From contig NZ_QLAE01000002.1 of the NCBI RefSeq assembly GCF_005876855.1, positions 62,001-126,000 of the forward strand: a DNA stretch of 64,000 nucleotides, read 5' to 3'. Origin of the DNA: Stutzerimonas nosocomialis (GTDB lineage Bacteria; Pseudomonadota; Gammaproteobacteria; Pseudomonadales; Pseudomonadaceae). A program made the position numbers and the translations under genes. Positions 1 through 64,000 of this stretch are shown here, piece after piece. Every line of letters begins with the position of its first letter. Position 1 is the first letter of the stretch. The notes beneath the pieces are model-generated. The model was given only the letters and a program-made list of their open reading frames with translations, was not told the DNA's origin and searched no databases.

Positions 1-539
1 CCAGCATCACCGTGCGCATCCGCGACGACGTCGCCAGCGAAGCCGCCGAGCAGGGCATCGTGCGGCTGCTGACCCGCCGCCACGGCACCGAGGATTTCTT
101 CGTGGTGAACACCGACACCATCCGCCAGACGATCCAGAAGACCACCCAGACCATGACCGTGCTGATCTCCATGATCGCGCTGATTTCCCTGGTGGTCGGC
201 GGCATCGGGGTGATGAACATCATGCTGGTGTCGGTCACCGAGCGTACCCGCGAGATCGGCGTGCGCATGGCCGTCGGCGCGCGGCAGAGCGACATCATGC
301 GCCAGTTCATGATCGAGGCGGTGCTGGTCTGCCTCATCGGCGGCGGCCTCGGGGTGCTCGCCGCGCTGGGCTTCGGCGCGGTGTTCGCGCGCCTCTCCAG
401 CGAATTCACCCTGATCTTCTCCACCGGCTCGATCGTCGCCGCGTTCGCCTGCGCGACGGCCATCGGGCTGATCTTCGGTTACCTGCCGGCACGCAACGCC
501 GCCCGCCTCGATCCGGTCGAGGCCCTGTCCAGGGAATGA
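1..539 (+). CDS. macB: MacB-family ABC exporter, C-terminal part (cut by window edge)
   Basis: This is the last 179 residues or so of a MacB-type macrolide/siderophore exporter subunit; the ATPase domain and first membrane span lie upstream of the window. The visible part is the end of the periplasmic domain and an FtsX-like permease core with three hydrophobic spans. It contains the family-typical [21 protein letters not shown] stretch (cut here to its first part: [10 protein letters not shown]) followed by [10 protein letters not shown]. The frame opens at base 3 with no start codon, so the gene is partial. Its stop overlaps the start of the next gene (ATGA), an outer-membrane efflux lipoprotein, which fits a MacA-MacB-TolC type tripartite pump in the inner membrane. 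PvdT of the PvdRT-OpmQ pyoverdine pump is the same family; nothing in the window distinguishes the two. Confidence 0.88.
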
Positions 540-1909
540 ACAGCATGATCCGTAGCCTCTCGACCCTCATCGGCTGCCTGCTGCTGACTGCCTGCAGTTC
601 GATGAGCACCTCCTACCAACAACCCCCGGTAACGCTGCCGGCCAGCTGGCAACAGGCCCCGAGCGGCGGCACGACGCTGCCGGACGCCTGGTGGAGCGCC
701 TTCGAGGACCCGGCCCTCGATGCCCTGGTCAGCGAAGCGCTGGCGCGCAACAACGACCTGGGCACGGCACTGCTCAACGTCCGCCGCGCCCAGCTGCTGG
801 CCGGGCTCGCCGACGACGCGCGCTATCCGCAGGCCGGCGCCAGCGCGGGCGGCCAGACCAGCCGCCACGTGCGCGGCGATACCGCGAGCACCCGCAGCTA
901 TTCGCTGACCGGCTCGGTGAGCTGGGAGATCGACCTGTGGAATCGCCTGGGCAGCAGCGCCGATGCCGCGCGCCTCGAAGCCCTGGCGACGCAGGAGGAC
1001 TACCAGGCCGCCGAGCTGACGCTGGTCGGCACCCTGGCCAATCTCTACTGGCAGATCGGCTACCTCAACGAGCGCATCGCCGCGAGCGAGCAGAGCATCG
1101 CCTATGCCCGCCAGACCCTGCAGCTGGTGCAGGTACGTTTCGACGCCGGCCAGGGCTCGTCGCTGGAACTGGCCGAAGCCCGGCAGAGCCTGGAAAGCCA
1201 GCAGGCGAGCCACGTGGCGCTGCTGCAGGAGCGGGTCGAGCAGCGCAACGCGCTGGCGCTGCTGTTCGACGGGAGCACGCCGGTCGCCTTCGCCGAGCCG
1301 CAGACCCTGGCGCAGACCGTTCTGCCCGAGGTCGACGCCGATCTGCCGGCCAGCCTGCTCGGCCGCCGCCCGGACCTGCGCGCCGCCGAGCTGCGCCTGC
1401 GCAGCAGCCTGAAATCGGTCGATGCGATTCGCGCCAGCTACTACCCTGACCTCAGCCTCACCGGGACCCTGGGCTACGCCAGCGACCGTCTCGGCGAGGT
1501 GCTGCGTAACCCGGTGGCCGCGCTTGGCGCCGGGCTGACGCTGCCGTTCCTGCAATGGAACCAGATGCAATTGGACATCGCCGTCTCCCGGACCGACTAC
1601 GAGCTGGCCGTGGTGGGTTTCCGCCAGAGCCTCTACCAGGCGCTGGTGGACGTGGAAAACAACCTCGCCGCGCGGCGGCACTACGCCGAGCAGGAAGCCA
1701 TGCGCGAGCGCGCCCTCGAGGCCGCGCTGGAAGCCGAGCGCATCTACCGCATCCGCTACGAGGCCGGCGCGGTGGACCTGCAATCCTGGCTCAGCGCCCA
1801 GGACACCCGCCGCACGGCCCAGGTCAGCCTGACCGAAACCCGCCTGAACCGCTTGCAGGCACAGGTCGCCCTGACCCAGGCCCTGGGAGGCGGTGTAGCG
1901 CAGCCCTGA
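536..1909 (+). CDS. Outer-membrane efflux lipoprotein, NodT/OprM family
   Basis: This is the outer-membrane channel of the tripartite pump begun by the MacB gene, with which it overlaps by 4 bp. The 457-residue product starts with a lipoprotein signal (LLLTAC, lipidated Cys20). Two outer-membrane-efflux repeats follow, each with long alpha-helical hairpins. Family landmarks include [17 protein letters not shown] near residue 43, [10 protein letters not shown] near 128, a [13 protein letters not shown] segment near 276 and [13 protein letters not shown] near 301. Length is normal for OprM/NodT proteins. In Pseudomonas the usual partner of a MacB/PvdT protein is OpmQ, so this could be OpmQ. No pyoverdine gene is visible, so I leave the symbol blank. 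Confidence 0.9.
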
Positions 1910-2000
1910 CCGTCGCGTCCCGAGGCGCCACGCCGCCGGCCAGAAACGGCGCCCTGCGACAATTCGTCCGATCCTCCGTTCGTCGGCTCATGTGCGGCTA

Positions 2001-2020
2001 CCCCCTGCCGAAACAGGGGG
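2001..2020 (+). terminator. Stem-loop downstream of the efflux operon
   Basis: CCCCCTG and CAGGGGG arms (7 bp) enclose the loop CCGAAA, about 90 bp after the efflux lipoprotein stop. A second short inverted repeat (CCAGCC-T-GGCTGG, 2024-2036) follows at once. There is no T tract, so this could instead be a leader structure of the chemoreceptor gene that starts at 2069. Confidence 0.4.
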
Positions 2021-2068
2021 GTTCCAGCCTGGCTGGACGCCTTGCCCTCTCTTGCTGTGTGGACGCTC

Positions 2069-3958
2069 ATGACAACTCTGAAATTCAGCCACAAGATACT
2101 GCTCGCCGCCGCGCTCGTCGTCGCGGCGGCATTCGCCTGTTTCATCCTGTTCAACGACTACCGGCAACGCCAGGCACTGCTCGACGACACCGAAAGCTCG
2201 ATGCAGGACATCGGCAGCCTCACCAGCAGCAACATCCGCACCTGGCTGGAAAGCCGCATGCAGCTGGTGGAATCGCTGGCCCAGCAGATCGCCCTCGACG
2301 GCAGCTCCACCCAGAGCCTGCAGCGCAGCGTCGGCTTGCCGGCCTACGTCGACAACTTCCAGCTGACCTACTTCGGCGCCGAAACCGGCGCGATGTTCTC
2401 CATTCCGGCCGGCAACCGCGCGCCGGACTACGACCCGCGCCAGCGCGGCTGGTACAAGGCGGCCAGCGCCGCCCAGGACACCATCGTCACCGAGCCCTAC
2501 GTCGCCGCCTCTTCCGGCAAGCTGGTGATCACCGTCGCCACCCCGGTCCGCCAGCGCAGCGCCTTCATCGGCGTGGCCGGCGCGGACATCGACCTGGGCA
2601 GCGTCAGCGCCACCATCAACTCGCTGGACTTCGGTGGCCACGGCCATGCGTTCATCGTCGGCGCCGACGGCAAGATCCTGGTGCACCCCAACGCCGCGCT
2701 GCAGCTCAAGACGCTCGCCGAAGCCTATCCGGGCGCCACGCCGCGCATCGTCGACGGCCTGCAGGAGTTCGAACTGGGCGGCAAGACCCAGCTGATTTCC
2801 TTCACCCGGGTCACCGGCGTGCCGTCGGCCGACTGGTACGTCGGCCTGGTGCTGGACAAGGACACCGCCTTTTCGATGCTCAGCGAGTTCCGCACCTCCG
2901 CGCTGATCGCCATGGTGATCGCCGTGATCATCATCATCGCCCTGCTGGGGATGCTGATCCGCGTGCTGATGCAGCCGCTGCTGCTGATGGGCCGCGCGAT
3001 GCACGACATCGCCGAAGGCGAGGGCGACCTGACCAAGCGGCTGGTCATCCACGGCAACGACGAGTTCGGCGCCCTGGGCATGTCGTTCAACCGCTTCGTC
3101 GAGCGTATCCACGGCTCGATCCGCGAAGTCGCCTCGGCCACCAGCCAGGTCAACGAGGTGGCACTGCGCGTGGTCGGCGCGTCCAACGCATCGCTGCACA
3201 ACTCCGAGGAGCAATCCACGCGGACCAACAGCGTCGCCGCCGCCATCAACGAGCTGGGCGCCGCCGCCCAGGAAATCGCCCAGAACGCCGCGACCGCCTC
3301 CCACCATTCGAGCGACGCGCGCAGCCTCGCCGAGGAGGGTCAGCAGGTGGTCGACCGGACCATCCGCGCCATGCAGCAGCTGTCGGCCCAGATCAGCGAC
3401 TCGTGCGGCAACATCGAGACGCTCAACGCCAACACCGTCAACATCGGGCAGATCCTCGAGGTCATCACCGGCATTTCCCAGCAGACCAACCTCCTGGCGC
3501 TCAACGCGGCGATCGAGGCGGCCCGCGCAGGGGAAGCCGGGCGCGGCTTCGCCGTGGTCGCCGACGAGGTGCGCAACCTGGCCCACCGCACCCAGGATTC
3601 CGCGCAGCAGGTGCAGAAGATGATCGAGGAGCTGCAGGTCGGCGCCCGCCAGGCGGTGGTCACCATGACTTCCAGCCAGCAGGAGAGCGAAGCCAGCGTC
3701 GGCATCGCCAACCAGGCCGGCGAGCGGCTGGGCAGCGTGACCCAGCGCATCGGCGAGATCGACGGCATGAACCAGTCGGTGGCCACCGCCACCGAAGAGC
3801 AGACCGCCGTGGTGGAGTCGATCAACGTGGACATCACCGAGATCAATACCCTCAACCAGGAGGGTGTCGAGAACCTCCAGGCGACCCTGCGCGCCTGCTC
3901 CGACCTCGAGCAGCAGGCCGCCCGCCTGCAGCAACTGGTCGGCAGCTTCCGCATCTGA
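2069..3958 (+). CDS. Methyl-accepting chemotaxis protein, PctA/B/C type (dCache amino-acid receptor)
   Basis: This inner-membrane chemoreceptor has 629 residues, the length I recall for P. aeruginosa PctA. Order: TM1 (about 9-29), periplasmic dCache_1 domain (30-275), TM2 (about 280-303), HAMP, then a cytoplasmic signalling domain with hairpin tip [16 protein letters not shown] and [12 protein letters not shown]. The ligand pocket carries the full amino-acid-binding signature of dCache_1AA receptors: Tyr121, Arg126, Trp128, Tyr129, Tyr144 and Asp173, at the same residue numbers I recall for PctA. This strongly predicts binding of L-amino acids or GABA. I chose ATG 2069 over an upstream TTG (2042) because [14 protein letters not shown] matches the family N-terminus. 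Which Pct paralogue it is cannot be told by eye. Its neighbours are unrelated. Confidence 0.93.
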
Positions 3959-3963
3959 GCCTC

Positions 3964-3994
3964 GGCCCGCGCCCCGTTTCGCGGGGTTGCGGGC
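3964..3994 (+). terminator. GC-rich hairpin after the chemoreceptor gene
   Basis: GCCCGCGCCCCG pairs imperfectly with GCGGGGTTGCGGGC around a short TTTC loop, 5 bp after the stop codon. There is no long U tract, but position and stem strength support a transcription stop. Confidence 0.55.
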
Positions 3995-4000
3995 AACGGT

Positions 4001-4029
4001 TTGTGCCGCCGCCGTTTGCCGCCTAGAAT
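4001..4029 (+). promoter_or_regulatory. Candidate sigma-70 promoter of the DeoR-family regulator
   Basis: TTGTGC (4001-4006) and TAGAAT (4024-4029) are separated by exactly 17 bp. The regulator's ATG lies 30 bp after the -10. Between them the octamer CATGCAAA occurs twice (4039-4046 and 4059-4066), 20 bp apart. This is a possible autoregulatory operator. Confidence 0.5.
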
Positions 4030-4059
4030 CGGCAAGACCATGCAAAAGCGGGCACAAAC

Positions 4060-4845
4060 ATGCAAATTCAGGACGCTCCGGAACTCCCCCATCTGCGTCG
4101 GCAGAAAATCCTCCTGCTGCTCGAGCGCGACGGCAAGGTCATGGCCGCCGACCTCAGCCAGCGCTTCGGCGTCTCCGAAGACACCATCCGCCGCGACCTG
4201 GCCGAACTCGCCGGCGCCGGGCTGCTGCATCGCGTCCACGGCGGCGCGCTGCCGCGTTCGGCCGACACCGGCAAGGACTTCTTCACCCGCGCCATCGAGG
4301 TCAGCGAGGCCAAGCAGGCCCTGGCCTGCCTCGCCGCGCAACGGGTGCAGGACGGCCAGATCGTGGTCTTCGACTCCGGCACCACCACCCTGCAGATCGC
4401 CCTCTCGCTGCCGGCCGAGATCGCCATCACCGCGGTGACCCACTCGCCGATGATCGCCATGGCCCTGGCGCGCTACAGCCAGGTCGAGATCATCCTCGCC
4501 GGCGGGCAGCTCAACACCGCCGCGATGGTCGTCACCGGCCACGAAGCGGTGCGCCTGTTCGAGTCGGTCAACGCCGACCTGCTGTTCACCGGCCTCTGCG
4601 CCCTGCATCCCGAACTCGGCCTGACCACCGCCCACTTCAACGAGGTGGCGGTGAAACAGGCCATGCTGCGCGGCGCTTCCCAGGTGGTCGCGGTGGCCAC
4701 CGCCGACAAGCTGGGCGCGGTCGAGCCCTTCGTGGTCGCGCCCTGTCACCGCGTCGATGTCCTGATCACCGAGCGGCACATCCCGTCGGGCGATATCGGC
4801 GTCTACCGGCAGCAGGGCATCGAGGTGCAGCAGGCGAGGGCGTGA
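4060..4845 (+). CDS. DeoR/GlpR-family transcriptional regulator
   Basis: This is a 261-residue cytoplasmic repressor of the DeoR/GlpR class. The N-terminal winged helix-turn-helix (about 12-65) contains QRFGVSEDTIRRDLAEL and ends in LLHRVHGGALP, the family signature. The C-terminal sugar-phosphate-isomerase-like sensor domain has FDSGTTTLQIA (about 107-117) and VATADKLG (about 211-218), typical of phosphorylated-ligand binding. Length is normal. It stands alone, with its own promoter and a terminator upstream. No sugar gene is adjacent, so the effector and target cannot be inferred; GlpR, FruR-like or an amino-sugar regulator are all possible. Confidence 0.9.
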   Translation: MQIQDAPELPHLRRQKILLLLERDGKVMAADLSQRFGVSEDTIRRDLAELAGAGLLHRVHGGALPRSADTGKDFFTRAIEVSEAKQALACLAAQRVQDGQIVVFDSGTTTLQIALSLPAEIAITAVTHSPMIAMALARYSQVEIILAGGQLNTAAMVVTGHEAVRLFESVNADLLFTGLCALHPELGLTTAHFNEVAVKQAMLRGASQVVAVATADKLGAVEPFVVAPCHRVDVLITERHIPSGDIGVYRQQGIEVQQARA

Positions 4846-4968
4846 GGCGCGACCAAGCGCGCAAAAGCGTCCGAAAGGCCGGCTCGAAGGCCCGAAACGG
4901 ACGATGATGGGTTCCCACGGCAACTGGCGCCGCCTCGCGGCGCGGGCCTGACTGAGGCGGTAACGACC

Positions 4969-5355
4969 ATGGTGATCTCGCGCGCGCGTGCTTTCGGATG
5001 TGGCCTCCTGGCGATCGGGGCGGTCGTCGCCCTGGCGGCCTTCAACAGTTTCAGCTGCTACGGGCACGACTTGGCGACCTTCGTGGCGGCCAATTCGTTG
5101 TTCGTCGGGCCGCCACTGGTGCCGGCCGTGGTCTGCCTGGCCTTCCCGAACCCCCTGCGTGCGGTCGGCGCCTGCCTGTTCCTGGCGCCCTGGCTGCTGC
5201 TGGCCTACTACACCGATTGCGTGGCGCCCGCTGCCGGCGGCGGAGCCTCCATGGTCTACGTGAGCGTCCTGCTGTGGGGCGTTCCGTCCGCCGTCGCGGG
5301 GGCGTTGCTGGCCGGCCCGGCGACGCGGCGGCTGAACATCCATGTCGTGCGCTGA
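4969..5355 (+). CDS. Small hydrophobic membrane protein, unknown
   Basis: I do not recognise this 128-residue protein. It has four hydrophobic stretches (about 9-24, 41-58, 63-80 and 90-112), consistent with a four-helix inner-membrane protein, and cysteines near 11, 30, 57, 69 and 85. A GAGG sequence lies 9-12 bp before the ATG. Codon use matches the neighbours. A GCGCCGC-CTC-GCGGCGC hairpin (4927-4943) sits in the gap before it and may end the regulator transcript. The downstream phytochrome gene starts 270 bp later, so co-transcription is uncertain. Confidence 0.55.
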   Translation: MVISRARAFGCGLLAIGAVVALAAFNSFSCYGHDLATFVAANSLFVGPPLVPAVVCLAFPNPLRAVGACLFLAPWLLLAYYTDCVAPAAGGGASMVYVSVLLWGVPSAVAGALLAGPATRRLNIHVVR

Positions 5356-5626
5356 ACGCGTACGGCCACGAATCCTGACGCCGTTTCGCTTTTAGCTGAG
5401 GGCCGATCACGCCACTGCCGTATCGCGTCCGAGGCCAGGCGCGGCGCGCATTCCGGCGAGCTGACGGGCGCGGCTTTCGCCTGCGCCGGCAGCGCTTGCG
5501 CGCCCCTTTACCACTACTTTTTTTGTGCGTTATCGCCGTTGGGCGGGTCCAAACATACCGTTGGGTCTCACACGCCCAGCTTTCAGAAGCTGCTGGAGAT
5601 GCCTTGTTTTGACGACCGAGCCGCAG

Positions 5627-8176
5627 ATGAGCGCCACCACGATCGATTGTGCCCAGGAGCCGATCCACACCCCTGGGACCATTCAGCCCCATGGCCTGCT
5701 GTTGGGTTGCACCTTGCCCGATTGGTCCATCGCCCATGTGTCGGGCAATGTCGCGCAGTTCCTCGAAGGGGCCGCGCCGGCCGGCCTGCTGGGGCAGTCG
5801 CTGGACCGGGTGCTTCCGGCCGAGACGGTCCACGCGGTACGCAATCAGTTGCAGACCGCGATGCTCTCGGGCCTGGCCGAGCGGCTCGATTGCCTGGCCC
5901 TCGACGAGGGCACACGGCGCTACGACCTGACGGTGCATCTGGCCGGTGGGCTGGCGGTGATCGAGGCGGCGCCGAGCGTGCCGGGGGCGGGCGCCAATGG
6001 GGTGACGCTGCTGCGTGGGCTCGCCGGTCGTCTGCGCCGCACGCCCACGGTGTCGCGCCTGCTCACGCTCGCGGCGCAGCAGATGCGGGCCGTGACCGGT
6101 TATGACCGGGTGATGATCTACCGCTTCCTGCCCGACGATTCCGGTGAGGTGGTGGCCGAGGCGGTGCGTCCCGGCACCGAGTCCTACCTGGGGCTGCGCT
6201 ACCCGGCCACGGATATCCCGGCGCAGGCGCGCGCGCTCTACCGGCGCCAGCCGCTGCGGCTGATCCCGGATGTGGACTACGTGCCGGTTCCGGTGCTGCC
6301 CGGGCGCGGGCCGGACGGCCAGCCGCTCGACCTGGGGCTGGCGACGCTGCGCAGCGTTTCGCCCGTGCATATCCAGTACCTGCGCAACATGAACGTGCGC
6401 GCCACCCTCACCGTGAGCCTGATGCGCGGCGACCAGCTGTGGGGGCTGATCGCCTGTCACCACAGCGAGCCGCATTACCTGAGCGGCGCGCTGTGCTCGG
6501 CCGCGGAGCTGTTCGGGCAGATGCTTTCGCTGCAGATCGACGTGCGCGAACAGGAGCAGGAACGACATCACCTGGCCAACGCGCAGAACGCCCACGATCG
6601 CCTGCTGGCCGCCATGTCGCCGCGCGACACGGTGTTCGAGGACCTGGGCCGCTACGCCGACATGCTCGACACCATGATCGCCAGCGACGGCCTGGCGGTC
6701 TGGTCGAACGGCCAGCTCAGCGGGCAGGGCGTGCTGCCGCCCGACGAGGCGATCGCCGAACTGATCGCGCTGCTCGGGCAGAAGCCGGCCGATCGCATCT
6801 ACGCGACCTCGTCGCTGGCCGAGCACTTCGCGCCGGCGGCCCGCTTCGCCGATCGGGCCAGCGGCCTGCTGGCCATTCCCATTTCACGGGCGGCGCAGGA
6901 TTACCTGCTGTTCTTCCGCCGCGAACTGATCCAGACCGTCACCTGGGGCGGCAACCCGGACAAGGCCCTGCAGCGCGATCCGTCGACGGGCCGGCTCAAC
7001 CCGCGGCGCAGTTTCGAGGCCTGGCGCGAAACCGTGCGGTGCCACGCCCGGCCCTGGACGGCGAGCGAGCTGCGGGTCGCCGAGACGCTGCGGGTCGCCC
7101 TGCTGGAGATCGTGCTGCGGCGCTCGGAGCTGATCGCCTCGGAGCGCCAGCGCGCCCAGGACAGCCAGTCGCTGCTGATCGCCGAGCTCCATCACCGGAT
7201 CAAGAACGTGCTCAGCCTGGTGCTGGCCACCACCCGCCAGAGCGCCCAGCAGGCGACGTCCGTGGAGTCCTTCACCGAGGAGGTGGAGCGGCGCATCCAG
7301 GCGCTGGCCAGCGCCCACGACCAGATCAACGCGCCCAGCGGCACCTCGACCCAGCTGCGGGCGCTGCTCGAGTCCGAGGCGCGGGCCTGGAACGGCCGGG
7401 AGGTGCTGGACGAGCGTATCCAGCTCTCCGGCGGCGCCGTGCTGCTGGACGTGCGCGGCTACCAGACGCTGGCGCTGGTGTTCCACGAGATGATGACCAA
7501 CGCCGCCAAGTACGGCGCCCTGAGTGTGCCGGAGGGGCAGCTGACGGTGAGCTGGCAGCTGGTCGAGGGGCGTGGCCTGGTGATCGAGTGGAACGAAAGC
7601 GGCGGCCCCGAGGTGCTGCCCCCGGCCCGTCGCGGCTTCGGCAGCATCGTCACCGAGCGCACCATCCCCTTCGAGCTGCAGGGCGAGGCGCGCGTGGAGT
7701 TCCGTCCCGAGGGGCTGTTCGCCTGCTTCCAGGTGCCGCCGATGCATGTCTCGGCGGGCGACGACCGCGCGCAGCCGCGCGATGCGGTCAGGCCACCCAG
7801 TACCAGCTCGCTCGCGGGGCTGCGCCTGCTGTTGGTCGAGGACAGCATGATGATCGCCCTCGACGCCCAGACCATGCTCGAGGATGCCGGCGTGCGGGTG
7901 GAAATCGCCGGCTCGCTGGAGGACGCCCGGCGCGCGCTGCGCCTGGATCACTTCGATCTGGCTGTGCTCGACGTCAACCTCGCCGGGGAAACCAGCCTGG
8001 GCATCGCGGCGGAGCTCGAGGCCCGCCAGCACCCGTTCCTGTTCGCCACCGGCTACGGCGCGCGGACGGCCATTCCCGAGCGCTTCGACCAGGTGCCGGT
8101 GGTGACCAAGCCCTACAACCTCAGCGCCCTGGCCTACGCCATCGGCCAGGTCCCGGGCATCGTCCTGCCCGGCTGA
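5627..8176 (+). CDS. bphP: Bacteriophytochrome histidine kinase (PAS-GAF-PHY-HWE kinase-receiver)
   Basis: This is a red/far-red photoreceptor kinase of 849 residues. Cys8 (DCAQEPIHTPG) is in the N-terminal position that binds biliverdin in bacteriophytochromes. A PAS domain spans about 5-110. The GAF domain (about 140-300) has YPATDIPAQAR (Asp196), HIQYLRNM (His248) and ACHH. The PHY domain (about 315-500) has the tongue motif PRRSFEAW at 459-466. The kinase is HWE type: LHHRIKNVL (phospho-His about 523), His620 in FHEMMTNAAKYG, and WNE at 655-657. A C-terminal receiver follows with phospho-acceptor Asp782 and Lys828. ATG 5627 places Cys8 correctly; longer upstream starts lack family sequence. 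No heme oxygenase (bphO) is adjacent. All photoreceptor and catalytic residues look intact. Confidence 0.93.
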   Translation: MSATTIDCAQEPIHTPGTIQPHGLLLGCTLPDWSIAHVSGNVAQFLEGAAPAGLLGQSLDRVLPAETVHAVRNQLQTAMLSGLAERLDCLALDEGTRRYDLTVHLAGGLAVIEAAPSVPGAGANGVTLLRGLAGRLRRTPTVSRLLTLAAQQMRAVTGYDRVMIYRFLPDDSGEVVAEAVRPGTESYLGLRYPATDIPAQARALYRRQPLRLIPDVDYVPVPVLPGRGPDGQPLDLGLATLRSVSPVHIQYLRNMNVRATLTVSLMRGDQLWGLIACHHSEPHYLSGALCSAAELFGQMLSLQIDVREQEQERHHLANAQNAHDRLLAAMSPRDTVFEDLGRYADMLDTMIASDGLAVWSNGQLSGQGVLPPDEAIAELIALLGQKPADRIYATSSLAEHFAPAARFADRASGLLAIPISRAAQDYLLFFRRELIQTVTWGGNPDKALQRDPSTGRLNPRRSFEAWRETVRCHARPWTASELRVAETLRVALLEIVLRRSELIASERQRAQDSQSLLIAELHHRIKNVLSLVLATTRQSAQQATSVESFTEEVERRIQALASAHDQINAPSGTSTQLRALLESEARAWNGREVLDERIQLSGGAVLLDVRGYQTLALVFHEMMTNAAKYGALSVPEGQLTVSWQLVEGRGLVIEWNESGGPEVLPPARRGFGSIVTERTIPFELQGEARVEFRPEGLFACFQVPPMHVSAGDDRAQPRDAVRPPSTSSLAGLRLLLVEDSMMIALDAQTMLEDAGVRVEIAGSLEDARRALRLDHFDLAVLDVNLAGETSLGIAAELEARQHPFLFATGYGARTAIPERFDQVPVVTKPYNLSALAYAIGQVPGIVLPG

Positions 8177-8249
8177 GGATGGCGGCGGCCTCAGCCAGGC
8201 GATAGCATCCGGCCACAGGGCCCGGCATCGACAGGCGAGGTTTCAGGGA

Positions 8250-8602
8250 ATGAAGAAGCTGCTCTATTGCATCCTGCTGATCGCGGCGGGCCACAAGGGC
8301 TGGACGTACTGGCAGGCGCGCTCGTCGAGCCCCTCGAAGACCGGCCCTATCTGGTGGTCTACGGCCGCGACAGCTGCGGCTACACCCAGGGCACGCTGCG
8401 CGCGCTGTCCGGCGCGGGGGTGAAGTTCCGCTACCTGAACGTGGACGACCCGGTGGTGGCCGATTCCCTGCACGGGCGGATGAAGCGCAAGGGAATCGAC
8501 ACCCGTTACTACTACCTGCCGGTGGTGGACCTGAACAATGCCATCAGCATCCGGCCGGACAACGCCACGCTGGTCGCCCAGGCCAGGGCCGCGATTCCCT
8601 GA
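8250..8602 (+). pseudogene. Glutaredoxin-like small exported/membrane-anchored protein, frameshifted
   Basis: ATG 8250, with an AGGGA ribosome site just upstream, begins a hydrophobic leader (MKKLLYCILLIAAGHKGW) that runs to about 8320. The conserved body, with VVYGRDSCGYTQGTLRAL and LPVVDLN (a glutaredoxin/thioredoxin-like fold), lies in the -1 frame from about 8321 to the stop at 8602. Joining the two frames by adding one base near 8319-8323 restores one continuous protein of about 117 residues. The simplest reading is a one-base deletion or a sequencing error. A TTG at 8267 could start the second frame alone, but it would lose the leader. The single Cys of DSCGYT is the probable redox residue. 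Confidence 0.7.
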
Positions 8603-8617
8603 CCGGCGTCCCGGCGC

Positions 8618-9169
8618 TCAGGGGCAGGCGACGCGGACCTGGGCGAGGTCGAACCCCAGACGCTCGCGAAACTCGTCGAGAAAGGCCTGGGTGAATCCCG
8701 CCTCGCCCCAGTCGTTGAAAATGAACCCCAGGTTCGAGAACGCGCACGGCTGCAGGAACAGGAAGCCGTTGATGTCGTCCTCGTGCCCGCATTCGGGGCA
8801 GCGGAAGTGGTCGGTGTGGCCGGGCATCCAGTCCTCGAGGCTGTCGAACAGGGCCTCGCCGATCTCCCGGCGGCATTCGGGGCAACCGGCCTCTTCCTTG
8901 AAACCCTGCGTCGGGGTGTAGATGCAGCGGCGGGTGATGACTTCCAGGCCGTTGACCGGCGCGTCGAAGGGCAGCCTGTCCGGATGCCGGGCGACCTGCC
9001 GGGCGCCGGGCGCCAGCGCATGGGCCATGCGGTTGCCGGTGCGGCCGCAGGTGGTTGGCACCGCCTCGACGACGTTGCGCTGCGCCAGCCAGCGGACGAT
9101 GGCGCGGGCACGGGCTTCGTGGCCGGGGTAGGTGGAAATCTGCGGCACGATGATCAGCTGATCGGCCAT
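8618..9169 (-). CDS. Conserved protein with paired CPEC cysteine knuckles, unknown function
   Basis: The 183-residue product is convergent with the glutaredoxin-like gene (15 bp between stops). Two CPEC knuckles lie near residues 95 and 124, about 29 residues apart, plus a single Cys in TTCGRTGN and another in RRCIYTP. The pattern suggests a structural zinc site. I recall similar proteins in Pseudomonas, but no function is established. It has no signal peptide or membrane span, so it is probably cytoplasmic. Composition matches neighbouring genes. Confidence 0.7.
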   Translation of the reverse strand: MADQLIIVPQISTYPGHEARARAIVRWLAQRNVVEAVPTTCGRTGNRMAHALAPGARQVARHPDRLPFDAPVNGLEVITRRCIYTPTQGFKEEAGCPECRREIGEALFDSLEDWMPGHTDHFRCPECGHEDDINGFLFLQPCAFSNLGFIFNDWGEAGFTQAFLDEFRERLGFDLAQVRVACP

Positions 9170-9285
9170 GGCGGTGCCTCGCGAGTCGGTTCAGGCGCGC
9201 AGCTTAAAGGCTCCCGGGCCGGGGTCAAGGCAGCCGGGACGGACGCCGCGCTTGGATCGCGATCGCAGCCGTCGGGCCTGACGAT

Positions 9286-9305
9286 AGTTCAGGAATTTCT
9301 GAACT
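9286..9305. promoter_or_regulatory. Palindromic operator candidate upstream of the guanidino operon
   Basis: AGTTCAG-GAATTT-CTGAACT has perfect 7-bp arms and an almost symmetric core (18 of 20 positions). It lies 86 bp before the proposed gbuA start, in the only promoter-sized gap ahead of the seven-gene operon. No regulator gene is adjacent, so the protein that binds it is unknown. Confidence 0.5.
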
Positions 9306-9390
9306 GATTATTTGCTCCGGCCGATTCTTCCGCTGCGCCACGCTGGCCAAGATGGTTCCCAACGAACGCATCGACATGAGGGCCGTCCCG

Positions 9391-10341
9391 TTGGAAAAGA
9401 CCTTGCACCAGCCGCTGGGCGGTAACGAAATGCCACGTTTCGGCGGCATCGCCAGCATGATGCGCCTGCCGGTGGTGGACAGCCCCGCCGGGCTGGACGT
9501 CGCCTTCGTCGGCATTCCGCTGGACATTGGCACCTCGCTGCGCGCCGGGACGCGCTTCGGCCCACGGGAGATCCGCGCCCAGTCGGTGATGATCCGTCCC
9601 TACAACATGGCCACCGGCGCCGCGCCGTTCGATTCGCTGAGCGTGGCGGACATCGGCGACGTGGCGATCAACACCTTCAACCTGCTCGACACCGTGCGGA
9701 TCATCGAACAGGCCTACGACCGCATCCTCGCGCACGGCGTGATCCCGCTGACCCTGGGCGGCGACCACACCCTGACGCTGCCGATCCTGCGGGCGATGAA
9801 GAAGAAGTACGGCAAGGTCGGGCTGGTCCACGTCGACGCCCATGCCGACGTCAACGATCACATGTTCGGCGAGAAGATCGCCCACGGCACCACCTTCCGC
9901 CGCGCGGTGGAGGAAGAGCTGCTCGACTGCGACCGCGTGGTGCAGATCGGCCTGCGGGCCCAGGGCTACACCGCCGAGGACTTCAACTGGTGCCGCACCC
10001 AGGGCTTTCGCGTGGTGCAGGCCGAGGAATGCTGGCACCGGTCCCTCGAACCGCTGATGGCCGAGGTGCGCGAGCGGGTCGGGGGCGGGCCGGTGTACCT
10101 GTCCTTCGACATCGACGGCATCGACCCGGCCTGGGCGCCGGGCACCGGCACCCCGGAAGTCGGCGGCCTGACCACGATCCAGGCGCTGGAAATCATCCGT
10201 GGCTGTCAGGGCCTGGAACTGGTCGGCGGCGACCTGGTGGAGGTCTCGCCGCCCTACGACACCACTGGCAACACCGCGCTGCTCGGCGCCAACCTGCTCT
10301 ACGAAATGCTCTGCGTGATGCCCGGCGTGACCCGGCGCTGA
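9391..10341 (+). CDS. gbuA: Guanidinobutyrase (ureohydrolase/agmatinase family)
   Basis: GbuA hydrolyses 4-guanidinobutyrate to 4-aminobutyrate (GABA) and urea. The binuclear manganese motifs are intact: GGDHT, DAHADVND and SFDIDGIDP. The sequence from HQPLGGNEMPRFGGIA to SPPYDTTGNT closely resembles P. aeruginosa GbuA as I recall it, more than agmatinases. I chose TTG 9391: it has a GAGG ribosome site 9 bp upstream and gives MEKTLHQPLGG (316 residues), aligning with the known N-terminus. ATG at 9352 or 9376 would add 13 or 5 residues. It is the first gene of an operon that also holds a ketoarginine-decarboxylase-like enzyme, which supports guanidinobutyrate rather than agmatine. Guanidinopropionase (GpuA) is the main alternative. 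Confidence 0.85.
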   Translation: MEKTLHQPLGGNEMPRFGGIASMMRLPVVDSPAGLDVAFVGIPLDIGTSLRAGTRFGPREIRAQSVMIRPYNMATGAAPFDSLSVADIGDVAINTFNLLDTVRIIEQAYDRILAHGVIPLTLGGDHTLTLPILRAMKKKYGKVGLVHVDAHADVNDHMFGEKIAHGTTFRRAVEEELLDCDRVVQIGLRAQGYTAEDFNWCRTQGFRVVQAEECWHRSLEPLMAEVRERVGGGPVYLSFDIDGIDPAWAPGTGTPEVGGLTTIQALEIIRGCQGLELVGGDLVEVSPPYDTTGNTALLGANLLYEMLCVMPGVTRR

Positions 10342-10398
10342 CACGGACACCCATGGCCGCCCGGCGCGGCCGGACCCTGACCGGTAGCAGGATGCCCC

Positions 10399-11241
10399 AT
10401 GAAGCTTGAGATCTTTCGCACCCTCTGGGGCAATCGCAGCCCCTGGCCACAGGTCTTCGACGAACTGCGCGGCGCGGGCTTCGACGGCATCGAGGCGCGC
10501 CTGCCCGAGGCGGATGCCGAGCGCAGCCGTTTCGCCCGCATCCTGCGCGAGCAGGCGGTGCCCTACATCTGCGTGCTGTTCACCTCGACCCCGGTGCTGC
10601 CGCGCCAGTCCGACACCCCGGCGATGCACCTGGCCGACCTCGCGCGCAAGCTCGCGCTGGCCGGCGAACTCGAGCCGCGTTTCATCAACCTGCTGGCCGG
10701 CAACGACCGCTGGAGCCTGGCCGAGCAGGTCGACTTCTTCGGCGCCGCGCTGGAGCTCGGCGAGCGCGCCGGCCTGCTGCTGAGCTTCGAGACCCACCGC
10801 GCCCGTTCGCTCTACAGCCCCTGGGTCACCCTGGAGCTGATCCGCCAGCTGCCGGCGCTGCGCTTCACCAGCGACATCAGCCACTGGGTGGTGACCTGCG
10901 AGCGGCTGCTGGACGATCCGGCCGATGACCTGACGCCCTTCGTCGAACGCGTGCACCACATCCAGGCCCGGGTCGGCTACGACCAGGGGCCGCAGGTGCC
11001 CCATCCTGGTGCGCCCGAATACGCCGATGCGCTGGCCTTCCACCAGCGCCACTGGGAAAGCATCTGGAACAGCCAGCAACGGCGCGGCTTCGCCGGCACC
11101 ACCCTGACCCCCGAGTTCGGCCCGGACGGCTATTTGCATCATCTGCCCTTTACCGACGTGCCGGTCGCCGACCTCTGGCAGCTGAACCAGTGGATGGCGC
11201 GCACCGAACGGCACCACTTCCATCGATTTCTCGGCCACTAG
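10399..11241 (+). CDS. TIM-barrel sugar-phosphate isomerase/epimerase-like protein
   Basis: The 280-residue product belongs to the xylose-isomerase-like/AP-endonuclease-2 TIM-barrel superfamily. Candidate metal ligands are Glu131 (SFETHR), Asp159 and His162 (TSDISHW), His187 (RVHHIQAR) and Glu239 (TPEFGPDGY), in the order typical of this fold. Sugars are the commonest substrates of the family, but no sugar gene is near. In this operon it probably isomerises a hydroxylated or keto intermediate of a guanidino compound; that is inference. An AGCAGGA ribosome site precedes ATG 10399. The gene lies 57 bp after gbuA and 15 bp before the oxygenase gene. Confidence 0.8.
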   Translation: MKLEIFRTLWGNRSPWPQVFDELRGAGFDGIEARLPEADAERSRFARILREQAVPYICVLFTSTPVLPRQSDTPAMHLADLARKLALAGELEPRFINLLAGNDRWSLAEQVDFFGAALELGERAGLLLSFETHRARSLYSPWVTLELIRQLPALRFTSDISHWVVTCERLLDDPADDLTPFVERVHHIQARVGYDQGPQVPHPGAPEYADALAFHQRHWESIWNSQQRRGFAGTTLTPEFGPDGYLHHLPFTDVPVADLWQLNQWMARTERHHFHRFLGH

Positions 11242-11256
11242 CAAGGAGCGATTCCC

Positions 11257-12297
11257 ATGAGCGGCAGCGCCAAGCACTTCACCCGCATCCCGGTGGTCGA
11301 CATCGGCGACCTGTTCAGCCCCGAGCTGGCTCGTCGCCAGGCGGTGGCCGACCAGCTCGGCCAGGCGGCGCGCGAGGTGGGCTTTCTCTACATCACCGGG
11401 CATGGCATCGAGCCGGCGCTGATCGACGGCCTGCACCGCGCCGCCGAGGATTTCTTCGCCCAGCCCTTCGAGACCAAGATGCGCCACTACATCGGCGCCT
11501 CGGAAAGCCACAAGGGCTACGTGCCCGAGGGCGAGGAGGTCTATTCGAAGGGCAAGCCCGACCACAAGGAAGCCTTCGACATCGGTTTCGAAGTGCCCGC
11601 CGACAACCCGCTGGTGCTCGCCGGCACGCCCCTCCTGGGCCCCAATCGCTGGCCCGAGCTGCCGGGCTTCAGGGAGGCGGCGCAGGCCTATTACGCCGCG
11701 GTGTTCGGCCTGGGTCGCCAGCTGTTTCGCGGCTTCGCCCTGGCCCTGGGGCTGGCCGAGGATGCCTTCGACGGCGTGGCCAACTTCCCGCCGTCCAAGC
11801 TGCGGCTGATCCACTACCCCTACGATGGCGAGGCGCAGGACGCCCCCGGCATCGGCGCCCATACCGACTACGAGTGCTTCACCATCCTGCTGGCCGACCG
11901 GCCGGGGCTGGAGGTGATGAACGATCTGGGCGAATGGATCGACGCGCCGCCGGTGGAGGGCGCCTTCGTCGTCAACATCGGCGACATGCTCGAGGTGATG
12001 ACCGCCGGCACCTTCGTCGCCACCGCCCACCGGGTGCGCAAGGTGGCCGAGGAGCGCTACTCCTTCCCGCTGTTCTACGCCTGCGACTACCACACCCAGA
12101 TCCGCCCGCTGCCGCAGTTCGCCGAGGCCGGCACCCGCTACGAGCCGCTGAGCATCGGCGAGCACATGTGGAGCCAGGCGCTGCAGACCTATCAATACCT
12201 GAAAAGACGCGTCGAGGCCGGGGACCTGCACTTGCCCGAACGCGCGCGCAAACCCTCGAGCTTCGGCCACCTCAAGCACCAGCCGAGCGCGACCTGA
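11257..12297 (+). CDS. Fe(II)/2-oxoglutarate-dependent oxygenase, isopenicillin-N-synthase-like
   Basis: This 346-residue non-heme iron oxygenase has a DIOX_N domain (about 8-125) and the 2OG-Fe(II) core. The iron ligands are His202, Asp204 (GAHTDYECF) and His258 (ATAHRV). Arg267 and Ser269 (RYSF) would bind 2-oxoglutarate. [19 protein letters not shown] near 88 recalls the corresponding region of bacterial ethylene-forming enzyme, which acts on arginine. That is a weak resemblance, noted because the operon handles guanidino compounds. The likely role is hydroxylation of the imported substrate. A strong AAGGAG site precedes the ATG. The oxygenase is not part of the known arginine transaminase pathway. 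Confidence 0.86.
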
Positions 12298-12338
12298 TTC
12301 GCTGCCGACGACCTTTCAAGCCTTTGGAGAACACAACG

Positions 12339-13139
12339 ATGAAAAGCCTGAAGACTCTCTCGCTCGGTGGCCTGGGCGCGCTGTTGCTGGGCACCGCCCT
12401 CGGCGCGGTCGCCGCCGATGCCCCCAAGACCGTGACCCGTGGCGAGCTCAAGGTGGGCATGGAGATCGCCTACCCGCCGTTCGAGTATTACGAGGGCGAC
12501 AAGGTGGTCGGTTTCGACCCCGAAGTGTCCGCCGAACTCGCCCAGCGCATGGGCCTGAACGCGACCTTCTCGGACACGCGCTTCCCCAACCTGATCCTGG
12601 GGCTCAACGCCAACCGCTTCGACACCATCATTTCCGGCATGTACATCCTGCCCGAACGCCTCCAGCAGGCCGACGCCATCCCCTATGCCAAGACCGGCGC
12701 GGCGATCATGGTTCGCGCCGACGCCGAGCGTAAGCCCGCGACCGAGCAGGAGCTGTGCGGCCTGGCCGTCGGGCTGCAGCAGGGCACCTCCTGGATCAAG
12801 AAGCTCAACGAGCTGTCGGCCGGCTACTGCGCCGAAGAGGGCAAGGGCGCGATCACCGTCAACGAGTACCCGACCAGCTCGGAAACCTCCCAGGCGTTGC
12901 TGTCCGGGCACATCCAGGCGCACCTGGAAATCGCCAGCGCCTCCCAGATGATGGCCGAGAAGTCCCGTGGCCGCATCGTCGTCACCACGCCGGCGTCGAT
13001 CTACCCCGAAACCCTGGGCATCTACGTGAAAAAGGGCAACACCCAGCTGCTCGATGCGCTTAAGGCCGCGCTCGACGACTTCAAGCAGAGCGGCGACTAC
13101 CAGCAGCTGCTGGCCAAGTACGGTCTGGAAGAAGCCTGA
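12339..13139 (+). CDS. Amino-acid ABC transporter periplasmic binding protein
   Basis: The 266-residue secreted protein has a Sec signal peptide (hydrophobic core LSLGGLGALLLGTAL, cleavage near Ala25-Ala26) followed by an SBP_bac_3 domain. Typical family segments are GELKVGMEIAYPPFEYYEGDKVVGFD and LLAKYGLEEA (given only as landmarks: VGMEIAYPPFEYY and AKYGLEEA). This class binds polar amino acids, including arginine, ornithine and opines. It lies 41 bp after the oxygenase and just before the fused permease-ATPase, and should deliver the operon's substrate. Acidic residues in the predicted pocket cannot be assigned from sequence alone. Confidence 0.9.
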   Translation: MKSLKTLSLGGLGALLLGTALGAVAADAPKTVTRGELKVGMEIAYPPFEYYEGDKVVGFDPEVSAELAQRMGLNATFSDTRFPNLILGLNANRFDTIISGMYILPERLQQADAIPYAKTGAAIMVRADAERKPATEQELCGLAVGLQQGTSWIKKLNELSAGYCAEEGKGAITVNEYPTSSETSQALLSGHIQAHLEIASASQMMAEKSRGRIVVTTPASIYPETLGIYVKKGNTQLLDALKAALDDFKQSGDYQQLLAKYGLEEA

Positions 13140-13147
13140 TGCCCTTG

Positions 13148-13174
13148 CGCGCGGCGCGCCGCCTGCGCCGCGCG
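13148..13174 (+). terminator. Strong hairpin between binding-protein and permease genes (attenuator)
   Basis: CGCGCGGCGC (13148-13157) and GCGCCGCGCG (13165-13174) form a perfect 10-bp stem with a 7-base loop and no U tract. It probably lowers downstream expression or protects the upstream mRNA, so that binding protein exceeds membrane component. Confidence 0.6.
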
Positions 13175-13222
13175 ACGATCCACCGGGGCCGCAGGAGCGC
13201 CGCCCCAGGCCAGAGGTGACGC

Positions 13223-14743
13223 ATGCCATTCGAATGGACGTATTTCTTCTCGATGTTCTCCATGCCGGCCTTCTGGAAGGCCAGCTGGACGGTGGTCAAG
13301 CTGAGCACCCTGGCCTGGGTGATCGGCATGCTGATCGGCTTCGGCCTGGCCAGCGCCAAGCAGTCGTTGCACGCCTGGGTGCGGGTGCCAGCCTCGCTCT
13401 ATGTCTGGTTCTTCCGCAGCGTGCCGCTGCTGGTGCTGCTGATCTTCGTCTACAACCTGCCGCAGCTGTTTCCCGGCAGCGGCCCGATCCTCTCGCAGCC
13501 GTTCTACGCCGGCCTGTTCGCGCTGGTGCTCACCGAGGCGGCCTACATGGCCGAGATTCACCGCGGCGGGCTGCTCTCGGTCGCCAAGGGCCAGCGCGAG
13601 GCGGCGCGGGCGCTGGGCATCCGCGGGCTGGGCACGCAGCGGCTGATCGTGGTGCCCCAGGCGTTCCGCATCGCCCTGCCGACGCTGACCAACGAATACG
13701 TCACCATCGTCAAGCTCACCTCCCTGGTGTCGGTGATCTCGCTGACCGAGCTGCTGCTGGTGGGCCAGCGCCTCTACGCGCAGAACTTCCTGGTGCTCGA
13801 GACCCTCGGCGCGGTGGCGCTCTACTACGTGCTGATCGTGACCCTCTTCGGCTGGCTGCTGCAGTACCTCGAACGGCACCTGGACCTGAGCCGGCGCAAG
13901 CCGGAGACCCTCGAAGGCGCCCGCCTGCAGACCCTGCGCGACAGCCTGCCGGCGGCGGTCGCGACGGCGGCGCAGGCCCCGCGTCCGGGAATGCCCGACG
14001 CACTGCGCCTGAACGGCGTGCACAAGCGCTACGGCAACCACCACGTGCTCAAGGGCATCGACCTGCGGGTGCGGCCGGGCGAGGTGATCTCGATCATCGG
14101 CCCTTCCGGCTCGGGCAAGACATCGCTGATCCGCACGGTCAACGGCCTGGAGCGCATCGACGACGGCGAGATCGTGCTCTTCGGCGAGGACTACATCCGC
14201 GCCGGCGACGCCCCCGACAGCCGCCGCCTGCGCGCCGGGGTGCGGCGCATCGGCATGGTGTTCCAGAGCTTCAACCTGTTCCCCCACCGCACCATCCTCG
14301 ACAACGTGCTGCTGGCGCCGCGCTATCATCGCCTGGGCGACACCGCGAGCCTGCGCCAGCAGGCCCTGGCGCTGCTCGACAAGGTCGGCCTGCTGGCCCA
14401 TGCCGAGAAATACCCGCACCAGCTCTCCGGCGGCCAGCAACAGCGCGTGGCCATCGCCCGCGCGCTGGCGATGAAACCGGACATCATGCTGTTCGACGAA
14501 CCCACCTCGGCGCTCGACCCGGAGCTGGTCGGCGACGTGCTCGCCGTGATCCGCGACCTGGCCGCCGAGGGCATGACCATGCTCATCGTCACCCACGAGA
14601 TGGACTTCGCGCTGTCGATCTCCGACCGCGTGGTGTTCATGGAAGACGGCCACATCGGCCTGGACGCCTCGCCCGAGGCGATTCGCAGCCACGGCAGCGA
14701 ACGCGTGCGGCGCTTCATCGGCCTGGAGACGGACCCGACATGA
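13223..14743 (+). CDS. Amino-acid ABC transporter, permease fused to ATPase
   Basis: One 506-residue polypeptide carries both transport components. Residues 1-235 are a HisM/GlnP-type permease with about five membrane spans and the EAA-like loop AARALGIRGLGTQRLIVVPQA (core: EAARALGIRG). A linker of about 30 residues leads to an ATP-binding domain (about 265-506) with Walker A GPSGSGKT, signature LSGGQQQRVAIARAL, Walker B IMLFDEPTSALD and the switch His in VTHEMDF. The reading frame is unbroken, so the fusion is real in this sequence. Only one permease is present, suggesting a homodimer. Its stop overlaps the aldolase start (ATGA). With the preceding binding protein it forms a complete polar amino-acid-type importer. 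Confidence 0.92.
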   Translation: MPFEWTYFFSMFSMPAFWKASWTVVKLSTLAWVIGMLIGFGLASAKQSLHAWVRVPASLYVWFFRSVPLLVLLIFVYNLPQLFPGSGPILSQPFYAGLFALVLTEAAYMAEIHRGGLLSVAKGQREAARALGIRGLGTQRLIVVPQAFRIALPTLTNEYVTIVKLTSLVSVISLTELLLVGQRLYAQNFLVLETLGAVALYYVLIVTLFGWLLQYLERHLDLSRRKPETLEGARLQTLRDSLPAAVATAAQAPRPGMPDALRLNGVHKRYGNHHVLKGIDLRVRPGEVISIIGPSGSGKTSLIRTVNGLERIDDGEIVLFGEDYIRAGDAPDSRRLRAGVRRIGMVFQSFNLFPHRTILDNVLLAPRYHRLGDTASLRQQALALLDKVGLLAHAEKYPHQLSGGQQQRVAIARALAMKPDIMLFDEPTSALDPELVGDVLAVIRDLAAEGMTMLIVTHEMDFALSISDRVVFMEDGHIGLDASPEAIRSHGSERVRRFIGLETDPT

Positions 14744-15462
14744 ATGATGACATCGCCACCCTGCGCCGGGACCTGGCCGCGGCCTATCGGCTGGCCGCCC
14801 TGTTCGGCTGGGACGACACCCTCTACACCCACTTTTCCGTACGCCTGCCGGGCGAGGAGCCGCGCTTTCTGATCAACCCGTTCGGCCTGCTGTTCGAAGA
14901 GGTGCGCGCCAGCGACCTGATCGTGGTGGACATGCACGGCAAGGTGGTCGAAGGCCGCGCCGACTACAACGTCGCCGGCTTCACCATCCACAGCGCGGTG
15001 CACATGGCCCGCGAGGACGCGCACTGCGTGATCCACACCCACACCCTGGCCGGCATGGCGGTGGCCGCGCAGGACGACGGCCTGCTGCAGCTGAACCAGA
15101 TCAGCACCGAGTTCTACCGCCGGATCGGCTACCACCCCTACGAGGGCGTGGCGCTGGACCTGGAGGAGCGGCGCCGCATCCAGGCCTCGCTGGGCGACCA
15201 CATCGCCCTGATCCTGCGGCACCACGGCCTGCTCAGCGTGGGCGCCAGCGTCGCCGATGCCTTCTACGTGATGTTCTACCTCAACCGCGCCTGCGAGATT
15301 CAGCTGGCGACCACCTCGGGCGGCCGCCACTACAGCCAGATCCCGGCGCACCTGAGCCGCCACGCCTGCGAACAGCTGCAGGGCGCCGAATGGCAGCGCC
15401 AGCTGATCTGGCAGGCCTGGCTGCGCAAGCTCGACCGCCTCGATCCCGGCTACAAGGACTGA
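14740..15462 (+). CDS. Class II aldolase/adducin-family protein
   Basis: This 240-residue zinc-dependent aldolase-type protein has the family's metal histidines in HCVIHTHT (about 99-106) and RHHGLLSVG (about 150-158), and a probable catalytic Glu in ISTEFYRR (about 123). Family members include fuculose-phosphate aldolase, ribulose-phosphate epimerase and several non-sugar decarboxylases or aldolases. In this operon a retro-aldol split of a hydroxylated keto acid is plausible but unproved. The start codon overlaps the transporter stop, and the ThDP enzyme starts 5 bp after its stop, so translation is probably coupled. Confidence 0.86.
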   Translation: MNDDIATLRRDLAAAYRLAALFGWDDTLYTHFSVRLPGEEPRFLINPFGLLFEEVRASDLIVVDMHGKVVEGRADYNVAGFTIHSAVHMAREDAHCVIHTHTLAGMAVAAQDDGLLQLNQISTEFYRRIGYHPYEGVALDLEERRRIQASLGDHIALILRHHGLLSVGASVADAFYVMFYLNRACEIQLATTSGGRHYSQIPAHLSRHACEQLQGAEWQRQLIWQAWLRKLDRLDPGYKD

Positions 15463-15467
15463 CCCAC

Positions 15468-17069
15468 ATGACCACCTGCGGCGAGTTTCTGATCCGCCAG
15501 CTCCAGGCCTGGGGCGTCGACACCCTGTTCGGCATCCCCGGCGTGCATACCGTCGAGCTCTACCGGGGCCTGGCCGGCAGTGGCATTCGCCACGTCACGC
15601 CGCGCCACGAGCAGGGCGCGGGATTCATGGCCGACGGCTATGCGCGCGTCAGCGGCAAGCCCGGCGTATGCCTGATCATCACCGGTCCGGGGATGACCAA
15701 CATCCTCACCGCCATGGCCCAGGCCTACGCCGACTCGATCCCGATGCTGGTGATCTCCTCGGTCAACGAGCGCGACCGGCTGGGGCAGGGCAGGGGTTAC
15801 CTGCACGAGCTGCCCGACCAGCGCGCGCTCACCGCCGGGGTGAGCGCCTTCAGCCATACGCTGATGAGCGTCGAGGAACTGCCCGAGGTGCTGGCGCGGG
15901 CTTTCGCGGTGTTCTCGGGCGCCCGGCCGCGGCCGGTGCACATCGAGCTGCCGCTGGATCTGATCACCGCGCCGGCCGATCACCTCGCCCTGCAGCCGCG
16001 GGCCCGGGCCTCGCGCCCGGTGGCCGATGCGGCGCTGATCCGCGCGGCGGCCGAACGCCTGCGCGCCGCCCGGGCGCCGTTGCTGCTGCTCGGCGGCGGT
16101 TGCGTCGAGGCGCCGGCCGAAGCCCGTGCGCTCGCCGAGGCGCTGGATGCGCCAACCGCGCTCACCATCAACGCCAAGGGCCTGCTGCCGGCCGGCCATC
16201 CACTGCTGCTGGGCAGCAACCAGTCCCTGGTGCCGGTGCGCGAGCTGGCGCGTGAGGCCGACGTGGTGCTGGCGATCGGTACCGAGCTGGGCGAGACCGA
16301 TTACGACGTGGTCTTCGACGGCGGCTTCGCCCTCGGCGGCGAGCTGATCCGCATCGACATCGATGCCGCGCAGCTGGACCGCAACTTCACCCCGGCGCTG
16401 GCGATCCAGGCCGATGCGCGCCAGGCGATGGAACGGCTGCTGGCCGAGCTGCCGCCGTCCGTCTTCGATGCCCAGGGTCCGGGCGCTCGGCGCGCCGCCG
16501 CGGTTCGCGCGGCCCTGGCCGAGGGCTTTGCCGGCTGGGCGCACTACCGGCAGCTGTTCGACACCCTGCAGCAGGCGCTGCCCGACGCACGCTTGGTCGG
16601 CGACTCGACCCAGACCGTCTACAGCGGCAACCACCTGGTCGACACCCTGGCCCCGCGCCGCTGGTTCAACTCATCGACCGGCTACGGCACCCTCGGCTAC
16701 GGCCTGCCGGCCGCCATCGGGGCGAAACTCGCCGACCCGTCCAGCCCGGTGATCTGCCTGATCGGCGACGGCGGCCTGCAGTTCAGCCTGCCGGAACTGG
16801 CCAGCGCGGTGGAGGCGGGGGTCGGCATCGTCGTGCTGCTGTGGAACAACCAGGGCTACGGCGAGATAAAGCGCTACATGCAGCGCCGCCAGATCACCCC
16901 GCTCGGCGTCGACATCCACACCCCCGATTTCATCGCCATCGCCCGTGGCTTCGGCTGCCAGGCCGAGCGCGCCCGCGACCACGCCCACCTGGCCGAACTG
17001 CTGCGTCAGGCGCCTGGCGACCGGCCACTGCTGGTCGAGCTCATGGAGGGGCCGCCGTTCCACCCATGA
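15468..17069 (+). CDS. aruI: ThDP-dependent decarboxylase, 5-guanidino-2-oxopentanoate decarboxylase-like
   Basis: This 533-residue enzyme belongs to the acetolactate synthase/benzoylformate decarboxylase superfamily. It has the catalytic Glu in HEQGAGFMADGYAR (about 45-58), a central FAD/Rossmann-like domain, and the ThDP-magnesium motif starting GDGGLQFSLPEL and ending WNNQGYGE. AruI decarboxylates 2-ketoarginine to 4-guanidinobutanal in the arginine transaminase pathway; P. aeruginosa has a paralogue next to gbuA. Presence in one operon with gbuA supports this reaction, since oxidation of the aldehyde gives the GbuA substrate. The aminotransferase (AruH) and aldehyde dehydrogenase (KauB) are not in the window. 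I placed the start at ATG 15468, 5 bp after the aldolase stop. The exact substrate could be a modified ketoarginine. Confidence 0.78.
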   Translation: MTTCGEFLIRQLQAWGVDTLFGIPGVHTVELYRGLAGSGIRHVTPRHEQGAGFMADGYARVSGKPGVCLIITGPGMTNILTAMAQAYADSIPMLVISSVNERDRLGQGRGYLHELPDQRALTAGVSAFSHTLMSVEELPEVLARAFAVFSGARPRPVHIELPLDLITAPADHLALQPRARASRPVADAALIRAAAERLRAARAPLLLLGGGCVEAPAEARALAEALDAPTALTINAKGLLPAGHPLLLGSNQSLVPVRELAREADVVLAIGTELGETDYDVVFDGGFALGGELIRIDIDAAQLDRNFTPALAIQADARQAMERLLAELPPSVFDAQGPGARRAAAVRAALAEGFAGWAHYRQLFDTLQQALPDARLVGDSTQTVYSGNHLVDTLAPRRWFNSSTGYGTLGYGLPAAIGAKLADPSSPVICLIGDGGLQFSLPELASAVEAGVGIVVLLWNNQGYGEIKRYMQRRQITPLGVDIHTPDFIAIARGFGCQAERARDHAHLAELLRQAPGDRPLLVELMEGPPFHP

Positions 17070-17232
17070 TGTGCAGCCTTTCTGCCGTGATCGCAACGCC
17101 TGCCCCGGAACCCGGCGGCGACGCGCAGGCGGGCGCGCTGGCGGGCGCGCTGGCGCGGGTTGCCGGCGGCACCGTGCAGGGCGGGTCTTCGGAGGGTTTT
17201 CGGGGCAGCGGAGGGGTGAGCTGATCGAGGCG

Positions 17233-17269
17233 GGGTTCGCTGCCCATCCGGGGATGGGCTAGCGAACCC
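17233..17269. terminator. Long bidirectional hairpin between convergent operons
   Basis: GGGTTCGCTGCCCATCC pairs with GGATGGGC-T-AGCGAACCC (17 paired bases with one bulge). It lies between the stops of the decarboxylase gene (plus) and spuI (minus). There is no clear U tract on either side. The rest of the 208-bp gap shows nothing else. Confidence 0.65.
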
Positions 17270-17277
17270 GCATCGGC

Positions 17278-18654
17278 TCAGACGGTGTGCAGGTACCAGT
17301 TGTACTCGAGGTCGGAGATCGAGTGCTCGAACTCGGCCAGCTCGCTCTCCTTGCAGGCGACGAAGATGTCGATGTAGTCGGGGCTGATGTAGCGGGCCAT
17401 GACTTCGCTGTCGTCCAGCTGGCGCAGCGCATCGCGCAGGTTGGTCGGCAGGCTCGGCTCGACCTGCTCGTAGGAGTTGCCCTCGATCGGGTCGTCCGGC
17501 TCGATCTGGTTGGTCAGGCCGTGATGGATGCCGGCCAGGACGCCGGCCAGAAGCAGGTAGGGGTTGGCGTCGGCGCCGGCCACCCGGTGTTCGATGCGCA
17601 CCGCGTCGGGGCTGTCGGTGGGGATGCGCAGGGCCACGGTGCGGTTGTCCAGACCCCAGCTCGGGGTGTTCGGCACGTAGAACTGGGCGCCGAAGCGGCG
17701 GTACGAATTCACGTTCGGGCAAAGGAAGGCCATCGAGGCCGACATGGTCTCCTGGAGCCCGCCGATAGCATGGCGCAGGCGGGCGTTTTCCAGCGGCTCC
17801 TCGCCGGCGAAAATATTGTTTCCGTCCTTGTCGAGGATGGAAATGTGCACGTGCAGCCCATTGCCGGCCTGGCCGGGGTAGGGCTTGGCCATGAAGGTGG
17901 AGTCCATCTCGTGGTCGTAGGCGATGTTCTTGATCAGCCGCTTGAGCAGGACCGCGTAGTCGCAGGCCTTGATCGGGTCGGCGACGTGATGGAGGTTGAC
18001 CTCGAACTGCGCCGGCGCGCTTTCCTTGACGATGGCATCGGCCGGGATGCCCTGCTCCTTGGCGCCTTCGAGCACGTCCTGCAGGCAGTCGACGTACTCG
18101 TCCAGGTCGTCGATCAGGTAGACCTGGGTCGACACCGGGCGCTTGCCCGAGATCGGCGAGCGCGGCGGCTGCGGACGGCCGTTCACGTTCTCCTGGTCGA
18201 TCAGGTAGAACTCCAGTTCGAATGCGGCGCAGATGGTCAGGCCCAGTTCGTCGAAGCGCGCCACGACCTGGCGCAGCACCTCGCGCGGGTCGGCGAAGAA
18301 CGGCGAGCCGTCGCGCTCGTGCATGGTCATCAGCAGCTGGGCGGTGGGGCGCTTCTGCCAGGGTTCCTTGGACAGGGTGTTGGGGATCGGGAAGCAGGTC
18401 CGGTCCGCATCGCCCATGTCCAGGCCGAGCCCGGTGCTTTCCACGGTGATGCCGTTGATGTCGAGTGCGAACAGCGAGGCGGGGAGGTTGATGCCCTTTT
18501 CATACACCTTGTGCAGGCTGGCGCGCTCGATGCGCTTGCCCCGGACGACCCCGTTCATGTCGGCGATCAACAGATCGACGTAGAGGATTTCCGGATGTTC
18601 CTTGAGAAATGCGTTCGCTTCGTTGAGCTGAACGGCACGCGGCTGGGAAGCCAT
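17278..18654 (-). CDS. spuI: Gamma-glutamylpolyamine synthetase (glutamine synthetase family)
   Basis: SpuI/PauA-type enzymes use ATP to join glutamate to putrescine or another polyamine, the first step of the gamma-glutamylation route. The 458-residue protein has a short GS beta-grasp N-domain (about 25-120) and the GS catalytic domain with AFELEFYLI, GLHVHISI and RVAGADANPYLLLAG. Length fits the family; true GlnA is usually about 470 residues and differs at these motifs. It faces away from spuA across a 234-bp promoter region, exactly as spuI does in P. aeruginosa. The cytoplasmic product acts on substrate brought in by SpuDEFGH. Confidence 0.92.
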   Translation of the reverse strand: MASQPRAVQLNEANAFLKEHPEILYVDLLIADMNGVVRGKRIERASLHKVYEKGINLPASLFALDINGITVESTGLGLDMGDADRTCFPIPNTLSKEPWQKRPTAQLLMTMHERDGSPFFADPREVLRQVVARFDELGLTICAAFELEFYLIDQENVNGRPQPPRSPISGKRPVSTQVYLIDDLDEYVDCLQDVLEGAKEQGIPADAIVKESAPAQFEVNLHHVADPIKACDYAVLLKRLIKNIAYDHEMDSTFMAKPYPGQAGNGLHVHISILDKDGNNIFAGEEPLENARLRHAIGGLQETMSASMAFLCPNVNSYRRFGAQFYVPNTPSWGLDNRTVALRIPTDSPDAVRIEHRVAGADANPYLLLAGVLAGIHHGLTNQIEPDDPIEGNSYEQVEPSLPTNLRDALRQLDDSEVMARYISPDYIDIFVACKESELAEFEHSISDLEYNWYLHTV

Positions 18655-18821
18655 GATGAAGCACCTTAATTGTTAAAAATTTCAATCATCAAACGTCCTG
18701 CCCGGAGTCAATCGAAAAGCCAGGCCAGTGTCAATAGTAGCGCCGGGAGGCTCCGTGCGGCCTGCGCAGGCCCGTTTGACGGCCTGCGGTCGGCGCCCGT
18801 GTTCAGGGAATCGGCAAGCTA

Positions 18822-18850
18822 TTGTCTAAAAAAATGAACAAGGCTACTCT
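18822..18850 (+). promoter_or_regulatory. spuA promoter region with a PuuR-like box
   Basis: TTGTCT (18822-18827) and TACTCT (18845-18850) have a 17-bp spacer, a moderate sigma-70 match. Inside it, CTAAAAAAATGAACA (18826-18840) matches 11 of 15 positions of the E. coli PuuR box as I recall it (AAAATATAATGAACA), including the last eight bases. Pseudomonas PauR is a PuuR-like polyamine repressor, so this is a plausible operator. On the spuI side, two TTGAC[AT] hexamers (minus strand) occur about 24 bp apart. Confidence 0.42.
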
Positions 18851-18888
18851 CGATCAAGACCCCCACGACCAGACAGATGTGTGTCCTT

Positions 18889-19629
18889 ATGTCTCGCTTG
18901 CCGCTGATCGGCGTATGCGCCTGCACCAAACAGATCGGTCACCATCCATTCCACATCGCTGGCGACAAGTACCTGCGGGCGGCCTCCATCGCCGGGCTGC
19001 CACTGGTGATTCCGGCGCTCGGCGAGGCGCTCGACCAGGCCACCCTGCTCGAGCAGTTCGACGGCCTGCTGTTCACCGGTTCGCCGTCCAACGTCGAGCC
19101 TCATCATTATAGTGGGCCGGCGAGCGAGCCCGGCACGCACCACGATCCCCAGCGCGATGCCACCACCCTGCCGCTGATCCGCGCGGCGATCGACGCCGGC
19201 ATCCCGGTGTTCGGCATCTGCCGCGGCTTCCAGGAAATGAACGTTGCCTTTGGTGGCAGCCTGCACCAGAAGGTTCACGAAGTCGGCGCTTATGGCGATC
19301 ACCGCGAGCGCCCGGACGATCCGGTGGAGGTGCAGTACGGCCTGAGCCATCCGCTGCACATCCAGCCGGGAGGCCTGCTGGCCGGGCTGCTGCCCGCGCG
19401 GATCGAGGTCAACTCCGTGCACGGCCAGGGGGTCGAACGCCTGGGCCAGGGCCTGCGCATCGAGGCGCTGGCACCGGACGGGCTGATCGAGGCCTTCTCC
19501 GTCGAGGGCGCGCGTTTCGCCCTGGGCGTCCAGTGGCACCCCGAATGGAAGGTGCATGAAAACCCGCATTACCTGGCGCTGTTCCAGGCCTTCGCCGAGG
19601 CCTGCCGGGAGCACGCGAGCCATCGCTGA
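18889..19629 (+). CDS. spuA: Gamma-glutamyl-GABA hydrolase (class I glutamine amidotransferase family)
   Basis: SpuA/PuuD hydrolyses gamma-glutamyl-GABA to glutamate and GABA in the cytoplasm. The 246-residue protein shows the cysteine-nucleophile elbow GICRGFQEMN (about 108-117) and the His-Glu pair in VQWHPEW (about 209-215). I prefer ATG 18889 (MSRLPLIGVCACTKQ), which matches family N-termini, over ATG 18877, which adds four residues; neither has a clear ribosome site. It is the first gene of the spu operon, followed 42 bp later by a second glutamylpolyamine synthetase. Confidence 0.9.
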   Translation: MSRLPLIGVCACTKQIGHHPFHIAGDKYLRAASIAGLPLVIPALGEALDQATLLEQFDGLLFTGSPSNVEPHHYSGPASEPGTHHDPQRDATTLPLIRAAIDAGIPVFGICRGFQEMNVAFGGSLHQKVHEVGAYGDHRERPDDPVEVQYGLSHPLHIQPGGLLAGLLPARIEVNSVHGQGVERLGQGLRIEALAPDGLIEAFSVEGARFALGVQWHPEWKVHENPHYLALFQAFAEACREHASHR

Positions 19630-19671
19630 CCGTACCCCTCGCGGCGGTCGTTCCATCAACCTGAGGTCGTT

Positions 19672-21030
19672 ATGACTACCAAGCTCGACCAGCTCACGGG
19701 CTGGCTGAAAGAACGCAAGATCACCGAAGTCGAATGCCTGATCAGCGACCTGACCGGCATCGCGCGGGGCAAGATTTCCCCGACCAACAAGTTCCTCGAC
19801 GAAAAGGGCATGCGCCTGCCCGAGAGCGTGCTGCTGCAGACCGTCACCGGCGACTACGTCGAGGACGATATCTACTACGAGCTGCTCGACCCGGCCGACA
19901 TCGACATGTTCTGCCGGCCCGACCCCAACGCCGTGTTCCTCGTGCCCTGGGCCATCGAGCCCACCGCCCAGGTGATCCACGACACCTACGACAAGATGGG
20001 CAACCCCATCGAACTGTCGCCGCGCAACATCCTCAAGAAAGTGCTGAAGATGTACGCCGACAAGGGCTGGCAGCCCATCGTCGCGCCGGAGATGGAGTTC
20101 TACCTGACCAAGCGCTGCGAGGACCCGGACCTGCCGTTCCAGCCGCCGGTCGGCCGCTCGGGCCGGCAGGAAACCGGGCGCCAGTCGTTCTCCATCGATG
20201 CGGCCAACGAGTTCGATCCGCTGTTCGAGGACATGTACGACTGGTGCGAGGCCCAGGGCCTGGACCTCGATACGCTGATCCACGAGGAAGGCACCGCGCA
20301 GATGGAAATCAATTTCCGTCACGGCGAGGCGCTGCACCTGGCCGACCAGATCCTGGTGTTCAAGCGGACCATGCGCGAGGCCGCGCTCAAGCACAACGTC
20401 GCCGCCACCTTCATGGCCAAGCCGATGACCGGCGAGCCGGGCAGCGCCATGCACCTGCACCAGAGCGTCATCGACCTGGAAACCGGGCGCAACATCTTCT
20501 CCAGCCCCGACGGCTCCATGAGCCAGCTGTTCCTGCACCACGTCGGCGGCCTGCAGAAGTACATCCCCGAGCTGCTGCCGATGTTCGCGCCCAACGTCAA
20601 TTCGTTCCGCCGTTTCCTGCCCGACACCTCGGCGCCGGTGAACGTCGAATGGGGCGAGGAGAACCGCACCGTCGGCCTGCGCGTGCCCGATTCCGATCCG
20701 CAGAACCGCCGCGTCGAGAACCGCCTGGCCGGTGCCGATGCCAACCCTTACCTGGCGATCGCCGCGAGCCTGCTGTGCGGCTACATCGGCATGGTCGAGG
20801 AGCTGACCCCCAGCCAGCCGGTCAAGGGCCGCGGTTACGAGCGCCGCAACCTGCGCCTGCCGTTGACCCTGGAGACGGCGCTGGAGCGCATGGAAAGCTG
20901 TCGCCAGCTGGAAAAGTACCTGAGCCCCAAGTTCATCACCGGCTACGTCGCGGTCAAGCGCGCCGAGCAGGAGAACTACCACCGGGTGATCAGCTCCTGG
21001 GAGCGCGAGTTCCTGATGCTATCGGTCTGA
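19672..21030 (+). CDS. spuB: Gamma-glutamylpolyamine synthetase (glutamine synthetase family)
   Basis: The 452-residue protein is a second GS-family ligase, distinct in sequence from spuI. Landmarks are PEMEFYLT (about 142), AMHLHQSV (about 260) and RLAGADANPYLAIA (about 352). It glutamylates a polyamine or monoamine with ATP; the P. aeruginosa paralogues divide putrescine, cadaverine, diaminopropane and spermidine among themselves, and the preference here is unknown. The position directly after spuA matches P. aeruginosa spuB. A repeat-rich gap of 136 bp separates it from spuC. Confidence 0.9.
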   Translation: MTTKLDQLTGWLKERKITEVECLISDLTGIARGKISPTNKFLDEKGMRLPESVLLQTVTGDYVEDDIYYELLDPADIDMFCRPDPNAVFLVPWAIEPTAQVIHDTYDKMGNPIELSPRNILKKVLKMYADKGWQPIVAPEMEFYLTKRCEDPDLPFQPPVGRSGRQETGRQSFSIDAANEFDPLFEDMYDWCEAQGLDLDTLIHEEGTAQMEINFRHGEALHLADQILVFKRTMREAALKHNVAATFMAKPMTGEPGSAMHLHQSVIDLETGRNIFSSPDGSMSQLFLHHVGGLQKYIPELLPMFAPNVNSFRRFLPDTSAPVNVEWGEENRTVGLRVPDSDPQNRRVENRLAGADANPYLAIAASLLCGYIGMVEELTPSQPVKGRGYERRNLRLPLTLETALERMESCRQLEKYLSPKFITGYVAVKRAEQENYHRVISSWEREFLMLSV

Positions 21031-21036
21031 GAAAGG

Positions 21037-21136
21037 AGCTTCGAGCGGCAAGCTTCAAGCGTAGGGTGGATGGCGCTTTCCCCATCCACCGATAAAGCAC
21101 AACAGCCGGGGTGGATGACGCTTTTCTTCATCCACC
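21037..21136. repeat. Tandem REP-like hairpins between spuB and spuC
   Basis: Two related hairpins lie in tandem: GGTGGATGG-CGCTTTCC-CCATCCACC (21065-21090) and GGTGGATGA-CGCTTTTCT-TCATCCACC (21110-21136), each with 9-bp arms. They follow AGCTTCGAGC/AGCTTCAAGC repeats at 21037-21060. Repeats of this family are common between genes in Stutzerimonas-type genomes. Inside an operon they may stabilise or terminate mRNA. Confidence 0.75.
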
Positions 21137-21166
21137 GTCAACGCACCAACGACCTCGAGGTGATCG

Positions 21167-22525
21167 ATGAGCGATACGCAAACCCAGCAATGGCAAGCCA
21201 TGAGCCGCGACCACCATCTGCCGCCGTTCAGCGACTACAAGGCGCTCAACGCCCGTGGCGCGCGGATCATCACCAAGGCCTCCGGCGTCTACCTGTGGGA
21301 CAGCGAGGGCAACAAGATCCTCGATGCCATGGCCGGGCTGTGGTGCGTCAACGTCGGTTACGGCCGCGAAGAGCTGGTCGAGGCGGCCAGCCGGCAGATG
21401 CGCGAGCTGCCCTACTACAACCTGTTCTTCCAGACCGCCCACCCGCCGGCCCTCGCCTTGGCCAAGGCGATCGCCGACATCGCGCCGGCCGGCATGAACC
21501 ACGTGTTCTTCACCGGTTCGGGCTCCGAAGCCAACGACACCGTGCTGCGCATGGTGCGCCATTACTGGGCAATCAAGGGCCAGCCGGAGAAGAAAGTGGT
21601 CATCGGCCGCTGGAACGGCTACCACGGCTCCACTGTCGCCGGCGCCAGCCTCGGCGGGATGAAGGCGATGCACGGGCAGGGCGATTTCCCGATTCCGGGC
21701 ATCGAGCACATCGACCAGCCCTACTGGTTCGGCGAGGGCGGCGACCTGGACCCGGACGCCTTCGGCGTGCAGGTGGCCGGGCAGCTCGAACGCAAGATCC
21801 TCGAGGTCGGCGAGGACAAGGTGGCGGCCTTCATCGCCGAGCCGATCCAGGGCGCGGGCGGGGTGATCATTCCGCCGTACAGCTACTGGCCCAAGGTGCG
21901 CGAGATCCTCGACCGCTATGACATCCTGCTGGTCGCCGACGAGGTGATCTGCGGCTTCGGCCGTACCGGCGAGTGGTTCGGCAGCGACTATTTCGGCAAC
22001 GCGCCGGACCTGATGCCGATCGCCAAGGGCCTGACCTCCGGGTACGTGCCCATGGGCGGCGTGGTGGTGCGCGACGAAGTGGTGCACACCCTCAACGAGG
22101 GCGGCGAGTTCTACCACGGCTTCACCTATTCCGGGCATCCGGTGGCGGCCGCGGTGGCGCTGGAAAACATCCGCATCCTGCGCGATGAGCGCATCGTCGA
22201 GCGGGTGAAGGCGCACACGGCACCCTATTTGCAAAAGCGCTGGGCGGAACTGGCGGAACATCCGCTGGTGGGGGAGGCACGTGGCGTCGGCATGCTCGGC
22301 GCGCTCGAGCTGGTGAAGGACAAGAAGACCCGCGAGCGTTTCACCGACCAGGGCGTCGGCCTGCGCTGCCGCGATCACTGCTTCGACAACGGGCTGGTGA
22401 TGCGCGCGGTCGGCGACACCATGATCATTTCGCCGCCGCTGGTGATCGGCACCGACGAAATCGACGAGCTGCTGGACAAGGTTCGCCGTTGTCTGGATCT
22501 GACGGCCAGGGACATGCGGGCCTGA
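21167..22525 (+). CDS. spuC: Putrescine-pyruvate aminotransferase (class III)
   Basis: SpuC transfers an amino group from putrescine (and related polyamines) to pyruvate, the transamination route to 4-aminobutyraldehyde and GABA. The 452-residue PLP enzyme has GSGSEANDT (about 118-126, phosphate binding), LLVADEVICGFGRTG (Asp binding the pyridine nitrogen) and the PLP lysine in MPIAKGLTSGY (about 288). Length and gene position match P. aeruginosa spuC. Beta-alanine and other omega-aminotransferases share the fold, but the operon settles the role. It acts in the cytoplasm. Confidence 0.92.
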   Translation: MSDTQTQQWQAMSRDHHLPPFSDYKALNARGARIITKASGVYLWDSEGNKILDAMAGLWCVNVGYGREELVEAASRQMRELPYYNLFFQTAHPPALALAKAIADIAPAGMNHVFFTGSGSEANDTVLRMVRHYWAIKGQPEKKVVIGRWNGYHGSTVAGASLGGMKAMHGQGDFPIPGIEHIDQPYWFGEGGDLDPDAFGVQVAGQLERKILEVGEDKVAAFIAEPIQGAGGVIIPPYSYWPKVREILDRYDILLVADEVICGFGRTGEWFGSDYFGNAPDLMPIAKGLTSGYVPMGGVVVRDEVVHTLNEGGEFYHGFTYSGHPVAAAVALENIRILRDERIVERVKAHTAPYLQKRWAELAEHPLVGEARGVGMLGALELVKDKKTRERFTDQGVGLRCRDHCFDNGLVMRAVGDTMIISPPLVIGTDEIDELLDKVRRCLDLTARDMRA

Positions 22526-22563
22526 ACGCTGCGGATGGCGGCCGTTACGCAGCCTTTTGTAGC

Positions 22564-23779
<1,216 letters not shown>

Positions 23780-23786
23780 GCCATGC

Positions 23787-23850
23787 CGACTCCGGTCCTG
23801 TGCCCCGCCGGAGTCGCTCCGGGGTGGCGGTCGCGCCTTGCGGCCGCCAC
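23787..23850 (+). terminator. Two hairpins between spuD and spuE
   Basis: CGACTCCGG/CCGGAGTCG (23787-23816) and GTGGCGG/CCGCCAC (23824-23850) follow the spuD stop. No U tract is present. They probably attenuate transcription or protect the spuD mRNA end. Confidence 0.55.
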
Positions 23851-23961
23851 GCCTCCCCTGATTCGCCACCCCATTACGACACGCTGTTGCCCTTTGCGGG
23901 CGACAACAGTTGATTTTTCGAGGTTTTTCCAATAAACAGCCCGCCTTTGCCCGCCGGGTGA

Positions 23962-25080
<1,119 letters not shown>

Positions 25081-25115
25081 GTCCCGACGCTGTGCCCGGC
25101 GCAGCTCGGTAGCCG

Positions 25116-25133
25116 CCCAGCCTGCTGGCTGGG
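25116..25133 (+). terminator. Intrinsic-type attenuator between spuE and spuF
   Basis: CCCAGCC-TGCT-GGCTGGG gives a 7-bp stem with a tetraloop, followed two bases later by AATTTTCC. The short U run makes this the most terminator-like of the spu intergenic structures. Partial read-through would favour binding protein over spuFGH. Confidence 0.6.
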
Positions 25134-25161
25134 CCAATTTTCCATCTTCGGGAGTTCGCGC

Positions 25162-26313
25162 ATGGCCGTAGCCTCCAGCGCCTACAAGAAAGCCCTCAGT
25201 GGCGAGAGCAAAAGCAAGCAGGTGCTGCTCAAGATCGACCGCGTCACCAAGAAGTTCGACGAGACGGTGGCGGTCGACGATGTCTCCCTGAACATTCACC
25301 AGGGCGAGATCTTCGCCCTGCTGGGAGGGTCGGGCTCCGGCAAGTCGACGCTGCTGCGCATGCTCGCCGGCTTCGAGCGGCCCACCGAGGGGCGCATCTT
25401 CCTCGACGGCCAGGACATCACCGACCTGCCGCCCTACGAGCGGCCGATCAACATGATGTTCCAGTCCTATGCGCTGTTCCCGCACATGACGGTGGAGCAG
25501 AACATCGCCTTCGGCCTCAAGCAGGACAAGCTGCCCAAGGCCGAGGTGGAAGAACGCGTGGCCGAGATGCTCAAGCTGGTGCAGATGAGCCAGTACGCCA
25601 AGCGCAAGCCGCACCAGCTGTCCGGTGGCCAGCGCCAGCGCGTCGCCCTGGCCCGTTCGCTGGCCAAGCGTCCCAAGCTGCTGCTGCTCGACGAGCCGAT
25701 GGGCGCGCTGGACAAGAAGCTGCGCTCGCAGATGCAGCTGGAGCTGGTGCAGATCATCGAGCGGGTCGGCGTGACCTGCGTGATGGTGACCCACGACCAG
25801 GAAGAGGCCATGACCATGGCCGAGCGCATCGCCATCATGCACCTGGGCTGGATCGCCCAGGTCGGCAGCCCGATGGACATCTACGAGACGCCCGCGAGCC
25901 GGCTGGTCGCCGAGTTCATCGGCAACGTCAACCTGTTCGACGGCGAGCTGGTCGAGGACCTCGAGGACCACGCGATCATCGCCTGCCCGGGCCTGGATAA
26001 TCCGATCTACGTCGGCCACGGCATCAGCACCCGCGCCGAAGACAAGCGCATCACCTACGCCCTGCGCCCGGAAAAGCTGCTGATCGGCACCGAGTTGCCG
26101 GAACTGCAGCGCCCCGGCTACAACTGGGCCCGCGGCGTGGTGCACGACATCGCCTATCTGGGCGGCCATTCGGTCTACTACATCCGGCTGTCCTCCGGCG
26201 GCATCGTCCAGGCATTCCTGGCCAATTCCGAGCGCCACGTGAAATGGCCGACCTGGGAGGAGGAGGTGTACGTGTACTGGTGGGACGACAGCGGCGTGGT
26301 GCTGCAGGCATGA
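25162..26313 (+). CDS. spuF: Polyamine ABC transporter ATP-binding protein
   Basis: This is the 383-residue PotA/PotG-type ATPase that powers SpuDEFGH uptake at the inner face of the membrane. Motifs are Walker [10 protein letters not shown] (about 55), signature [15 protein letters not shown] (about 153), Walker [13 protein letters not shown] and switch His in VTHDQEE. A C-terminal TOBE-type regulatory domain occupies about 280-383. Its stop overlaps the spuG start (ATGA). An upstream gap of 81 bp holds the attenuator. Confidence 0.94.
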
Positions 26314-27206
26314 GCCGGGTCCGGATGAACAACGGGCGCCGCCTGGTCATCGGCATTCCCTTCGTCTGGCTGATGCTGTTCTTCCTGCTGCCCTTCGTCA
26401 TCGTACTGAAGATCAGCTTTGCCGAAGCCGACGTCGCCATCCCGCCCTATACCGACATCTTCAGCTACGCCGAGCAGCAGCTGCAGGTGGTCATCAACCT
26501 GGGCAACTACATCTTCCTCAGCGAAGACCAGCTCTACCTGGCGGCCTATGCCGGTTCGCTGAAGATCGCCTTCGTCAGCACCCTGCTGTGCCTGCTGATC
26601 GGCTATCCGATGGCCTACGCCATCGCCCGCGCGCGCAAGGATCTGCAGACCGTCCTGCTGCTGCTGATCATGATGCCCACCTGGACCGCGATCCTGATCC
26701 GCGTCTACGCCTGGATGGGCATCCTCAGCAGCAACGGCATCCTCAACGGGCTGCTGCAGGGGCTGGGGCTGATCGATGCGCCGCTGCAGATCCTCAACAC
26801 CGACACCGCGGTATACATCGGCGTGGTCTATTCCTACCTGCCGTTCATGATCCTGCCGCTCTACGCCAACCTGGTTAAGCACGACCCGAGCCTGCTGGAG
26901 GCGGCGTCCGATCTTGGCGCGCGCAATCTCTCCAGCTTCTGGAAGATCACCGTGCCGCTGTCGAAGAACGGCATCATCGCCGGCTGCATGCTGGTGTTCA
27001 TCCCGGTGGTGGGCGAGTTCGTGATCCCGGAGCTGCTCGGCGGACCGGAGACGCTGATGATCGGCAAGGTGCTCTGGCAGGAGTTCTTCAACAACCGCGA
27101 CTGGCCGGTGGCTTCGGCCCTGGCGGTGGTGATGCTGGCCCTGCTGCTGATCCCGATCATCCTGTTCAACCGCAACCAGGCGCGGGCGCTGGAGGGCAAG
27201 CTATGA
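26310..27206 (+). CDS. spuG: Polyamine ABC transporter permease
   Basis: The 298-residue PotH-type permease has about six hydrophobic spans (first: RLVIGIPFVWLMLFFLLPFV, positions 11-30) and the EAA loop LLEAASDLGARNLSSFWKI (about 205-223), which contacts the ATPase. The start is ATG 26310, overlapping the spuF stop; translation upstream of it reads only antisense-like spuF sequence. It pairs with spuH in the membrane channel for putrescine and spermidine. Confidence 0.93.
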   Translation: MSRVRMNNGRRLVIGIPFVWLMLFFLLPFVIVLKISFAEADVAIPPYTDIFSYAEQQLQVVINLGNYIFLSEDQLYLAAYAGSLKIAFVSTLLCLLIGYPMAYAIARARKDLQTVLLLLIMMPTWTAILIRVYAWMGILSSNGILNGLLQGLGLIDAPLQILNTDTAVYIGVVYSYLPFMILPLYANLVKHDPSLLEAASDLGARNLSSFWKITVPLSKNGIIAGCMLVFIPVVGEFVIPELLGGPETLMIGKVLWQEFFNNRDWPVASALAVVMLALLLIPIILFNRNQARALEGKL

Positions 27207-28102
27207 AACGCTACAGCTTCTCCAACCTGATCCTGGTGCTCGGCCTGCTGTTCATCTACCTGCCGATGGTGATCCTGGTCATCTACTCGTTCAACGCCTC
27301 GCGGCTGGTGACGGTGTGGGGCGGCTGGTCGACGCGGTGGTACGCCGGCCTGCTGGACAACAGCCAGCTGATGGGCGCAGTGATGCGCTCGCTGGAGGTG
27401 GCCTTCTACACGGCCATCGCGGCGGTGGCGCTGGGTACCATGGCCGCCTTCGTGCTGACCCGCATCCCCCGGTTTCGCGGACGCACGCTGTTCGGCGGCC
27501 TGGTGACCGCGCCGCTGGTGATGCCCGAGGTGATCACCGGCCTGTCGCTGCTGCTGCTGTTCGTGGCCATGGCCCAGCTGATCGGCTGGCCGGCCCAGCG
27601 GGGCCTGACCACCATCTGGATCGCCCACACCACCTTCTGCTCGGCCTACGTCGCGGTGGTGGTCTCGGCGCGGCTGCGCGAGCTGGACCTGTCCATCGAG
27701 GAAGCGGCCATGGACCTCGGTGCGCGGCCCTGGAAGGTGTTCTTCCTGATCACCGTGCCGATGATCGCGCCGTCGCTGGCGGCCGGCGGCATGCTCTCGT
27801 TCGCGCTCTCGCTGGACGACCTGGTGCTGGCGAGCTTCGTGTCCGGGCCGGGCTCAACCACCCTGCCGATGGAGATCTTCTCGGCGGTGCGCCTGGGCGT
27901 GAAACCGGAGATCAACGCGGTGGCGAGCCTGATCCTGCTGACCGTGTCGCTGGCGACCTTCCTCGCCTGGTTCATCACCCGGCGCGCCGACAAGCGCCGC
28001 GCACGGGCGATGCAGCAGGCCATGGACGACACCGGGACGCCGGGCTTTGGCCAGCCGATCGATAGCCGCAAGACGCTGACCCCGCCTCCCGCCCACAGCT
28101 GA
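27203..28102 (+). CDS. spuH: Polyamine ABC transporter permease
   Basis: This 299-residue PotI-type permease is the second channel half. It has about six membrane spans and the EAA loop EEAAMDLGARPWKVFFLITVP (core: AAMDLGARPW) near residue 170. The short, charged C-terminal tail (RRADKRRAR) is cytoplasmic. The start overlaps the spuG stop. It is the last gene of the spu operon and is followed by a strong terminator hairpin. Confidence 0.93.
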   Translation: MKRYSFSNLILVLGLLFIYLPMVILVIYSFNASRLVTVWGGWSTRWYAGLLDNSQLMGAVMRSLEVAFYTAIAAVALGTMAAFVLTRIPRFRGRTLFGGLVTAPLVMPEVITGLSLLLLFVAMAQLIGWPAQRGLTTIWIAHTTFCSAYVAVVVSARLRELDLSIEEAAMDLGARPWKVFFLITVPMIAPSLAAGGMLSFALSLDDLVLASFVSGPGSTTLPMEIFSAVRLGVKPEINAVASLILLTVSLATFLAWFITRRADKRRARAMQQAMDDTGTPGFGQPIDSRKTLTPPPAHS

Positions 28103-28112
28103 GGCTCGCGTT

Positions 28113-28139
28113 CAGCCCGGCGCAGCGCGCGCCGGGCTG
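28113..28139. terminator. Terminator between spuH and a convergent gene
   Basis: CAGCCCGGCGC (28113-28123) and GCGCCGGGCTG (28129-28139) form a perfect 11-bp stem with a 5-base loop between converging genes. It probably serves both strands. Confidence 0.7.
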
Positions 28140-28147
28140 GCCTGCGT

Positions 28148-28711
28148 TCAATCCTGCCAGTCGCAGAAACAGCCCACCGCCAGCGAATGGGTCGCCGCCA
28201 CCCGGCGACCCGCGGCCAGGGCCTCGATGATGGGCTCGACGAAGCTGTTGCTCGAATTGCACACCGCGCCTTCGCTGTAGGGCCCGACATAGGCCAGCCG
28301 GCCGCTGCGGTCCCAGATCGCCACGGCGGGGCTTGCCGGCAGATCCTGCGCGCCGGACAGCGAGGCGAGCGGCTCCAGCCGCGCCAGCGGCTGCGGCAGG
28401 CGACCGGTGCTGCCGGGTTTCTGCACGACATGGAAGGACACGCCCTGGCCGGCGTAGCGCCCGATGAGTTCGGCCAGATGCTGCTGGTTGCCGACGTTGC
28501 ACGGGCAGGCCGGGTCCCAGAAATGCACCACCCGGATTTCCCCGGAACCGGCCAGCGCTGTGGGCAGCGCCAGGCTTTCGCCGGAAAACACCGCGGTGTG
28601 CTCGAAGGGGCGCAGGTAGCGCGCCTGGAACCACCAGAACGCCAGGAGCATGGCGATGACCCAGAGAATGCCGACGAGACCGACCAGCAGGTATTTGTTG
28701 CGTAAGGACAT
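28148..28711 (-). CDS. Membrane-anchored thioredoxin-like protein (DUF6436-like)
   Basis: The 187-residue protein has one N-terminal membrane span (about 7-27: LLVGLVGILWVIAMLLAFWW) and a periplasmic thioredoxin-like domain. HFWDPACPCN (about 65) has the Cys-Pro-Cys arrangement in the place of a CXXC active site, and a cis-Pro-type segment PASPAVAIWD follows near 125. Four further Cys occur near the C-terminus (VCNSSN and GCFCDW). Proteins like this are common in Pseudomonas as DUF6436. A redox role is likely; its partner is unknown. It is divergent from the hydrolase gene at 28784. Confidence 0.75.
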   Translation of the reverse strand: MSLRNKYLLVGLVGILWVIAMLLAFWWFQARYLRPFEHTAVFSGESLALPTALAGSGEIRVVHFWDPACPCNVGNQQHLAELIGRYAGQGVSFHVVQKPGSTGRLPQPLARLEPLASLSGAQDLPASPAVAIWDRSGRLAYVGPYSEGAVCNSSNSFVEPIIEALAAGRRVAATHSLAVGCFCDWQD

Positions 28712-28783
28712 GACGACGCTCGTTCGACGGTTTCTCAGCTTGCCACGCCGTGGCGCAGAGCAGAATATCCTGCCCGCTCACGT

Positions 28784-29740
28784 ATGAAGAATCCGATGAT
28801 GGCCGATTCCCTCGATCCCGACCTGCTGCGCGCGGCCTTGCAACCCCTGGCCCAGGCGACCGACCTGTCGCCCCAGGCGCGCCGTTACCAGGCCTACTAC
28901 GGCCTGGACCTGCCGCATCGGCGCGGCGTGCACAGCGTTCTGGGGCGTTTCGCCGTGCGCGACTACGAGGTGGTGGCCCAGGCCTGGTGGCCGGACAGCC
29001 CGCAGGCGACGCTGGTCGTCCTGCATGGCTTCTACGACCACATGGGGCTGTATCGCCATGTGATCGACTGGGGCCTCGCCATGGGCTTCGCCGTGCTCGG
29101 CTGCGACCTGCCGGGGCACGGGCTGTCGAGCGGCCCACGGGCGAGCATCAACGAGTTCGACGAGTACCAGGCGGTGCTGCAGGCCCTGCTCGACGAGGCG
29201 CGCCGGCTGGACCTGCCGACCCCCTGGCACCTGCTCGGGCAGAGCACCGGCGGGGCCATCGCCCTCGATCACCTGCTGCACACCGCCCAGCCCGGCGCGC
29301 TGGGCGAGACCATCCTCCTGGCGCCACTCGTGCGGCCGCGTTCCTGGGGCTGGTCGCGGGTGAGCTACGAGCTGCTGCGCCGTTTCGTCGACCAGATTCC
29401 CCGGCGCTTCAGCGAGAACTCCAGCGATGCCGGCTTCCTGGAGTTCATCCAGACCCGCGATCCGTTGCAGCCGGTCATCCTGCCGACGGCCTGGGTCGGT
29501 GCCCTGTCGCGCTGGATTCCCCGTATCGAGGCCGCGCCTGGCTGCCGGCACCGCCCGATCATCGTCCAGGGCGAGGCGGACATGACGGTGGACTGGCGGC
29601 ATAACCTGCCGGTGCTGCAGAGCAAGTTCGACAACCCCGAGGTGTTGCGGCTGCCGACGGCGCGCCACCATCTGGTCAACGAGAGCGAGGCGCTGCGGCG
29701 CGAGTACTTCGACTTCCTGCGCGAGCGCCTCGGCCGCTAG
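28784..29740 (+). CDS. Alpha/beta hydrolase, lysophospholipase/serine aminopeptidase S33 type
   Basis: The 318-residue protein has the nucleophile elbow LLGQSTGGAIA (Ser about 152), an oxyanion-region motif VVLHGFYDHMGLYRH (about 85), GCDLPGHGLSSGPR (about 107-120), a probable acid Asp in GEADMTVDW and a catalytic His in ARHHLVNE (about 294). This is the hydrolase-4/PldB-like family, acting on lysophospholipids or monoacylglycerols. No signal peptide is visible. A second ATG at 28796 could be the start. It is monocistronic and divergent from the thioredoxin-like gene. Confidence 0.83.
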   Translation: MKNPMMADSLDPDLLRAALQPLAQATDLSPQARRYQAYYGLDLPHRRGVHSVLGRFAVRDYEVVAQAWWPDSPQATLVVLHGFYDHMGLYRHVIDWGLAMGFAVLGCDLPGHGLSSGPRASINEFDEYQAVLQALLDEARRLDLPTPWHLLGQSTGGAIALDHLLHTAQPGALGETILLAPLVRPRSWGWSRVSYELLRRFVDQIPRRFSENSSDAGFLEFIQTRDPLQPVILPTAWVGALSRWIPRIEAAPGCRHRPIIVQGEADMTVDWRHNLPVLQSKFDNPEVLRLPTARHHLVNESEALRREYFDFLRERLGR

Positions 29741-29743
29741 GGG

Positions 29744-30478
29744 TTACTGGGCGCCGACCGCCAGCGCGGCCCGCAGCGCCTTCAGGGCGGCGTCGTAATA
29801 GGCCTTGCCGTCGCTCGACTGGGCGAAGTCGACGTATTCCTGGAGCTCGGCATCCGACAGGTCGCGGTAGACGAACAGCAGGGTGTTGTCGATCTCGCCG
29901 TCCATCTGCTGGATCAGCCGTTCGCGCTGGGTATCGAGCAGGCCCTGGGCCTGCCCGCCGCCGAGGATGCCCGGCAGCATCTGGCTCAGGCTGTCGGCGG
30001 CCACGCCGGCCAGCGCCAGGCTGACTTCGGCACCGGCCTCGGTGGCCGGCACGGCCTGGGCCAGGTGGCGGATCAGCAGCCGACGGTTGCTGCCCGCTTC
30101 CAGGCGCGGCAGGCCGCCGGCGTACTTCTCCAGCTGCTCGCGGCGCCCGGCCAGCACTTCGGCGGACACGATCTTGCGACCCAGCGGGGACTGGTAGAAC
30201 GCCAGCGCCGGCTGCGGGTCGGCGAGGTTGCTGCGCAATGCCTGTAGCGCGCGGTCGTCCATGGCCTGCGGCGCGAAGCGTTGGTTGCTGTTGTTGACCA
30301 GGGTCTTGAACACCGCCGGCGGCAGCGTCTGCTGGTAGCGCTGCTGGGCGCTGGTGAGGGCATCGGCGAAGTTGGCGCGCTGATCGGGCCAGCCGGCGGT
30401 TTCGTACAGTTCCTGGTGGGCGTCGGCAAGGCTGTAGAGGCTGAAGGCGAACAAGGCACAAGCTAAAAGGACGCGCAT
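29744..30478 (-). CDS. Exported DUF2059-type protein
   Basis: The 244-residue product has a Sec signal peptide (LLACALFAFSLYSLADA, cleaved near residue 20). The C-terminal part (about 115-235) resembles the DUF2059 helical domain, with FYQSPLGRKI near 97 and YVDFAQSSDGKAYYDAAL near 215, a repeated FYxSPxGKK-type motif. Function is unknown; such proteins are periplasmic and widespread in proteobacteria. It converges with the alpha/beta hydrolase with only 3 bp between the stops. Confidence 0.78.
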   Translation of the reverse strand: MRVLLACALFAFSLYSLADAHQELYETAGWPDQRANFADALTSAQQRYQQTLPPAVFKTLVNNSNQRFAPQAMDDRALQALRSNLADPQPALAFYQSPLGRKIVSAEVLAGRREQLEKYAGGLPRLEAGSNRRLLIRHLAQAVPATEAGAEVSLALAGVAADSLSQMLPGILGGGQAQGLLDTQRERLIQQMDGEIDNTLLFVYRDLSDAELQEYVDFAQSSDGKAYYDAALKALRAALAVGAQ

Positions 30479-30586
30479 GGGAACTCCTGTCTGGCGGGCA
30501 TTTTATTTTCCGTGCCCCGGCGGCTGCTTGTCGAGGCTCGATTGGGCGCTGATAGACTGTGCGGAGGTCTTTCGGAGTCCGCACCC

Positions 30587-31189
30587 TTGTCCTTCACTGT
30601 CATCATCGACGACCTCGCCGCGCGGGGATGGTCGTTGCAGCACGCATTCCTGTCCCCTGATCTGACCGCCGATCTGGCCGTCGAGTGCCGCACGCGCGAG
30701 GCCGAAGGCGCCCTGCGTCCGGCCGGTATCGGCCGGGGTGACGGGGCCGCGGTGCGCGAGGGTATCCGCGGCGACCACATCCAGTGGCTCGAACCGGGCC
30801 AGTCGGCCCCCACCGATGCCTATCTCGCGCTGATGGAGCAGCTGCGCCAGGCGCTCAATCGCGAGCTGTTCCTCGGCCTGGAGGACTACGAGTGCCATTT
30901 CGCGCTCTATCCGCCCGGGGCCTTCTACAAGACGCACCTGGACCGCTTTCGCGACGACGACCGGCGTGCGGTGACCACCGCCCTCTACCTCAATCCGGAC
31001 TGGCAGCCCGAGCATGGCGGCGAGCTGCGGATGCATTTCGACGCTGCGCCGGCGCTCGACGTGGCGCCCACGGGCGGCACGCTGGTGGTGTTCCTGTCCG
31101 GCGAGGTGCCCCACGAAGTCCTGCCGACACGCCGCGAGCGCCTGTCGCTGACGGGCTGGTTCCGTCGGCGCGCTCCCGAGCCGCTCTGA
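30587..31189 (+). CDS. 2OG-Fe(II) oxygenase, prolyl-4-hydroxylase-like
   Basis: The product is a soluble P4Hc-type oxygenase of about 200 residues. Iron ligands are His and Asp in YKTHLDRFRDD (about 117-127) and a distal His in GEVPHEVLP (about 178); the 2OG-binding Arg follows in RRERLSLTGWFRRR. I chose TTG 30587 (MSFTVIIDDLAARGW) because CGGAG lies 9-13 bp upstream and a -10-like TAGACT sits at 30554; a GTG at 30512 would precede that promoter. Substrate is unknown; relatives hydroxylate proteins such as EF-Tu or ribosomal proteins. Confidence 0.8.
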   Translation: MSFTVIIDDLAARGWSLQHAFLSPDLTADLAVECRTREAEGALRPAGIGRGDGAAVREGIRGDHIQWLEPGQSAPTDAYLALMEQLRQALNRELFLGLEDYECHFALYPPGAFYKTHLDRFRDDDRRAVTTALYLNPDWQPEHGGELRMHFDAAPALDVAPTGGTLVVFLSGEVPHEVLPTRRERLSLTGWFRRRAPEPL

Positions 31190-31204
31190 GGTTTTCTCCA
31201 GGCA

Positions 31205-31231
31205 CAAAAAAGCCCGGCACTTGGCCGGGCT
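31205..31231 (-). terminator. Intrinsic terminator of the dctPQM operon
   Basis: Read on the minus strand: an AGCCCGGC/GCCGGGCT stem of 8 bp with a 5-base loop, followed directly by a run of six U. It lies 17 bp after the dctM stop and is a textbook rho-independent terminator. Confidence 0.88.
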
Positions 31232-31247
31232 GAAAGAACCACGTTGG

Positions 31248-32528
31248 CTACATGCCCAACAGGTTGGGCAGGCTCAGCGAGATCGCCGGCACGTAGGTGA
31301 TGATGATCAGGAAGCTCAGCATCATCGCCAGCCATGGCAGCACGGCGCGGATCACCTGGGTCACCGGCATGCCCGTCACCGCCGAGGCGACGAACAGGTT
31401 CAAGCCCACCGGTGGCGTGATCAGGCCGATCTCCATGTTCACCACCATGATGATGCCCAGGTGGATCGGGTCGATCCCCAGCTGGATGGCGATCGGGAAC
31501 AGGATCGGCGCCAGGATCAGGATGATCGCCGACGGCTCCATGAAGGCACCGGCCACCAGCAGCACGATGTTCACCACCAGCAGGAACATCCAGGGCTGCA
31601 GACCGGCTTCGATCACCCAGGCGGTGATCGCCTGCGGGATCTGCTCGGTGGTCAGCACGTGGGCGAACAGCATGGCGTTGGCGATGATGAACATCAGCAT
31701 GATGCTCAGCTTGCCGGACTCCAGCAGCACCTTCGGGCACTCGCGCAGGGTCAGGTCCTTGTAGACGAACAAGGCGACGAATGCCGAATACACCGCGGCC
31801 ACGGCCGCCGCTTCGGTGGGGGTGAACATGCCCGAGTAGATACCGCCGAGGATGACCACCATCAGCAGCAGGCCCCAGACGGCCTTGCGTGCGGCGGTGA
31901 GCCACTCGCGGAAGGTGGCGCGCGGCAGGGCTGGCAGGTTCTTCTTCACCGCGATGATGTAGATCGCGATCATCAGCGCGAGGCCGAGCATGAGGCCCGG
32001 CACGACGCCGGCCATGAACAGCTTGCCGACCGAGGTCTCGGTGGCGGCGGCATAGACCACCATCACCACCGACGGCGGGATCAGGATGCCCAGCGTACCG
32101 GCGTTACAGACGATGCCGGCGCCGAAGGCCTGCGGATAGCCGGAACGCACCATGCCGGCGATGGCGATCGAGCCCACCGCCGCTACGGTCGCAGGCGAGG
32201 AACCCGACAGCGCGGCGAACAGCATGCACGCCAGGACCGCACCGATGGCCAGGCCGCCACGGATGTGGCCGACGCAGGCGTTGGCGAAGTCGATCAGGCG
32301 ACGGGCCACGCCACCGGTGGTCATGAAGGCACCGGCGAGCAGGAAGAACGGGATCGCCAGCAGGGTGTAGTGCTCGGAGGTCTCGAACAGCTTGATCGCC
32401 AGCGAGCGCACCGAGTCGGGGCTGAAGAAGATGATCGTCATCGAGCCGGCGAGGCCCAGGGAGATGGCCACCGGCACGCCGATGAACATCAGCGCGAACA
32501 GCGCGACGAAAAGGAACAGGATGGTCAT
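31248..32528 (-). CDS. dctM: C4-dicarboxylate TRAP transporter large permease
   Basis: DctM is the 12-span membrane subunit of the sodium-dependent TRAP transporter for succinate, fumarate and malate. The 426-residue protein is hydrophobic throughout, with family motifs SGSSPATVAAVGSIAI (about 109-124), GTLGILIPPSVVMV and ITPPVGLNLFVA (about 372). Length is normal. Its start overlaps the dctQ stop by 4 bp, so the two are translationally coupled. Gene order dctB-dctD-dctP-dctQ-dctM matches P. aeruginosa. Confidence 0.93.
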   Translation of the reverse strand: MTILFLFVALFALMFIGVPVAISLGLAGSMTIIFFSPDSVRSLAIKLFETSEHYTLLAIPFFLLAGAFMTTGGVARRLIDFANACVGHIRGGLAIGAVLACMLFAALSGSSPATVAAVGSIAIAGMVRSGYPQAFGAGIVCNAGTLGILIPPSVVMVVYAAATETSVGKLFMAGVVPGLMLGLALMIAIYIIAVKKNLPALPRATFREWLTAARKAVWGLLLMVVILGGIYSGMFTPTEAAAVAAVYSAFVALFVYKDLTLRECPKVLLESGKLSIMLMFIIANAMLFAHVLTTEQIPQAITAWVIEAGLQPWMFLLVVNIVLLVAGAFMEPSAIILILAPILFPIAIQLGIDPIHLGIIMVVNMEIGLITPPVGLNLFVASAVTGMPVTQVIRAVLPWLAMMLSFLIIITYVPAISLSLPNLLGM

Positions 32529-33160
32529 TTGTGCAGCTCCTCCTGATCGCCACCGAGCTTGGCGGCCTCGGCGGCTTCGTCAGCCAGGCCCAGACCGGTC
32601 TGCTGGTTGCGCAGGATGCGTACGAGAATCTCGGCGAAACGGATGAACACCAGGGCGAAGCCGATGGGGACGATCATGCCGATGTGCCATTGCTTGACGC
32701 CGATGTGGCCGAGGTCTTCGGCACCGATATTGGCGATGAACAGCGTCTGGATCCACTCGAAGCTGGCGATCGTCAGCAGGGCGGCATAGCCCAGGCAGAT
32801 CAGGCAGGCGATCAGCCCGATGACCCGCTGAACGGGACGCGAAGCGAGCTTGACCAGCGCATCGACGCCGATATGGCCCGCGGTGCGCACGCCATAGGCC
32901 AGGCCGAAGAAGATCAGCCAGCCGAACAGCGCCTTGGTCAGCGCGGTGCTCCAGGTCATGGACTGGGCGAGGCCGATGATGAAGTCGCCGATCGCGAAGA
33001 AGAACTCGCTGGCGCCTTCGAACTTGTCTCCAAGATCGTAGAAAAGGGTGTAGAGGTTGTTGAGGATGACGTAGACGAAAGTCACCAGCGTCATGGCGGC
33101 CAGAAGAAAGGCGATGAAGCCTTCCTCGAAGTGGTCCCAGACGCGCCGGAGGGCGTTCAT
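32525..33160 (-). CDS. dctQ: C4-dicarboxylate TRAP transporter small permease
   Basis: DctQ is the four-span small subunit that helps the periplasmic binding protein dock on DctM. The product is 211 residues from ATG 33160. GGGAG sits 9 bp before this ATG but directly against an alternative ATG at 33169, so I prefer the shorter form (MNALRRVWDHFEEGF). Hydrophobic spans lie near 15-35, 75-95, 112-132 and 155-175. The C-terminal 35 residues are hydrophilic and longer than in many DctQ proteins. Confidence 0.9.
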   Translation of the reverse strand: MNALRRVWDHFEEGFIAFLLAAMTLVTFVYVILNNLYTLFYDLGDKFEGASEFFFAIGDFIIGLAQSMTWSTALTKALFGWLIFFGLAYGVRTAGHIGVDALVKLASRPVQRVIGLIACLICLGYAALLTIASFEWIQTLFIANIGAEDLGHIGVKQWHIGMIVPIGFALVFIRFAEILVRILRNQQTGLGLADEAAEAAKLGGDQEELHK

Positions 33161-33352
33161 GGATGACATCTCCCGATGGACTAGCGGTTGGCGTAGCGAA
33201 AGGCTCGGCCGTGCGCAGGGGCAGCGACCATGGCCGGCAGACAGATCAATGAAAGGTGTTATCGACCAAGCCGGGGGCCTGAGCTGGCGCCACCGCGCAA
33301 TACTGGTGCGTTACGTTTTTTTCACTGCGCTGTCGTTGCGTTAGGTATGCGA

Positions 33353-33374
33353 AGGGGCCCGGTTGCGGGCCCCT
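33353..33374 (-). terminator. Attenuator-type hairpin between dctP and dctQ
   Basis: AGGGGCCCG and CGGGCCCCT arms surround a short loop, 15 bp after the dctP stop on the minus strand. No strong U tract is present. It is expected to keep DctP in excess of the membrane subunits. Confidence 0.55.
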
Positions 33375-33388
33375 CTGCCAAGGCTAGA

Positions 33389-36140
<2,752 letters not shown>

Positions 36141-36144
<4 letters not shown>

Positions 36145-37949
36145 TGCAGAAGGTCCTCGGTTGGAAAGGCGACGGCGGCGCTGGCCGAGCGTAGCGTCAG
36201 GCGCAGCTCGGCGCCGCCGTCGCGATGGTTGCCCAGCGAAAGTTCCGCGTCCAGCGCGCGGATCAGGGTGTCGCAGATCGCCAGCCCCAGCCCCAGTCCC
36301 TGGGCGCTGGTCTTGGTAGTGAAGAAGGGTTCGCGGGCGCGCGCCAACGCTTCGTCGCTGAAGCCCGGGCCGTTGTCGCGCAGGGTCAGGATCACCCGCT
36401 GGTCGTGCTGCTCCGCGCTGATCCAGATACGCCGCGGCAGGCCCTTTTCATTGAGCGCGTCCAGGGCGTTGGCCAGCAGGTTGGAGATGATCTGGCGCAG
36501 GCGCGTTTCACCGGCTTCCACCCAGAGCGTGGCGTCCGGCAGGTCGCGGATCAGCTCGACGCCCATCGCCTGGCGCCGCTTGGCCAGCAGCGACAGCGCA
36601 TCGTCGATGGCGGGCTGCAGCGCCACCCGTTCGGGCGCATGCCGGTCGCGGCGGGCGAAGGCGCGCAGGTGGGCGATGATCGAGGCCATCCGCGCGGTCA
36701 GCTCGCTGATCAGCCGCAGATTGTCCCGGGCCTCGTCGTTGCGGCCATGGTCGAGCAGCACGCCGGCGTTGTCGGCATAGCTGCGGATGGCCGCCAGCGG
36801 CTGGTTGAGCTCATGGCTGATGCTCGCCGACATGGTGCCCAGCGCCGACAGCTTGCCCGCCTGCAGGAGCTCGTCCTGCGCGCGCACCAGGTCCTGCTGC
36901 GCCTGCTCGCGTTCGAGCACTTCCTGCTTGAGGCGGCTGTTGAGTGCCTCGAGGTCCTGGGTGCGCTCCTGCACGCGCAGCTCCAGCTGCCGCCGCGCCT
37001 GGGCATCGTGGGAGAGGCGTTCGAGGAAGTGCCGGCGCCGCTGCATCAGCAGCCCGACCCAGAGCAGCAGCGCCAGCAGGGTCGCGCCGCCGATGGCGAC
37101 CACGGTGCGGACCGGGCGGTCGATCAGGCTGATCGGCGCGAGGATGCGCACCGTCCAGCCGGTTTCCTTGAGCTCGCGGCTCTGGATCAGCCACTGGTCG
37201 GTGTCGAACAGCAGGTTGCGCGGTTCGAGGGTCGGGTAGGGCTGGTGCAGGGCCAGCTCCTCGCGTTCCTCGGCATCCAGCGCGCGGGTGGCGCGGAATC
37301 GCCAGTCGGGGTTGGAGGTGAGGATCACCACGCCGTAGGCGTCGGTCACCAGGAGCTTCTCCGGCGTGTTGCCCCAGAGCCGCTCCGTGTGGTCGAGGTC
37401 GACCTTGACCACCATGACGCCGATCACCTGGTTGCCCTCGTGAACGGCCGAGCCGAAGTAGTAGCCGCGCTTGCCGGACGTGGTGCCGAGGCCGAAGAAG
37501 CGTCCGAGCCGGCCGGCCTTGGCCTGGCGGAAGTAGGGGCGGAAGGCGAAGTTGCGGTTGACGAAGCTGTCCTCGTCGGCCCAGTTGGACGCCGCGAGGG
37601 TGTTGCCATCCGGGTCCATCAGGTAGATGACGTCGGCGCCCGTCTGGTTGCGCAGCTGGTTGAGCAGGCGGTTGGCGCGGTCGAGGGCGCCGGGGTTGGC
37701 GGCGTCGAGCAGCGCGTCGCGGACCTCGGGCAGGTCGCCGAGGATGCGCGGCAGGACTTCGTAACGGCGCAGCGAACCCAGCAGGTTGGCGACATAGAGG
37801 TCGAGGGTCTGCCGGTTCTGTTCGGTCAGCTCGCCGCGGTAGTAGCGCTCGGCCAGCTGCTCCAGGGGCCAGAGCATCGGCACCAGTATCAGGGCCAGCA
37901 GGAACAGGCTACGCCAGCGGGGACGTCGGGGTATCGGGGGAAAGGTCAT
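36141..37949 (-). CDS. dctB: C4-dicarboxylate sensor histidine kinase
   Basis: DctB senses dicarboxylates in the periplasm and phosphorylates DctD. The 602-residue protein has TM1 (about 12-27), a periplasmic PDC/dCache sensor (about 40-280, with GKRGYYFGSAVHEG near 160), TM2 (about 283-303), a coiled-coil linker (about 310-370) rich in Glu and Gln, the phospho-His in SASISHELNQPLAA, and an ATPase domain with NLLANALDAL and DNGPGF. Length is normal. It follows rmlD by 86 bp on the same strand. Confidence 0.93.
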
Positions 37950-38035
37950 GCATGCTGCGCCAATGGGACCGGCGCATTATGCACGTTCGCCGGGCCGGGC
38001 GGGACCGCCCGCGATCGCCTCGCGCGGTGCCTCGG

Positions 38036-38944
38036 TCAGGCGCCCTGCCGGAAGGCTTCGGCCCGCGGCTCGAGGTTTCGCGGGGTGGCCAGGCACTGCT
38101 GCATCGCCGCTTCCCAGTCGGGCAGCCGGAGCGTCCAGTCGCGTTGCAGCTGGCTGCAGTCCAGGCGGGAATTGAGCGGACGCTGGGCCGCGGTGGGGTA
38201 ATCCTTCGAGGCGATGGGGCTCACCTCGGCGCAGGTCTTACCCTGCTTGCGCAGGTGATCGGCGATGGCGCAGGCGAAGCCGTACCAGGAGGTCTCGCCC
38301 GTGGAGGTCAGGTGGTACAGGCCCCAGGGACCGCCGTTGCCGTCGCGCCAGGCCCGTACCATCTGCCCGGTGACCTGCGCCAGGGTCCCGGCCCAGGTCG
38401 GCGAGCCGATCTCGTCGGCCACCACCGAGAGGCGGTCGCGCTCCTGCAGCAGGCGCTGCATGGTCAGCAGGAAGTTCTTGCCATGCAGCGAGTAGACCCA
38501 GCTGGTGCGCAGCACCAGGTACTGCCCGCCGACCGACTGGATCGCCCGCTCTCCGGCCAGCTTGCTGGCGCCATAGACGCTGAGCGGGTCGGGTTCGTCC
38601 TGCTCGGTATAGGGCGTGGACTTGCGGCCGTTGAAGACGTAGTCGGTGGAGTAGTGGATCAGGGGGACGCCGAGGCTGGCCGCTTCCTCGGCGAGTACGC
38701 CGGGGCCGGTGGCATTGACCGCGAAGGCCTGCTCGCGGTTGCCCTCGGCGGCGTCCACCGCGGTGTAGGCCGCGGTGTTGATGATCAGTTCCGGCCGCAG
38801 CCGGCGTATCTGCTGGCGAACCTGCTCGGGGTCCGCCAGGTCGAGCTCGGTATGGCCGAGCGCGGTTACCTGCCCGTCACCGGCAAGTTCCAACTGCAGT
38901 TCACGTGACAGCTGGCCCTGTTTACCGATGATCAGGATGTTCAT
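38036..38944 (-). CDS. rmlD: dTDP-4-dehydrorhamnose reductase
   Basis: RmlD catalyses the last step of dTDP-L-rhamnose synthesis, the NADPH reduction of dTDP-4-keto-L-rhamnose, for LPS or other glycans. The 302-residue SDR-type protein starts [16 protein letters not shown] and has the nucleotide loop GKQGQL, the catalytic triad region HYSTDYVFNG and YGASKLAGE (about 128-136). The start overlaps the rmlC stop. Here rmlD is last in the operon (B-A-C-D); P. aeruginosa has rmlBDAC as I recall. Confidence 0.94.
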   Translation of the reverse strand: MNILIIGKQGQLSRELQLELAGDGQVTALGHTELDLADPEQVRQQIRRLRPELIINTAAYTAVDAAEGNREQAFAVNATGPGVLAEEAASLGVPLIHYSTDYVFNGRKSTPYTEQDEPDPLSVYGASKLAGERAIQSVGGQYLVLRTSWVYSLHGKNFLLTMQRLLQERDRLSVVADEIGSPTWAGTLAQVTGQMVRAWRDGNGGPWGLYHLTSTGETSWYGFACAIADHLRKQGKTCAEVSPIASKDYPTAAQRPLNSRLDCSQLQRDWTLRLPDWEAAMQQCLATPRNLEPRAEAFRQGA

Positions 38945-39486
38945 GCAAAGCACTCCGCTTCGCTGAGGGGCAGGCCGGCGACGTCCTTCGCGGACAGTTG
39001 CGGCGCTTGGTCGATGGGCCACTCGATGCCCAGCGCCGGGTCGTTCCAGAGCAGGCTGCGCTCGTGGGCCGGTGCGTAGTAGTCGGTGGTCTTGTAGAGG
39101 AACTCGGCCGTTTCGCTGAGCACCACGAAACCGTGGGCGAAGCCTTCGGGAATCCAGACCTGGCGATGGCTCTCGGCGTTCAGGTGGATGCCGAACCACT
39201 TGCCGAAGGTCGGCGAGCTGCGGCGCAGGTCGACGGCGACGTCGAAGACCTCGCCGGCGATCACCCGCACCAGTTTCCCCTGGGGCTGCTGGATCTGGTA
39301 GTGCAGGCCGCGCAGCACGCCGCGCTGGGACTTGGAATGGTTGTCCTGGACGAACTCGCGCCTGATGCCGGTGGCGTCTTCGAAGCGCGCGGCGTTGAAG
39401 CTTTCGTAGAAGAAGCCCCGCGCGTCACCGAACACCTTGGGTTCGATGACCAGCACGCCGGGCAGGCTGGTCTCGATCACGTTCAT
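38941..39486 (-). CDS. rmlC: dTDP-4-dehydrorhamnose 3,5-epimerase
   Basis: RmlC epimerises dTDP-4-keto-6-deoxyglucose at C3 and C5. The 181-residue cupin-fold protein has the substrate-binding RGLHYQ (about 58-63) and the catalytic His/Tyr region (FAHGFVVLS about 115, YKTTDYY about 130). Length is standard. It overlaps rmlA upstream and rmlD downstream by 4 bp each. Confidence 0.95.
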
Positions 39487-40355
39487 TCGTGTTCACCCGC
39501 GAGCTTGAACAGGTACTGGCCGTAGCCGGTCTTGCCGAACATATCGGCCCGGGCCAGCAACTGCTGGTGGTCGATCCAGCCGTTCTGGTAGGCGATTTCC
39601 TCGAGGCACGCCACTTTCAGGCCCTGGCGGTGCTCGATGGTCTGCACGTACTGGGAGGCTTCGAGCAGGCTGTCGTGGGTGCCGGTGTCGAGCCAGGCGA
39701 AGCCGCGGCCGAAGCGCTCGACGCGCAGGTCGCCGCGCTCGAGGTAGGCCATGTTGACGTCGGTGATCTCCAGCTCGCCGCGCGGCGAGGGCTTGATCGA
39801 CTTGGCGATCTGCACCACGTCGTTGTCGTAGAAGTACAGACCGGTGACGGCGAAGCTGGACTTGGGCTTCTTCGGCTTTTCCTCGATGGACAGGGCCTTG
39901 CCCGACTCGTCGAAGTCGATCACGCCGAAGCGCTCCGGGTCCTTGACCCAGTAGCCGAACACCGTCGCGCCGCTGGGCTGGCTGGCGGCGCGCTTGAGCT
40001 TCTCGGTGAAGTGCTGGCCGTGGAAGATGTTGTCGCCCAGGATCAGGCACACCGAGTCGTCGCCGATGAAGTCTTCACCGATCAGGAAGGCCTGGGCCAG
40101 GCCATCCGGAGAGGGCTGCTCGGCGTAGCTGAAGTTCACCCCGAACTGGCTGCCGTCGCCCAGCAGGTTGCGGTACTGCGGCAGGTCGGCGGGGGTGGAG
40201 ATGACCAGGATGTCGCGAATCCCGGCGAGCATCAGCACCGAGATCGGGTAGTAGGCCATCGGCTTGTCGTAGATCGGCAGCAGCTGCTTGGATACGCCCA
40301 GGGTGATGGGGTGCAGGCGGGTGCCGGAGCCCCCGGCGAGGATGATTCCTTTCAT
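39483..40355 (-). CDS. rmlA: Glucose-1-phosphate thymidylyltransferase
   Basis: RmlA makes dTDP-glucose from dTTP and glucose-1-phosphate and is the feedback-regulated entry step. The 290-residue protein has the nucleotide-binding signature [11 protein letters not shown] (about 8-18), [20 protein letters not shown] (about 109) and [12 protein letters not shown] (about 219). Overlaps of 4 bp on both sides indicate a tightly coupled operon. Confidence 0.96.
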
Positions 40356-41425
40356 GCGCTTTGCTCCAGCGCGCCGAGGCGCTCACGTTGATAGCTGCCG
40401 TCCTGTACGCGACGGCACCATTCGAGGTTGTCCAGGTACCACTGCACGGTCTTGCGCAGGCCGGTCTGGAAGGTTTCCTGCGGCACCCAGCCGAGCTCGC
40501 GCTCGATCTTGCCGGCGTCGATCGCGTAGCGCAGGTCGTGGCCCGGGCGATCCTTGACGAAGGTGATCAGGTCTTCGAAACGTTCGACCCCGGCCGGCTT
40601 CTGGGGTGCCAGCTCTTCGAGCAGGGCGCAGATGCCGCGCACCACGTCGATGTTCTTCTGCTCGTTGTGGCCGCCGATGTTGTAGGTCTCGCCGATCACG
40701 CCTTCGCTCACCACCTTGAACAGCGCGCGGGCGTGGTCCTCGACGAACAGCCAGTCGCGCACCTGGGAGCCATCGCCGTAGACGGGCAGTTTCTTGCCGT
40801 CCAGCGCATTGAGGATCACCAGCGGGATCAGCTTTTCCGGGAAGTGGTACGGGCCGTAGTTGTTCGAGCAGTTGGTCACCAGCACCGGCAGTCCGTAGGT
40901 CCGGTGCCAGGCGCGGACCAGGTGGTCGGACGAGGCCTTGCTCGCCGAGTACGGGGAGCTGGGCGCGTAGGGCGTGGTCTCGGTGAACAGGTCGTCGACG
41001 CCGTGCAGGTCGCCATACACCTCGTCGGTGGAGATGTGGTGGAAGCGGAAGGCTTCGCGGCGCTCGGCCGGCAGGCTCTGCCAGTAGGCGCGGGCGGCCT
41101 CGAGCAGCTGGTAGGTGCCGACGATGTTGGTGTGGATGAATTCGGCGGGCCCGTCGATGGAACGGTCGACGTGGGATTCGGCGGCCAGATGCATGATGGC
41201 GTCCGGCTGGAAGTCCAGCAGCGCCTCGCTTACCCGATCACGATCGGCGATGTCGGCCTGGACGAACCGGTAGCGGGGGTTGTCCTGAACCTCGCTGAGC
41301 GATTCCAGGTTGCCGGCGTAGGTCAGCTTGTCGAGGTTGAGAACGCTGTGCTCGGTGTCGAGGATCAGGTGACGGATAAGTGCGGAGCCGATGAATCCGG
41401 CTCCGCCGGTGACGAGAATGCGCAT
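40352..41425 (-). CDS. rmlB: dTDP-glucose 4,6-dehydratase
   Basis: RmlB oxidises, dehydrates and reduces dTDP-glucose to dTDP-4-keto-6-deoxyglucose. The 357-residue extended SDR starts [16 protein letters not shown] (NAD loop GGAGFIG), with the catalytic STDEVYGD (about 133) and [10 protein letters not shown] (about 160-169). I chose ATG 41425, as upstream sequence has no family similarity. It is the first gene of rmlBACD; the promoter should lie in 41426-41596, where a -10-like TATGCT occurs on the minus strand near 41466-41471. Confidence 0.95.
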
Positions 41426-41596
41426 GATGATAGGGCTTCCTTGGCGCGCTGTAGAGCAGCAGGCTCTTAGCATATCGGCTGCATAGACACAGCCGTAATT
41501 CAAAAATTCCCAAGCCGCCGCAAGGAGCTCGATGACATTTCAGCGAACCCCTCGCCCGGCTGGACGGGCCGACGACGGGCGGGTCGGCGACGGCGC

Positions 41597-42241
41597 TTAG
41601 TCGGACGTGCCTTCGAGCCTGGCGAGCCGCTCTTCGAGCGCCTGCACGCGGGCTTCCAGCGCTTCGAGGCGCGAGGGGGCGACCGGCGCGTCCTCTTCCT
41701 CCGCGCCGCCGTCGGCCGGCACTTCGCTGCCGCCCAGCAGGTGCATGTAGCGTTCCTCGCGCTGGCCGGCCTGGCGTGGCAGGCGGGTCGCCAGCGTGCG
41801 GCTGGCCAGGCGGTCGAGCTGGTGCTGGACGTCGGCCAGGTCATCGAAGGGTTGCATCCGGCTGCTGCGGGTCAGCAGTTCGTTGAGGGTCTGCGGGCCG
41901 CGCAACAGCAGCAGGCCGATCAGCGCCACCTGCGGCGCGGTCAGCTGCAGCGCCTTTTCGACGCGGTGTTCCCAGCGGTCGGCGCGGCTGCCCATGACCA
42001 TCCGCACCAGCCCCTGCTCCTCGAGCGTGCGCAGGCCCTGGCCGACCTGCCCGGCGGAGAGGTTCATCACCGGCTCGCGGCTGGTCTTCTGGTTGCAGGC
42101 CAGCACCAGCGCATTGAGCGTCAGGGGGTAGGTTTCCGGCGAAAGCGCCTGCTTCTCGATCAGGCAGCCGAGGATGCGGGCTTCGGTGGCGCTCAGCGGT
42201 TGCGGAGAATTCTCGGTGTCGCCGGGGTCAGACAAGTTCAT
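41597..42241 (-). CDS. YceH/UPF0502-family protein (DUF480)
   Basis: The 214-residue protein contains two winged-helix-like DUF480 domains: [21 protein letters not shown] (core ILGCLIEKQ, about 21) and [20 protein letters not shown] (core LLLLRGPQT). It ends in a coiled coil ([20 protein letters not shown], about 190-209). YceH proteins are widespread in proteobacteria, and no firm biochemical role is known. ATG 42241 has an AAGGAG ribosome site. It is divergent from the MCE transporter operon. Confidence 0.88.
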
Positions 42242-42397
42242 GGGTTCTCCTTTTGCGAAAGCGCCAAGCCTAGCTGGCCACGGCGCGGTTGCCCACTCTG
42301 CGTCAGGCGGGACGGGCCGGGGCGGTTCTGCTTGCCGGCGCTGGCTGCTAGGATCGGACAGGTCACGCGACGTCACCACTTTCACCAAGGGACATTG

Positions 42398-43549
42398 ATG
42401 CACGCTGATACCAGGCTACCCGGCACGCTGCGCCTGCAGGACGAGACGTCCGGCAGCCATCTGCAGGTGTCCGGCGACTGGACCCTTGCGCATTACGCGA
42501 CCCTGCGGCGCGAGGTCGAGCGGGCGCAGCCCAGGGTCAGCCAGGGCGGCACCGTGGATCTCGCCGGACTCGGCGCACTGGACACCGCCGGTGCCGGGCT
42601 GCTGGCCGAACTGATAGGCGCCGAGCGACTGGCGCGCGTCGACCAGTGGGCGCCGCAGCTGCCGGGCGAGCGGCTGGCCCTGCTGCGCAGCGTTGCCGAT
42701 GCGCTGGACGCGCCCGCTGGCGAAGTCGATGACCCGCGCAGCGGCTCGGCGATCGGCGACCTGCTGGCCCACATCGGCCGCACCGTCGCCCATGTCTGGC
42801 AGCAGCAGCGCGCCTTGCTCGGCTTCATCGGCCTGACCCTGCAGGCGCTGGCGCTGACCGTCCTGCGTCCGCGCCGCTGGCGGCTCACCGCGCTGGCGTC
42901 GCACATCGAGCAGACCGGCCTGGACGCGGTGCCGATCGTCGCGCTGCTGACCTTCATGGTCGGCGCGGTGGTGGCCTTTCTCGGCGCCACGGTGCTGGAT
43001 GAATTCGGCGCCAGCATCTACACGGTGAGCCTGGTGGCCTTCGCCTTCCTGCGCGAATTCGGCGTGCTGCTGGCGGCGATCCTGCTGGCCGGGCGCAGCG
43101 CCAGCGCCTTCGCGGCGCAGATCGGCTCGATGAAGGCCAACGAGGAAGTCGACGCGATTCGCACCCTCGGCCTCGATCCGGTCGAGCTTCTGGTACTGCC
43201 GCGGGTGCTGGCCATGCTGGTCGCCCTGCCGATCCTGACCTTCGTCGGCATGCTCTGCGGGATCGTCGGCGGCGCGGTGGTCTGCGTGCTGGCGCTGGAC
43301 ATCTCGGTCGCCCAGTTCGTCGGCATCCTGCAGCGCGACATCGACATCAGCCACTTCCTGGTCGGCCTGGCGAAGGCGCCGGTGTTCGCCTTCCTGATCG
43401 GCGTGATCGGCTGCCTGGAGGGCTTCAAGGTCTCCGGCAGCGCCCAGTCGGTGGGCGAACACACCACCTCCAGCGTGGTGCAGTCGATCTTCATGGTGAT
43501 CCTGGTCGATGCGGTCGCCGCGATGTTCTTCATGGAGATGGGCTGGTGA
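42398..43549 (+). CDS. MlaE-type lipid ABC transporter permease with N-terminal STAS domain
   Basis: This is the membrane subunit of an MCE/Mla-type phospholipid transporter. The 383-residue protein fuses an MlaB-like STAS domain (about 10-105, [18 protein letters not shown]) to an MlaE permease (about 140-383) with five spans and the family motifs [16 protein letters not shown] and [18 protein letters not shown] (about 250-267). In the canonical mla operon MlaB is separate; the fusion is known in the second Mla-like systems of Pseudomonas. The ATG overlaps no upstream gene, and it starts a four-gene operon. Confidence 0.9.
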
Positions 43550-44349
43550 CGGGTTCGCAGGCGTCGACGGCCGAGACGCTGATCGAGGTCCGTGGCCTGG
43601 TCAACCGCTTCGGCCGGCAGACCGTGCACGACGGGCTCGACCTGGACATCCGCCGTGGCGAGATCCTCGGCGTGGTAGGCGGCTCGGGGACCGGCAAGTC
43701 GGTGCTGCTGCGCAGCATCGTCGGCCTGCGCCGGCCCACCGAGGGCAGCGTGCGGGTGTTCGGCGAGGAACTGCTGGCGCTGAGCCCGTCGCGCCGTTCC
43801 GAGCTGGAGCGGCGCTTCGGCGTGCTGTTCCAGCGCGGCGCGCTGTTCACCTCGCTGAACCTGCAGGAGAACGTGGCGCTGCCCCTGATCGAGCATGCCG
43901 GGCTCAGCCGCCGCGACGCCGAGCACCTGGCACGGCTGAAGCTGGCCCTGGCCGGGTTGCCTTCCGGGGCGGCCTGCAAGTTTCCCGACGAGCTCTCCGG
44001 CGGCATGGTCAAGCGCGCGGCGCTGGCCCGCTCGCTGGCGCTGGACCCCGAGGTGCTGTTTCTCGACGAGCCCACCGCCGGGCTCGACCCGATCGGCGCG
44101 GCGGCCTTCGACCAGCTGATCCTGACCCTGCGCGACGCGCTGGGCCTGAGCGTGTTCCTGGTCACCCACGACCTCGACACCCTCTACACCATCTGCGACC
44201 GGGTCGCGGTGCTGTCGCAGAAACGGGTACTGGTGGCTGACCGGCTGGAGGTGGTCGAGGCCACCGACGATGCCTGGATCCGTGATTACTTCCACGGCCC
44301 GCGTGGCCGTGCGGCACACAAGGCTGCCGAACTTCTGGAGGCTCCCTGA
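43546..44349 (+). CDS. MlaF-type lipid ABC transporter ATP-binding protein
   Basis: The 267-residue ATPase partners the MlaE-type permease. It starts with GTG overlapping the previous stop. Motifs: Walker A GGSGTGKS (about 46), FQRGALFTSLNLQENV (about 95), signature LSGGMVKRAALARSL, Walker B VLFLDEPTAGLDP and VTHDLDTLY. The GGMVKR form of the signature is characteristic of MlaF/Ttg2A rather than of importers. Confidence 0.92.
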   Translation: MTGSQASTAETLIEVRGLVNRFGRQTVHDGLDLDIRRGEILGVVGGSGTGKSVLLRSIVGLRRPTEGSVRVFGEELLALSPSRRSELERRFGVLFQRGALFTSLNLQENVALPLIEHAGLSRRDAEHLARLKLALAGLPSGAACKFPDELSGGMVKRAALARSLALDPEVLFLDEPTAGLDPIGAAAFDQLILTLRDALGLSVFLVTHDLDTLYTICDRVAVLSQKRVLVADRLEVVEATDDAWIRDYFHGPRGRAAHKAAELLEAP

Positions 44350-45288
44350 ATGGAAACCCGTGCCCATCATGTCCTGATCGGCCTGTTCACCGTGATCGCG
44401 GTAGGCGGCGCGCTGCTGTTCGCGCTCTGGCTCGGCAAGTCGAGCATGGACCGTGAGTTCAGGCTCTACGACGTGATCTTCAACCGCGACGTCAGCGGCC
44501 TGTCGGTGGGCGGCTCGGTGGAGTACAGCGGCATCAAGGTCGGCGACGTGGAATCGCTGCGCCTGGAACCGGACGACCCGCGCAAGGTGCGCGCGCGGAT
44601 CCGGGTCTACGCCGACACGCCGATCAAGGAGGACACCCGGGTGCGCCTGGCGCTGGCCAACATCACCGGCAGCATGGTCATCCAGCTGCACAGCGGCACC
44701 CCGGAAAGCCCGCTGCTGATCAGCAAGACCGGCGAGCCGCCGATCATCGTCGCCGACCCGTCGCCGCTGGCCAACCTGCTGGCCAACGGCGAAGACCTGC
44801 TGGGCAACATCAACAGCCTGCTGGGCAGTGCCAACCGGATGTTCTCCGAGGAGAACACCCAGCGCATCAGCAGCACGCTGGACCACATCGAGCAGGCCAC
44901 GCGGGTGCTGGCCGAGCAGCGCGGCGATCTCGCCGAGGCGCTCGCCCAGCTCAACGGGCTGGGCCGCCAGACCAGCGCCGCGCTCGAGGAAATGACCCAA
45001 CTGGCGCGCAACGCCAACGGCCTGCTGGACGAAGAAGGGCGGGGCCTGCTCGACAGCGCCGCGCAGTCGATGGCGGCGCTGGAGCGCTCCACCAGCCGCC
45101 TCGACCGGCTCTTCGAGCAGAACCAGGAGTCGCTCAACAGCGGCCTGCAGGGCGTCGGCGACCTGGGGCCCGCCATCGGCGAGCTGCGCCAGACCCTCGG
45201 CGCGCTGCGCCGCGTGACCCGCCGCCTCGAAGACAACCCCACCGGCTTCCTGCTCGGGCGGGAACGCATCCAGGAGTTCGAACCATGA
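44350..45288 (+). CDS. MlaD/MCE-family lipid-binding protein
   Basis: The 312-residue protein has an N-terminal anchor (about 7-27, VLIGLFTVIAVGGALLFALW) and one MCE domain (about 40-120, with VEYSGIKVGDVESLRLEPDD at 57-76). A long alpha-helical, coiled-coil-like region (about 150-300) with ALEEMTQLARNANGLLDEE follows. Single-MCE proteins form hexameric periplasmic rings carrying lipid between membranes; the long tail recalls PqiB/LetB-like tunnels but with one ring only. It starts directly after the ATPase stop. Confidence 0.9.
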   Translation: METRAHHVLIGLFTVIAVGGALLFALWLGKSSMDREFRLYDVIFNRDVSGLSVGGSVEYSGIKVGDVESLRLEPDDPRKVRARIRVYADTPIKEDTRVRLALANITGSMVIQLHSGTPESPLLISKTGEPPIIVADPSPLANLLANGEDLLGNINSLLGSANRMFSEENTQRISSTLDHIEQATRVLAEQRGDLAEALAQLNGLGRQTSAALEEMTQLARNANGLLDEEGRGLLDSAAQSMAALERSTSRLDRLFEQNQESLNSGLQGVGDLGPAIGELRQTLGALRRVTRRLEDNPTGFLLGRERIQEFEP

Positions 45289-45932
45289 TCCTCAGCCGTT
45301 TGCCGCGCCTCGCTGCGCTGGCCATGCTCGCCAGCCTGACGTCCTGCGCGCTGGTCTCGTCCCCGGATCCGATCGCCGTCTACCTGTTGCCGGGCACCCT
45401 GGCCTCGCCGGCAAGCACCGGCCAGCCGGCGGCCGCACCGCTGGACCTGTCCCTGCGGGTGTCCACGCCCCAGGCCAGCCAGATCCTCGGCGGGCCACGC
45501 ATCGCGGTGATTCCCGAGGGCAACCGGATCAGCAGCTACAAGGGCGCGCGCTGGAGCGACTCGGCGCCGGTGCTGCTGCGCAACCGCCTGGTCGAGGCCT
45601 TCCAGGAGGACGGCCGCATCGCCTCGGTGACCAGCGACGACGTGAAGGTCCATGCCGACGTGGAGCTGTTCAGCGACCTGCGCGCCTTCCAGACCGAGTA
45701 CATCGAGGGCGCGCCGGTGGTGGTGATTCGGCTGGACCTGCGCCTGCTCCACCACGCCAGCCAGCGGATCGTCGCCAGCCAGCGGCTCGAAGTGCGCCAG
45801 CCGAGCCGGGGCGAGTCGGTCGACCAGGTCGTGCAGGCCTTCGGCGAGGCCAGCGACCGGTTGTCCGCCGAGGTGGTGAACTGGACCCTGGCGCAGCAGC
45901 CCCGTCTGGCGCCTGGCCAGGGGTCTCGCTGA
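45285..45932 (+). CDS. ABC-type transport auxiliary lipoprotein
   Basis: The 215-residue lipoprotein has a signal ending in LTSC (lipidated Cys about 21) and an ABC_trans_aux domain like PqiC: PRIAVIPEGNRISSYKGARW (cored at RISSYKGARW, about 80), then the ELFSDLRAFQ and RLDLRLL strands. It is probably the outer-membrane end of the MCE transporter. The 4-bp overlap with the MCE gene supports one complex. Confidence 0.87.
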   Translation: MILSRLPRLAALAMLASLTSCALVSSPDPIAVYLLPGTLASPASTGQPAAAPLDLSLRVSTPQASQILGGPRIAVIPEGNRISSYKGARWSDSAPVLLRNRLVEAFQEDGRIASVTSDDVKVHADVELFSDLRAFQTEYIEGAPVVVIRLDLRLLHHASQRIVASQRLEVRQPSRGESVDQVVQAFGEASDRLSAEVVNWTLAQQPRLAPGQGSR

Positions 45933-45947
45933 GGGGCGGGGTGTCTG

Positions 45948-45975
45948 GCCGGCCGAGGCGAAAGGCCCGGCCGGC
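45948..45975. terminator. Hairpin between MCE operon and oprD-like gene
   Basis: GCCGGCC (45948-45954) and GGCCGGC (45969-45975) form a stem between the converging genes. The loop GAGGCGAAAGGCCC can fold further. No U tract is present. Confidence 0.5.
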
Positions 45976-45989
45976 GTGACCTGCGCGGG

Positions 45990-47222
45990 TTACATCAGCG
46001 GAATGCTGTAGCTCAGGATCAGGCGGTTCTGGTCGATCTTGCGGCCCCCGCTGGCGCGGTAGGTGCCGTTGCGCCACTTGAGCCCGAGGTTCTTCAGCGC
46101 GCCGCTCTGGATGACGTAGGCCAGGTCCGTATCGCGTTCCCATTCGGTGCTGTCGCCGCCCGGGCCGAAGTTGTCGCCGCTGATGTAGCGCGCCATCAGC
46201 GACAGCCCCGGGATGCCCATCGCGGTGAAGTTGTAATCGTAGCGGGCCTGCCAGGAGCGCTCGTCGGCGTTGGCGAAGGTCGGCGCGATCATCACGTAGT
46301 TGACCAGGAAGGCGTCGCTGCCGTTGATGAAGGGGTAGGCCGTGTCGCCGCTCATCTTCTGGTAGGCCAGGCCGAAGGAATGCCCGCTCAGGCTGTAGGT
46401 GAACATCGCGCCGAAGGCCTTGTTGTCCACCGTCGCATTGCCGTCGCTGGTCGAACGGGCGTAGCGCAGGTCGCTCTTGAACGACTGGTCCTCGCCCAGG
46501 GCGGCCACGTGGGTCAGGTTGACGATGTGCTGCTTGTAGTTGCCGTCGAGCCTGCCGTAGCTGTAGGCGGTGGTCAGGTCCTCGTTCCAGCGGTAGCTGG
46601 CGCTGCCGAAGTCGAACTTGTCGGTCTGCCGGCCGCCGGCCACCCCGGACATGATCATGTCCTCGTAGCCGGCTTCACTGCGCAGGCTGTTCTCGGTCAG
46701 GCGCCCGGCGTTGAGGGTCAGGCCGTCGATTTCCTGGGACGTGAGCTGGGCGCCGCGAAAGGTCTGCGGCAGCAGGCGCGTGTCGTTGGGCAGGATGGTC
46801 GGCAGCCGGGGGATCAGCGTGCCGACCCGCAGGGTGCTCTTGGAGACCCGCACCTTGGCGGTCATGCCGAGGTTGGCGTAATCGTCCGGCGCGGGATCGT
46901 TGAAGCCGCCCGGCAGCAGGCCGCTGCCGGCGCGTTCCGGGCTCGAGTCGAGCTTGACGCCGAGCAGGCCGAGGGCGTCGACGCCGAGCCCCACGGGGCC
47001 TTCGGTGAAGCCCGATTCGAACTTGAGCAGGAATCCCTGGGCCCATTCCTCGGCCTTGGACTGCGCCACGCCGTCCTGGCGGTTGTCGCTGTTGACGTAG
47101 AAGTTGCGCAGTTCCAGGTTGGCGCGACTGTCGCCGATGAAGTCGGCATGGGCGGCAGGCGCCGCGAGGCCGCCGGCCAGGGCGGCGAGGGTGACGGACC
47201 GGGCAAGGGGCGTCTTGGGCAT
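45990..47222 (-). CDS. OprD-family outer-membrane porin
   Basis: The 410-residue protein has a signal peptide (LAALAGGLAAPAAHA, cleaved near 26) and a beta-barrel body of alternating strands, e.g. NLELRNFYVNSDNR at the start and QNRLILSYSIPLM at the end, the C-terminal strand. WAQGFLLKFESGFTEG (about 60) and RVGTLIPRLPTI (about 132) are OprD-family landmarks. OprD proteins are substrate-specific channels for carboxylates or basic amino acids. It lies 70 bp after a TRAP transporter on the same strand, suggesting uptake of the same carboxylate. Confidence 0.92.
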   Translation of the reverse strand: MPKTPLARSVTLAALAGGLAAPAAHADFIGDSRANLELRNFYVNSDNRQDGVAQSKAEEWAQGFLLKFESGFTEGPVGLGVDALGLLGVKLDSSPERAGSGLLPGGFNDPAPDDYANLGMTAKVRVSKSTLRVGTLIPRLPTILPNDTRLLPQTFRGAQLTSQEIDGLTLNAGRLTENSLRSEAGYEDMIMSGVAGGRQTDKFDFGSASYRWNEDLTTAYSYGRLDGNYKQHIVNLTHVAALGEDQSFKSDLRYARSTSDGNATVDNKAFGAMFTYSLSGHSFGLAYQKMSGDTAYPFINGSDAFLVNYVMIAPTFANADERSWQARYDYNFTAMGIPGLSLMARYISGDNFGPGGDSTEWERDTDLAYVIQSGALKNLGLKWRNGTYRASGGRKIDQNRLILSYSIPLM

Positions 47223-47266
47223 CGGGTCGTTCCTTTTGTTGTTGTTGGAAAGGATGGCCAGGTGCG

Positions 47267-47287
47267 CGGCGGGCGGGGCGCCCGCCG
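47267..47287 (-). terminator. Hairpin between TRAP large permease and OprD gene
   Basis: CGGCGGGC and GCCCGCCG (8-bp stem, 5-base loop). It lies just after the TRAP permease stop on the minus strand and could attenuate read-through to the porin gene. Confidence 0.5.
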
Positions 47288-47292
47288 GCAGG

Positions 47293-48603
47293 TCAGAACA
47301 GCAGGTTGGGCAGGCAGGTCGCGATCTCCGGAACCATGGCGATGATCGCCAGGCCCACCAGGTTCACCAGCACGAAGGGGATCACCGACCAGTAGATGTC
47401 CTTCATGGTGATGCCCGGCGGCACGATGCCCTTGAGGTAGAAGAGGTTGAAGCCGAAGGGCGGCGTCATGTAGCCGATTTCCATGTTGATCACGAAGAGG
47501 ATGCCGAACCAGATCGGATCGAATCCCAGCGAGGCCACGATCGGCAGGAACACCGGCAGGGTGATCAGCATGATCCCGACCGGGTCGAGCAGCATGCCCA
47601 TCACGAACACCAGCGCCATCATCACGATGATCACGCCCCAGCGCCCGCCGGGCAGGTCCATCATCAGCCCCTCGATCAGCGCCTGGGCGCCCATGCCCTG
47701 GTAGGCGGAGCTGAAGGCGTGGGCGGCGAAGAGGATCCAGGCGATCATCCCGGTCAGCTTGAAGGTGCGGATCGCCGCCTCGTGCAGCACCGCCCCGCTC
47801 AGCTTGCGGTAGACCGCGGCCGAGATCAGCGCGCCGAGCACGCCCATGGCGGCCGCCTCGGTGGGCGTGGTGACGCCGCCGATGATCGAGCCCAGCACCA
47901 TCGCCACGATGCCGATCGGCAGCAGCACGGCGCGCAGGGCGGTGAGCTTCTCGCTCCAGCTGCCGCGCTCCTCTGGCGGCAGGGCCGGCGCCAGGTGCGG
48001 TTGCAGGTGGCTGCGCACGATCACGTAGATCAATGTCAGCGCCACCAGCAGCAGGCCCGGCAGCACCCCGGCGGCGAACATCTTGCCCACCGAGACGCCG
48101 CTGATCATGGCGTAGAGGATCATCATGATGCTCGGCGGGATCAGGATGCCCCAGCCGCCGCCGGTGTTGATGCAGCCGAGCACCATGCGCTTGTCGTAGC
48201 CACGTTCGAGCATCGCCGGCAGCGCGATGGTGCCCATGGCCACCACCGCCGCGCCGCTGATGCCGACCATCGCGCCGAACACCGCGCAGATGCCCAGGGT
48301 GCCGATCGCCAGGCCGCCGCGCATGCCGCCGCACCACAGGTGCATCATCCGGTAGAGGTCCTTGGCCACGCCGGTGCGCTCGAGAATCATCGCCATGAAG
48401 ACGAACAGCGGGATCGCCACCAGGGTGAAGCTTTCCATGGTGCCCCACATCTGCGAGGCGACCATGTAGAAGGCGTCCACGCCCCAGGTGAAATAGAGGA
48501 ACAGCACCGACACGCCGCCCAGCACGAAGGCCAGCGGCAGCCCCAGCAGCAGGAAGAACACCAGGGTGAGGAAGAACAGCAGGGTAGTGATCTCGATGCT
48601 CAT
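47293..48603 (-). CDS. TRAP transporter large permease (second system)
   Basis: The 436-residue DctM-family protein has multiple membrane spans and the motifs GISGAAVVAMGTIALPAM (about 115), GGWGILIPPSIMMILYAM (about 150) and GYMTPPFGFNLFYLKG (about 384). It differs clearly from the dctM at 31.2 kb, so it is not a recent duplicate. The GFNLFYLKGI-type motif is usual in TRAP systems for 2-oxo or other monocarboxylic acids, but the substrate is not determined. Its start overlaps the small subunit stop. Confidence 0.92.
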   Translation of the reverse strand: MSIEITTLLFFLTLVFFLLLGLPLAFVLGGVSVLFLYFTWGVDAFYMVASQMWGTMESFTLVAIPLFVFMAMILERTGVAKDLYRMMHLWCGGMRGGLAIGTLGICAVFGAMVGISGAAVVAMGTIALPAMLERGYDKRMVLGCINTGGGWGILIPPSIMMILYAMISGVSVGKMFAAGVLPGLLLVALTLIYVIVRSHLQPHLAPALPPEERGSWSEKLTALRAVLLPIGIVAMVLGSIIGGVTTPTEAAAMGVLGALISAAVYRKLSGAVLHEAAIRTFKLTGMIAWILFAAHAFSSAYQGMGAQALIEGLMMDLPGGRWGVIIVMMALVFVMGMLLDPVGIMLITLPVFLPIVASLGFDPIWFGILFVINMEIGYMTPPFGFNLFYLKGIVPPGITMKDIYWSVIPFVLVNLVGLAIIAMVPEIATCLPNLLF

Positions 48604-49139
48604 CGGGCGTGCTCCGACGGGCTGTCGGCGGTGTCGTCAGCCTTGTCCAGCGCGATGAGGATGTCCTGCAGCAGCTTGGCGATGCCCTGCAGCAGGAGCA
48701 GCGCGGTGCCGATGGGGATCGCCGCCTTGATCGGCCAGATCGGCGGGTTCCAGGCCGAGAACGAGGTTTCCCGGCTGCCGATCGACTCCCATGCCATGGA
48801 GCTGCCGAAGTAGAGCAGGGCGGCGGTGAACAGGAAGAACATCGACGAGGTGAAGATGTCCAGGCAGGCCTGGGCGCGGCGCGACAGCGTGCCGTAGAAG
48901 ATGTCGACGTTGACGTGATCGCGGTGCAGCAGCAGGTAGCCCCCGGACAGCACCACGTAGAGGCCGAACAGCATCTGCCCCAGCTCGTTGGTCCATGACG
49001 TCGGCGAGGACAGCACGTAGCGCATGAACACCTCGCCGATCAGCAGCAGGAAGATCGCGAAGATCAGGTAGGCGACCCAGCGACCGATGAAGGAATTGAG
49101 CCGGCTGATGCCGTTCACGTAGGCACGAATCACGCGCAT
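48600..49139 (-). CDS. TRAP transporter small permease (second system)
   Basis: The 179-residue DctQ-family protein has four hydrophobic spans (near 20-40, 55-75, 92-112 and 138-158) and the typical LGQMLFGLYVVLSGGYLLLHRDHVNVD region (core GGYLLLHRDHVNVD, about 67). It is coupled by 4-bp overlap to the large subunit and preceded by a hairpin after the binding-protein gene. Confidence 0.9.
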   Translation of the reverse strand: MRVIRAYVNGISRLNSFIGRWVAYLIFAIFLLLIGEVFMRYVLSSPTSWTNELGQMLFGLYVVLSGGYLLLHRDHVNVDIFYGTLSRRAQACLDIFTSSMFFLFTAALLYFGSSMAWESIGSRETSFSAWNPPIWPIKAAIPIGTALLLLQGIAKLLQDILIALDKADDTADSPSEHAR

Positions 49140-49173
49140 TGCTCTGCCCCGACAGGAAATACCGAAAGGAATC

Positions 49174-49198
49174 GGCCGCGCGCCCGGGGGCGGCGGCC
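49174..49198 (-). terminator. Hairpin between TRAP binding-protein and permease genes
   Basis: GGCCGC/GCGGCC outer arms and GCCC/GGGC inner arms lie about 15 bp past the binding-protein stop on the minus strand. No U tract is seen. It is the same arrangement as in the other importer operons of the window. Confidence 0.5.
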
Positions 49199-49212
49199 AG
49201 GCAACGGGCGAC

Positions 49213-50253
49213 TCAGAGGTAGCCGAGCTCGCCGAGGAAGGCCTTGAGCTTGTCCAGTGCTTCGGCGGCCTTGTCGCTGCGCTTGCCTTCTTCTTCCCAG
49301 GTCTTGCGGGCGATTTCGGTCAGGCGCTTCTGCACGTCCTCGGGCAGCGTGTTGACCTCCACGCCCTGCTCCGCGACGGCCTTGTTCAGGGCCACGTGCT
49401 CCTGGAAGAGGTATTCGTTGGTGCGGTACCAGAACTGCTCGTCGAGCACCTGCTTGACGATTTCCTGGTCGCGCTCTGACAGCGCGTCGAGGGCCTTCTG
49501 GCTGACGATGGTGACGTCGGTGCCGGCGATGTTCAGCGCCGGTTTGACGTGGTACTTGGCCACCTCGTAGAAGCTCATGCTCGCCGCACCCTGGGCCGCG
49601 CCCCAGTGGGCCGCGTCGACCACGCCGGTGTCGAGCGCCGGGTACAGCTCGCTGCCGGGCAGGTAGGTGGTGGAGGCGCCGGCCTCGTTGAGGAATTTCT
49701 GCAGGGCGCCGGAGGAGCGGATCTTCAGGCGGGTGAAGTCTTCCCAGCTGTTGATCGGCTTCTTCACCACCATCTCGGTGGGATAGACCTTGTCGGTCGC
49801 CCAGTAGACGCCGAACTTCGACGCCTCCTCGCGCAGCATCTGCTCGAAGCCCAGCTGCTGGTGGAAGTAGGCCGCTTCCCAGACGTGCTGGAAGGCGAAC
49901 GGCAGGCCCGAGGCGATGCCCGCCAGGGTGATCTTGTCCTGGGCGTAGCCGGGGGAAATGGTGCCCATCTGGATGATGCCGCGGCTGACCGCGTTGAAGG
50001 TTTCCTGCGCCTTGAACAGCGCGCCGGCCTCGAACAGCTGCAGCTGGACGCGACCCTCGGTGCGCCGCTCGATCTCGCTCTTCAGGCGTACCAGGCTGTC
50101 CTTGTAGGAACTGCTGGCGCCCGGCCAGTGGGACTGCACACGCCACTTGGCGACGTCCTGGGCGCTGGCGAGGGAGGGGGCCAGCGCGGCGGCGGCCAGC
50201 AGGGCGGCGCCGACGGCGAGCTTGAGGGTCTTGAGCGGGGGCGACAATTTCAT
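49213..50253 (-). CDS. TRAP transporter binding protein (DctP family, second system)
   Basis: The 346-residue secreted protein has a signal peptide (VGAALLAAAALAPSLASA, cleaved near 31) and a DctP-type body starting VAKWRVQSHWPGAS. The substrate Arg is probably in RLKIRSSGALQKF (about 175). Landmarks WATDKVYPTEMVVKKPI (about 151) and DAAHWGAAQGAASMSFYE (about 212) resemble the TakP-like alpha-keto acid group. The nearby acyl-CoA ligase cluster suggests an organic acid; this is inference. AGGATCC lies before the ATG. Confidence 0.9.
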   Translation of the reverse strand: MKLSPPLKTLKLAVGAALLAAAALAPSLASAQDVAKWRVQSHWPGASSSYKDSLVRLKSEIERRTEGRVQLQLFEAGALFKAQETFNAVSRGIIQMGTISPGYAQDKITLAGIASGLPFAFQHVWEAAYFHQQLGFEQMLREEASKFGVYWATDKVYPTEMVVKKPINSWEDFTRLKIRSSGALQKFLNEAGASTTYLPGSELYPALDTGVVDAAHWGAAQGAASMSFYEVAKYHVKPALNIAGTDVTIVSQKALDALSERDQEIVKQVLDEQFWYRTNEYLFQEHVALNKAVAEQGVEVNTLPEDVQKRLTEIARKTWEEEGKRSDKAAEALDKLKAFLGELGYL

Positions 50254-50276
50254 TTCGGATCCTCTTTCTTGTAATT

Positions 50277-50292
50277 GTTCTGGGTTCAGAAC
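50277..50292. promoter_or_regulatory. Palindromic operator candidate upstream of the second TRAP system
   Basis: GTTCTG-GGTT-CAGAAC has perfect 6-bp arms and lies 24-39 bp before the binding-protein start, where a repressor would block transcription. Confidence 0.45.
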
Positions 50293-50333
50293 TGCAACGC
50301 GGTACCGATTTTGTCAGCTACACTGGCTAAATG

Positions 50334-50348
50334 TTTCGCAGTGCGGAA
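50334..50348. promoter_or_regulatory. IclR-like operator candidate (TTTCGCA-G-TGCGGAA)
   Basis: The near-perfect 15-bp palindrome (one mismatch) lies about 81-95 bp before the TRAP binding-protein start. TTYCGCA-N-TGCGRAA sites are typical of IclR-family regulators of carboxylic acid catabolism. No IclR gene is in the window. The gap 50254-50813 otherwise contains only AT-rich promoter-like sequence (50300-50400) and the repeats at 50577-50655. Confidence 0.5.
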
Positions 50349-50576
50349 TTACCTTTTGCATATCGTTAAGGCGAACCTAGCACGTCAGGACAAATTTTCA
50401 ACAGCCCATCCGGCGAAAAGCGTTTCGCTGTGATGCGATATCAACCGGCTTGATGGGAGCCGTTTCCGAATTGACGGCCCCGGGCGAGCCGTGACAGCGT
50501 CAAAAAAAGGGCTGTTTCGAGGGTGCCCGACGGGAAGCTGGCGGGCCTTGGCGAGACCGCTGGCCGCTGACGTAAA

Positions 50577-50655
50577 GCTCGCGGCCAAGACCGTTCCCAC
50601 AGCGGGCCGCGCGTCCGTGGGAACGCGTTCGTGGGAGCGGCCTCGACCGCGAACG
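50577..50655. repeat. Inverted pair of Pseudomonas REP-like elements
   Basis: GCTCGCGGCCAAGACCG followed by TTCCCAC (50579 onward) is the reverse orientation of the GTGGGAGCGGCCTCGACCG...CGAAC element at 50631-50655. A shortened GTGGGAACGCGTTC copy lies between them. This resembles the GTGGGAGCGG-CCGCGA REP family scattered through Pseudomonas genomes. Confidence 0.75.
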
Positions 50656-50813
50656 CTTGACCACAGAGCAGCCTGCTCGGTGGGATGAATCACTCCGGCG
50701 GCAGCGTGCCGGATGAGCGAAAACAACAATAAAAGCGCTGCGTGAGCGTCGATCTGCGCGCAACGCACTGAAGTCCTCGGCCTGAGCCAGGCCGCGTCAT
50801 GAGAGGTGTCTCG

Positions 50814-51581
50814 ATGACCAATCCCCTGTTCGACCTGAGCGGCAAGGTCGCGCTCATTACCGGTTCCACCAAGGGCATCGGCCGCGCCATCGCCGAGCAG
50901 ATGGCCCGCTGCGGCGCCCGCGTGGTGATCTCCAGCCGCAAGGCCGACGCCTGCGAGCAGGTGGCCGGCGAGCTCGTCGCGGCCGGCTTCGAGGCCCTCG
51001 CGGTGCCCTGCCACGTCGGGCGCAAGGAGGATCTGCAGCGGCTGGTCGACACCACCCTCGCGCACTGGGGTCGGATCGACGTGCTGGTCTGCAATGCGGC
51101 CACCAACCCGGTCTACGGGCCGACCCGGGAGATGACCGACGAGGCCTGGGACAAGATCATGGAGACCAACGTCAAGGGCACCTTCTGGCTTTGCAACAGG
51201 GTGTTGCCGGGCATGGCCGAGCGGGGCGGGGGTTCGGTCATCCTGCTGTCGAGCATCGCCGGGCTGCGCGGCAACACCACCATCGGCACCTATGGCGTGT
51301 CGAAGGCGGCCGAGGCGGCGCTGGCGCGCAACCTGGCCGCCGAATGGGGCCCGGACGGCATCCGCGTCAACGCCATCGCGCCGGGCCTGGTGCGTACCGA
51401 TTTCGCCAGGGCGCTGCTGGACGATCCCGAACGGCTGCGCCGCGCCGCCGAGAAGACGCCGCTGCGCCGGATCGGCGAGCCGATCGACATCGCCGGGCTG
51501 GCGGTCTTCCTCGCCGCCCCTGCCAGCGCCTACATCACCGGCCAGGTGATCGTCGCCGATGGCGGCGAGACGGCCTGCTGA
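50814..51581 (+). CDS. Short-chain dehydrogenase/reductase
   Basis: The 255-residue NAD(P)-dependent oxidoreductase has the cofactor loop ITGSTKGIGRAIA (about 15-27), NAATN (about 92), the catalytic Ser in LLSSIAG and YGVSKAAEA (about 157-165). It resembles DHRS4-like 3-oxoacyl/carbonyl reductases. ATG 50814 has GAGAGG 8 bp upstream; an ATG at 50799 would overlap that site. It starts a four-gene operon with a small-molecule kinase, a SurE-type phosphatase and an acyl-CoA ligase. By analogy with LvaD of levulinate catabolism it may interconvert an oxo- and a hydroxyacyl-CoA. Confidence 0.88.
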   Translation: MTNPLFDLSGKVALITGSTKGIGRAIAEQMARCGARVVISSRKADACEQVAGELVAAGFEALAVPCHVGRKEDLQRLVDTTLAHWGRIDVLVCNAATNPVYGPTREMTDEAWDKIMETNVKGTFWLCNRVLPGMAERGGGSVILLSSIAGLRGNTTIGTYGVSKAAEAALARNLAAEWGPDGIRVNAIAPGLVRTDFARALLDDPERLRRAAEKTPLRRIGEPIDIAGLAVFLAAPASAYITGQVIVADGGETAC

Positions 51582-51590
51582 GGGCCTGCC

Positions 51591-52661
51591 ATGAACGGAC
51601 CGGAACTGATCGATGTCCTCCCGGCCCATCGCTTCGACGAAGCGGCGCTGGCGTCCTACCTGCGCGGACGGCTGCCGGAGATGGGCGAGGCGCTGGTGAT
51701 CCGCCAGTTCCAGGGCGGCCAGTCGAACCCGACCTTTCTGCTGGAAACCTCCGGCCGGCGCTATGTGCTGCGCAAGAAGCCGCCGGGCAGGATCCTGCCG
51801 TCGGCGCACCTGGTCGAGCGCGAGTACCGGGTGATCCGCGCCCTGGGCGAGCAGGGCGCGGTGCCGGTGCCGGCGGCCCACGTGCTCTGCGAGGACGAGC
51901 GCATCATCGGCACGCCCTTCTACGTGATGGATTTCGTCGACGGACGGGTGTTGCCCCATCCCGCCCTGCGCGATGCCGGGCAGGGCGAGCGGCGGGCGAT
52001 CCACTTCGCTGCCATCGATACCCTGGCCGCGCTGCACCGGGTCGACGTCGAGGCGATCGGTCTGGCCGACTACGGCAAGCCCCAGGGCTACATGGCGCGC
52101 CAGGTCAAGCGCTGGAGCGGCCAGTACGAGGCCTCGCGCACCGGCGACATGCCGGCCATGGACAAGCTCATGGCCTGGCTGCAGGACCGGTCGCCAGCGC
52201 ACGACGAAACCGCCATCGCCCACGGCGACTACCGGCTGGGCAACCTGATGGTGGCGGGCGACGCGCCGCGGGTGACGGCGATCCTCGACTGGGAGCTGTC
52301 CACGCTCGGGCATCCGCTGTCGGACCTTGCCTACTACTGCCTGCCCTATCACCTGCACTGCGAACACGAAGGCATGCGCGGCCTGGTCGGCCTCGATCTC
52401 GCCGCGCTGGGCGTGCCGAGCGAAGCCGACCTGCTGGCGCGCTACTGCCAGCAGAGCGGGCGTGACGGCATCGACGACTGGCACGTGTTCCTCGCCTTTT
52501 CCCTGTTCCGCCTCGCGGCCATCGTCCAGGGCGTCTACGCCCGCGCGCTGCAGGGCAACGCCAGCAACGCCGATGCGCTGGAGGTCGGCAAACGTGCCGG
52601 CATCCTCGCCGAAACGGGCTGGGCCATCGCCCAACGTGGCAACGGAGTCCTTTCGCCATGA
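51591..52661 (+). CDS. Aminoglycoside-phosphotransferase-like kinase, ACAD10/11-type
   Basis: The 356-residue APH-fold kinase has the glycine-rich loop and Lys of this subgroup (FQGGQSNPTFLLE and YVLRKKPPG, about 38-65), the catalytic HGDYRLGNLM (about 207-216) and the metal motif ILDWELSTLGHP (about 227). These are features of the N-terminal kinase of ACAD10/11 and of bacterial LvaA, which phosphorylate 4-hydroxyacyl-CoAs, not of antibiotic-resistance enzymes. The acyl-CoA dehydrogenase that normally completes that reaction is absent here. The stop overlaps the SurE gene. Confidence 0.88.
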   Translation: MNGPELIDVLPAHRFDEAALASYLRGRLPEMGEALVIRQFQGGQSNPTFLLETSGRRYVLRKKPPGRILPSAHLVEREYRVIRALGEQGAVPVPAAHVLCEDERIIGTPFYVMDFVDGRVLPHPALRDAGQGERRAIHFAAIDTLAALHRVDVEAIGLADYGKPQGYMARQVKRWSGQYEASRTGDMPAMDKLMAWLQDRSPAHDETAIAHGDYRLGNLMVAGDAPRVTAILDWELSTLGHPLSDLAYYCLPYHLHCEHEGMRGLVGLDLAALGVPSEADLLARYCQQSGRDGIDDWHVFLAFSLFRLAAIVQGVYARALQGNASNADALEVGKRAGILAETGWAIAQRGNGVLSP

Positions 52662-53452
52662 GCTATCCCCTGCTGCGTCGCGTGCTGCTGACCAACGACG
52701 ACGGCATCGCCGCGCCGGGCCTCGCGCTGCTCGAACGGCTCGCCGCCGAACTGGCCGAAGAGGTCTGGGTGGTCGCGCCCGAACACGACCAGAGCGGCAC
52801 CGGCCAGGGCATCTCGCTGCATGCGCCGTTGCGGGTGTTCGCCCACGGCGAGCGGCGCTACGCGGTGTCCGGCACCCCGTCGGACTGCGTCATGTTCGCC
52901 ATGGCCGAGTTCCTGCGCGACAGCCCGCCGGACCTGGTGCTCTCGGGCATCAACAGCGGCGCCAACATCGCCGACTCGGTGCCGTATTCGGGGACCATCG
53001 GGGCGGTGCTCAGCGCCGATCTGCTGGGGCTGCCGGCGATCGGCCTGAGCCAGGCCTTCCTCGATCGCGCCGCCATCGACTGGTCGCCGGTGCAACGCTA
53101 TGCGGGCAGCCTGATCCGCGCGCTCTGGGCGCGCCGCGAAGCCGATGGCTGCTGCTGGAACCTGAATTTCCCGGCCTGTCCGGCCGCCGAGATCGGCCAG
53201 CTGCGCATGGCGCGCCAGGCGCGGGGTTCGATCCGCGCGCCGCGCCTGCTGGCCGGCCGGGATGCCCGCGGGCTGCCTTACTGGTGGCTGGGCTTCGAAC
53301 GCTCGTCGACGCAGATCGTCGCGCCTGATGCGGATGTCACCGCATTGCGCGACCGCTGCGTCGCCATCACGCCGCTACGCGATACGCGTGGCTGGCTCGA
53401 ATGGGGCCAGGAACAGCGCCTGGCCGACCTTGAACGGGAGACGTCACGATGA
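52658..53452 (+). CDS. SurE-family 5'/3'-nucleotidase/phosphatase
   Basis: The 264-residue protein has the SurE metal and active-site motifs: LLTNDDGI (Asp12-Asp13 region), VAPEHDQSGTG, the AVSGTPSDCV loop (about 67-76) and LSGINSGANIADS (about 90). SurE is normally encoded beside pcm and rpoS; this copy is instead locked between a kinase and an acyl-CoA ligase with 4-bp overlaps on both sides, so it is probably a specialised phosphatase paralogue. GGAG precedes the ATG. Substrate is unknown. Confidence 0.88.
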   Translation: MSYPLLRRVLLTNDDGIAAPGLALLERLAAELAEEVWVVAPEHDQSGTGQGISLHAPLRVFAHGERRYAVSGTPSDCVMFAMAEFLRDSPPDLVLSGINSGANIADSVPYSGTIGAVLSADLLGLPAIGLSQAFLDRAAIDWSPVQRYAGSLIRALWARREADGCCWNLNFPACPAAEIGQLRMARQARGSIRAPRLLAGRDARGLPYWWLGFERSSTQIVAPDADVTALRDRCVAITPLRDTRGWLEWGQEQRLADLERETSR

Positions 53453-55131
53453 AGTTCGAACGCCATTACGGCGTCTGGCCGCGCCAGTTGCCCAAGACCC
53501 TGTCGGTCCCGCAGACCAGCCTGTTCACCAACCTGGAAATCGCCGCCCGGCGTTTTCCGGACAAGACCGCGATCGTCTACTACGACACCCGCATCCGCTA
53601 CGCCGAGCTGCTGCGCGAGGTCGAGGCGCTGGCCGGTTACCTGCAGCACCTGGGCGTCGGGCGTGGCGACCGGGTGCTGCTCTACATGCAGAACGCGCCG
53701 CAGTTCACCATCTCCTACTACGCGATCCTCCGGGCCGACGCGGTGGTGGTGCCGGTCAACCCGATGAACCACAGCGCGGAGCTGGAACACTACCTGGCCG
53801 ATACCGGTGCAGCCGTCTGCCTCTGCGGCCAGGAGCTGACCGGCTTCATCGCGCCGCTGGTGGGCCAGGCGCAGCTGCGCCACGTGATCGTCACCGCCTA
53901 CCGCGAGTACCTGCGCCAGCCCACCGACCTGGCGCTGCCGCCCGAACTCACCGACGAGTCGCCGCTTGCCGCCTTCGAGGGGGCCATCGCCTGGCAGGAC
54001 GCGCTCGCGGCCGGGCATCGGCCCTCGGCGCACCTGGCCGGGCCGGACGACCACTGCGTGTTCCCCTACAGCTCCGGCACCACCGGCGCGCCCAAGGGGT
54101 GCGTGCACACCCACCGCTCGGCGATGGCCACGACGGTGCACCGGCTGGTGTGGAACGGCAGCACCTCGGAAACGGTGATCCTCGCCACGCTGCCGTTCTT
54201 TCACGTCACCGGCATGCAGGGCGCGATGAACGGGCCGATCTACCTGGGCGGCACCAGCGTGGTCATGACCCGCTGGAACCGCCAGGTCGCCGCGCAGCTG
54301 ATCGAGCGCTACGCCATCAACGCCTGGATCAACATCGCCACCATGGCCATCGACTTCCTCTCCGATCCGGATATCGAGCGCTACGACCTGTCGAGTCTGA
54401 AAAGCATCGGCGGCGGCGGCGCGGCGATGCCGAGCGCGGTGGAAGAGAAGCTGCAGCGCCTGACCGGGCTGCACTACATCGAGGGCTATGGGCTGTCGGA
54501 AACCATCGCCGCGACCCACATCAACCCGGCCGAGCGGCCCAAGCCCCAGTGTCTGGGCATCCCGGTGTTCGACGTGGACAGCCGGATCATCGACGTCGCC
54601 AGCCTCCAGGAGCTCGGCCCCAACGAGGTCGGCGAGATCGTCAGCCACGGGCCGCAGCTGTTCGAAGGCTACTGGAACCGCCCCGAAGAGACGGCGCAGG
54701 CCTTCATCGAGCTGGACGGCAAGCGCTTCTTTCGCACCGGCGACCTGGGCTACTACGACGAAGAGGGCTACTTCTTCATGGTCGACCGGGTCAAACGGAT
54801 GATCAACGCCTCGGGGTTCAAGGTCTGGCCCTCGGAGGTGGAGAGCCTGATGTACCGTCATCCGGCGATCCAGGAGTGCTGCATCATCGCCACCCCCGAT
54901 CCGCGCCGCGGCGAGACGGTCAAGGCCTGCGTGGTGCTGCGCCCGGAACGGGTCGGCCAGGTCGGCGAGCAGGACATCATCGACTGGTGCCGGGAGGAAA
55001 TGGCCGCCTACAAGGTGCCGGCGGTGGTGGAATTCCGCCAGTCGCTGCCGCGTTCCTCCACCGGCAAGCTGATGTGGCGCGTCCTGCAGCAGGAAGAGGA
55101 TGCCCGCCAGGCGCTGCGCGCCACCTCCTGA
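53449..55131 (+). CDS. Acyl-CoA ligase (AMP-forming), long/medium-chain type
   Basis: The 560-residue adenylating enzyme activates a carboxylic acid to its CoA thioester. Motifs: P-loop YSSGTTGAPKG (about 205-215), GYGLSE (about 346), FRTGDLGYYDEEGYF (about 428) and the C-terminal catalytic Lys in PRSSTGKLMWR (about 538). No signal or membrane span is present. It resembles FadD-like/medium-chain ligases; chain length cannot be read by eye. It ends the four-gene operon and is followed by an AraC-type regulator. Confidence 0.92.
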   Translation: MKFERHYGVWPRQLPKTLSVPQTSLFTNLEIAARRFPDKTAIVYYDTRIRYAELLREVEALAGYLQHLGVGRGDRVLLYMQNAPQFTISYYAILRADAVVVPVNPMNHSAELEHYLADTGAAVCLCGQELTGFIAPLVGQAQLRHVIVTAYREYLRQPTDLALPPELTDESPLAAFEGAIAWQDALAAGHRPSAHLAGPDDHCVFPYSSGTTGAPKGCVHTHRSAMATTVHRLVWNGSTSETVILATLPFFHVTGMQGAMNGPIYLGGTSVVMTRWNRQVAAQLIERYAINAWINIATMAIDFLSDPDIERYDLSSLKSIGGGGAAMPSAVEEKLQRLTGLHYIEGYGLSETIAATHINPAERPKPQCLGIPVFDVDSRIIDVASLQELGPNEVGEIVSHGPQLFEGYWNRPEETAQAFIELDGKRFFRTGDLGYYDEEGYFFMVDRVKRMINASGFKVWPSEVESLMYRHPAIQECCIIATPDPRRGETVKACVVLRPERVGQVGEQDIIDWCREEMAAYKVPAVVEFRQSLPRSSTGKLMWRVLQQEEDARQALRATS

Positions 55132-55188
55132 GCCGCCGGGCGTGATTAGATAGGCCTTTCGCTCCGGCAACTGCCTGTGGAGGCCCGG

Positions 55189-56256
55189 TTGGCTGGTCGT
55201 GCTGAAACTCTCGAACGCCCCCTCGCCCGGACCGGCGAGCGGCTGCACAAGGGCACCATCTCGGCCCAGCTGGTGGCCGAGGCGCTGCTGGACATCGAAC
55301 GGCGCGGCCACGACGGCGCGGCCCTGCTGCGCGCGGCCGGAATCGAGCGGCCGTCGTCCGAAGGCGAGGGGAGGGTGACCGCCCAGGCCTACGCGCGGCT
55401 GTGGCGGCTCAGCGCCCGGCTGCTCGACGATGAATTCTTCGCCATGGACAGCCGTGGCCTGAAGGCCGGCAGCTTCGCCTTCATGGCCCGCGTCGCCCAG
55501 GGCGCGGCCAGCCTCGGCGAGGCGCTGGAGACCATGCTCGCCTTTCTTCGCCTGTCGCTGGACGACCTGGCACCGCGGCTCGAACGCGGCAACGGCCTGG
55601 CCGAGATCGTCCTCGACCACCGCGCCGGCCACCTCCCGCGCGCCTTCACCTGTTTCACCCTGTGGATGATCATCCACGGCCTGGCCTGCTGGCTGGCGGG
55701 GCGTCACCTGCCGATCCTCGGTATCGACCTCGAAGGCGAAGCGCCGCGCCGTCTGGACGATTATCGCGTCAAGTTCACCGACAATCTGCGCTTTGGTCGT
55801 ACCGAAAGCCGCCTGCTGCTCAACGCCGACTGCCTCGGGCAGCCGGTGCGACGCAGCGCGGCCGAGCTGGAGCCTTTCCTCGCCCGCGCGCCGGGCAACA
55901 TCCTGGTCCGCTACCGCGATCCGCAGGGCCTCGGCGCGCGGGTCCGGCAGCACCTGCGCCGGTGTGATGCCGGCAACTGGCCGGACATCGAGGCCCTGGC
56001 CGCGCAGTTCCACGTGGCGCCCTCCACCCTGCAGCGCAAGCTCGCCGCCGAGGGGCAGTCCTACCAGCGGCTCAAGGACCAGTTGCGCCGGGACCTGGCC
56101 CTCGAACACCTCGCCCGGGGCGAGGGCAACCTGGCGCAGCTGTCGCAGGATCTGGGCTTCGCCGACGCGAGCGCCTTCCACAAGGCCTTCAAGAAGTGGA
56201 CCGGCTCGACACCGGGGCGCTACCGGGCGCTGCTGGGCGAACCCGAGGCGGACTGA
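55189..56256 (+). CDS. AraC-family transcriptional regulator (OruR/ArgR-like architecture)
   Basis: The 355-residue protein has an arabinose-binding-type N-domain (about 25-210, [17 protein letters not shown] at the start) and a C-terminal AraC double helix-turn-helix (about 250-350) with [19 protein letters not shown] (about 270) and [18 protein letters not shown] (about 320). I chose TTG 55189, which has TGGAGG 6-11 bp upstream; GTG 55177 would add four residues but has no ribosome site. The gene lies between the ligase operon and the SDR-thiolase operon, and probably controls one or both. A CCGGACATCCGG sequence (56350-56361), an imperfect palindrome, precedes the next gene. Confidence 0.9.
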
Positions 56257-56383
56257 TCGCGCCTCGTCGGCGACTGTCAAAACCTCTCACCCCGGTCGAG
56301 ACGTTCGGCCATTGGCAGGCCGGCGGGGCGGGGCGAATATCCGGGCCATACCGGACATCCGGTTCATCGCGCGGGAGGCGAGC

Positions 56384-57151
56384 ATGCAGATCGACGGCAG
56401 GACATTTCTCATCACCGGCGCGGGCTCCGGGCTCGGCCTCGCCACGGCGACCGAGCTGGCGGGCCAGGGCGGACGCGTGGTGCTGGTCGACATCGACGAG
56501 GCCCGCGGGCAGGCGGCCGCCGAGACGCTCGGGCAATCCGCGCGCTTCGTCAGGGCCGACATCACCCGGGAGGCCGACGCGGCGCAGGCGGTGGCGGCGG
56601 CGCTGGACGCCTTCGGCGCCCTGCACGGGCTGGTCAACTGCGCCGGTATCGCGCCGGCCGAGAAGATCCTCGGCCGCAATGGCGTGCATGGCCTGGAGCG
56701 CTTTCGCCAGGTCATCGAGGTCAACCTGATCGGCACCTTCAACATGCTGCGCCTGGCCAGCGAGGCGATGGCGAAGGGGCAACCCGGGGCGGACGGCGAG
56801 CGCGGGGTCATCGTCAACACCGCCTCGGTCGCCGCCTTCGACGGCCAGATCGGCCAGGCCGCCTATGCCGCGTCCAAGAGCGGCGTCGCCGGTATGACCC
56901 TGCCGGCGGCACGCGAGCTGGCCCGTTCGGGCATCCGGGTGATGTGCATCGCCCCGGGCATCTTCCAGACGCCGATGATGGCCGGCATGCCCCAGGAGGT
57001 TCAGGACTCGCTGGCCGCCAACGTGCCGTTCCCGCCACGCCTGGGCCGGCCCGAGGAATTCGCCGCGCTGGTGCGGCACATCGTCGAGAACGCCATGCTC
57101 AACGGGGAGGTCATCCGCCTGGATGGCGCCCTGCGCATGGCGGCCAAGTGA
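56384..57151 (+). CDS. 3-hydroxyacyl-CoA dehydrogenase type 2-like SDR
   Basis: The 255-residue short-chain dehydrogenase has the cofactor loop [13 protein letters not shown] (about 9-21), Asp in [18 protein letters not shown] (about 85) and catalytic [11 protein letters not shown] (about 163). The VDIDEA and [21 protein letters not shown] context (core [11 protein letters not shown]) is that of the HSD17B10/FadB2-like group, which oxidises 3-hydroxyacyl-CoAs, including branched ones. The thiolase follows 10 bp later, giving the last two steps of a beta-oxidation cycle. GGGAGG lies before the ATG. Confidence 0.88.
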
Positions 57152-57161
57152 GGGGGGCAAG

Positions 57162-58355
57162 ATGAACACGAACAACGATCCGGTCGTCATCGTCAGCGCC
57201 GTGCGCACGCCCATGGGCGGTTTTCTCGGCGCGCTCAAGGGGGCGACGGCCGCCGAACTCGGCGCCACCGCCATTCGCGCGGCGGTGCAGCGCGCCGGCG
57301 TGGCGGTCGAGCGCATCGACGAGGTGGTCATGGGCTGCGTGCTGCAGGCCGGCCAGGGCCAGGCCCCGGCGCGTCAGGCGGCCCTGGGCGCGGGCCTGCC
57401 GCAGGGGGTGCCCTGCTCGACACTGAACAAGATGTGCGGCTCGGGCATGAAGGCGGTGATGTCGGGTTACGACGCCCTGCTGGCCGGCAGCGCCGAGGCG
57501 GTGGTCGCCGGCGGCATGGAGAGCATGTCCAACGCGCCCTACCTGCTGGAGCGGGCGCGCACCGGCTACCGCATGGGGCATGGGCGGGTGCTGGACCACA
57601 TGTTTCTCGACGGCCTGGAGGATGCCTACGACAAGGGCCGGCTGATGGGCACCTTCGCCGAAGAATGCGCATCGGCCTATACCTTCACCCGCGAACAGCA
57701 GGACGGCTACGCCATCGCCTCCCTGGAGCGCGCGCAGCGGGCGATGCGCGAAGGACTGTTCGCCGACGAGCTCGTCGCGGTGGAAACCACGGCCGGCCGC
57801 GAGCAGGTCACCGTGAGCGAGGACGAGCAACCGCCCAGGGCACGCCCGGACAAGATTCCCACCCTCAAGCCGGCCTTTCGCGAGGGCGGCACCGTGACGG
57901 CCGCCAACGCCAGTTCCATTTCCGATGGCGCGGCGGCGCTGGTGCTGATGCGCCTGTCCCGGGCCGAGGCCCTGGGGCTCACGCCGCTCGCGCGCATCGT
58001 CGGCCACGCCTCGGTGGCCCAGGCGCCGAACCTCTTCACCACCGCGCCGGTGGGTGCGATCAACCGCCTGCTCGAGCGTACCGGCTGGGCGCTGCCCGAG
58101 GTCGATCTGTTCGAGATCAACGAGGCCTTCGCGGTGGTGCCGATGGCGGCCATGCGTGAGCTGGACATCCCCCACGAGCGGCTGAACCTGCATGGCGGGG
58201 CCTGCGCCCTGGGCCACCCGATCGGCGCCTCGGGCGCGCGGGTGCTGGTGACCCTGCTGCACGCGCTGCGCCATCACGGCCTTACGCGTGGCGTGGCCTC
58301 GGTGTGCATCGGCGGCGGCGAGGCCACCGCCGTGGCCCTCGAGCGGCTCGACTAG
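57162..58355 (+). CDS. Acetyl-CoA acetyltransferase (thiolase)
   Basis: The 397-residue degradative-type thiolase has the nucleophilic Cys in NKMCGSGMKA (about 90), GGMESMSNAPYLL (about 117), the active-site His in HGGACALGHPIGASGAR (about 349-365) and the second Cys in SVCIGGGEATA (about 383). It cleaves a 3-oxoacyl-CoA or condenses two acetyl-CoA. It starts 10 bp after the SDR gene and completes that pair. Enoyl-CoA hydratase and acyl-CoA dehydrogenase genes are not in the window. Confidence 0.93.
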   Translation: MNTNNDPVVIVSAVRTPMGGFLGALKGATAAELGATAIRAAVQRAGVAVERIDEVVMGCVLQAGQGQAPARQAALGAGLPQGVPCSTLNKMCGSGMKAVMSGYDALLAGSAEAVVAGGMESMSNAPYLLERARTGYRMGHGRVLDHMFLDGLEDAYDKGRLMGTFAEECASAYTFTREQQDGYAIASLERAQRAMREGLFADELVAVETTAGREQVTVSEDEQPPRARPDKIPTLKPAFREGGTVTAANASSISDGAAALVLMRLSRAEALGLTPLARIVGHASVAQAPNLFTTAPVGAINRLLERTGWALPEVDLFEINEAFAVVPMAAMRELDIPHERLNLHGGACALGHPIGASGARVLVTLLHALRHHGLTRGVASVCIGGGEATAVALERLD

Positions 58356-58371
58356 CGCCCGGCGCGGCCGC

Positions 58372-58773
58372 TCAGTTGAAGCGGCCGTGCAGACCGCCGA
58401 CGCTGAAACGGCCGGCACCGAGCAGGGCGACGGCCACCGCGGCGAACAGGAACATCGCCTGCAACTCGATGGCGGAGCCGCCCATCGCATTCAGCGCGAA
58501 GAGTTCATTCGCATGCGCCAGGGCCAGCGCCACGATCATGTTGATCGCCACCACCAGCGCGGCGATGCGGGTGTAGAAGCCGGCGATCATCAAGGCCGGC
58601 GCCACTACCTCGCCGACATAGACCCCATAGGCGAACACTCCCGGCAGGCCATGGCCGGTGAGCATGCCGGCAATCGCGCCGACGCCGTGCTGCAGCTTGA
58701 AGATGCCGTGCAGCAGGATGAGCAGGCCGAGCGCCACGCGCAGAACCAGTTTTCCAGTGTCTTCGGTATTCAT
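58372..58773 (-). CDS. DoxX-family membrane protein
   Basis: The 133-residue protein has four membrane spans (near 8-24, 46-65, 70-90 and 103-122) and the DoxX motifs LRVALGLLILLHGIFKL (about 11) and GEVVAPALMIAGFYTRIAAL (about 52-71). DoxX proteins are often linked to redox or quinone stress and to thiosulfate oxidation, but the general role is unclear. ATG 58773 gives the conserved start. It converges with the thiolase gene with 16 bp between the stops. Confidence 0.85.
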   Translation of the reverse strand: MNTEDTGKLVLRVALGLLILLHGIFKLQHGVGAIAGMLTGHGLPGVFAYGVYVGEVVAPALMIAGFYTRIAALVVAINMIVALALAHANELFALNAMGGSAIELQAMFLFAAVAVALLGAGRFSVGGLHGRFN

Positions 58774-58831
58774 GTCTTCCTCGCTGATCGATGGGCGCGC
58801 TTGCCCGGGTGCCGGATTCGGTGACGGCTTC

Positions 58832-58847
58832 TGGTCGTTATAGACCA
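58832..58847 (-). promoter_or_regulatory. Palindrome over a -10-like box upstream of doxX
   Basis: TGGTC-GTTATA-GACCA has 5-bp arms. On the minus strand its centre reads TATAAC, a good -10 with no clear -35, which suggests regulator-dependent transcription of the DoxX gene. Confidence 0.4.
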
Positions 58848-59015
58848 CCGCGCCTCGGAACGGATGGATGACGCCGCGCGCCCCGCCTCTGCGCCGAGCC
58901 GACGGCTGACGCCGCCTGGCCGTTGCGAACCCGAGGCCGACTTCTACGCTGAACCTTGCAGGCAGCACGACCCCGCGCAGGAGGCGACCTCCGACAACAA
59001 GACCGAGGAACACCC

Positions 59016-61262
59016 ATGACAATAACAACGGGTTCCCTGCGCGCGTTGCGCTACGGGCTGACGCCCCTTGCCCTGGCCCTCTGCTTCACCGCCACGGTCC
59101 ACGCCCAGAACGCGCCCGCGTCGCGTATCCAGGTCGAGAGCCTGTCCAGCCGTGCGGACACGCTCACCGGCGACGATGCCCTGATCCGCATCACCCTGCC
59201 GTCTTCCGCCTCGGGCGAAGGCCTGCGCGTGCTGCTCAACGGTGCGGACGTGACGGCCGCCTTCGACCCATCGGCCGATGGGCGGGTGCTGACCGGCCTG
59301 GTCGAGGGCCTGCGTCCGGGCGGCAACCTGCTCATGGCTATCGCGCCCGGCGCGGCGGCCAAAGGCCTGATGCTGACCAGCCATCCGCTGTCGGGCCCGG
59401 TGTTTGCCGGACCCAAGCAGCAGCCGTTCGTGTGCGAGACGGAGGAGTTCGAGGTCTATCCGGGCGGTGGCACCCTGGGCCCGGCCCTGGACGAGCACTG
59501 CACCGTGGCGCGACGGGTGGACTACGTCTATCGCAACACCCAGGGGCGGTTCGCCCGCTACGACCCGGCCGTGCCGCCGGGCGATCTCGCCACCACGACG
59601 ACCCTCGACGGCAACACCGTGCCCTACGTGGTGCGGCTGGAGACCGGCACCCTCAACCGCGCGATCTACCAGACCGCCGTGCTCGATGACCCCGCTCGGC
59701 CCGGGCCGGGCATCGACCTGCGCGACGGCGCCTGGAACGGCCGGCTGGTCTACACCTTCGGCGGCGGCTGCCGCTCGGGCTGGTACCGCCAGGGCAACAG
59801 CACCGGTGGCGTGCTCGACGACCGTCACCTCTCGCGCGGCTTCGCCACCGCCTCGGCATCGCTGAACGTGTTCGGCAACCAGTGCGACGACCTGCTCGCC
59901 GCCGAGACCATGATGATGGTCAAGGAACGCTTCATCGAGGCCTACGGGCCGCCGCGCTACACCATCGGCTGGGGCTGCTCGGGCGGCTCCTACCAGCAGC
60001 ACCAGATCGGCGACAACTACCCGGGCCTGCTCGACGGCATCATCCCGATGTGCAGCTTCCCCGAGGTCGGCTTCGGTACCGTCCACACCCTGGCCGACTC
60101 GCGCCTGCTGCTGCACTACGCCAGGACCACCGAGATACCCTGGGCGCCGGAGCAGCTGCGGGCGGTCTCGGGCTTTGCCCGGTTCAACACCATCGGCAAC
60201 CTGGACAACGGCGCCGCGCGCATCGACCCAGTGCCCGGGCGCGACGACGGCCGTGCCTCGGCCGAGTTCGATGCCTCGGTGCCGGCCGCAGAGCGCTACC
60301 ACCCGCTGAACAACCCCGACGGCGCCCGCGCGACGGTCTACGATCATGCGGTGAACAGCTACGGCCGCGACCCGCGCACCGGCTTCGCCCGCCGTCCGCT
60401 GGACAACGTCGGTATCCAGTATGGATTGCAGGCGCTTAACGCCGGGCAGATCAGCAAGGCGCAGTTCCTCGATCTGAACGAGCACATCGGCGGGCTGGAC
60501 ATCGACGCCAACTTCACCGGGCAACGGATGGTCGCCGACCGCCAGGCCACCCGGGCGGCCTATCAGACCGGACGCCTGCTCTACGGCGGGGCGGGGCTGT
60601 CGGAAATGCCGATCCTCGATTACGACCTGATGTACACGGATCTGGAGCCGGGCGGCGACATCCACCTGAAGTTTCACCACTTCTCCACCCGCGAACGGCT
60701 GCTCGAGGCCAACGGCCACATCGACAACCACGTGATGTGGAGCGGCGGGGCGGGCTATCCCGAGGGCGAAACCGGCGCCGCCCGTACCGGCTACATCCAG
60801 GACCGCGCGCTCGAAGCGATGGACCGCTGGCTGGCCGCCATCTCGGCCGACCCGGGCAGCGCGACGCGGGCCGAGAAGGTGGTGCGCAACAAGCCGGCCG
60901 ACCTGCAGGACGGTTGCTGGACGCGCGACGAGCAGCCGAGCTTCATCGCCGAGCCGCAGACCTTCGGCGGCCGTGGCAGCTCGGCCTGCAACGACCTGTA
61001 CCCGGCATTCCCCTCGCCGCGAATGGTCGCCGGCGGGCCGCTGGCCTCGGACGTGATCAAGTGCCAGCTGCGCCCGGTGGACGAGCGCGACTACCAGGTG
61101 AGCTTCGATCCCGACGAATACGCCCGCCTGACCCGCATCTTCCCCAACGGCGTCTGTGACTGGGAGCTGCCCGGCGTCGGCCAGCAACCCGTGGTCGGCA
61201 CCTGGCTGCGGTATCTCGGCGAAGGGCGCTACGTGCGCGACGCGGTTCGGCCGGCGCGTTGA
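59016..61262 (+). CDS. Secreted hydrolase-like protein, DUF6351 family
   Basis: The 748-residue protein has a signal peptide (LTPLALALCFTATVHA, cleaved near 29). A beta-sandwich-like N-part (about 35-130) precedes an alpha/beta-hydrolase-type core with GGGCRSGWYRQGNSTGG (about 248) and a nucleophile-elbow-like WGCSGGSYQQHQIG (Ser about 323-326). HIDNHVMWSGG near 568 could hold the catalytic His. Multiple Cys pairs fit an exported protein. I place it in DUF6351, which has no established reaction; the GCSGG elbow and size recall tannase/feruloyl esterases and 3-hydroxybutyrate-oligomer hydrolases. GACCGAGGA lies before the ATG. Confidence 0.72.
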   Translation: MTITTGSLRALRYGLTPLALALCFTATVHAQNAPASRIQVESLSSRADTLTGDDALIRITLPSSASGEGLRVLLNGADVTAAFDPSADGRVLTGLVEGLRPGGNLLMAIAPGAAAKGLMLTSHPLSGPVFAGPKQQPFVCETEEFEVYPGGGTLGPALDEHCTVARRVDYVYRNTQGRFARYDPAVPPGDLATTTTLDGNTVPYVVRLETGTLNRAIYQTAVLDDPARPGPGIDLRDGAWNGRLVYTFGGGCRSGWYRQGNSTGGVLDDRHLSRGFATASASLNVFGNQCDDLLAAETMMMVKERFIEAYGPPRYTIGWGCSGGSYQQHQIGDNYPGLLDGIIPMCSFPEVGFGTVHTLADSRLLLHYARTTEIPWAPEQLRAVSGFARFNTIGNLDNGAARIDPVPGRDDGRASAEFDASVPAAERYHPLNNPDGARATVYDHAVNSYGRDPRTGFARRPLDNVGIQYGLQALNAGQISKAQFLDLNEHIGGLDIDANFTGQRMVADRQATRAAYQTGRLLYGGAGLSEMPILDYDLMYTDLEPGGDIHLKFHHFSTRERLLEANGHIDNHVMWSGGAGYPEGETGAARTGYIQDRALEAMDRWLAAISADPGSATRAEKVVRNKPADLQDGCWTRDEQPSFIAEPQTFGGRGSSACNDLYPAFPSPRMVAGGPLASDVIKCQLRPVDERDYQVSFDPDEYARLTRIFPNGVCDWELPGVGQQPVVGTWLRYLGEGRYVRDAVRPAR

Positions 61263-61270
61263 CGCCGAGC

Positions 61271-61303
61271 CCCCGGGGCGGTCGATGATCGTCTGCCCCG
61301 GGG
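61271..61303 (+). terminator. Terminator after the DUF6351 gene
   Basis: CCCCGGGGC (61271-61279) and GCCCCGGGG (61295-61303) form a perfect 9-bp stem with a 15-base loop, 8 bp after the stop. A short GATTTTGTT tract follows after about 8 bases. Confidence 0.65.
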
Positions 61304-61441
61304 TCTGCACGATTTTGTTACCTGTCCGGACGGCGATGGCGGCCCCCGGGGTGAACGGCGGCCAGGCGAGCAGGGTCGCAAAAAGGACCGATTCGCCCGG
61401 ACGCCCTTGCCGTGCGAACGAGACAGCCAGGAGCCCTGCCG

Positions 61442-62626
61442 ATGATCCGTTCTCTTTCCACCGTGAGGGGTGCGTCTCCCGATACCGAATACGCGACGGG
61501 ACTGCGCCGCTGGGGCGCGCCGGTGCTGCTGGCGCTGGGCCTGGCGCTGCTCGGCGGTTGCGGCGACGGCGAGCCGGACGCCCCGGAGCAGCCGGCGGCG
61601 GGCACCGAACAGCCCGCGACCCCGGACAGCCCCGACGCCGCGGGCCTGCAACACCCCAGCGAGCACCTGAGCGTGACCCGCTTCCCGGGCGAGCTGGCCG
61701 ACGCCGACCGCGAGGCCTGGCGCGAACAGGCACCGGAGATCGAGCGCATCGAGATCGCCTCCTCGGCCGACGATGCCGCGCAACCGGCGCTCTACTACGA
61801 CTCCGGCTCCGAGCAGGACAAGCCGCTGCTGCTGGTGCTGCACAGCTGGAGCACCGATTACCTGCAGAACATCGACATTCCGCTTGGCCAGTTCGCGGTG
61901 GCCAACGACTGGGTCTTCATGCACCCCGATTTCCGCGGGCAGAACGACGGCCGCCCGGAATCCACCGCCTCGGACCTGGCGATCGCCGACATGCAGGATG
62001 CGCTCGACTACGCGCTGGACAACGCCCGCGTCGATCGCTCGCGCATCTACCTGCTCGGCTATTCGGGCGGCGCGCTCAACGCGATGCACCTGGCCAGCCG
62101 CAACCCCGACCTGTTCGCCGGCGTCTCGCTGTGGGTCCCGGTGTACGACTTGGTCAGCTGGTATCGCTGGAATGACGAGCGTGGCGAGAAATATGCCGGG
62201 GAAATCGCCCAGGCCTGCGGCGGCGAGCCGACCTCGGGCACCGACGCGCACGAGGAATGCGTCAAGCGCAGCGCGAAGGCGCACATCGACGACGCGGCCG
62301 GCAAGGTGCGGATACGCATCGCGCACGGCATCGGCGACCAGACGGTGCCGCCGGACCAGGCGCTGCACGCCTTCAACGACCTGGCCGACGAGTCGGACCG
62401 CATCCCCCAGGAGCAGATCGACCAGCTGATGGCAGACCGCAAGGTACCCGAGGCGCTCGAAGGGCGCTCGATCCATGCGCAGGAGGACCATGCGCGCTTC
62501 GACGAGGCCGGCGCGCCCGTGCTGCTGCACCTCAAATCCGGGCTCGCCGAGCTGATCCTGTTCGACGGCGAACACGACATGCTCTACCGCCCGGGGCTCG
62601 AATGGCTCGCCGAACAGGAGCGCTGA
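61442..62626 (+). CDS. Lipoprotein alpha/beta hydrolase, prolyl-oligopeptidase-like
   Basis: The 394-residue protein has a lipobox-like end to its leader (LALLGGC, Cys about 40) after an unusually long N-region, followed by a low-complexity linker rich in Pro, Glu and Ala (about 42-70). The hydrolase core has LLLVLHSWSTDY (about 127), the nucleophile elbow LLGYSGGALNA (Ser about 207), and a probable acid and His in HGIGDQTVPPDQ and FDGEHDML near the C-terminus (about 381). Substrate is unknown. Its stop overlaps the mepA start. Confidence 0.72.
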   Translation: MIRSLSTVRGASPDTEYATGLRRWGAPVLLALGLALLGGCGDGEPDAPEQPAAGTEQPATPDSPDAAGLQHPSEHLSVTRFPGELADADREAWREQAPEIERIEIASSADDAAQPALYYDSGSEQDKPLLLVLHSWSTDYLQNIDIPLGQFAVANDWVFMHPDFRGQNDGRPESTASDLAIADMQDALDYALDNARVDRSRIYLLGYSGGALNAMHLASRNPDLFAGVSLWVPVYDLVSWYRWNDERGEKYAGEIAQACGGEPTSGTDAHEECVKRSAKAHIDDAAGKVRIRIAHGIGDQTVPPDQALHAFNDLADESDRIPQEQIDQLMADRKVPEALEGRSIHAQEDHARFDEAGAPVLLHLKSGLAELILFDGEHDMLYRPGLEWLAEQER

Positions 62627-63489
62627 TGAAGGCAACCATCACCGGGGCCGCCGCGTCCCTTCGCCGTCTCTCCAACCCCTGGCGCAGCGGGCGTGTCGCC
62701 CCGGCAGCGCTGGCGATCGCCGCGGCCTGCCTGCTGCCGGCGTCCGACGCGCTCGCCCGGGACTGGTCCGAAGTCCCCGGTCCGCTGGCCGGCCCGCCGC
62801 GCATCATCGGCCACCACGGGGCCGCCTGCCTGATCGGCGCGCAGCAGTTGCCGGCCGAGGGCGTCGGCTACCAGGCCGTCGACCTGGAGCGCCGCCGCCA
62901 CTATGGCCATCCCGAGCTGCTGGACTACATCCAGACCCTGGGTCGCCGCGTCGCCGAGGCCGGATTCGGCCCGATGCTGGTGGGCGACATGTCCCAGCCG
63001 CGCGGCGGGCCGATGAGCTACGGGCACGTCAGCCACCAGAGCGGGCTGGACGTGGACATCTGGTTTCGCCTGGACCTGCCGGTACTCGACCGCAGCGAGC
63101 GCGAAGGGCTCGAACAGCCGATCCTGGTCGACCCGAAGACCGCCCGGCTGGATGCGCGCTGGACCGATCGACATGCCGAGCTGATCCGCCTGGCCGCGGA
63201 CGACCCGCGCGTGGCGAGGATCTTCGTCGACGGCGCGGTCAAGCGCGACCTCTGCGACCGCGAGTGGGACGACCGCTCCTGGCTGCGACGCATCCGCCCC
63301 TGGCCCTGGCACGACGAACACCTGCACGTGCGCCTGCGCTGCCCGGCGGACCAGAAGGAATGCGTCGACCAACCCGAGCCGCCGGCAGGCGACGGCTGCG
63401 CCACCATCCTGCCGACCCCGCGCCCCTTGGTCGAAGCCAGCCCGGTACGACGCCTGCCCCCGGCCTGCGCCGCCGTGCTCGAGCAGTAG
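62626..63489 (+). CDS. mepA: Penicillin-insensitive murein endopeptidase
   Basis: MepA is a LAS-family zinc metallopeptidase that cuts D-Ala-mDAP cross-links of peptidoglycan in the periplasm. The 287-residue protein has a long signal region (ALAIAAACLLPASDALA, cleaved near 45) and the zinc motifs SYGHVSHQSGLDVDIWF (His and Asp about 128-142) and WHDEHLHVRL (about 228). The C-terminal tail has the usual Cys pairs (RCPADQKECVD). It starts on the last base of the upstream hydrolase stop, so the two are coupled, which is an unusual partnership. Confidence 0.93.
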   Translation: MKATITGAAASLRRLSNPWRSGRVAPAALAIAAACLLPASDALARDWSEVPGPLAGPPRIIGHHGAACLIGAQQLPAEGVGYQAVDLERRRHYGHPELLDYIQTLGRRVAEAGFGPMLVGDMSQPRGGPMSYGHVSHQSGLDVDIWFRLDLPVLDRSEREGLEQPILVDPKTARLDARWTDRHAELIRLAADDPRVARIFVDGAVKRDLCDREWDDRSWLRRIRPWPWHDEHLHVRLRCPADQKECVDQPEPPAGDGCATILPTPRPLVEASPVRRLPPACAAVLEQ

Positions 63490-63576
63490 AGACCCTCAGT
63501 GGAGCGCTCAGCTGGTCGACGCCTCGGCAGGCCTGCGGCCGGGATTCCGGGCTCTGGTGGAAACCGGGCATGAAAA

Positions 63577-63597
63577 AAGGGCGCCACCGGCGCCCTT
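63577..63597 (-). terminator. Intrinsic terminator of the small exported-protein gene
   Basis: On the minus strand the stem AAGGGCGCC-GGT-GGCGCCCTT is followed by a run of U (A run at 63573-63578 on the plus strand). It lies 19 bp after the stop of the gene that starts at 63870. Confidence 0.8.
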
Positions 63598-63615
63598 GAT
63601 GGGTGACGCGCGGGT

Positions 63616-63870
63616 TCAGTTCCACCAGCGCGGCAGGCCTTGGCGGTCCTTGCGGAACTCGGCGCGCGAGGCGCTGCGTTCTGCCTTCGCTTCGACTGCG
63701 GTGTCGGTCGTGCGCGCATCGGCCAGTTCGATGTTTTGCTGAGCCGGCTCGGCACGGCTTGCTTCGACGCGGGTCGCCTGGGTGGAGGCGAGGTTGGTGT
63801 CTACCGTGGCGGCAAGGGCGTTACCGGCGAAAGCGGCGACGAACAGGGACGCGATGATGTGCTTGCTCAT
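63616..63870 (-). CDS. Small exported protein, unknown
   Basis: I do not recognise a function for this 84-residue protein. It starts with a signal peptide (IIASLFVAAFAGNALA, cleaved near 20). The mature part of about 64 residues is hydrophilic, rich in Ala, Glu and Arg, lacks Cys and ends in GLPRWWN. ATG 63870 has AGGAACC just upstream. A longer in-frame start exists, but it would place the signal peptide inside the protein. A dedicated intrinsic terminator supports an independently expressed gene. Confidence 0.7.
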   Translation of the reverse strand: MSKHIIASLFVAAFAGNALAATVDTNLASTQATRVEASRAEPAQQNIELADARTTDTAVEAKAERSASRAEFRKDRQGLPRWWN

Positions 63871-64000
63871 GATGGGTTCCTCAAGGTTGTCGGTGACTTC
63901 GGTGCCCATGGTGGCGGCCGAGCGCGCGCATGAGAAACGCAGAGGATCACTAGTGAATATCGACGCGATCGATCCGGTCATCGTCGTATCCGGGTGAGGG

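Follow-up and report, generated by a model that had tools for sequence, protein, structure and literature searches.

A Stutzerimonas guanidinobutyrase operon with a candidate module for oxidative N-demethylation

What could a 4-guanidinobutyrase, the enzyme that converts 4-guanidinobutyrate to GABA and urea, have in common with an oxygenase, a TIM-barrel protein, an importer, an aldolase and a decarboxylase encoded in the same predicted operon? This combination of genes is found in a 64-kb stretch of DNA from Stutzerimonas nosocomialis (hereafter, the window). An earlier note on this DNA proposed that a guanidino compound is imported, oxygenated and fed to GbuA, with an isomerase-like role for the TIM-barrel protein and aldol cleavage as a trimming step. 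The comparative analysis described here points to a different division of labor, namely that the operon couples a module for oxidative N-demethylation to the gbu genes, with 4-guanidinobutyrate handed to GbuA. We give this reading, in which the chemistry is derived from gene context and conserved residues, an even chance of being correct.

Gene content of the operon

The seven open reading frames (Table 1) are all present, in frame and located on the plus strand, as described in the earlier note; with the gbuA start at 9391, the intergenic distances are 57, 15, 41, 83, -4 and 5 bp. This start is a TTG codon with GAGG upstream, and it aligns with the N-terminus of the guanidinobutyrase structure PDB 3NIO; the ATG at 9376 is also possible. 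The identical gene set, in the same order, is present in two other loci (L052 and L053), which indicates that the arrangement did not arise by chance. The hairpin reported in the 83-bp gap is present, and the segment 13137-13222 folds at -42.4 kcal/mol; compared with dinucleotide-shuffled versions this stability is unexceptional (z -0.21), and the hairpin was dropped as a special element. Searches of the 64-kb window yielded no Rfam match to a guanidine riboswitch, so that riboswitch control of the operon was dropped as well, and no match to a LysR gene.

Table 1. Features of the predicted operon (positions in the 64-kb window)
Feature	Position	Strand	Basis
gbuA, 4-guanidinobutyrase, arginase family	9391..10341	+	PF00491
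TIM-barrel protein, D-tagatose 3-epimerase fold; proposed hemiaminal lyase	10399..11241	+	PF01261 AP_endonuc_2
2OG/Fe(II) oxygenase, MgdH-like clade; proposed hydroxylase	11257..12297	+	PF14226 + PF03171
Family 3 periplasmic binding protein of the importer	12339..13139	+	PF00497
83-bp gap with hairpin, between binding-protein and permease genes	13140..13222	+	folding
Fused permease-ATPase, amino-acid-type ABC importer	13223..14743	+	PF00528 + PF00005 in a single ORF
Class II aldolase/adducin family protein, PRK07044 subfamily	14740..15462	+	PF00596, NF005451
TPP-dependent 2-keto-acid decarboxylase, AruI/PRK07524 family	15468..17069	+	NF005712, TPP_enzyme N/M/C

By sequence comparison, GbuA of the window is the ureohydrolase nearest to the characterized GbuA (654.7 bits against 3NIO, with 332 for the next best, a 3-guanidinopropionase), and gbuA has one match in its own genome at E 1e-120. 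The TPP enzyme scores 862 bits against the NCBIfam model NF005712 ('5-guanidino-2-oxopentanoate decarboxylase', cut-off 500) and is the sole member above the cut-off in its genome; given that a genome may encode as many as three proteins that pass this model, it does not single out the true AruI. A guanidinobutyrase and a decarboxylase of the 2-ketoarginine family are shared with the AruH/AruI/GbuA arginine transaminase pathway, from which the operon differs in that it encodes neither an aminotransferase nor an aldehyde dehydrogenase and contains the oxygenase, the TIM-barrel protein and the importer as extra components.

Two modules in one operon

Comparison with other genomes shows that the operon is made up of two modules: one is the set of gbu genes, and the other comprises the TIM-barrel protein, 2OG oxygenase and ABC importer. 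Two samples were compared: the best 80 of 445 relatives of the TIM-barrel protein, mostly from Pseudomonas, for which all counts describe the closest homologs, and 19 gbuA loci from 22 other gbuA-positive genomes of the family sample. ORFs beyond the window were called by a custom script, with some genes missed or merged, and duplicate assemblies are included (L039 = L053, L040 = L095, L208 = L131).

The TIM-oxygenase-importer module is complete in 77 of these 80 TIM loci (best 80 of 445), whereas gbuA lies within the locus in 34 of them and elsewhere in the genome in 46. The 46 loci without gbuA beside the module count against coupling, as does the finding that only two changes on the TIM tree suffice to explain the linkage. 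The gbu genes, in turn, consist of GbuA, often the TPP decarboxylase (11 of the 19 stand-alone gbuA loci) and sometimes the aldolase. In the stand-alone loci of Pseudomonadaceae, GbuA and the TPP enzyme are 80-89% and 71-82% identical, respectively, to those of the window, and gbuA is accompanied by symporters, the TPP decarboxylase and a LysR gene, the latter adjoining gbuA in 18 of 19 loci; the window operon differs in the lack of a LysR match and in the addition of the oxygenase and the TIM-barrel protein. Because each module also occurs without the other, the idea that all seven were inherited as a single pathway was dropped.

Two circumstances that the earlier note had named as speaking against its scheme gave a divided outcome: the middle genes being missing from other gbuA loci, which is the case for the oxygenase and TIM genes in all 19, and a kinship of these genes with sugar-pathway proteins, which does not hold, their relatives being located in guanidine operons. 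Its broader proposal, that an imported and oxygenated guanidino compound feeds GbuA, is supported by context, that is, by the MgdH-like clade of the oxygenase and by gbuA being encoded in every genome that holds one of the 80 closest TIM loci (best 80 of 445), a co-occurrence that is partly confounded because gbuA is common in the Pseudomonas genera concerned. In the family sample, gbuA is also found in five of the six TIM-less genomes of genera g293-g295.

The oxygenase and its relatives

The oxygenase, in which H202, D204, H258 and R267 are conserved, shares 57% identity with its counterpart in locus L042 and 59% with that in L217, both of which are classified as MgdH-like by operon layout. 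In the phylogenetic tree, window-type, type B and MgdH-like oxygenases form one clade (support 100/99). Glu93 and Glu206 of the window oxygenase are also present in the MgdH-like and type B enzymes, and are missing in five other 2OG enzymes with the exception of Glu206 in L043 (the 2OG rows L043 and L045-L048 lay outside the compared residue groups and were viewed in a separate residue check). Lys181 is found only in the window type; in MgdH-like and type B rows, the residue at this position is Gln, which hints at a substrate other than methylguanidine. Together with Arg104 and Asn102 of the TIM-barrel protein, which are also confined to the window type, Lys181 is as expected if a carboxylate is recognized, the pocket positions of Arg104 and Lys181 being deduced from strand ends. 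An ethylene-forming enzyme was considered as a further reading of the oxygenase. Structures of psEFE match it with a low score of about 70 bits and over part of the chain only; for 9ovh, the label of which is ethylene/succinate-forming enzyme, the score is 235 bits.

According to PMC12508155, MgdH and MgdL of Vreelandella boliviensis demethylate methylguanidine, MgdL being an N-hydroxymethylguanidine lyase. The window operon shares with this system an oxygenase of the MgdH clade, an ABC importer and, as proposed here, a second enzyme for an N-hydroxymethyl hemiaminal. It differs in the oxygenase pocket (Lys181), in having the TIM-barrel protein in the place of MgdL, in that neither a guanidine carboxylase nor guanidine riboswitches were found in the window, and in the proposed passage of the product to GbuA. 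MgdL has no match in the genome of origin (E 1e-8) or in the window, and none above 60 bits in the best 80 of 445 TIM loci.

Gene exchange in guanidine operons

The partner of distant homologs of the TIM-barrel protein is in some loci a 2OG oxygenase and in others a membrane desaturase-like protein, and both kinds of oxygenase are, in places, also found with MgdL. The 2OG oxygenase is combined with MgdL in L042 and L217 and with the TIM-barrel protein in the window type, L041, L156 and L206; the desaturase-like protein is combined with MgdL in L220 and L221 and with the TIM-barrel protein in L044, L148, L149, L151, L152, L153, L157, L158 and L207. The TIM-barrel protein and MgdL are found together in none of these loci. 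The closest case of a swap is the pair L152 (desaturase-MBL-TIM-EamA) and L220 (desaturase-MBL-MgdL-EamA). In L149 and L151, the TIM and desaturase-like genes lie on opposite strands, and in two of the six MgdL loci (L218 and L219) neither kind of oxygenase was found.

L042 and L217 encode UAAP1/2-type proteins and an enzyme of the urea/guanidine carboxylase type (detected by tblastn in L217) as well as an MgdL-like protein, and a Guanidine-II riboswitch precedes the carboxylase gene. We take the UAAP genes to be CgdA/B and the NCBIfam 'urea carboxylase' to be guanidine carboxylase, in part after PMC12508155. The same paper reports this gene layout for V. boliviensis (PMC12508155). Guanidine riboswitches were also detected in four of the 11 distant (type B/C) TIM loci searched but not in the other seven; in L148, L151 and L153, a Guanidine-II riboswitch is located directly 5' of the desaturase-like gene. 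In addition, L044 has the gene order frmA-fghA-TIM-desaturase, with the formaldehyde-oxidation genes confirmed by NCBIfam. Such genes adjoin the TIM gene in L044 only; the best 80 of 445 TIM loci contain three weak frmA matches (30-42% identity), 0.5 to 7.7 kb from the TIM gene.

The TIM-barrel protein

The AF2 model of the TIM-barrel protein (pLDDT 82.3) gives fold matches to 3-epimerases, whereas among solved structures there is no significant sequence match (the top hit, to a capsule export protein, has E 0.054), and no function is assigned to this family in the libraries searched. Glu131, Asp159, His187 and Glu239, located at the ends of strands 5-8, each differ in at most one of 101 rows (98 distinct, duplicate loci included) and presumably represent the metal tetrad of the superfamily. 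The predicted fold and site are thus those of the D-tagatose 3-epimerase/xylose-isomerase-like superfamily; unlike these enzymes, relatives of the TIM-barrel protein adjoin oxygenases in guanidine operons. This gene context argues for a reaction other than that of a sugar isomerase or epimerase, and although the fold agrees with the isomerase-like role suggested earlier, that assignment was downgraded. Given that relatives of the protein take the place of MgdL in other operons, we infer that it is a second, hitherto unrecognized hemiaminal lyase besides MgdL, with N-(hydroxyalkyl)guanidines as its proposed substrates.

The importer

In the binding protein, Arg107, Tyr102 and Glu197-Ile198 are conserved in all 85 rows and Glu42 in 84 of 85 (loci from duplicate assemblies are included wherever residues were counted over 85 to 88 rows, and tblastn rows were dropped at coverage below 0.8 in this alignment and below 0.7 in another). 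In an alignment with reference binding proteins, the arginine that binds the carboxylate in amino-acid binders is kept, and Glu-Ile occupies the position of the aspartate that binds the alpha-ammonium group. Glu197, next to Ile198, could still bind an alpha-ammonium group; nevertheless, the ligand is probably a guanidino acid that lacks an ordinary alpha-amino group.

Proposed pathway and alternatives

The following scheme would account for these features. The ABC importer would bring in such a guanidino acid. If the substrate is a 2-keto acid, the TPP enzyme, judging by its family membership, would decarboxylate it, with the product oxidized by an aldehyde dehydrogenase encoded elsewhere. The oxygenase, by analogy with its MgdH-like clade, would hydroxylate a carbon that is bonded to one of the guanidino nitrogens, most probably that of an N-methyl group, yielding a stable N-hydroxymethyl hemiaminal, which the Glu-Asp-His-Glu metal site of the TIM-barrel protein, the non-homologous equivalent of MgdL suggested by the gene exchange, would split into the demethylated guanidino acid and formaldehyde. 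Finally, GbuA, the family of which is clear, would hydrolyze 4-guanidinobutyrate to GABA and urea. The best guess for the substrate is N-mono- or dimethyl-4-guanidinobutyrate, together with the corresponding 2-keto acids, compounds that are produced from methylarginines in mammals. Dimethylguanidinobutyric acid is an ADMA product in rat urine (PMC6769906).

That the oxygenase hydroxylates the chain of 4-guanidinobutyrate or a homolog at the carbon adjoining the guanidino group, in the manner in which ethylene-forming enzyme and plant homoarginine-6-hydroxylases act on arginine and homoarginine, appears unlikely. The TIM-barrel protein would then release guanidine and a semialdehyde, and GbuA would form a parallel route. 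Reactions of this kind on arginine and homoarginine have been described (PMC12508155 and PMC11345546), and relatives occur in guanidine-degrading operons that are partly riboswitch-controlled. However, searches of the window and of six further loci of the window type (L038, L154, L090, L054, L057 and L121) gave no guanidine riboswitch, queries with the L042 carboxylase, UAAP1 and UAAP2 had no match in the 64-kb window, and a parallel route leaves the presence of gbuA in all 80 genomes (best 80 of 445) unexplained.

It is also quite unlikely that an N-methylated arginine (NMMA, ADMA or SDMA) is demethylated to arginine, which is then degraded along the transaminase route by way of the TPP enzyme and GbuA. 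The importer is of the amino acid type, and the best NCBIfam models for its binding protein, all below cut-off, are Lys/Arg/Orn and cystine binders; furthermore, a decarboxylase of the 2-ketoarginine family closes the operon, and in G471, G475, G839 (= L208) and L113 a member of this family is also encoded divergently to the module and apart from gbuA. Nonetheless, the alpha-ammonium aspartate position is lost in all 85 binding-protein rows, and arginine as the product would have no particular need of gbuA.

A third alternative, that the modules adjoin only for shared regulation or uptake and the oxygenase-TIM pair handles a non-guanidino N-methyl acid, agrees with the location of the module away from gbuA in 46 loci (best 80 of 445) but is very unlikely in view of the oxygenase Glu93 and Glu206 shared with MgdH-like and type B enzymes and of the distant TIM relatives in guanidine operons.

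Returning to the demethylation scheme, it is conceivable, if somewhat doubtful, that the TIM-barrel family is a new class of hemiaminal lyases, unrelated to MgdL and serving interchangeable oxygenases (2OG or membrane desaturase-like), and that in Pseudomonas it belongs to a dedicated pathway for those methylated guanidino acids that stem from methylarginines. Enzymes that accelerate hemiaminal decay are rare, and the authors who described MgdL knew of just one similar activity, peptidyl-hydroxyglycine lyase (PMC12508155). A second, unrelated lyase family in many Pseudomonas genomes would mean that stable guanidino hemiaminals recur as a metabolic problem; it would provide a function for a TIM-barrel family that has none assigned in the libraries searched, and a bacterial route for guanidino acids that are measured in human medicine. 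In the open-access literature searched, we found no description of a TIM-barrel partner of an MgdH-type oxygenase, of a desaturase-like protein in guanidine operons or of bacterial guanidinobutyrate demethylation.

The earlier scheme, in which the arginine chain is hydroxylated and isomerized, followed by aldol cleavage and decarboxylation, is most improbable: every family it names is present, but a close aldolase (>250 bits) is found with the oxygenase-TIM pair in no more than 18 of the 80 loci (best 80 of 445), none was detected in type B and C TIM loci, and two of the 19 gbuA loci without the pair (L197 and L200) encode one, which leaves aldol cleavage as a trimming step unsupported. The aldolase of the window (327 bits against NF005451, cut-off 207) has no role in the demethylation scheme. 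This distribution indicates that the aldolase travels with the optional gbu genes.

Operon and surroundings

The operon at 9391-17069 (+ strand) comprises genes for 4-guanidinobutyrase (gbuA), a TIM-barrel protein (TIM), a 2OG/Fe(II) oxygenase, a family 3 binding protein, a fused permease-ATPase, a class II aldolase and a TPP-dependent 2-keto-acid decarboxylase (TPP enzyme), spaced, in this order, by 57, 15, 41, 83, -4 and 5 bp. The earlier description of seven same-strand genes with short gaps is borne out, and the families are backed by Pfam and NCBIfam. The operon probably represents a variant of MgdH-type (methylguanidine hydroxylase) demethylation with a previously unrecognised putative lyase family; no prior description of such a system was found in the open-access literature searched.

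The host genome (4.76 Mb, 86 contigs) yields one gbuA match at E 1e-120, and the TPP enzyme is its sole NF005712 member above the cut-off. Among the best 80 of 445 TIM relatives, the nearest named locus is that of Stutzerimonas azotifigens 115A1 (L052), with a 96% identical TIM. In L052 and L053, the operon is flanked by purine/cytosine-type permease and MBL-fold genes, and in L053 also by a LysR gene; none of these has a match inside the window. Beside the operon, at 17278-21030, the window contains a polyamine-type cluster with two glutamine-synthetase-like genes (the first on the - strand) and a peptidase C26 resembling gamma-glutamyl-GABA hydrolase. N-carbamoylputrescine amidase and agmatine deiminase genes adjoin the L039/L053 operon (L039:13989-16296).

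Two modules

TIM relatives occur at 445 places, of which the best 80 were kept for locus counts. The four-gene module of TIM, oxygenase, binding protein and permease-ATPase is complete in 77 of these 80 loci; in the remaining three, the oxygenase is a fragment (L113), the locus is cut by a contig end (L096) or the permease-ATPase is split over two matches (L125). The other genes are less regular companions in the same 80 loci: gbuA (34), TPP enzyme (34), LysR (33) and aldolase (18). The position of gbuA varies, 5' or 3' of the module in several arrangements (L053, L054, L057, L070, L072 and L090, the last from Salinicola; likewise L038 and L154, both outside the best 80 of 445). For comparison, 19 Pseudomonadaceae gbuA loci were fetched from the 22 other gbuA-positive genomes of the family sample. 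These loci encode LysR (18/19), a sodium:solute symporter (16/19), the TPP enzyme (11/19) and the aldolase (2/19), and neither TIM nor the oxygenase (0/19). Their occurrence in TIM loci versus stand-alone gbuA loci indicates that the aldolase and TPP genes belong with gbuA.

In these gbuA loci (L187-L205), the decarboxylase and symporters often adjoin gbuA. An additional TPP enzyme from this family is encoded divergently from the oxygenase-TIM module, and apart from gbuA, in G471, G475, G839 (L208; L131 is the same assembly) and L113. Two distant operons have a D-2-hydroxyacid dehydrogenase-family gene 3' of the aldolase, at the position of the TPP gene in the window (L038:12703-13644, L154:3991-4923).

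At the genome level, gbuA is present elsewhere, at E 1e-100 or better, in all 46 genomes whose TIM locus (best 80 of 445) lacks it; the search was run in two sets (30/30 and 17/17, one of the latter, L095, having gbuA within the locus). In an evenly drawn set of 59 Pseudomonadaceae genomes that counts the window's own, gbuA occurs in 23 and a TIM relative in 9. Of these nine TIM carriers, seven belong to the window type, defined by TIM, the oxygenase and this binding protein (the window, G758, G837, G839, G471, G475 and G536), and all seven have gbuA; no gbuA was found in G833 and G847, with TIM of types B and C. This association (7/7 vs 16/52, Fisher p 0.0007; 6/6, p 0.0018 with the window left out) is confounded by kinship, since gbuA is also present in 5 of the 6 TIM-free genomes of genera g293-g295.

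Oxygenase relationships and exchange of TIM with MgdL

In a tree of 38 oxygenases, those of the window type (27), type B (3) and two MgdH-like ones form one clade (support 100/99). The remaining six 2OG enzymes, which include two from the host genome, fall outside it. The MgdH-like sequences come from L042 and L217, where UAAP1/UAAP2-type genes, a carboxylase, the oxygenase and an MgdL-like gene were identified (via NCBIfam in L042, via tblastn in L217), with a Guanidine-II riboswitch 5' of the carboxylase gene. In Vreelandella boliviensis, MgdH hydroxylates methylguanidine and the lyase MgdL splits the resulting N-(hydroxymethyl)guanidine; the gene layout of L042 and L217 is that reported for its MgdH/MgdL operon (PMC12508155). 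These oxygenases are putatively assigned as MgdH-like on the basis of operon layout.

MgdL homologues are present in 6 of 369 genomes of the class: with a 2OG oxygenase in L042 and L217, with a desaturase-like protein in L221 and in L220, where a Guanidine-I riboswitch precedes it, and with neither oxygenase kind in L218 (importer, UAAP1 and creatininase-type genes) and L219 (no recognisable context). TIM and MgdL are found together in none of the loci examined. The closest swap is between desaturase-MBL-TIM-EamA (L152) and desaturase-MBL-MgdL-EamA (L220). Mainly because TIM and MgdL exchange across two oxygenase kinds, TIM can be considered a putative hemiaminal lyase.

Proposed pathway

Most likely, a guanidino acid would be imported via the ABC transporter and, if needed, decarboxylated as a keto acid; the oxygenase would then hydroxylate an N-methyl group, TIM would split the hemiaminal with release of formaldehyde, and GbuA would release urea in the last step. 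The protein families are confirmed; hydroxylation and splitting are predicted. Of the guanidino pathway proposed in the earlier note, import and oxygenation feeding GbuA are retained, on genomic context, and aldol trimming is not. Methylated guanidinobutyrates are real compounds: according to PMC6769906, dimethylguanidinobutyric acid and its keto precursor are among the main urinary products of labelled ADMA in rats.

Distant TIM loci

Thirteen distant TIM sequences fall into type B (L041, L156, L206), with an NMT1-family binding protein (Pfam) and a 2OG oxygenase, and type C (10), in which a Pfam FA_desaturase membrane protein is encoded beside or near TIM in 9 of 10 cases, the tenth (L150) being a 4-kb contig. 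Some of these loci add a metallo-beta-lactamase-fold protein, an EamA transporter, a creatininase-family protein, an NMT1-type importer or carboxylase genes. L044 has the gene order frmA-fghA-TIM-desaturase, in which the first two genes pass their NCBIfam models. A riboswitch search of 11 of the 13 loci detected one or more in four (L148, L149, L151, L153) and none in seven (L041, L044, L152, L156, L157, L158, L207); in L148, L151 and L153, a Guanidine-II aptamer immediately precedes the desaturase-like gene. The riboswitch-preceded desaturase family protein is a candidate membrane di-iron hydroxylase for alkylguanidines.

Coordinates of proteins encoded in distant TIM, MgdL and related loci
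Protein	Loci and coordinates
FA_desaturase-family membrane protein, Guanidine-II riboswitch immediately 5'	L148:10296-11356, L151:2710-3774, L153:10421-11456
FA_desaturase-family membrane protein, Guanidine-I riboswitch immediately 5'	L220:5947-7160
Metallo-beta-lactamase-fold protein	L149:11075-11860, L151:3797-4579, L152:8502-9284, L220:5154-5936, L221:8560-9366
Small protein, ~130 residues	L041:8293-8712, L206:10571-10987, L207:8333-8701, L156:10510-10887, L038:2998-3375

The small protein has no NCBIfam match, and Pfam gave one sub-threshold regulator match, to the L206 copy only; its gene adjoins type B/C TIM genes and, in L038, is upstream of the operon. The metallo-beta-lactamase-fold protein is conserved across desaturase/TIM and desaturase/MgdL operons.
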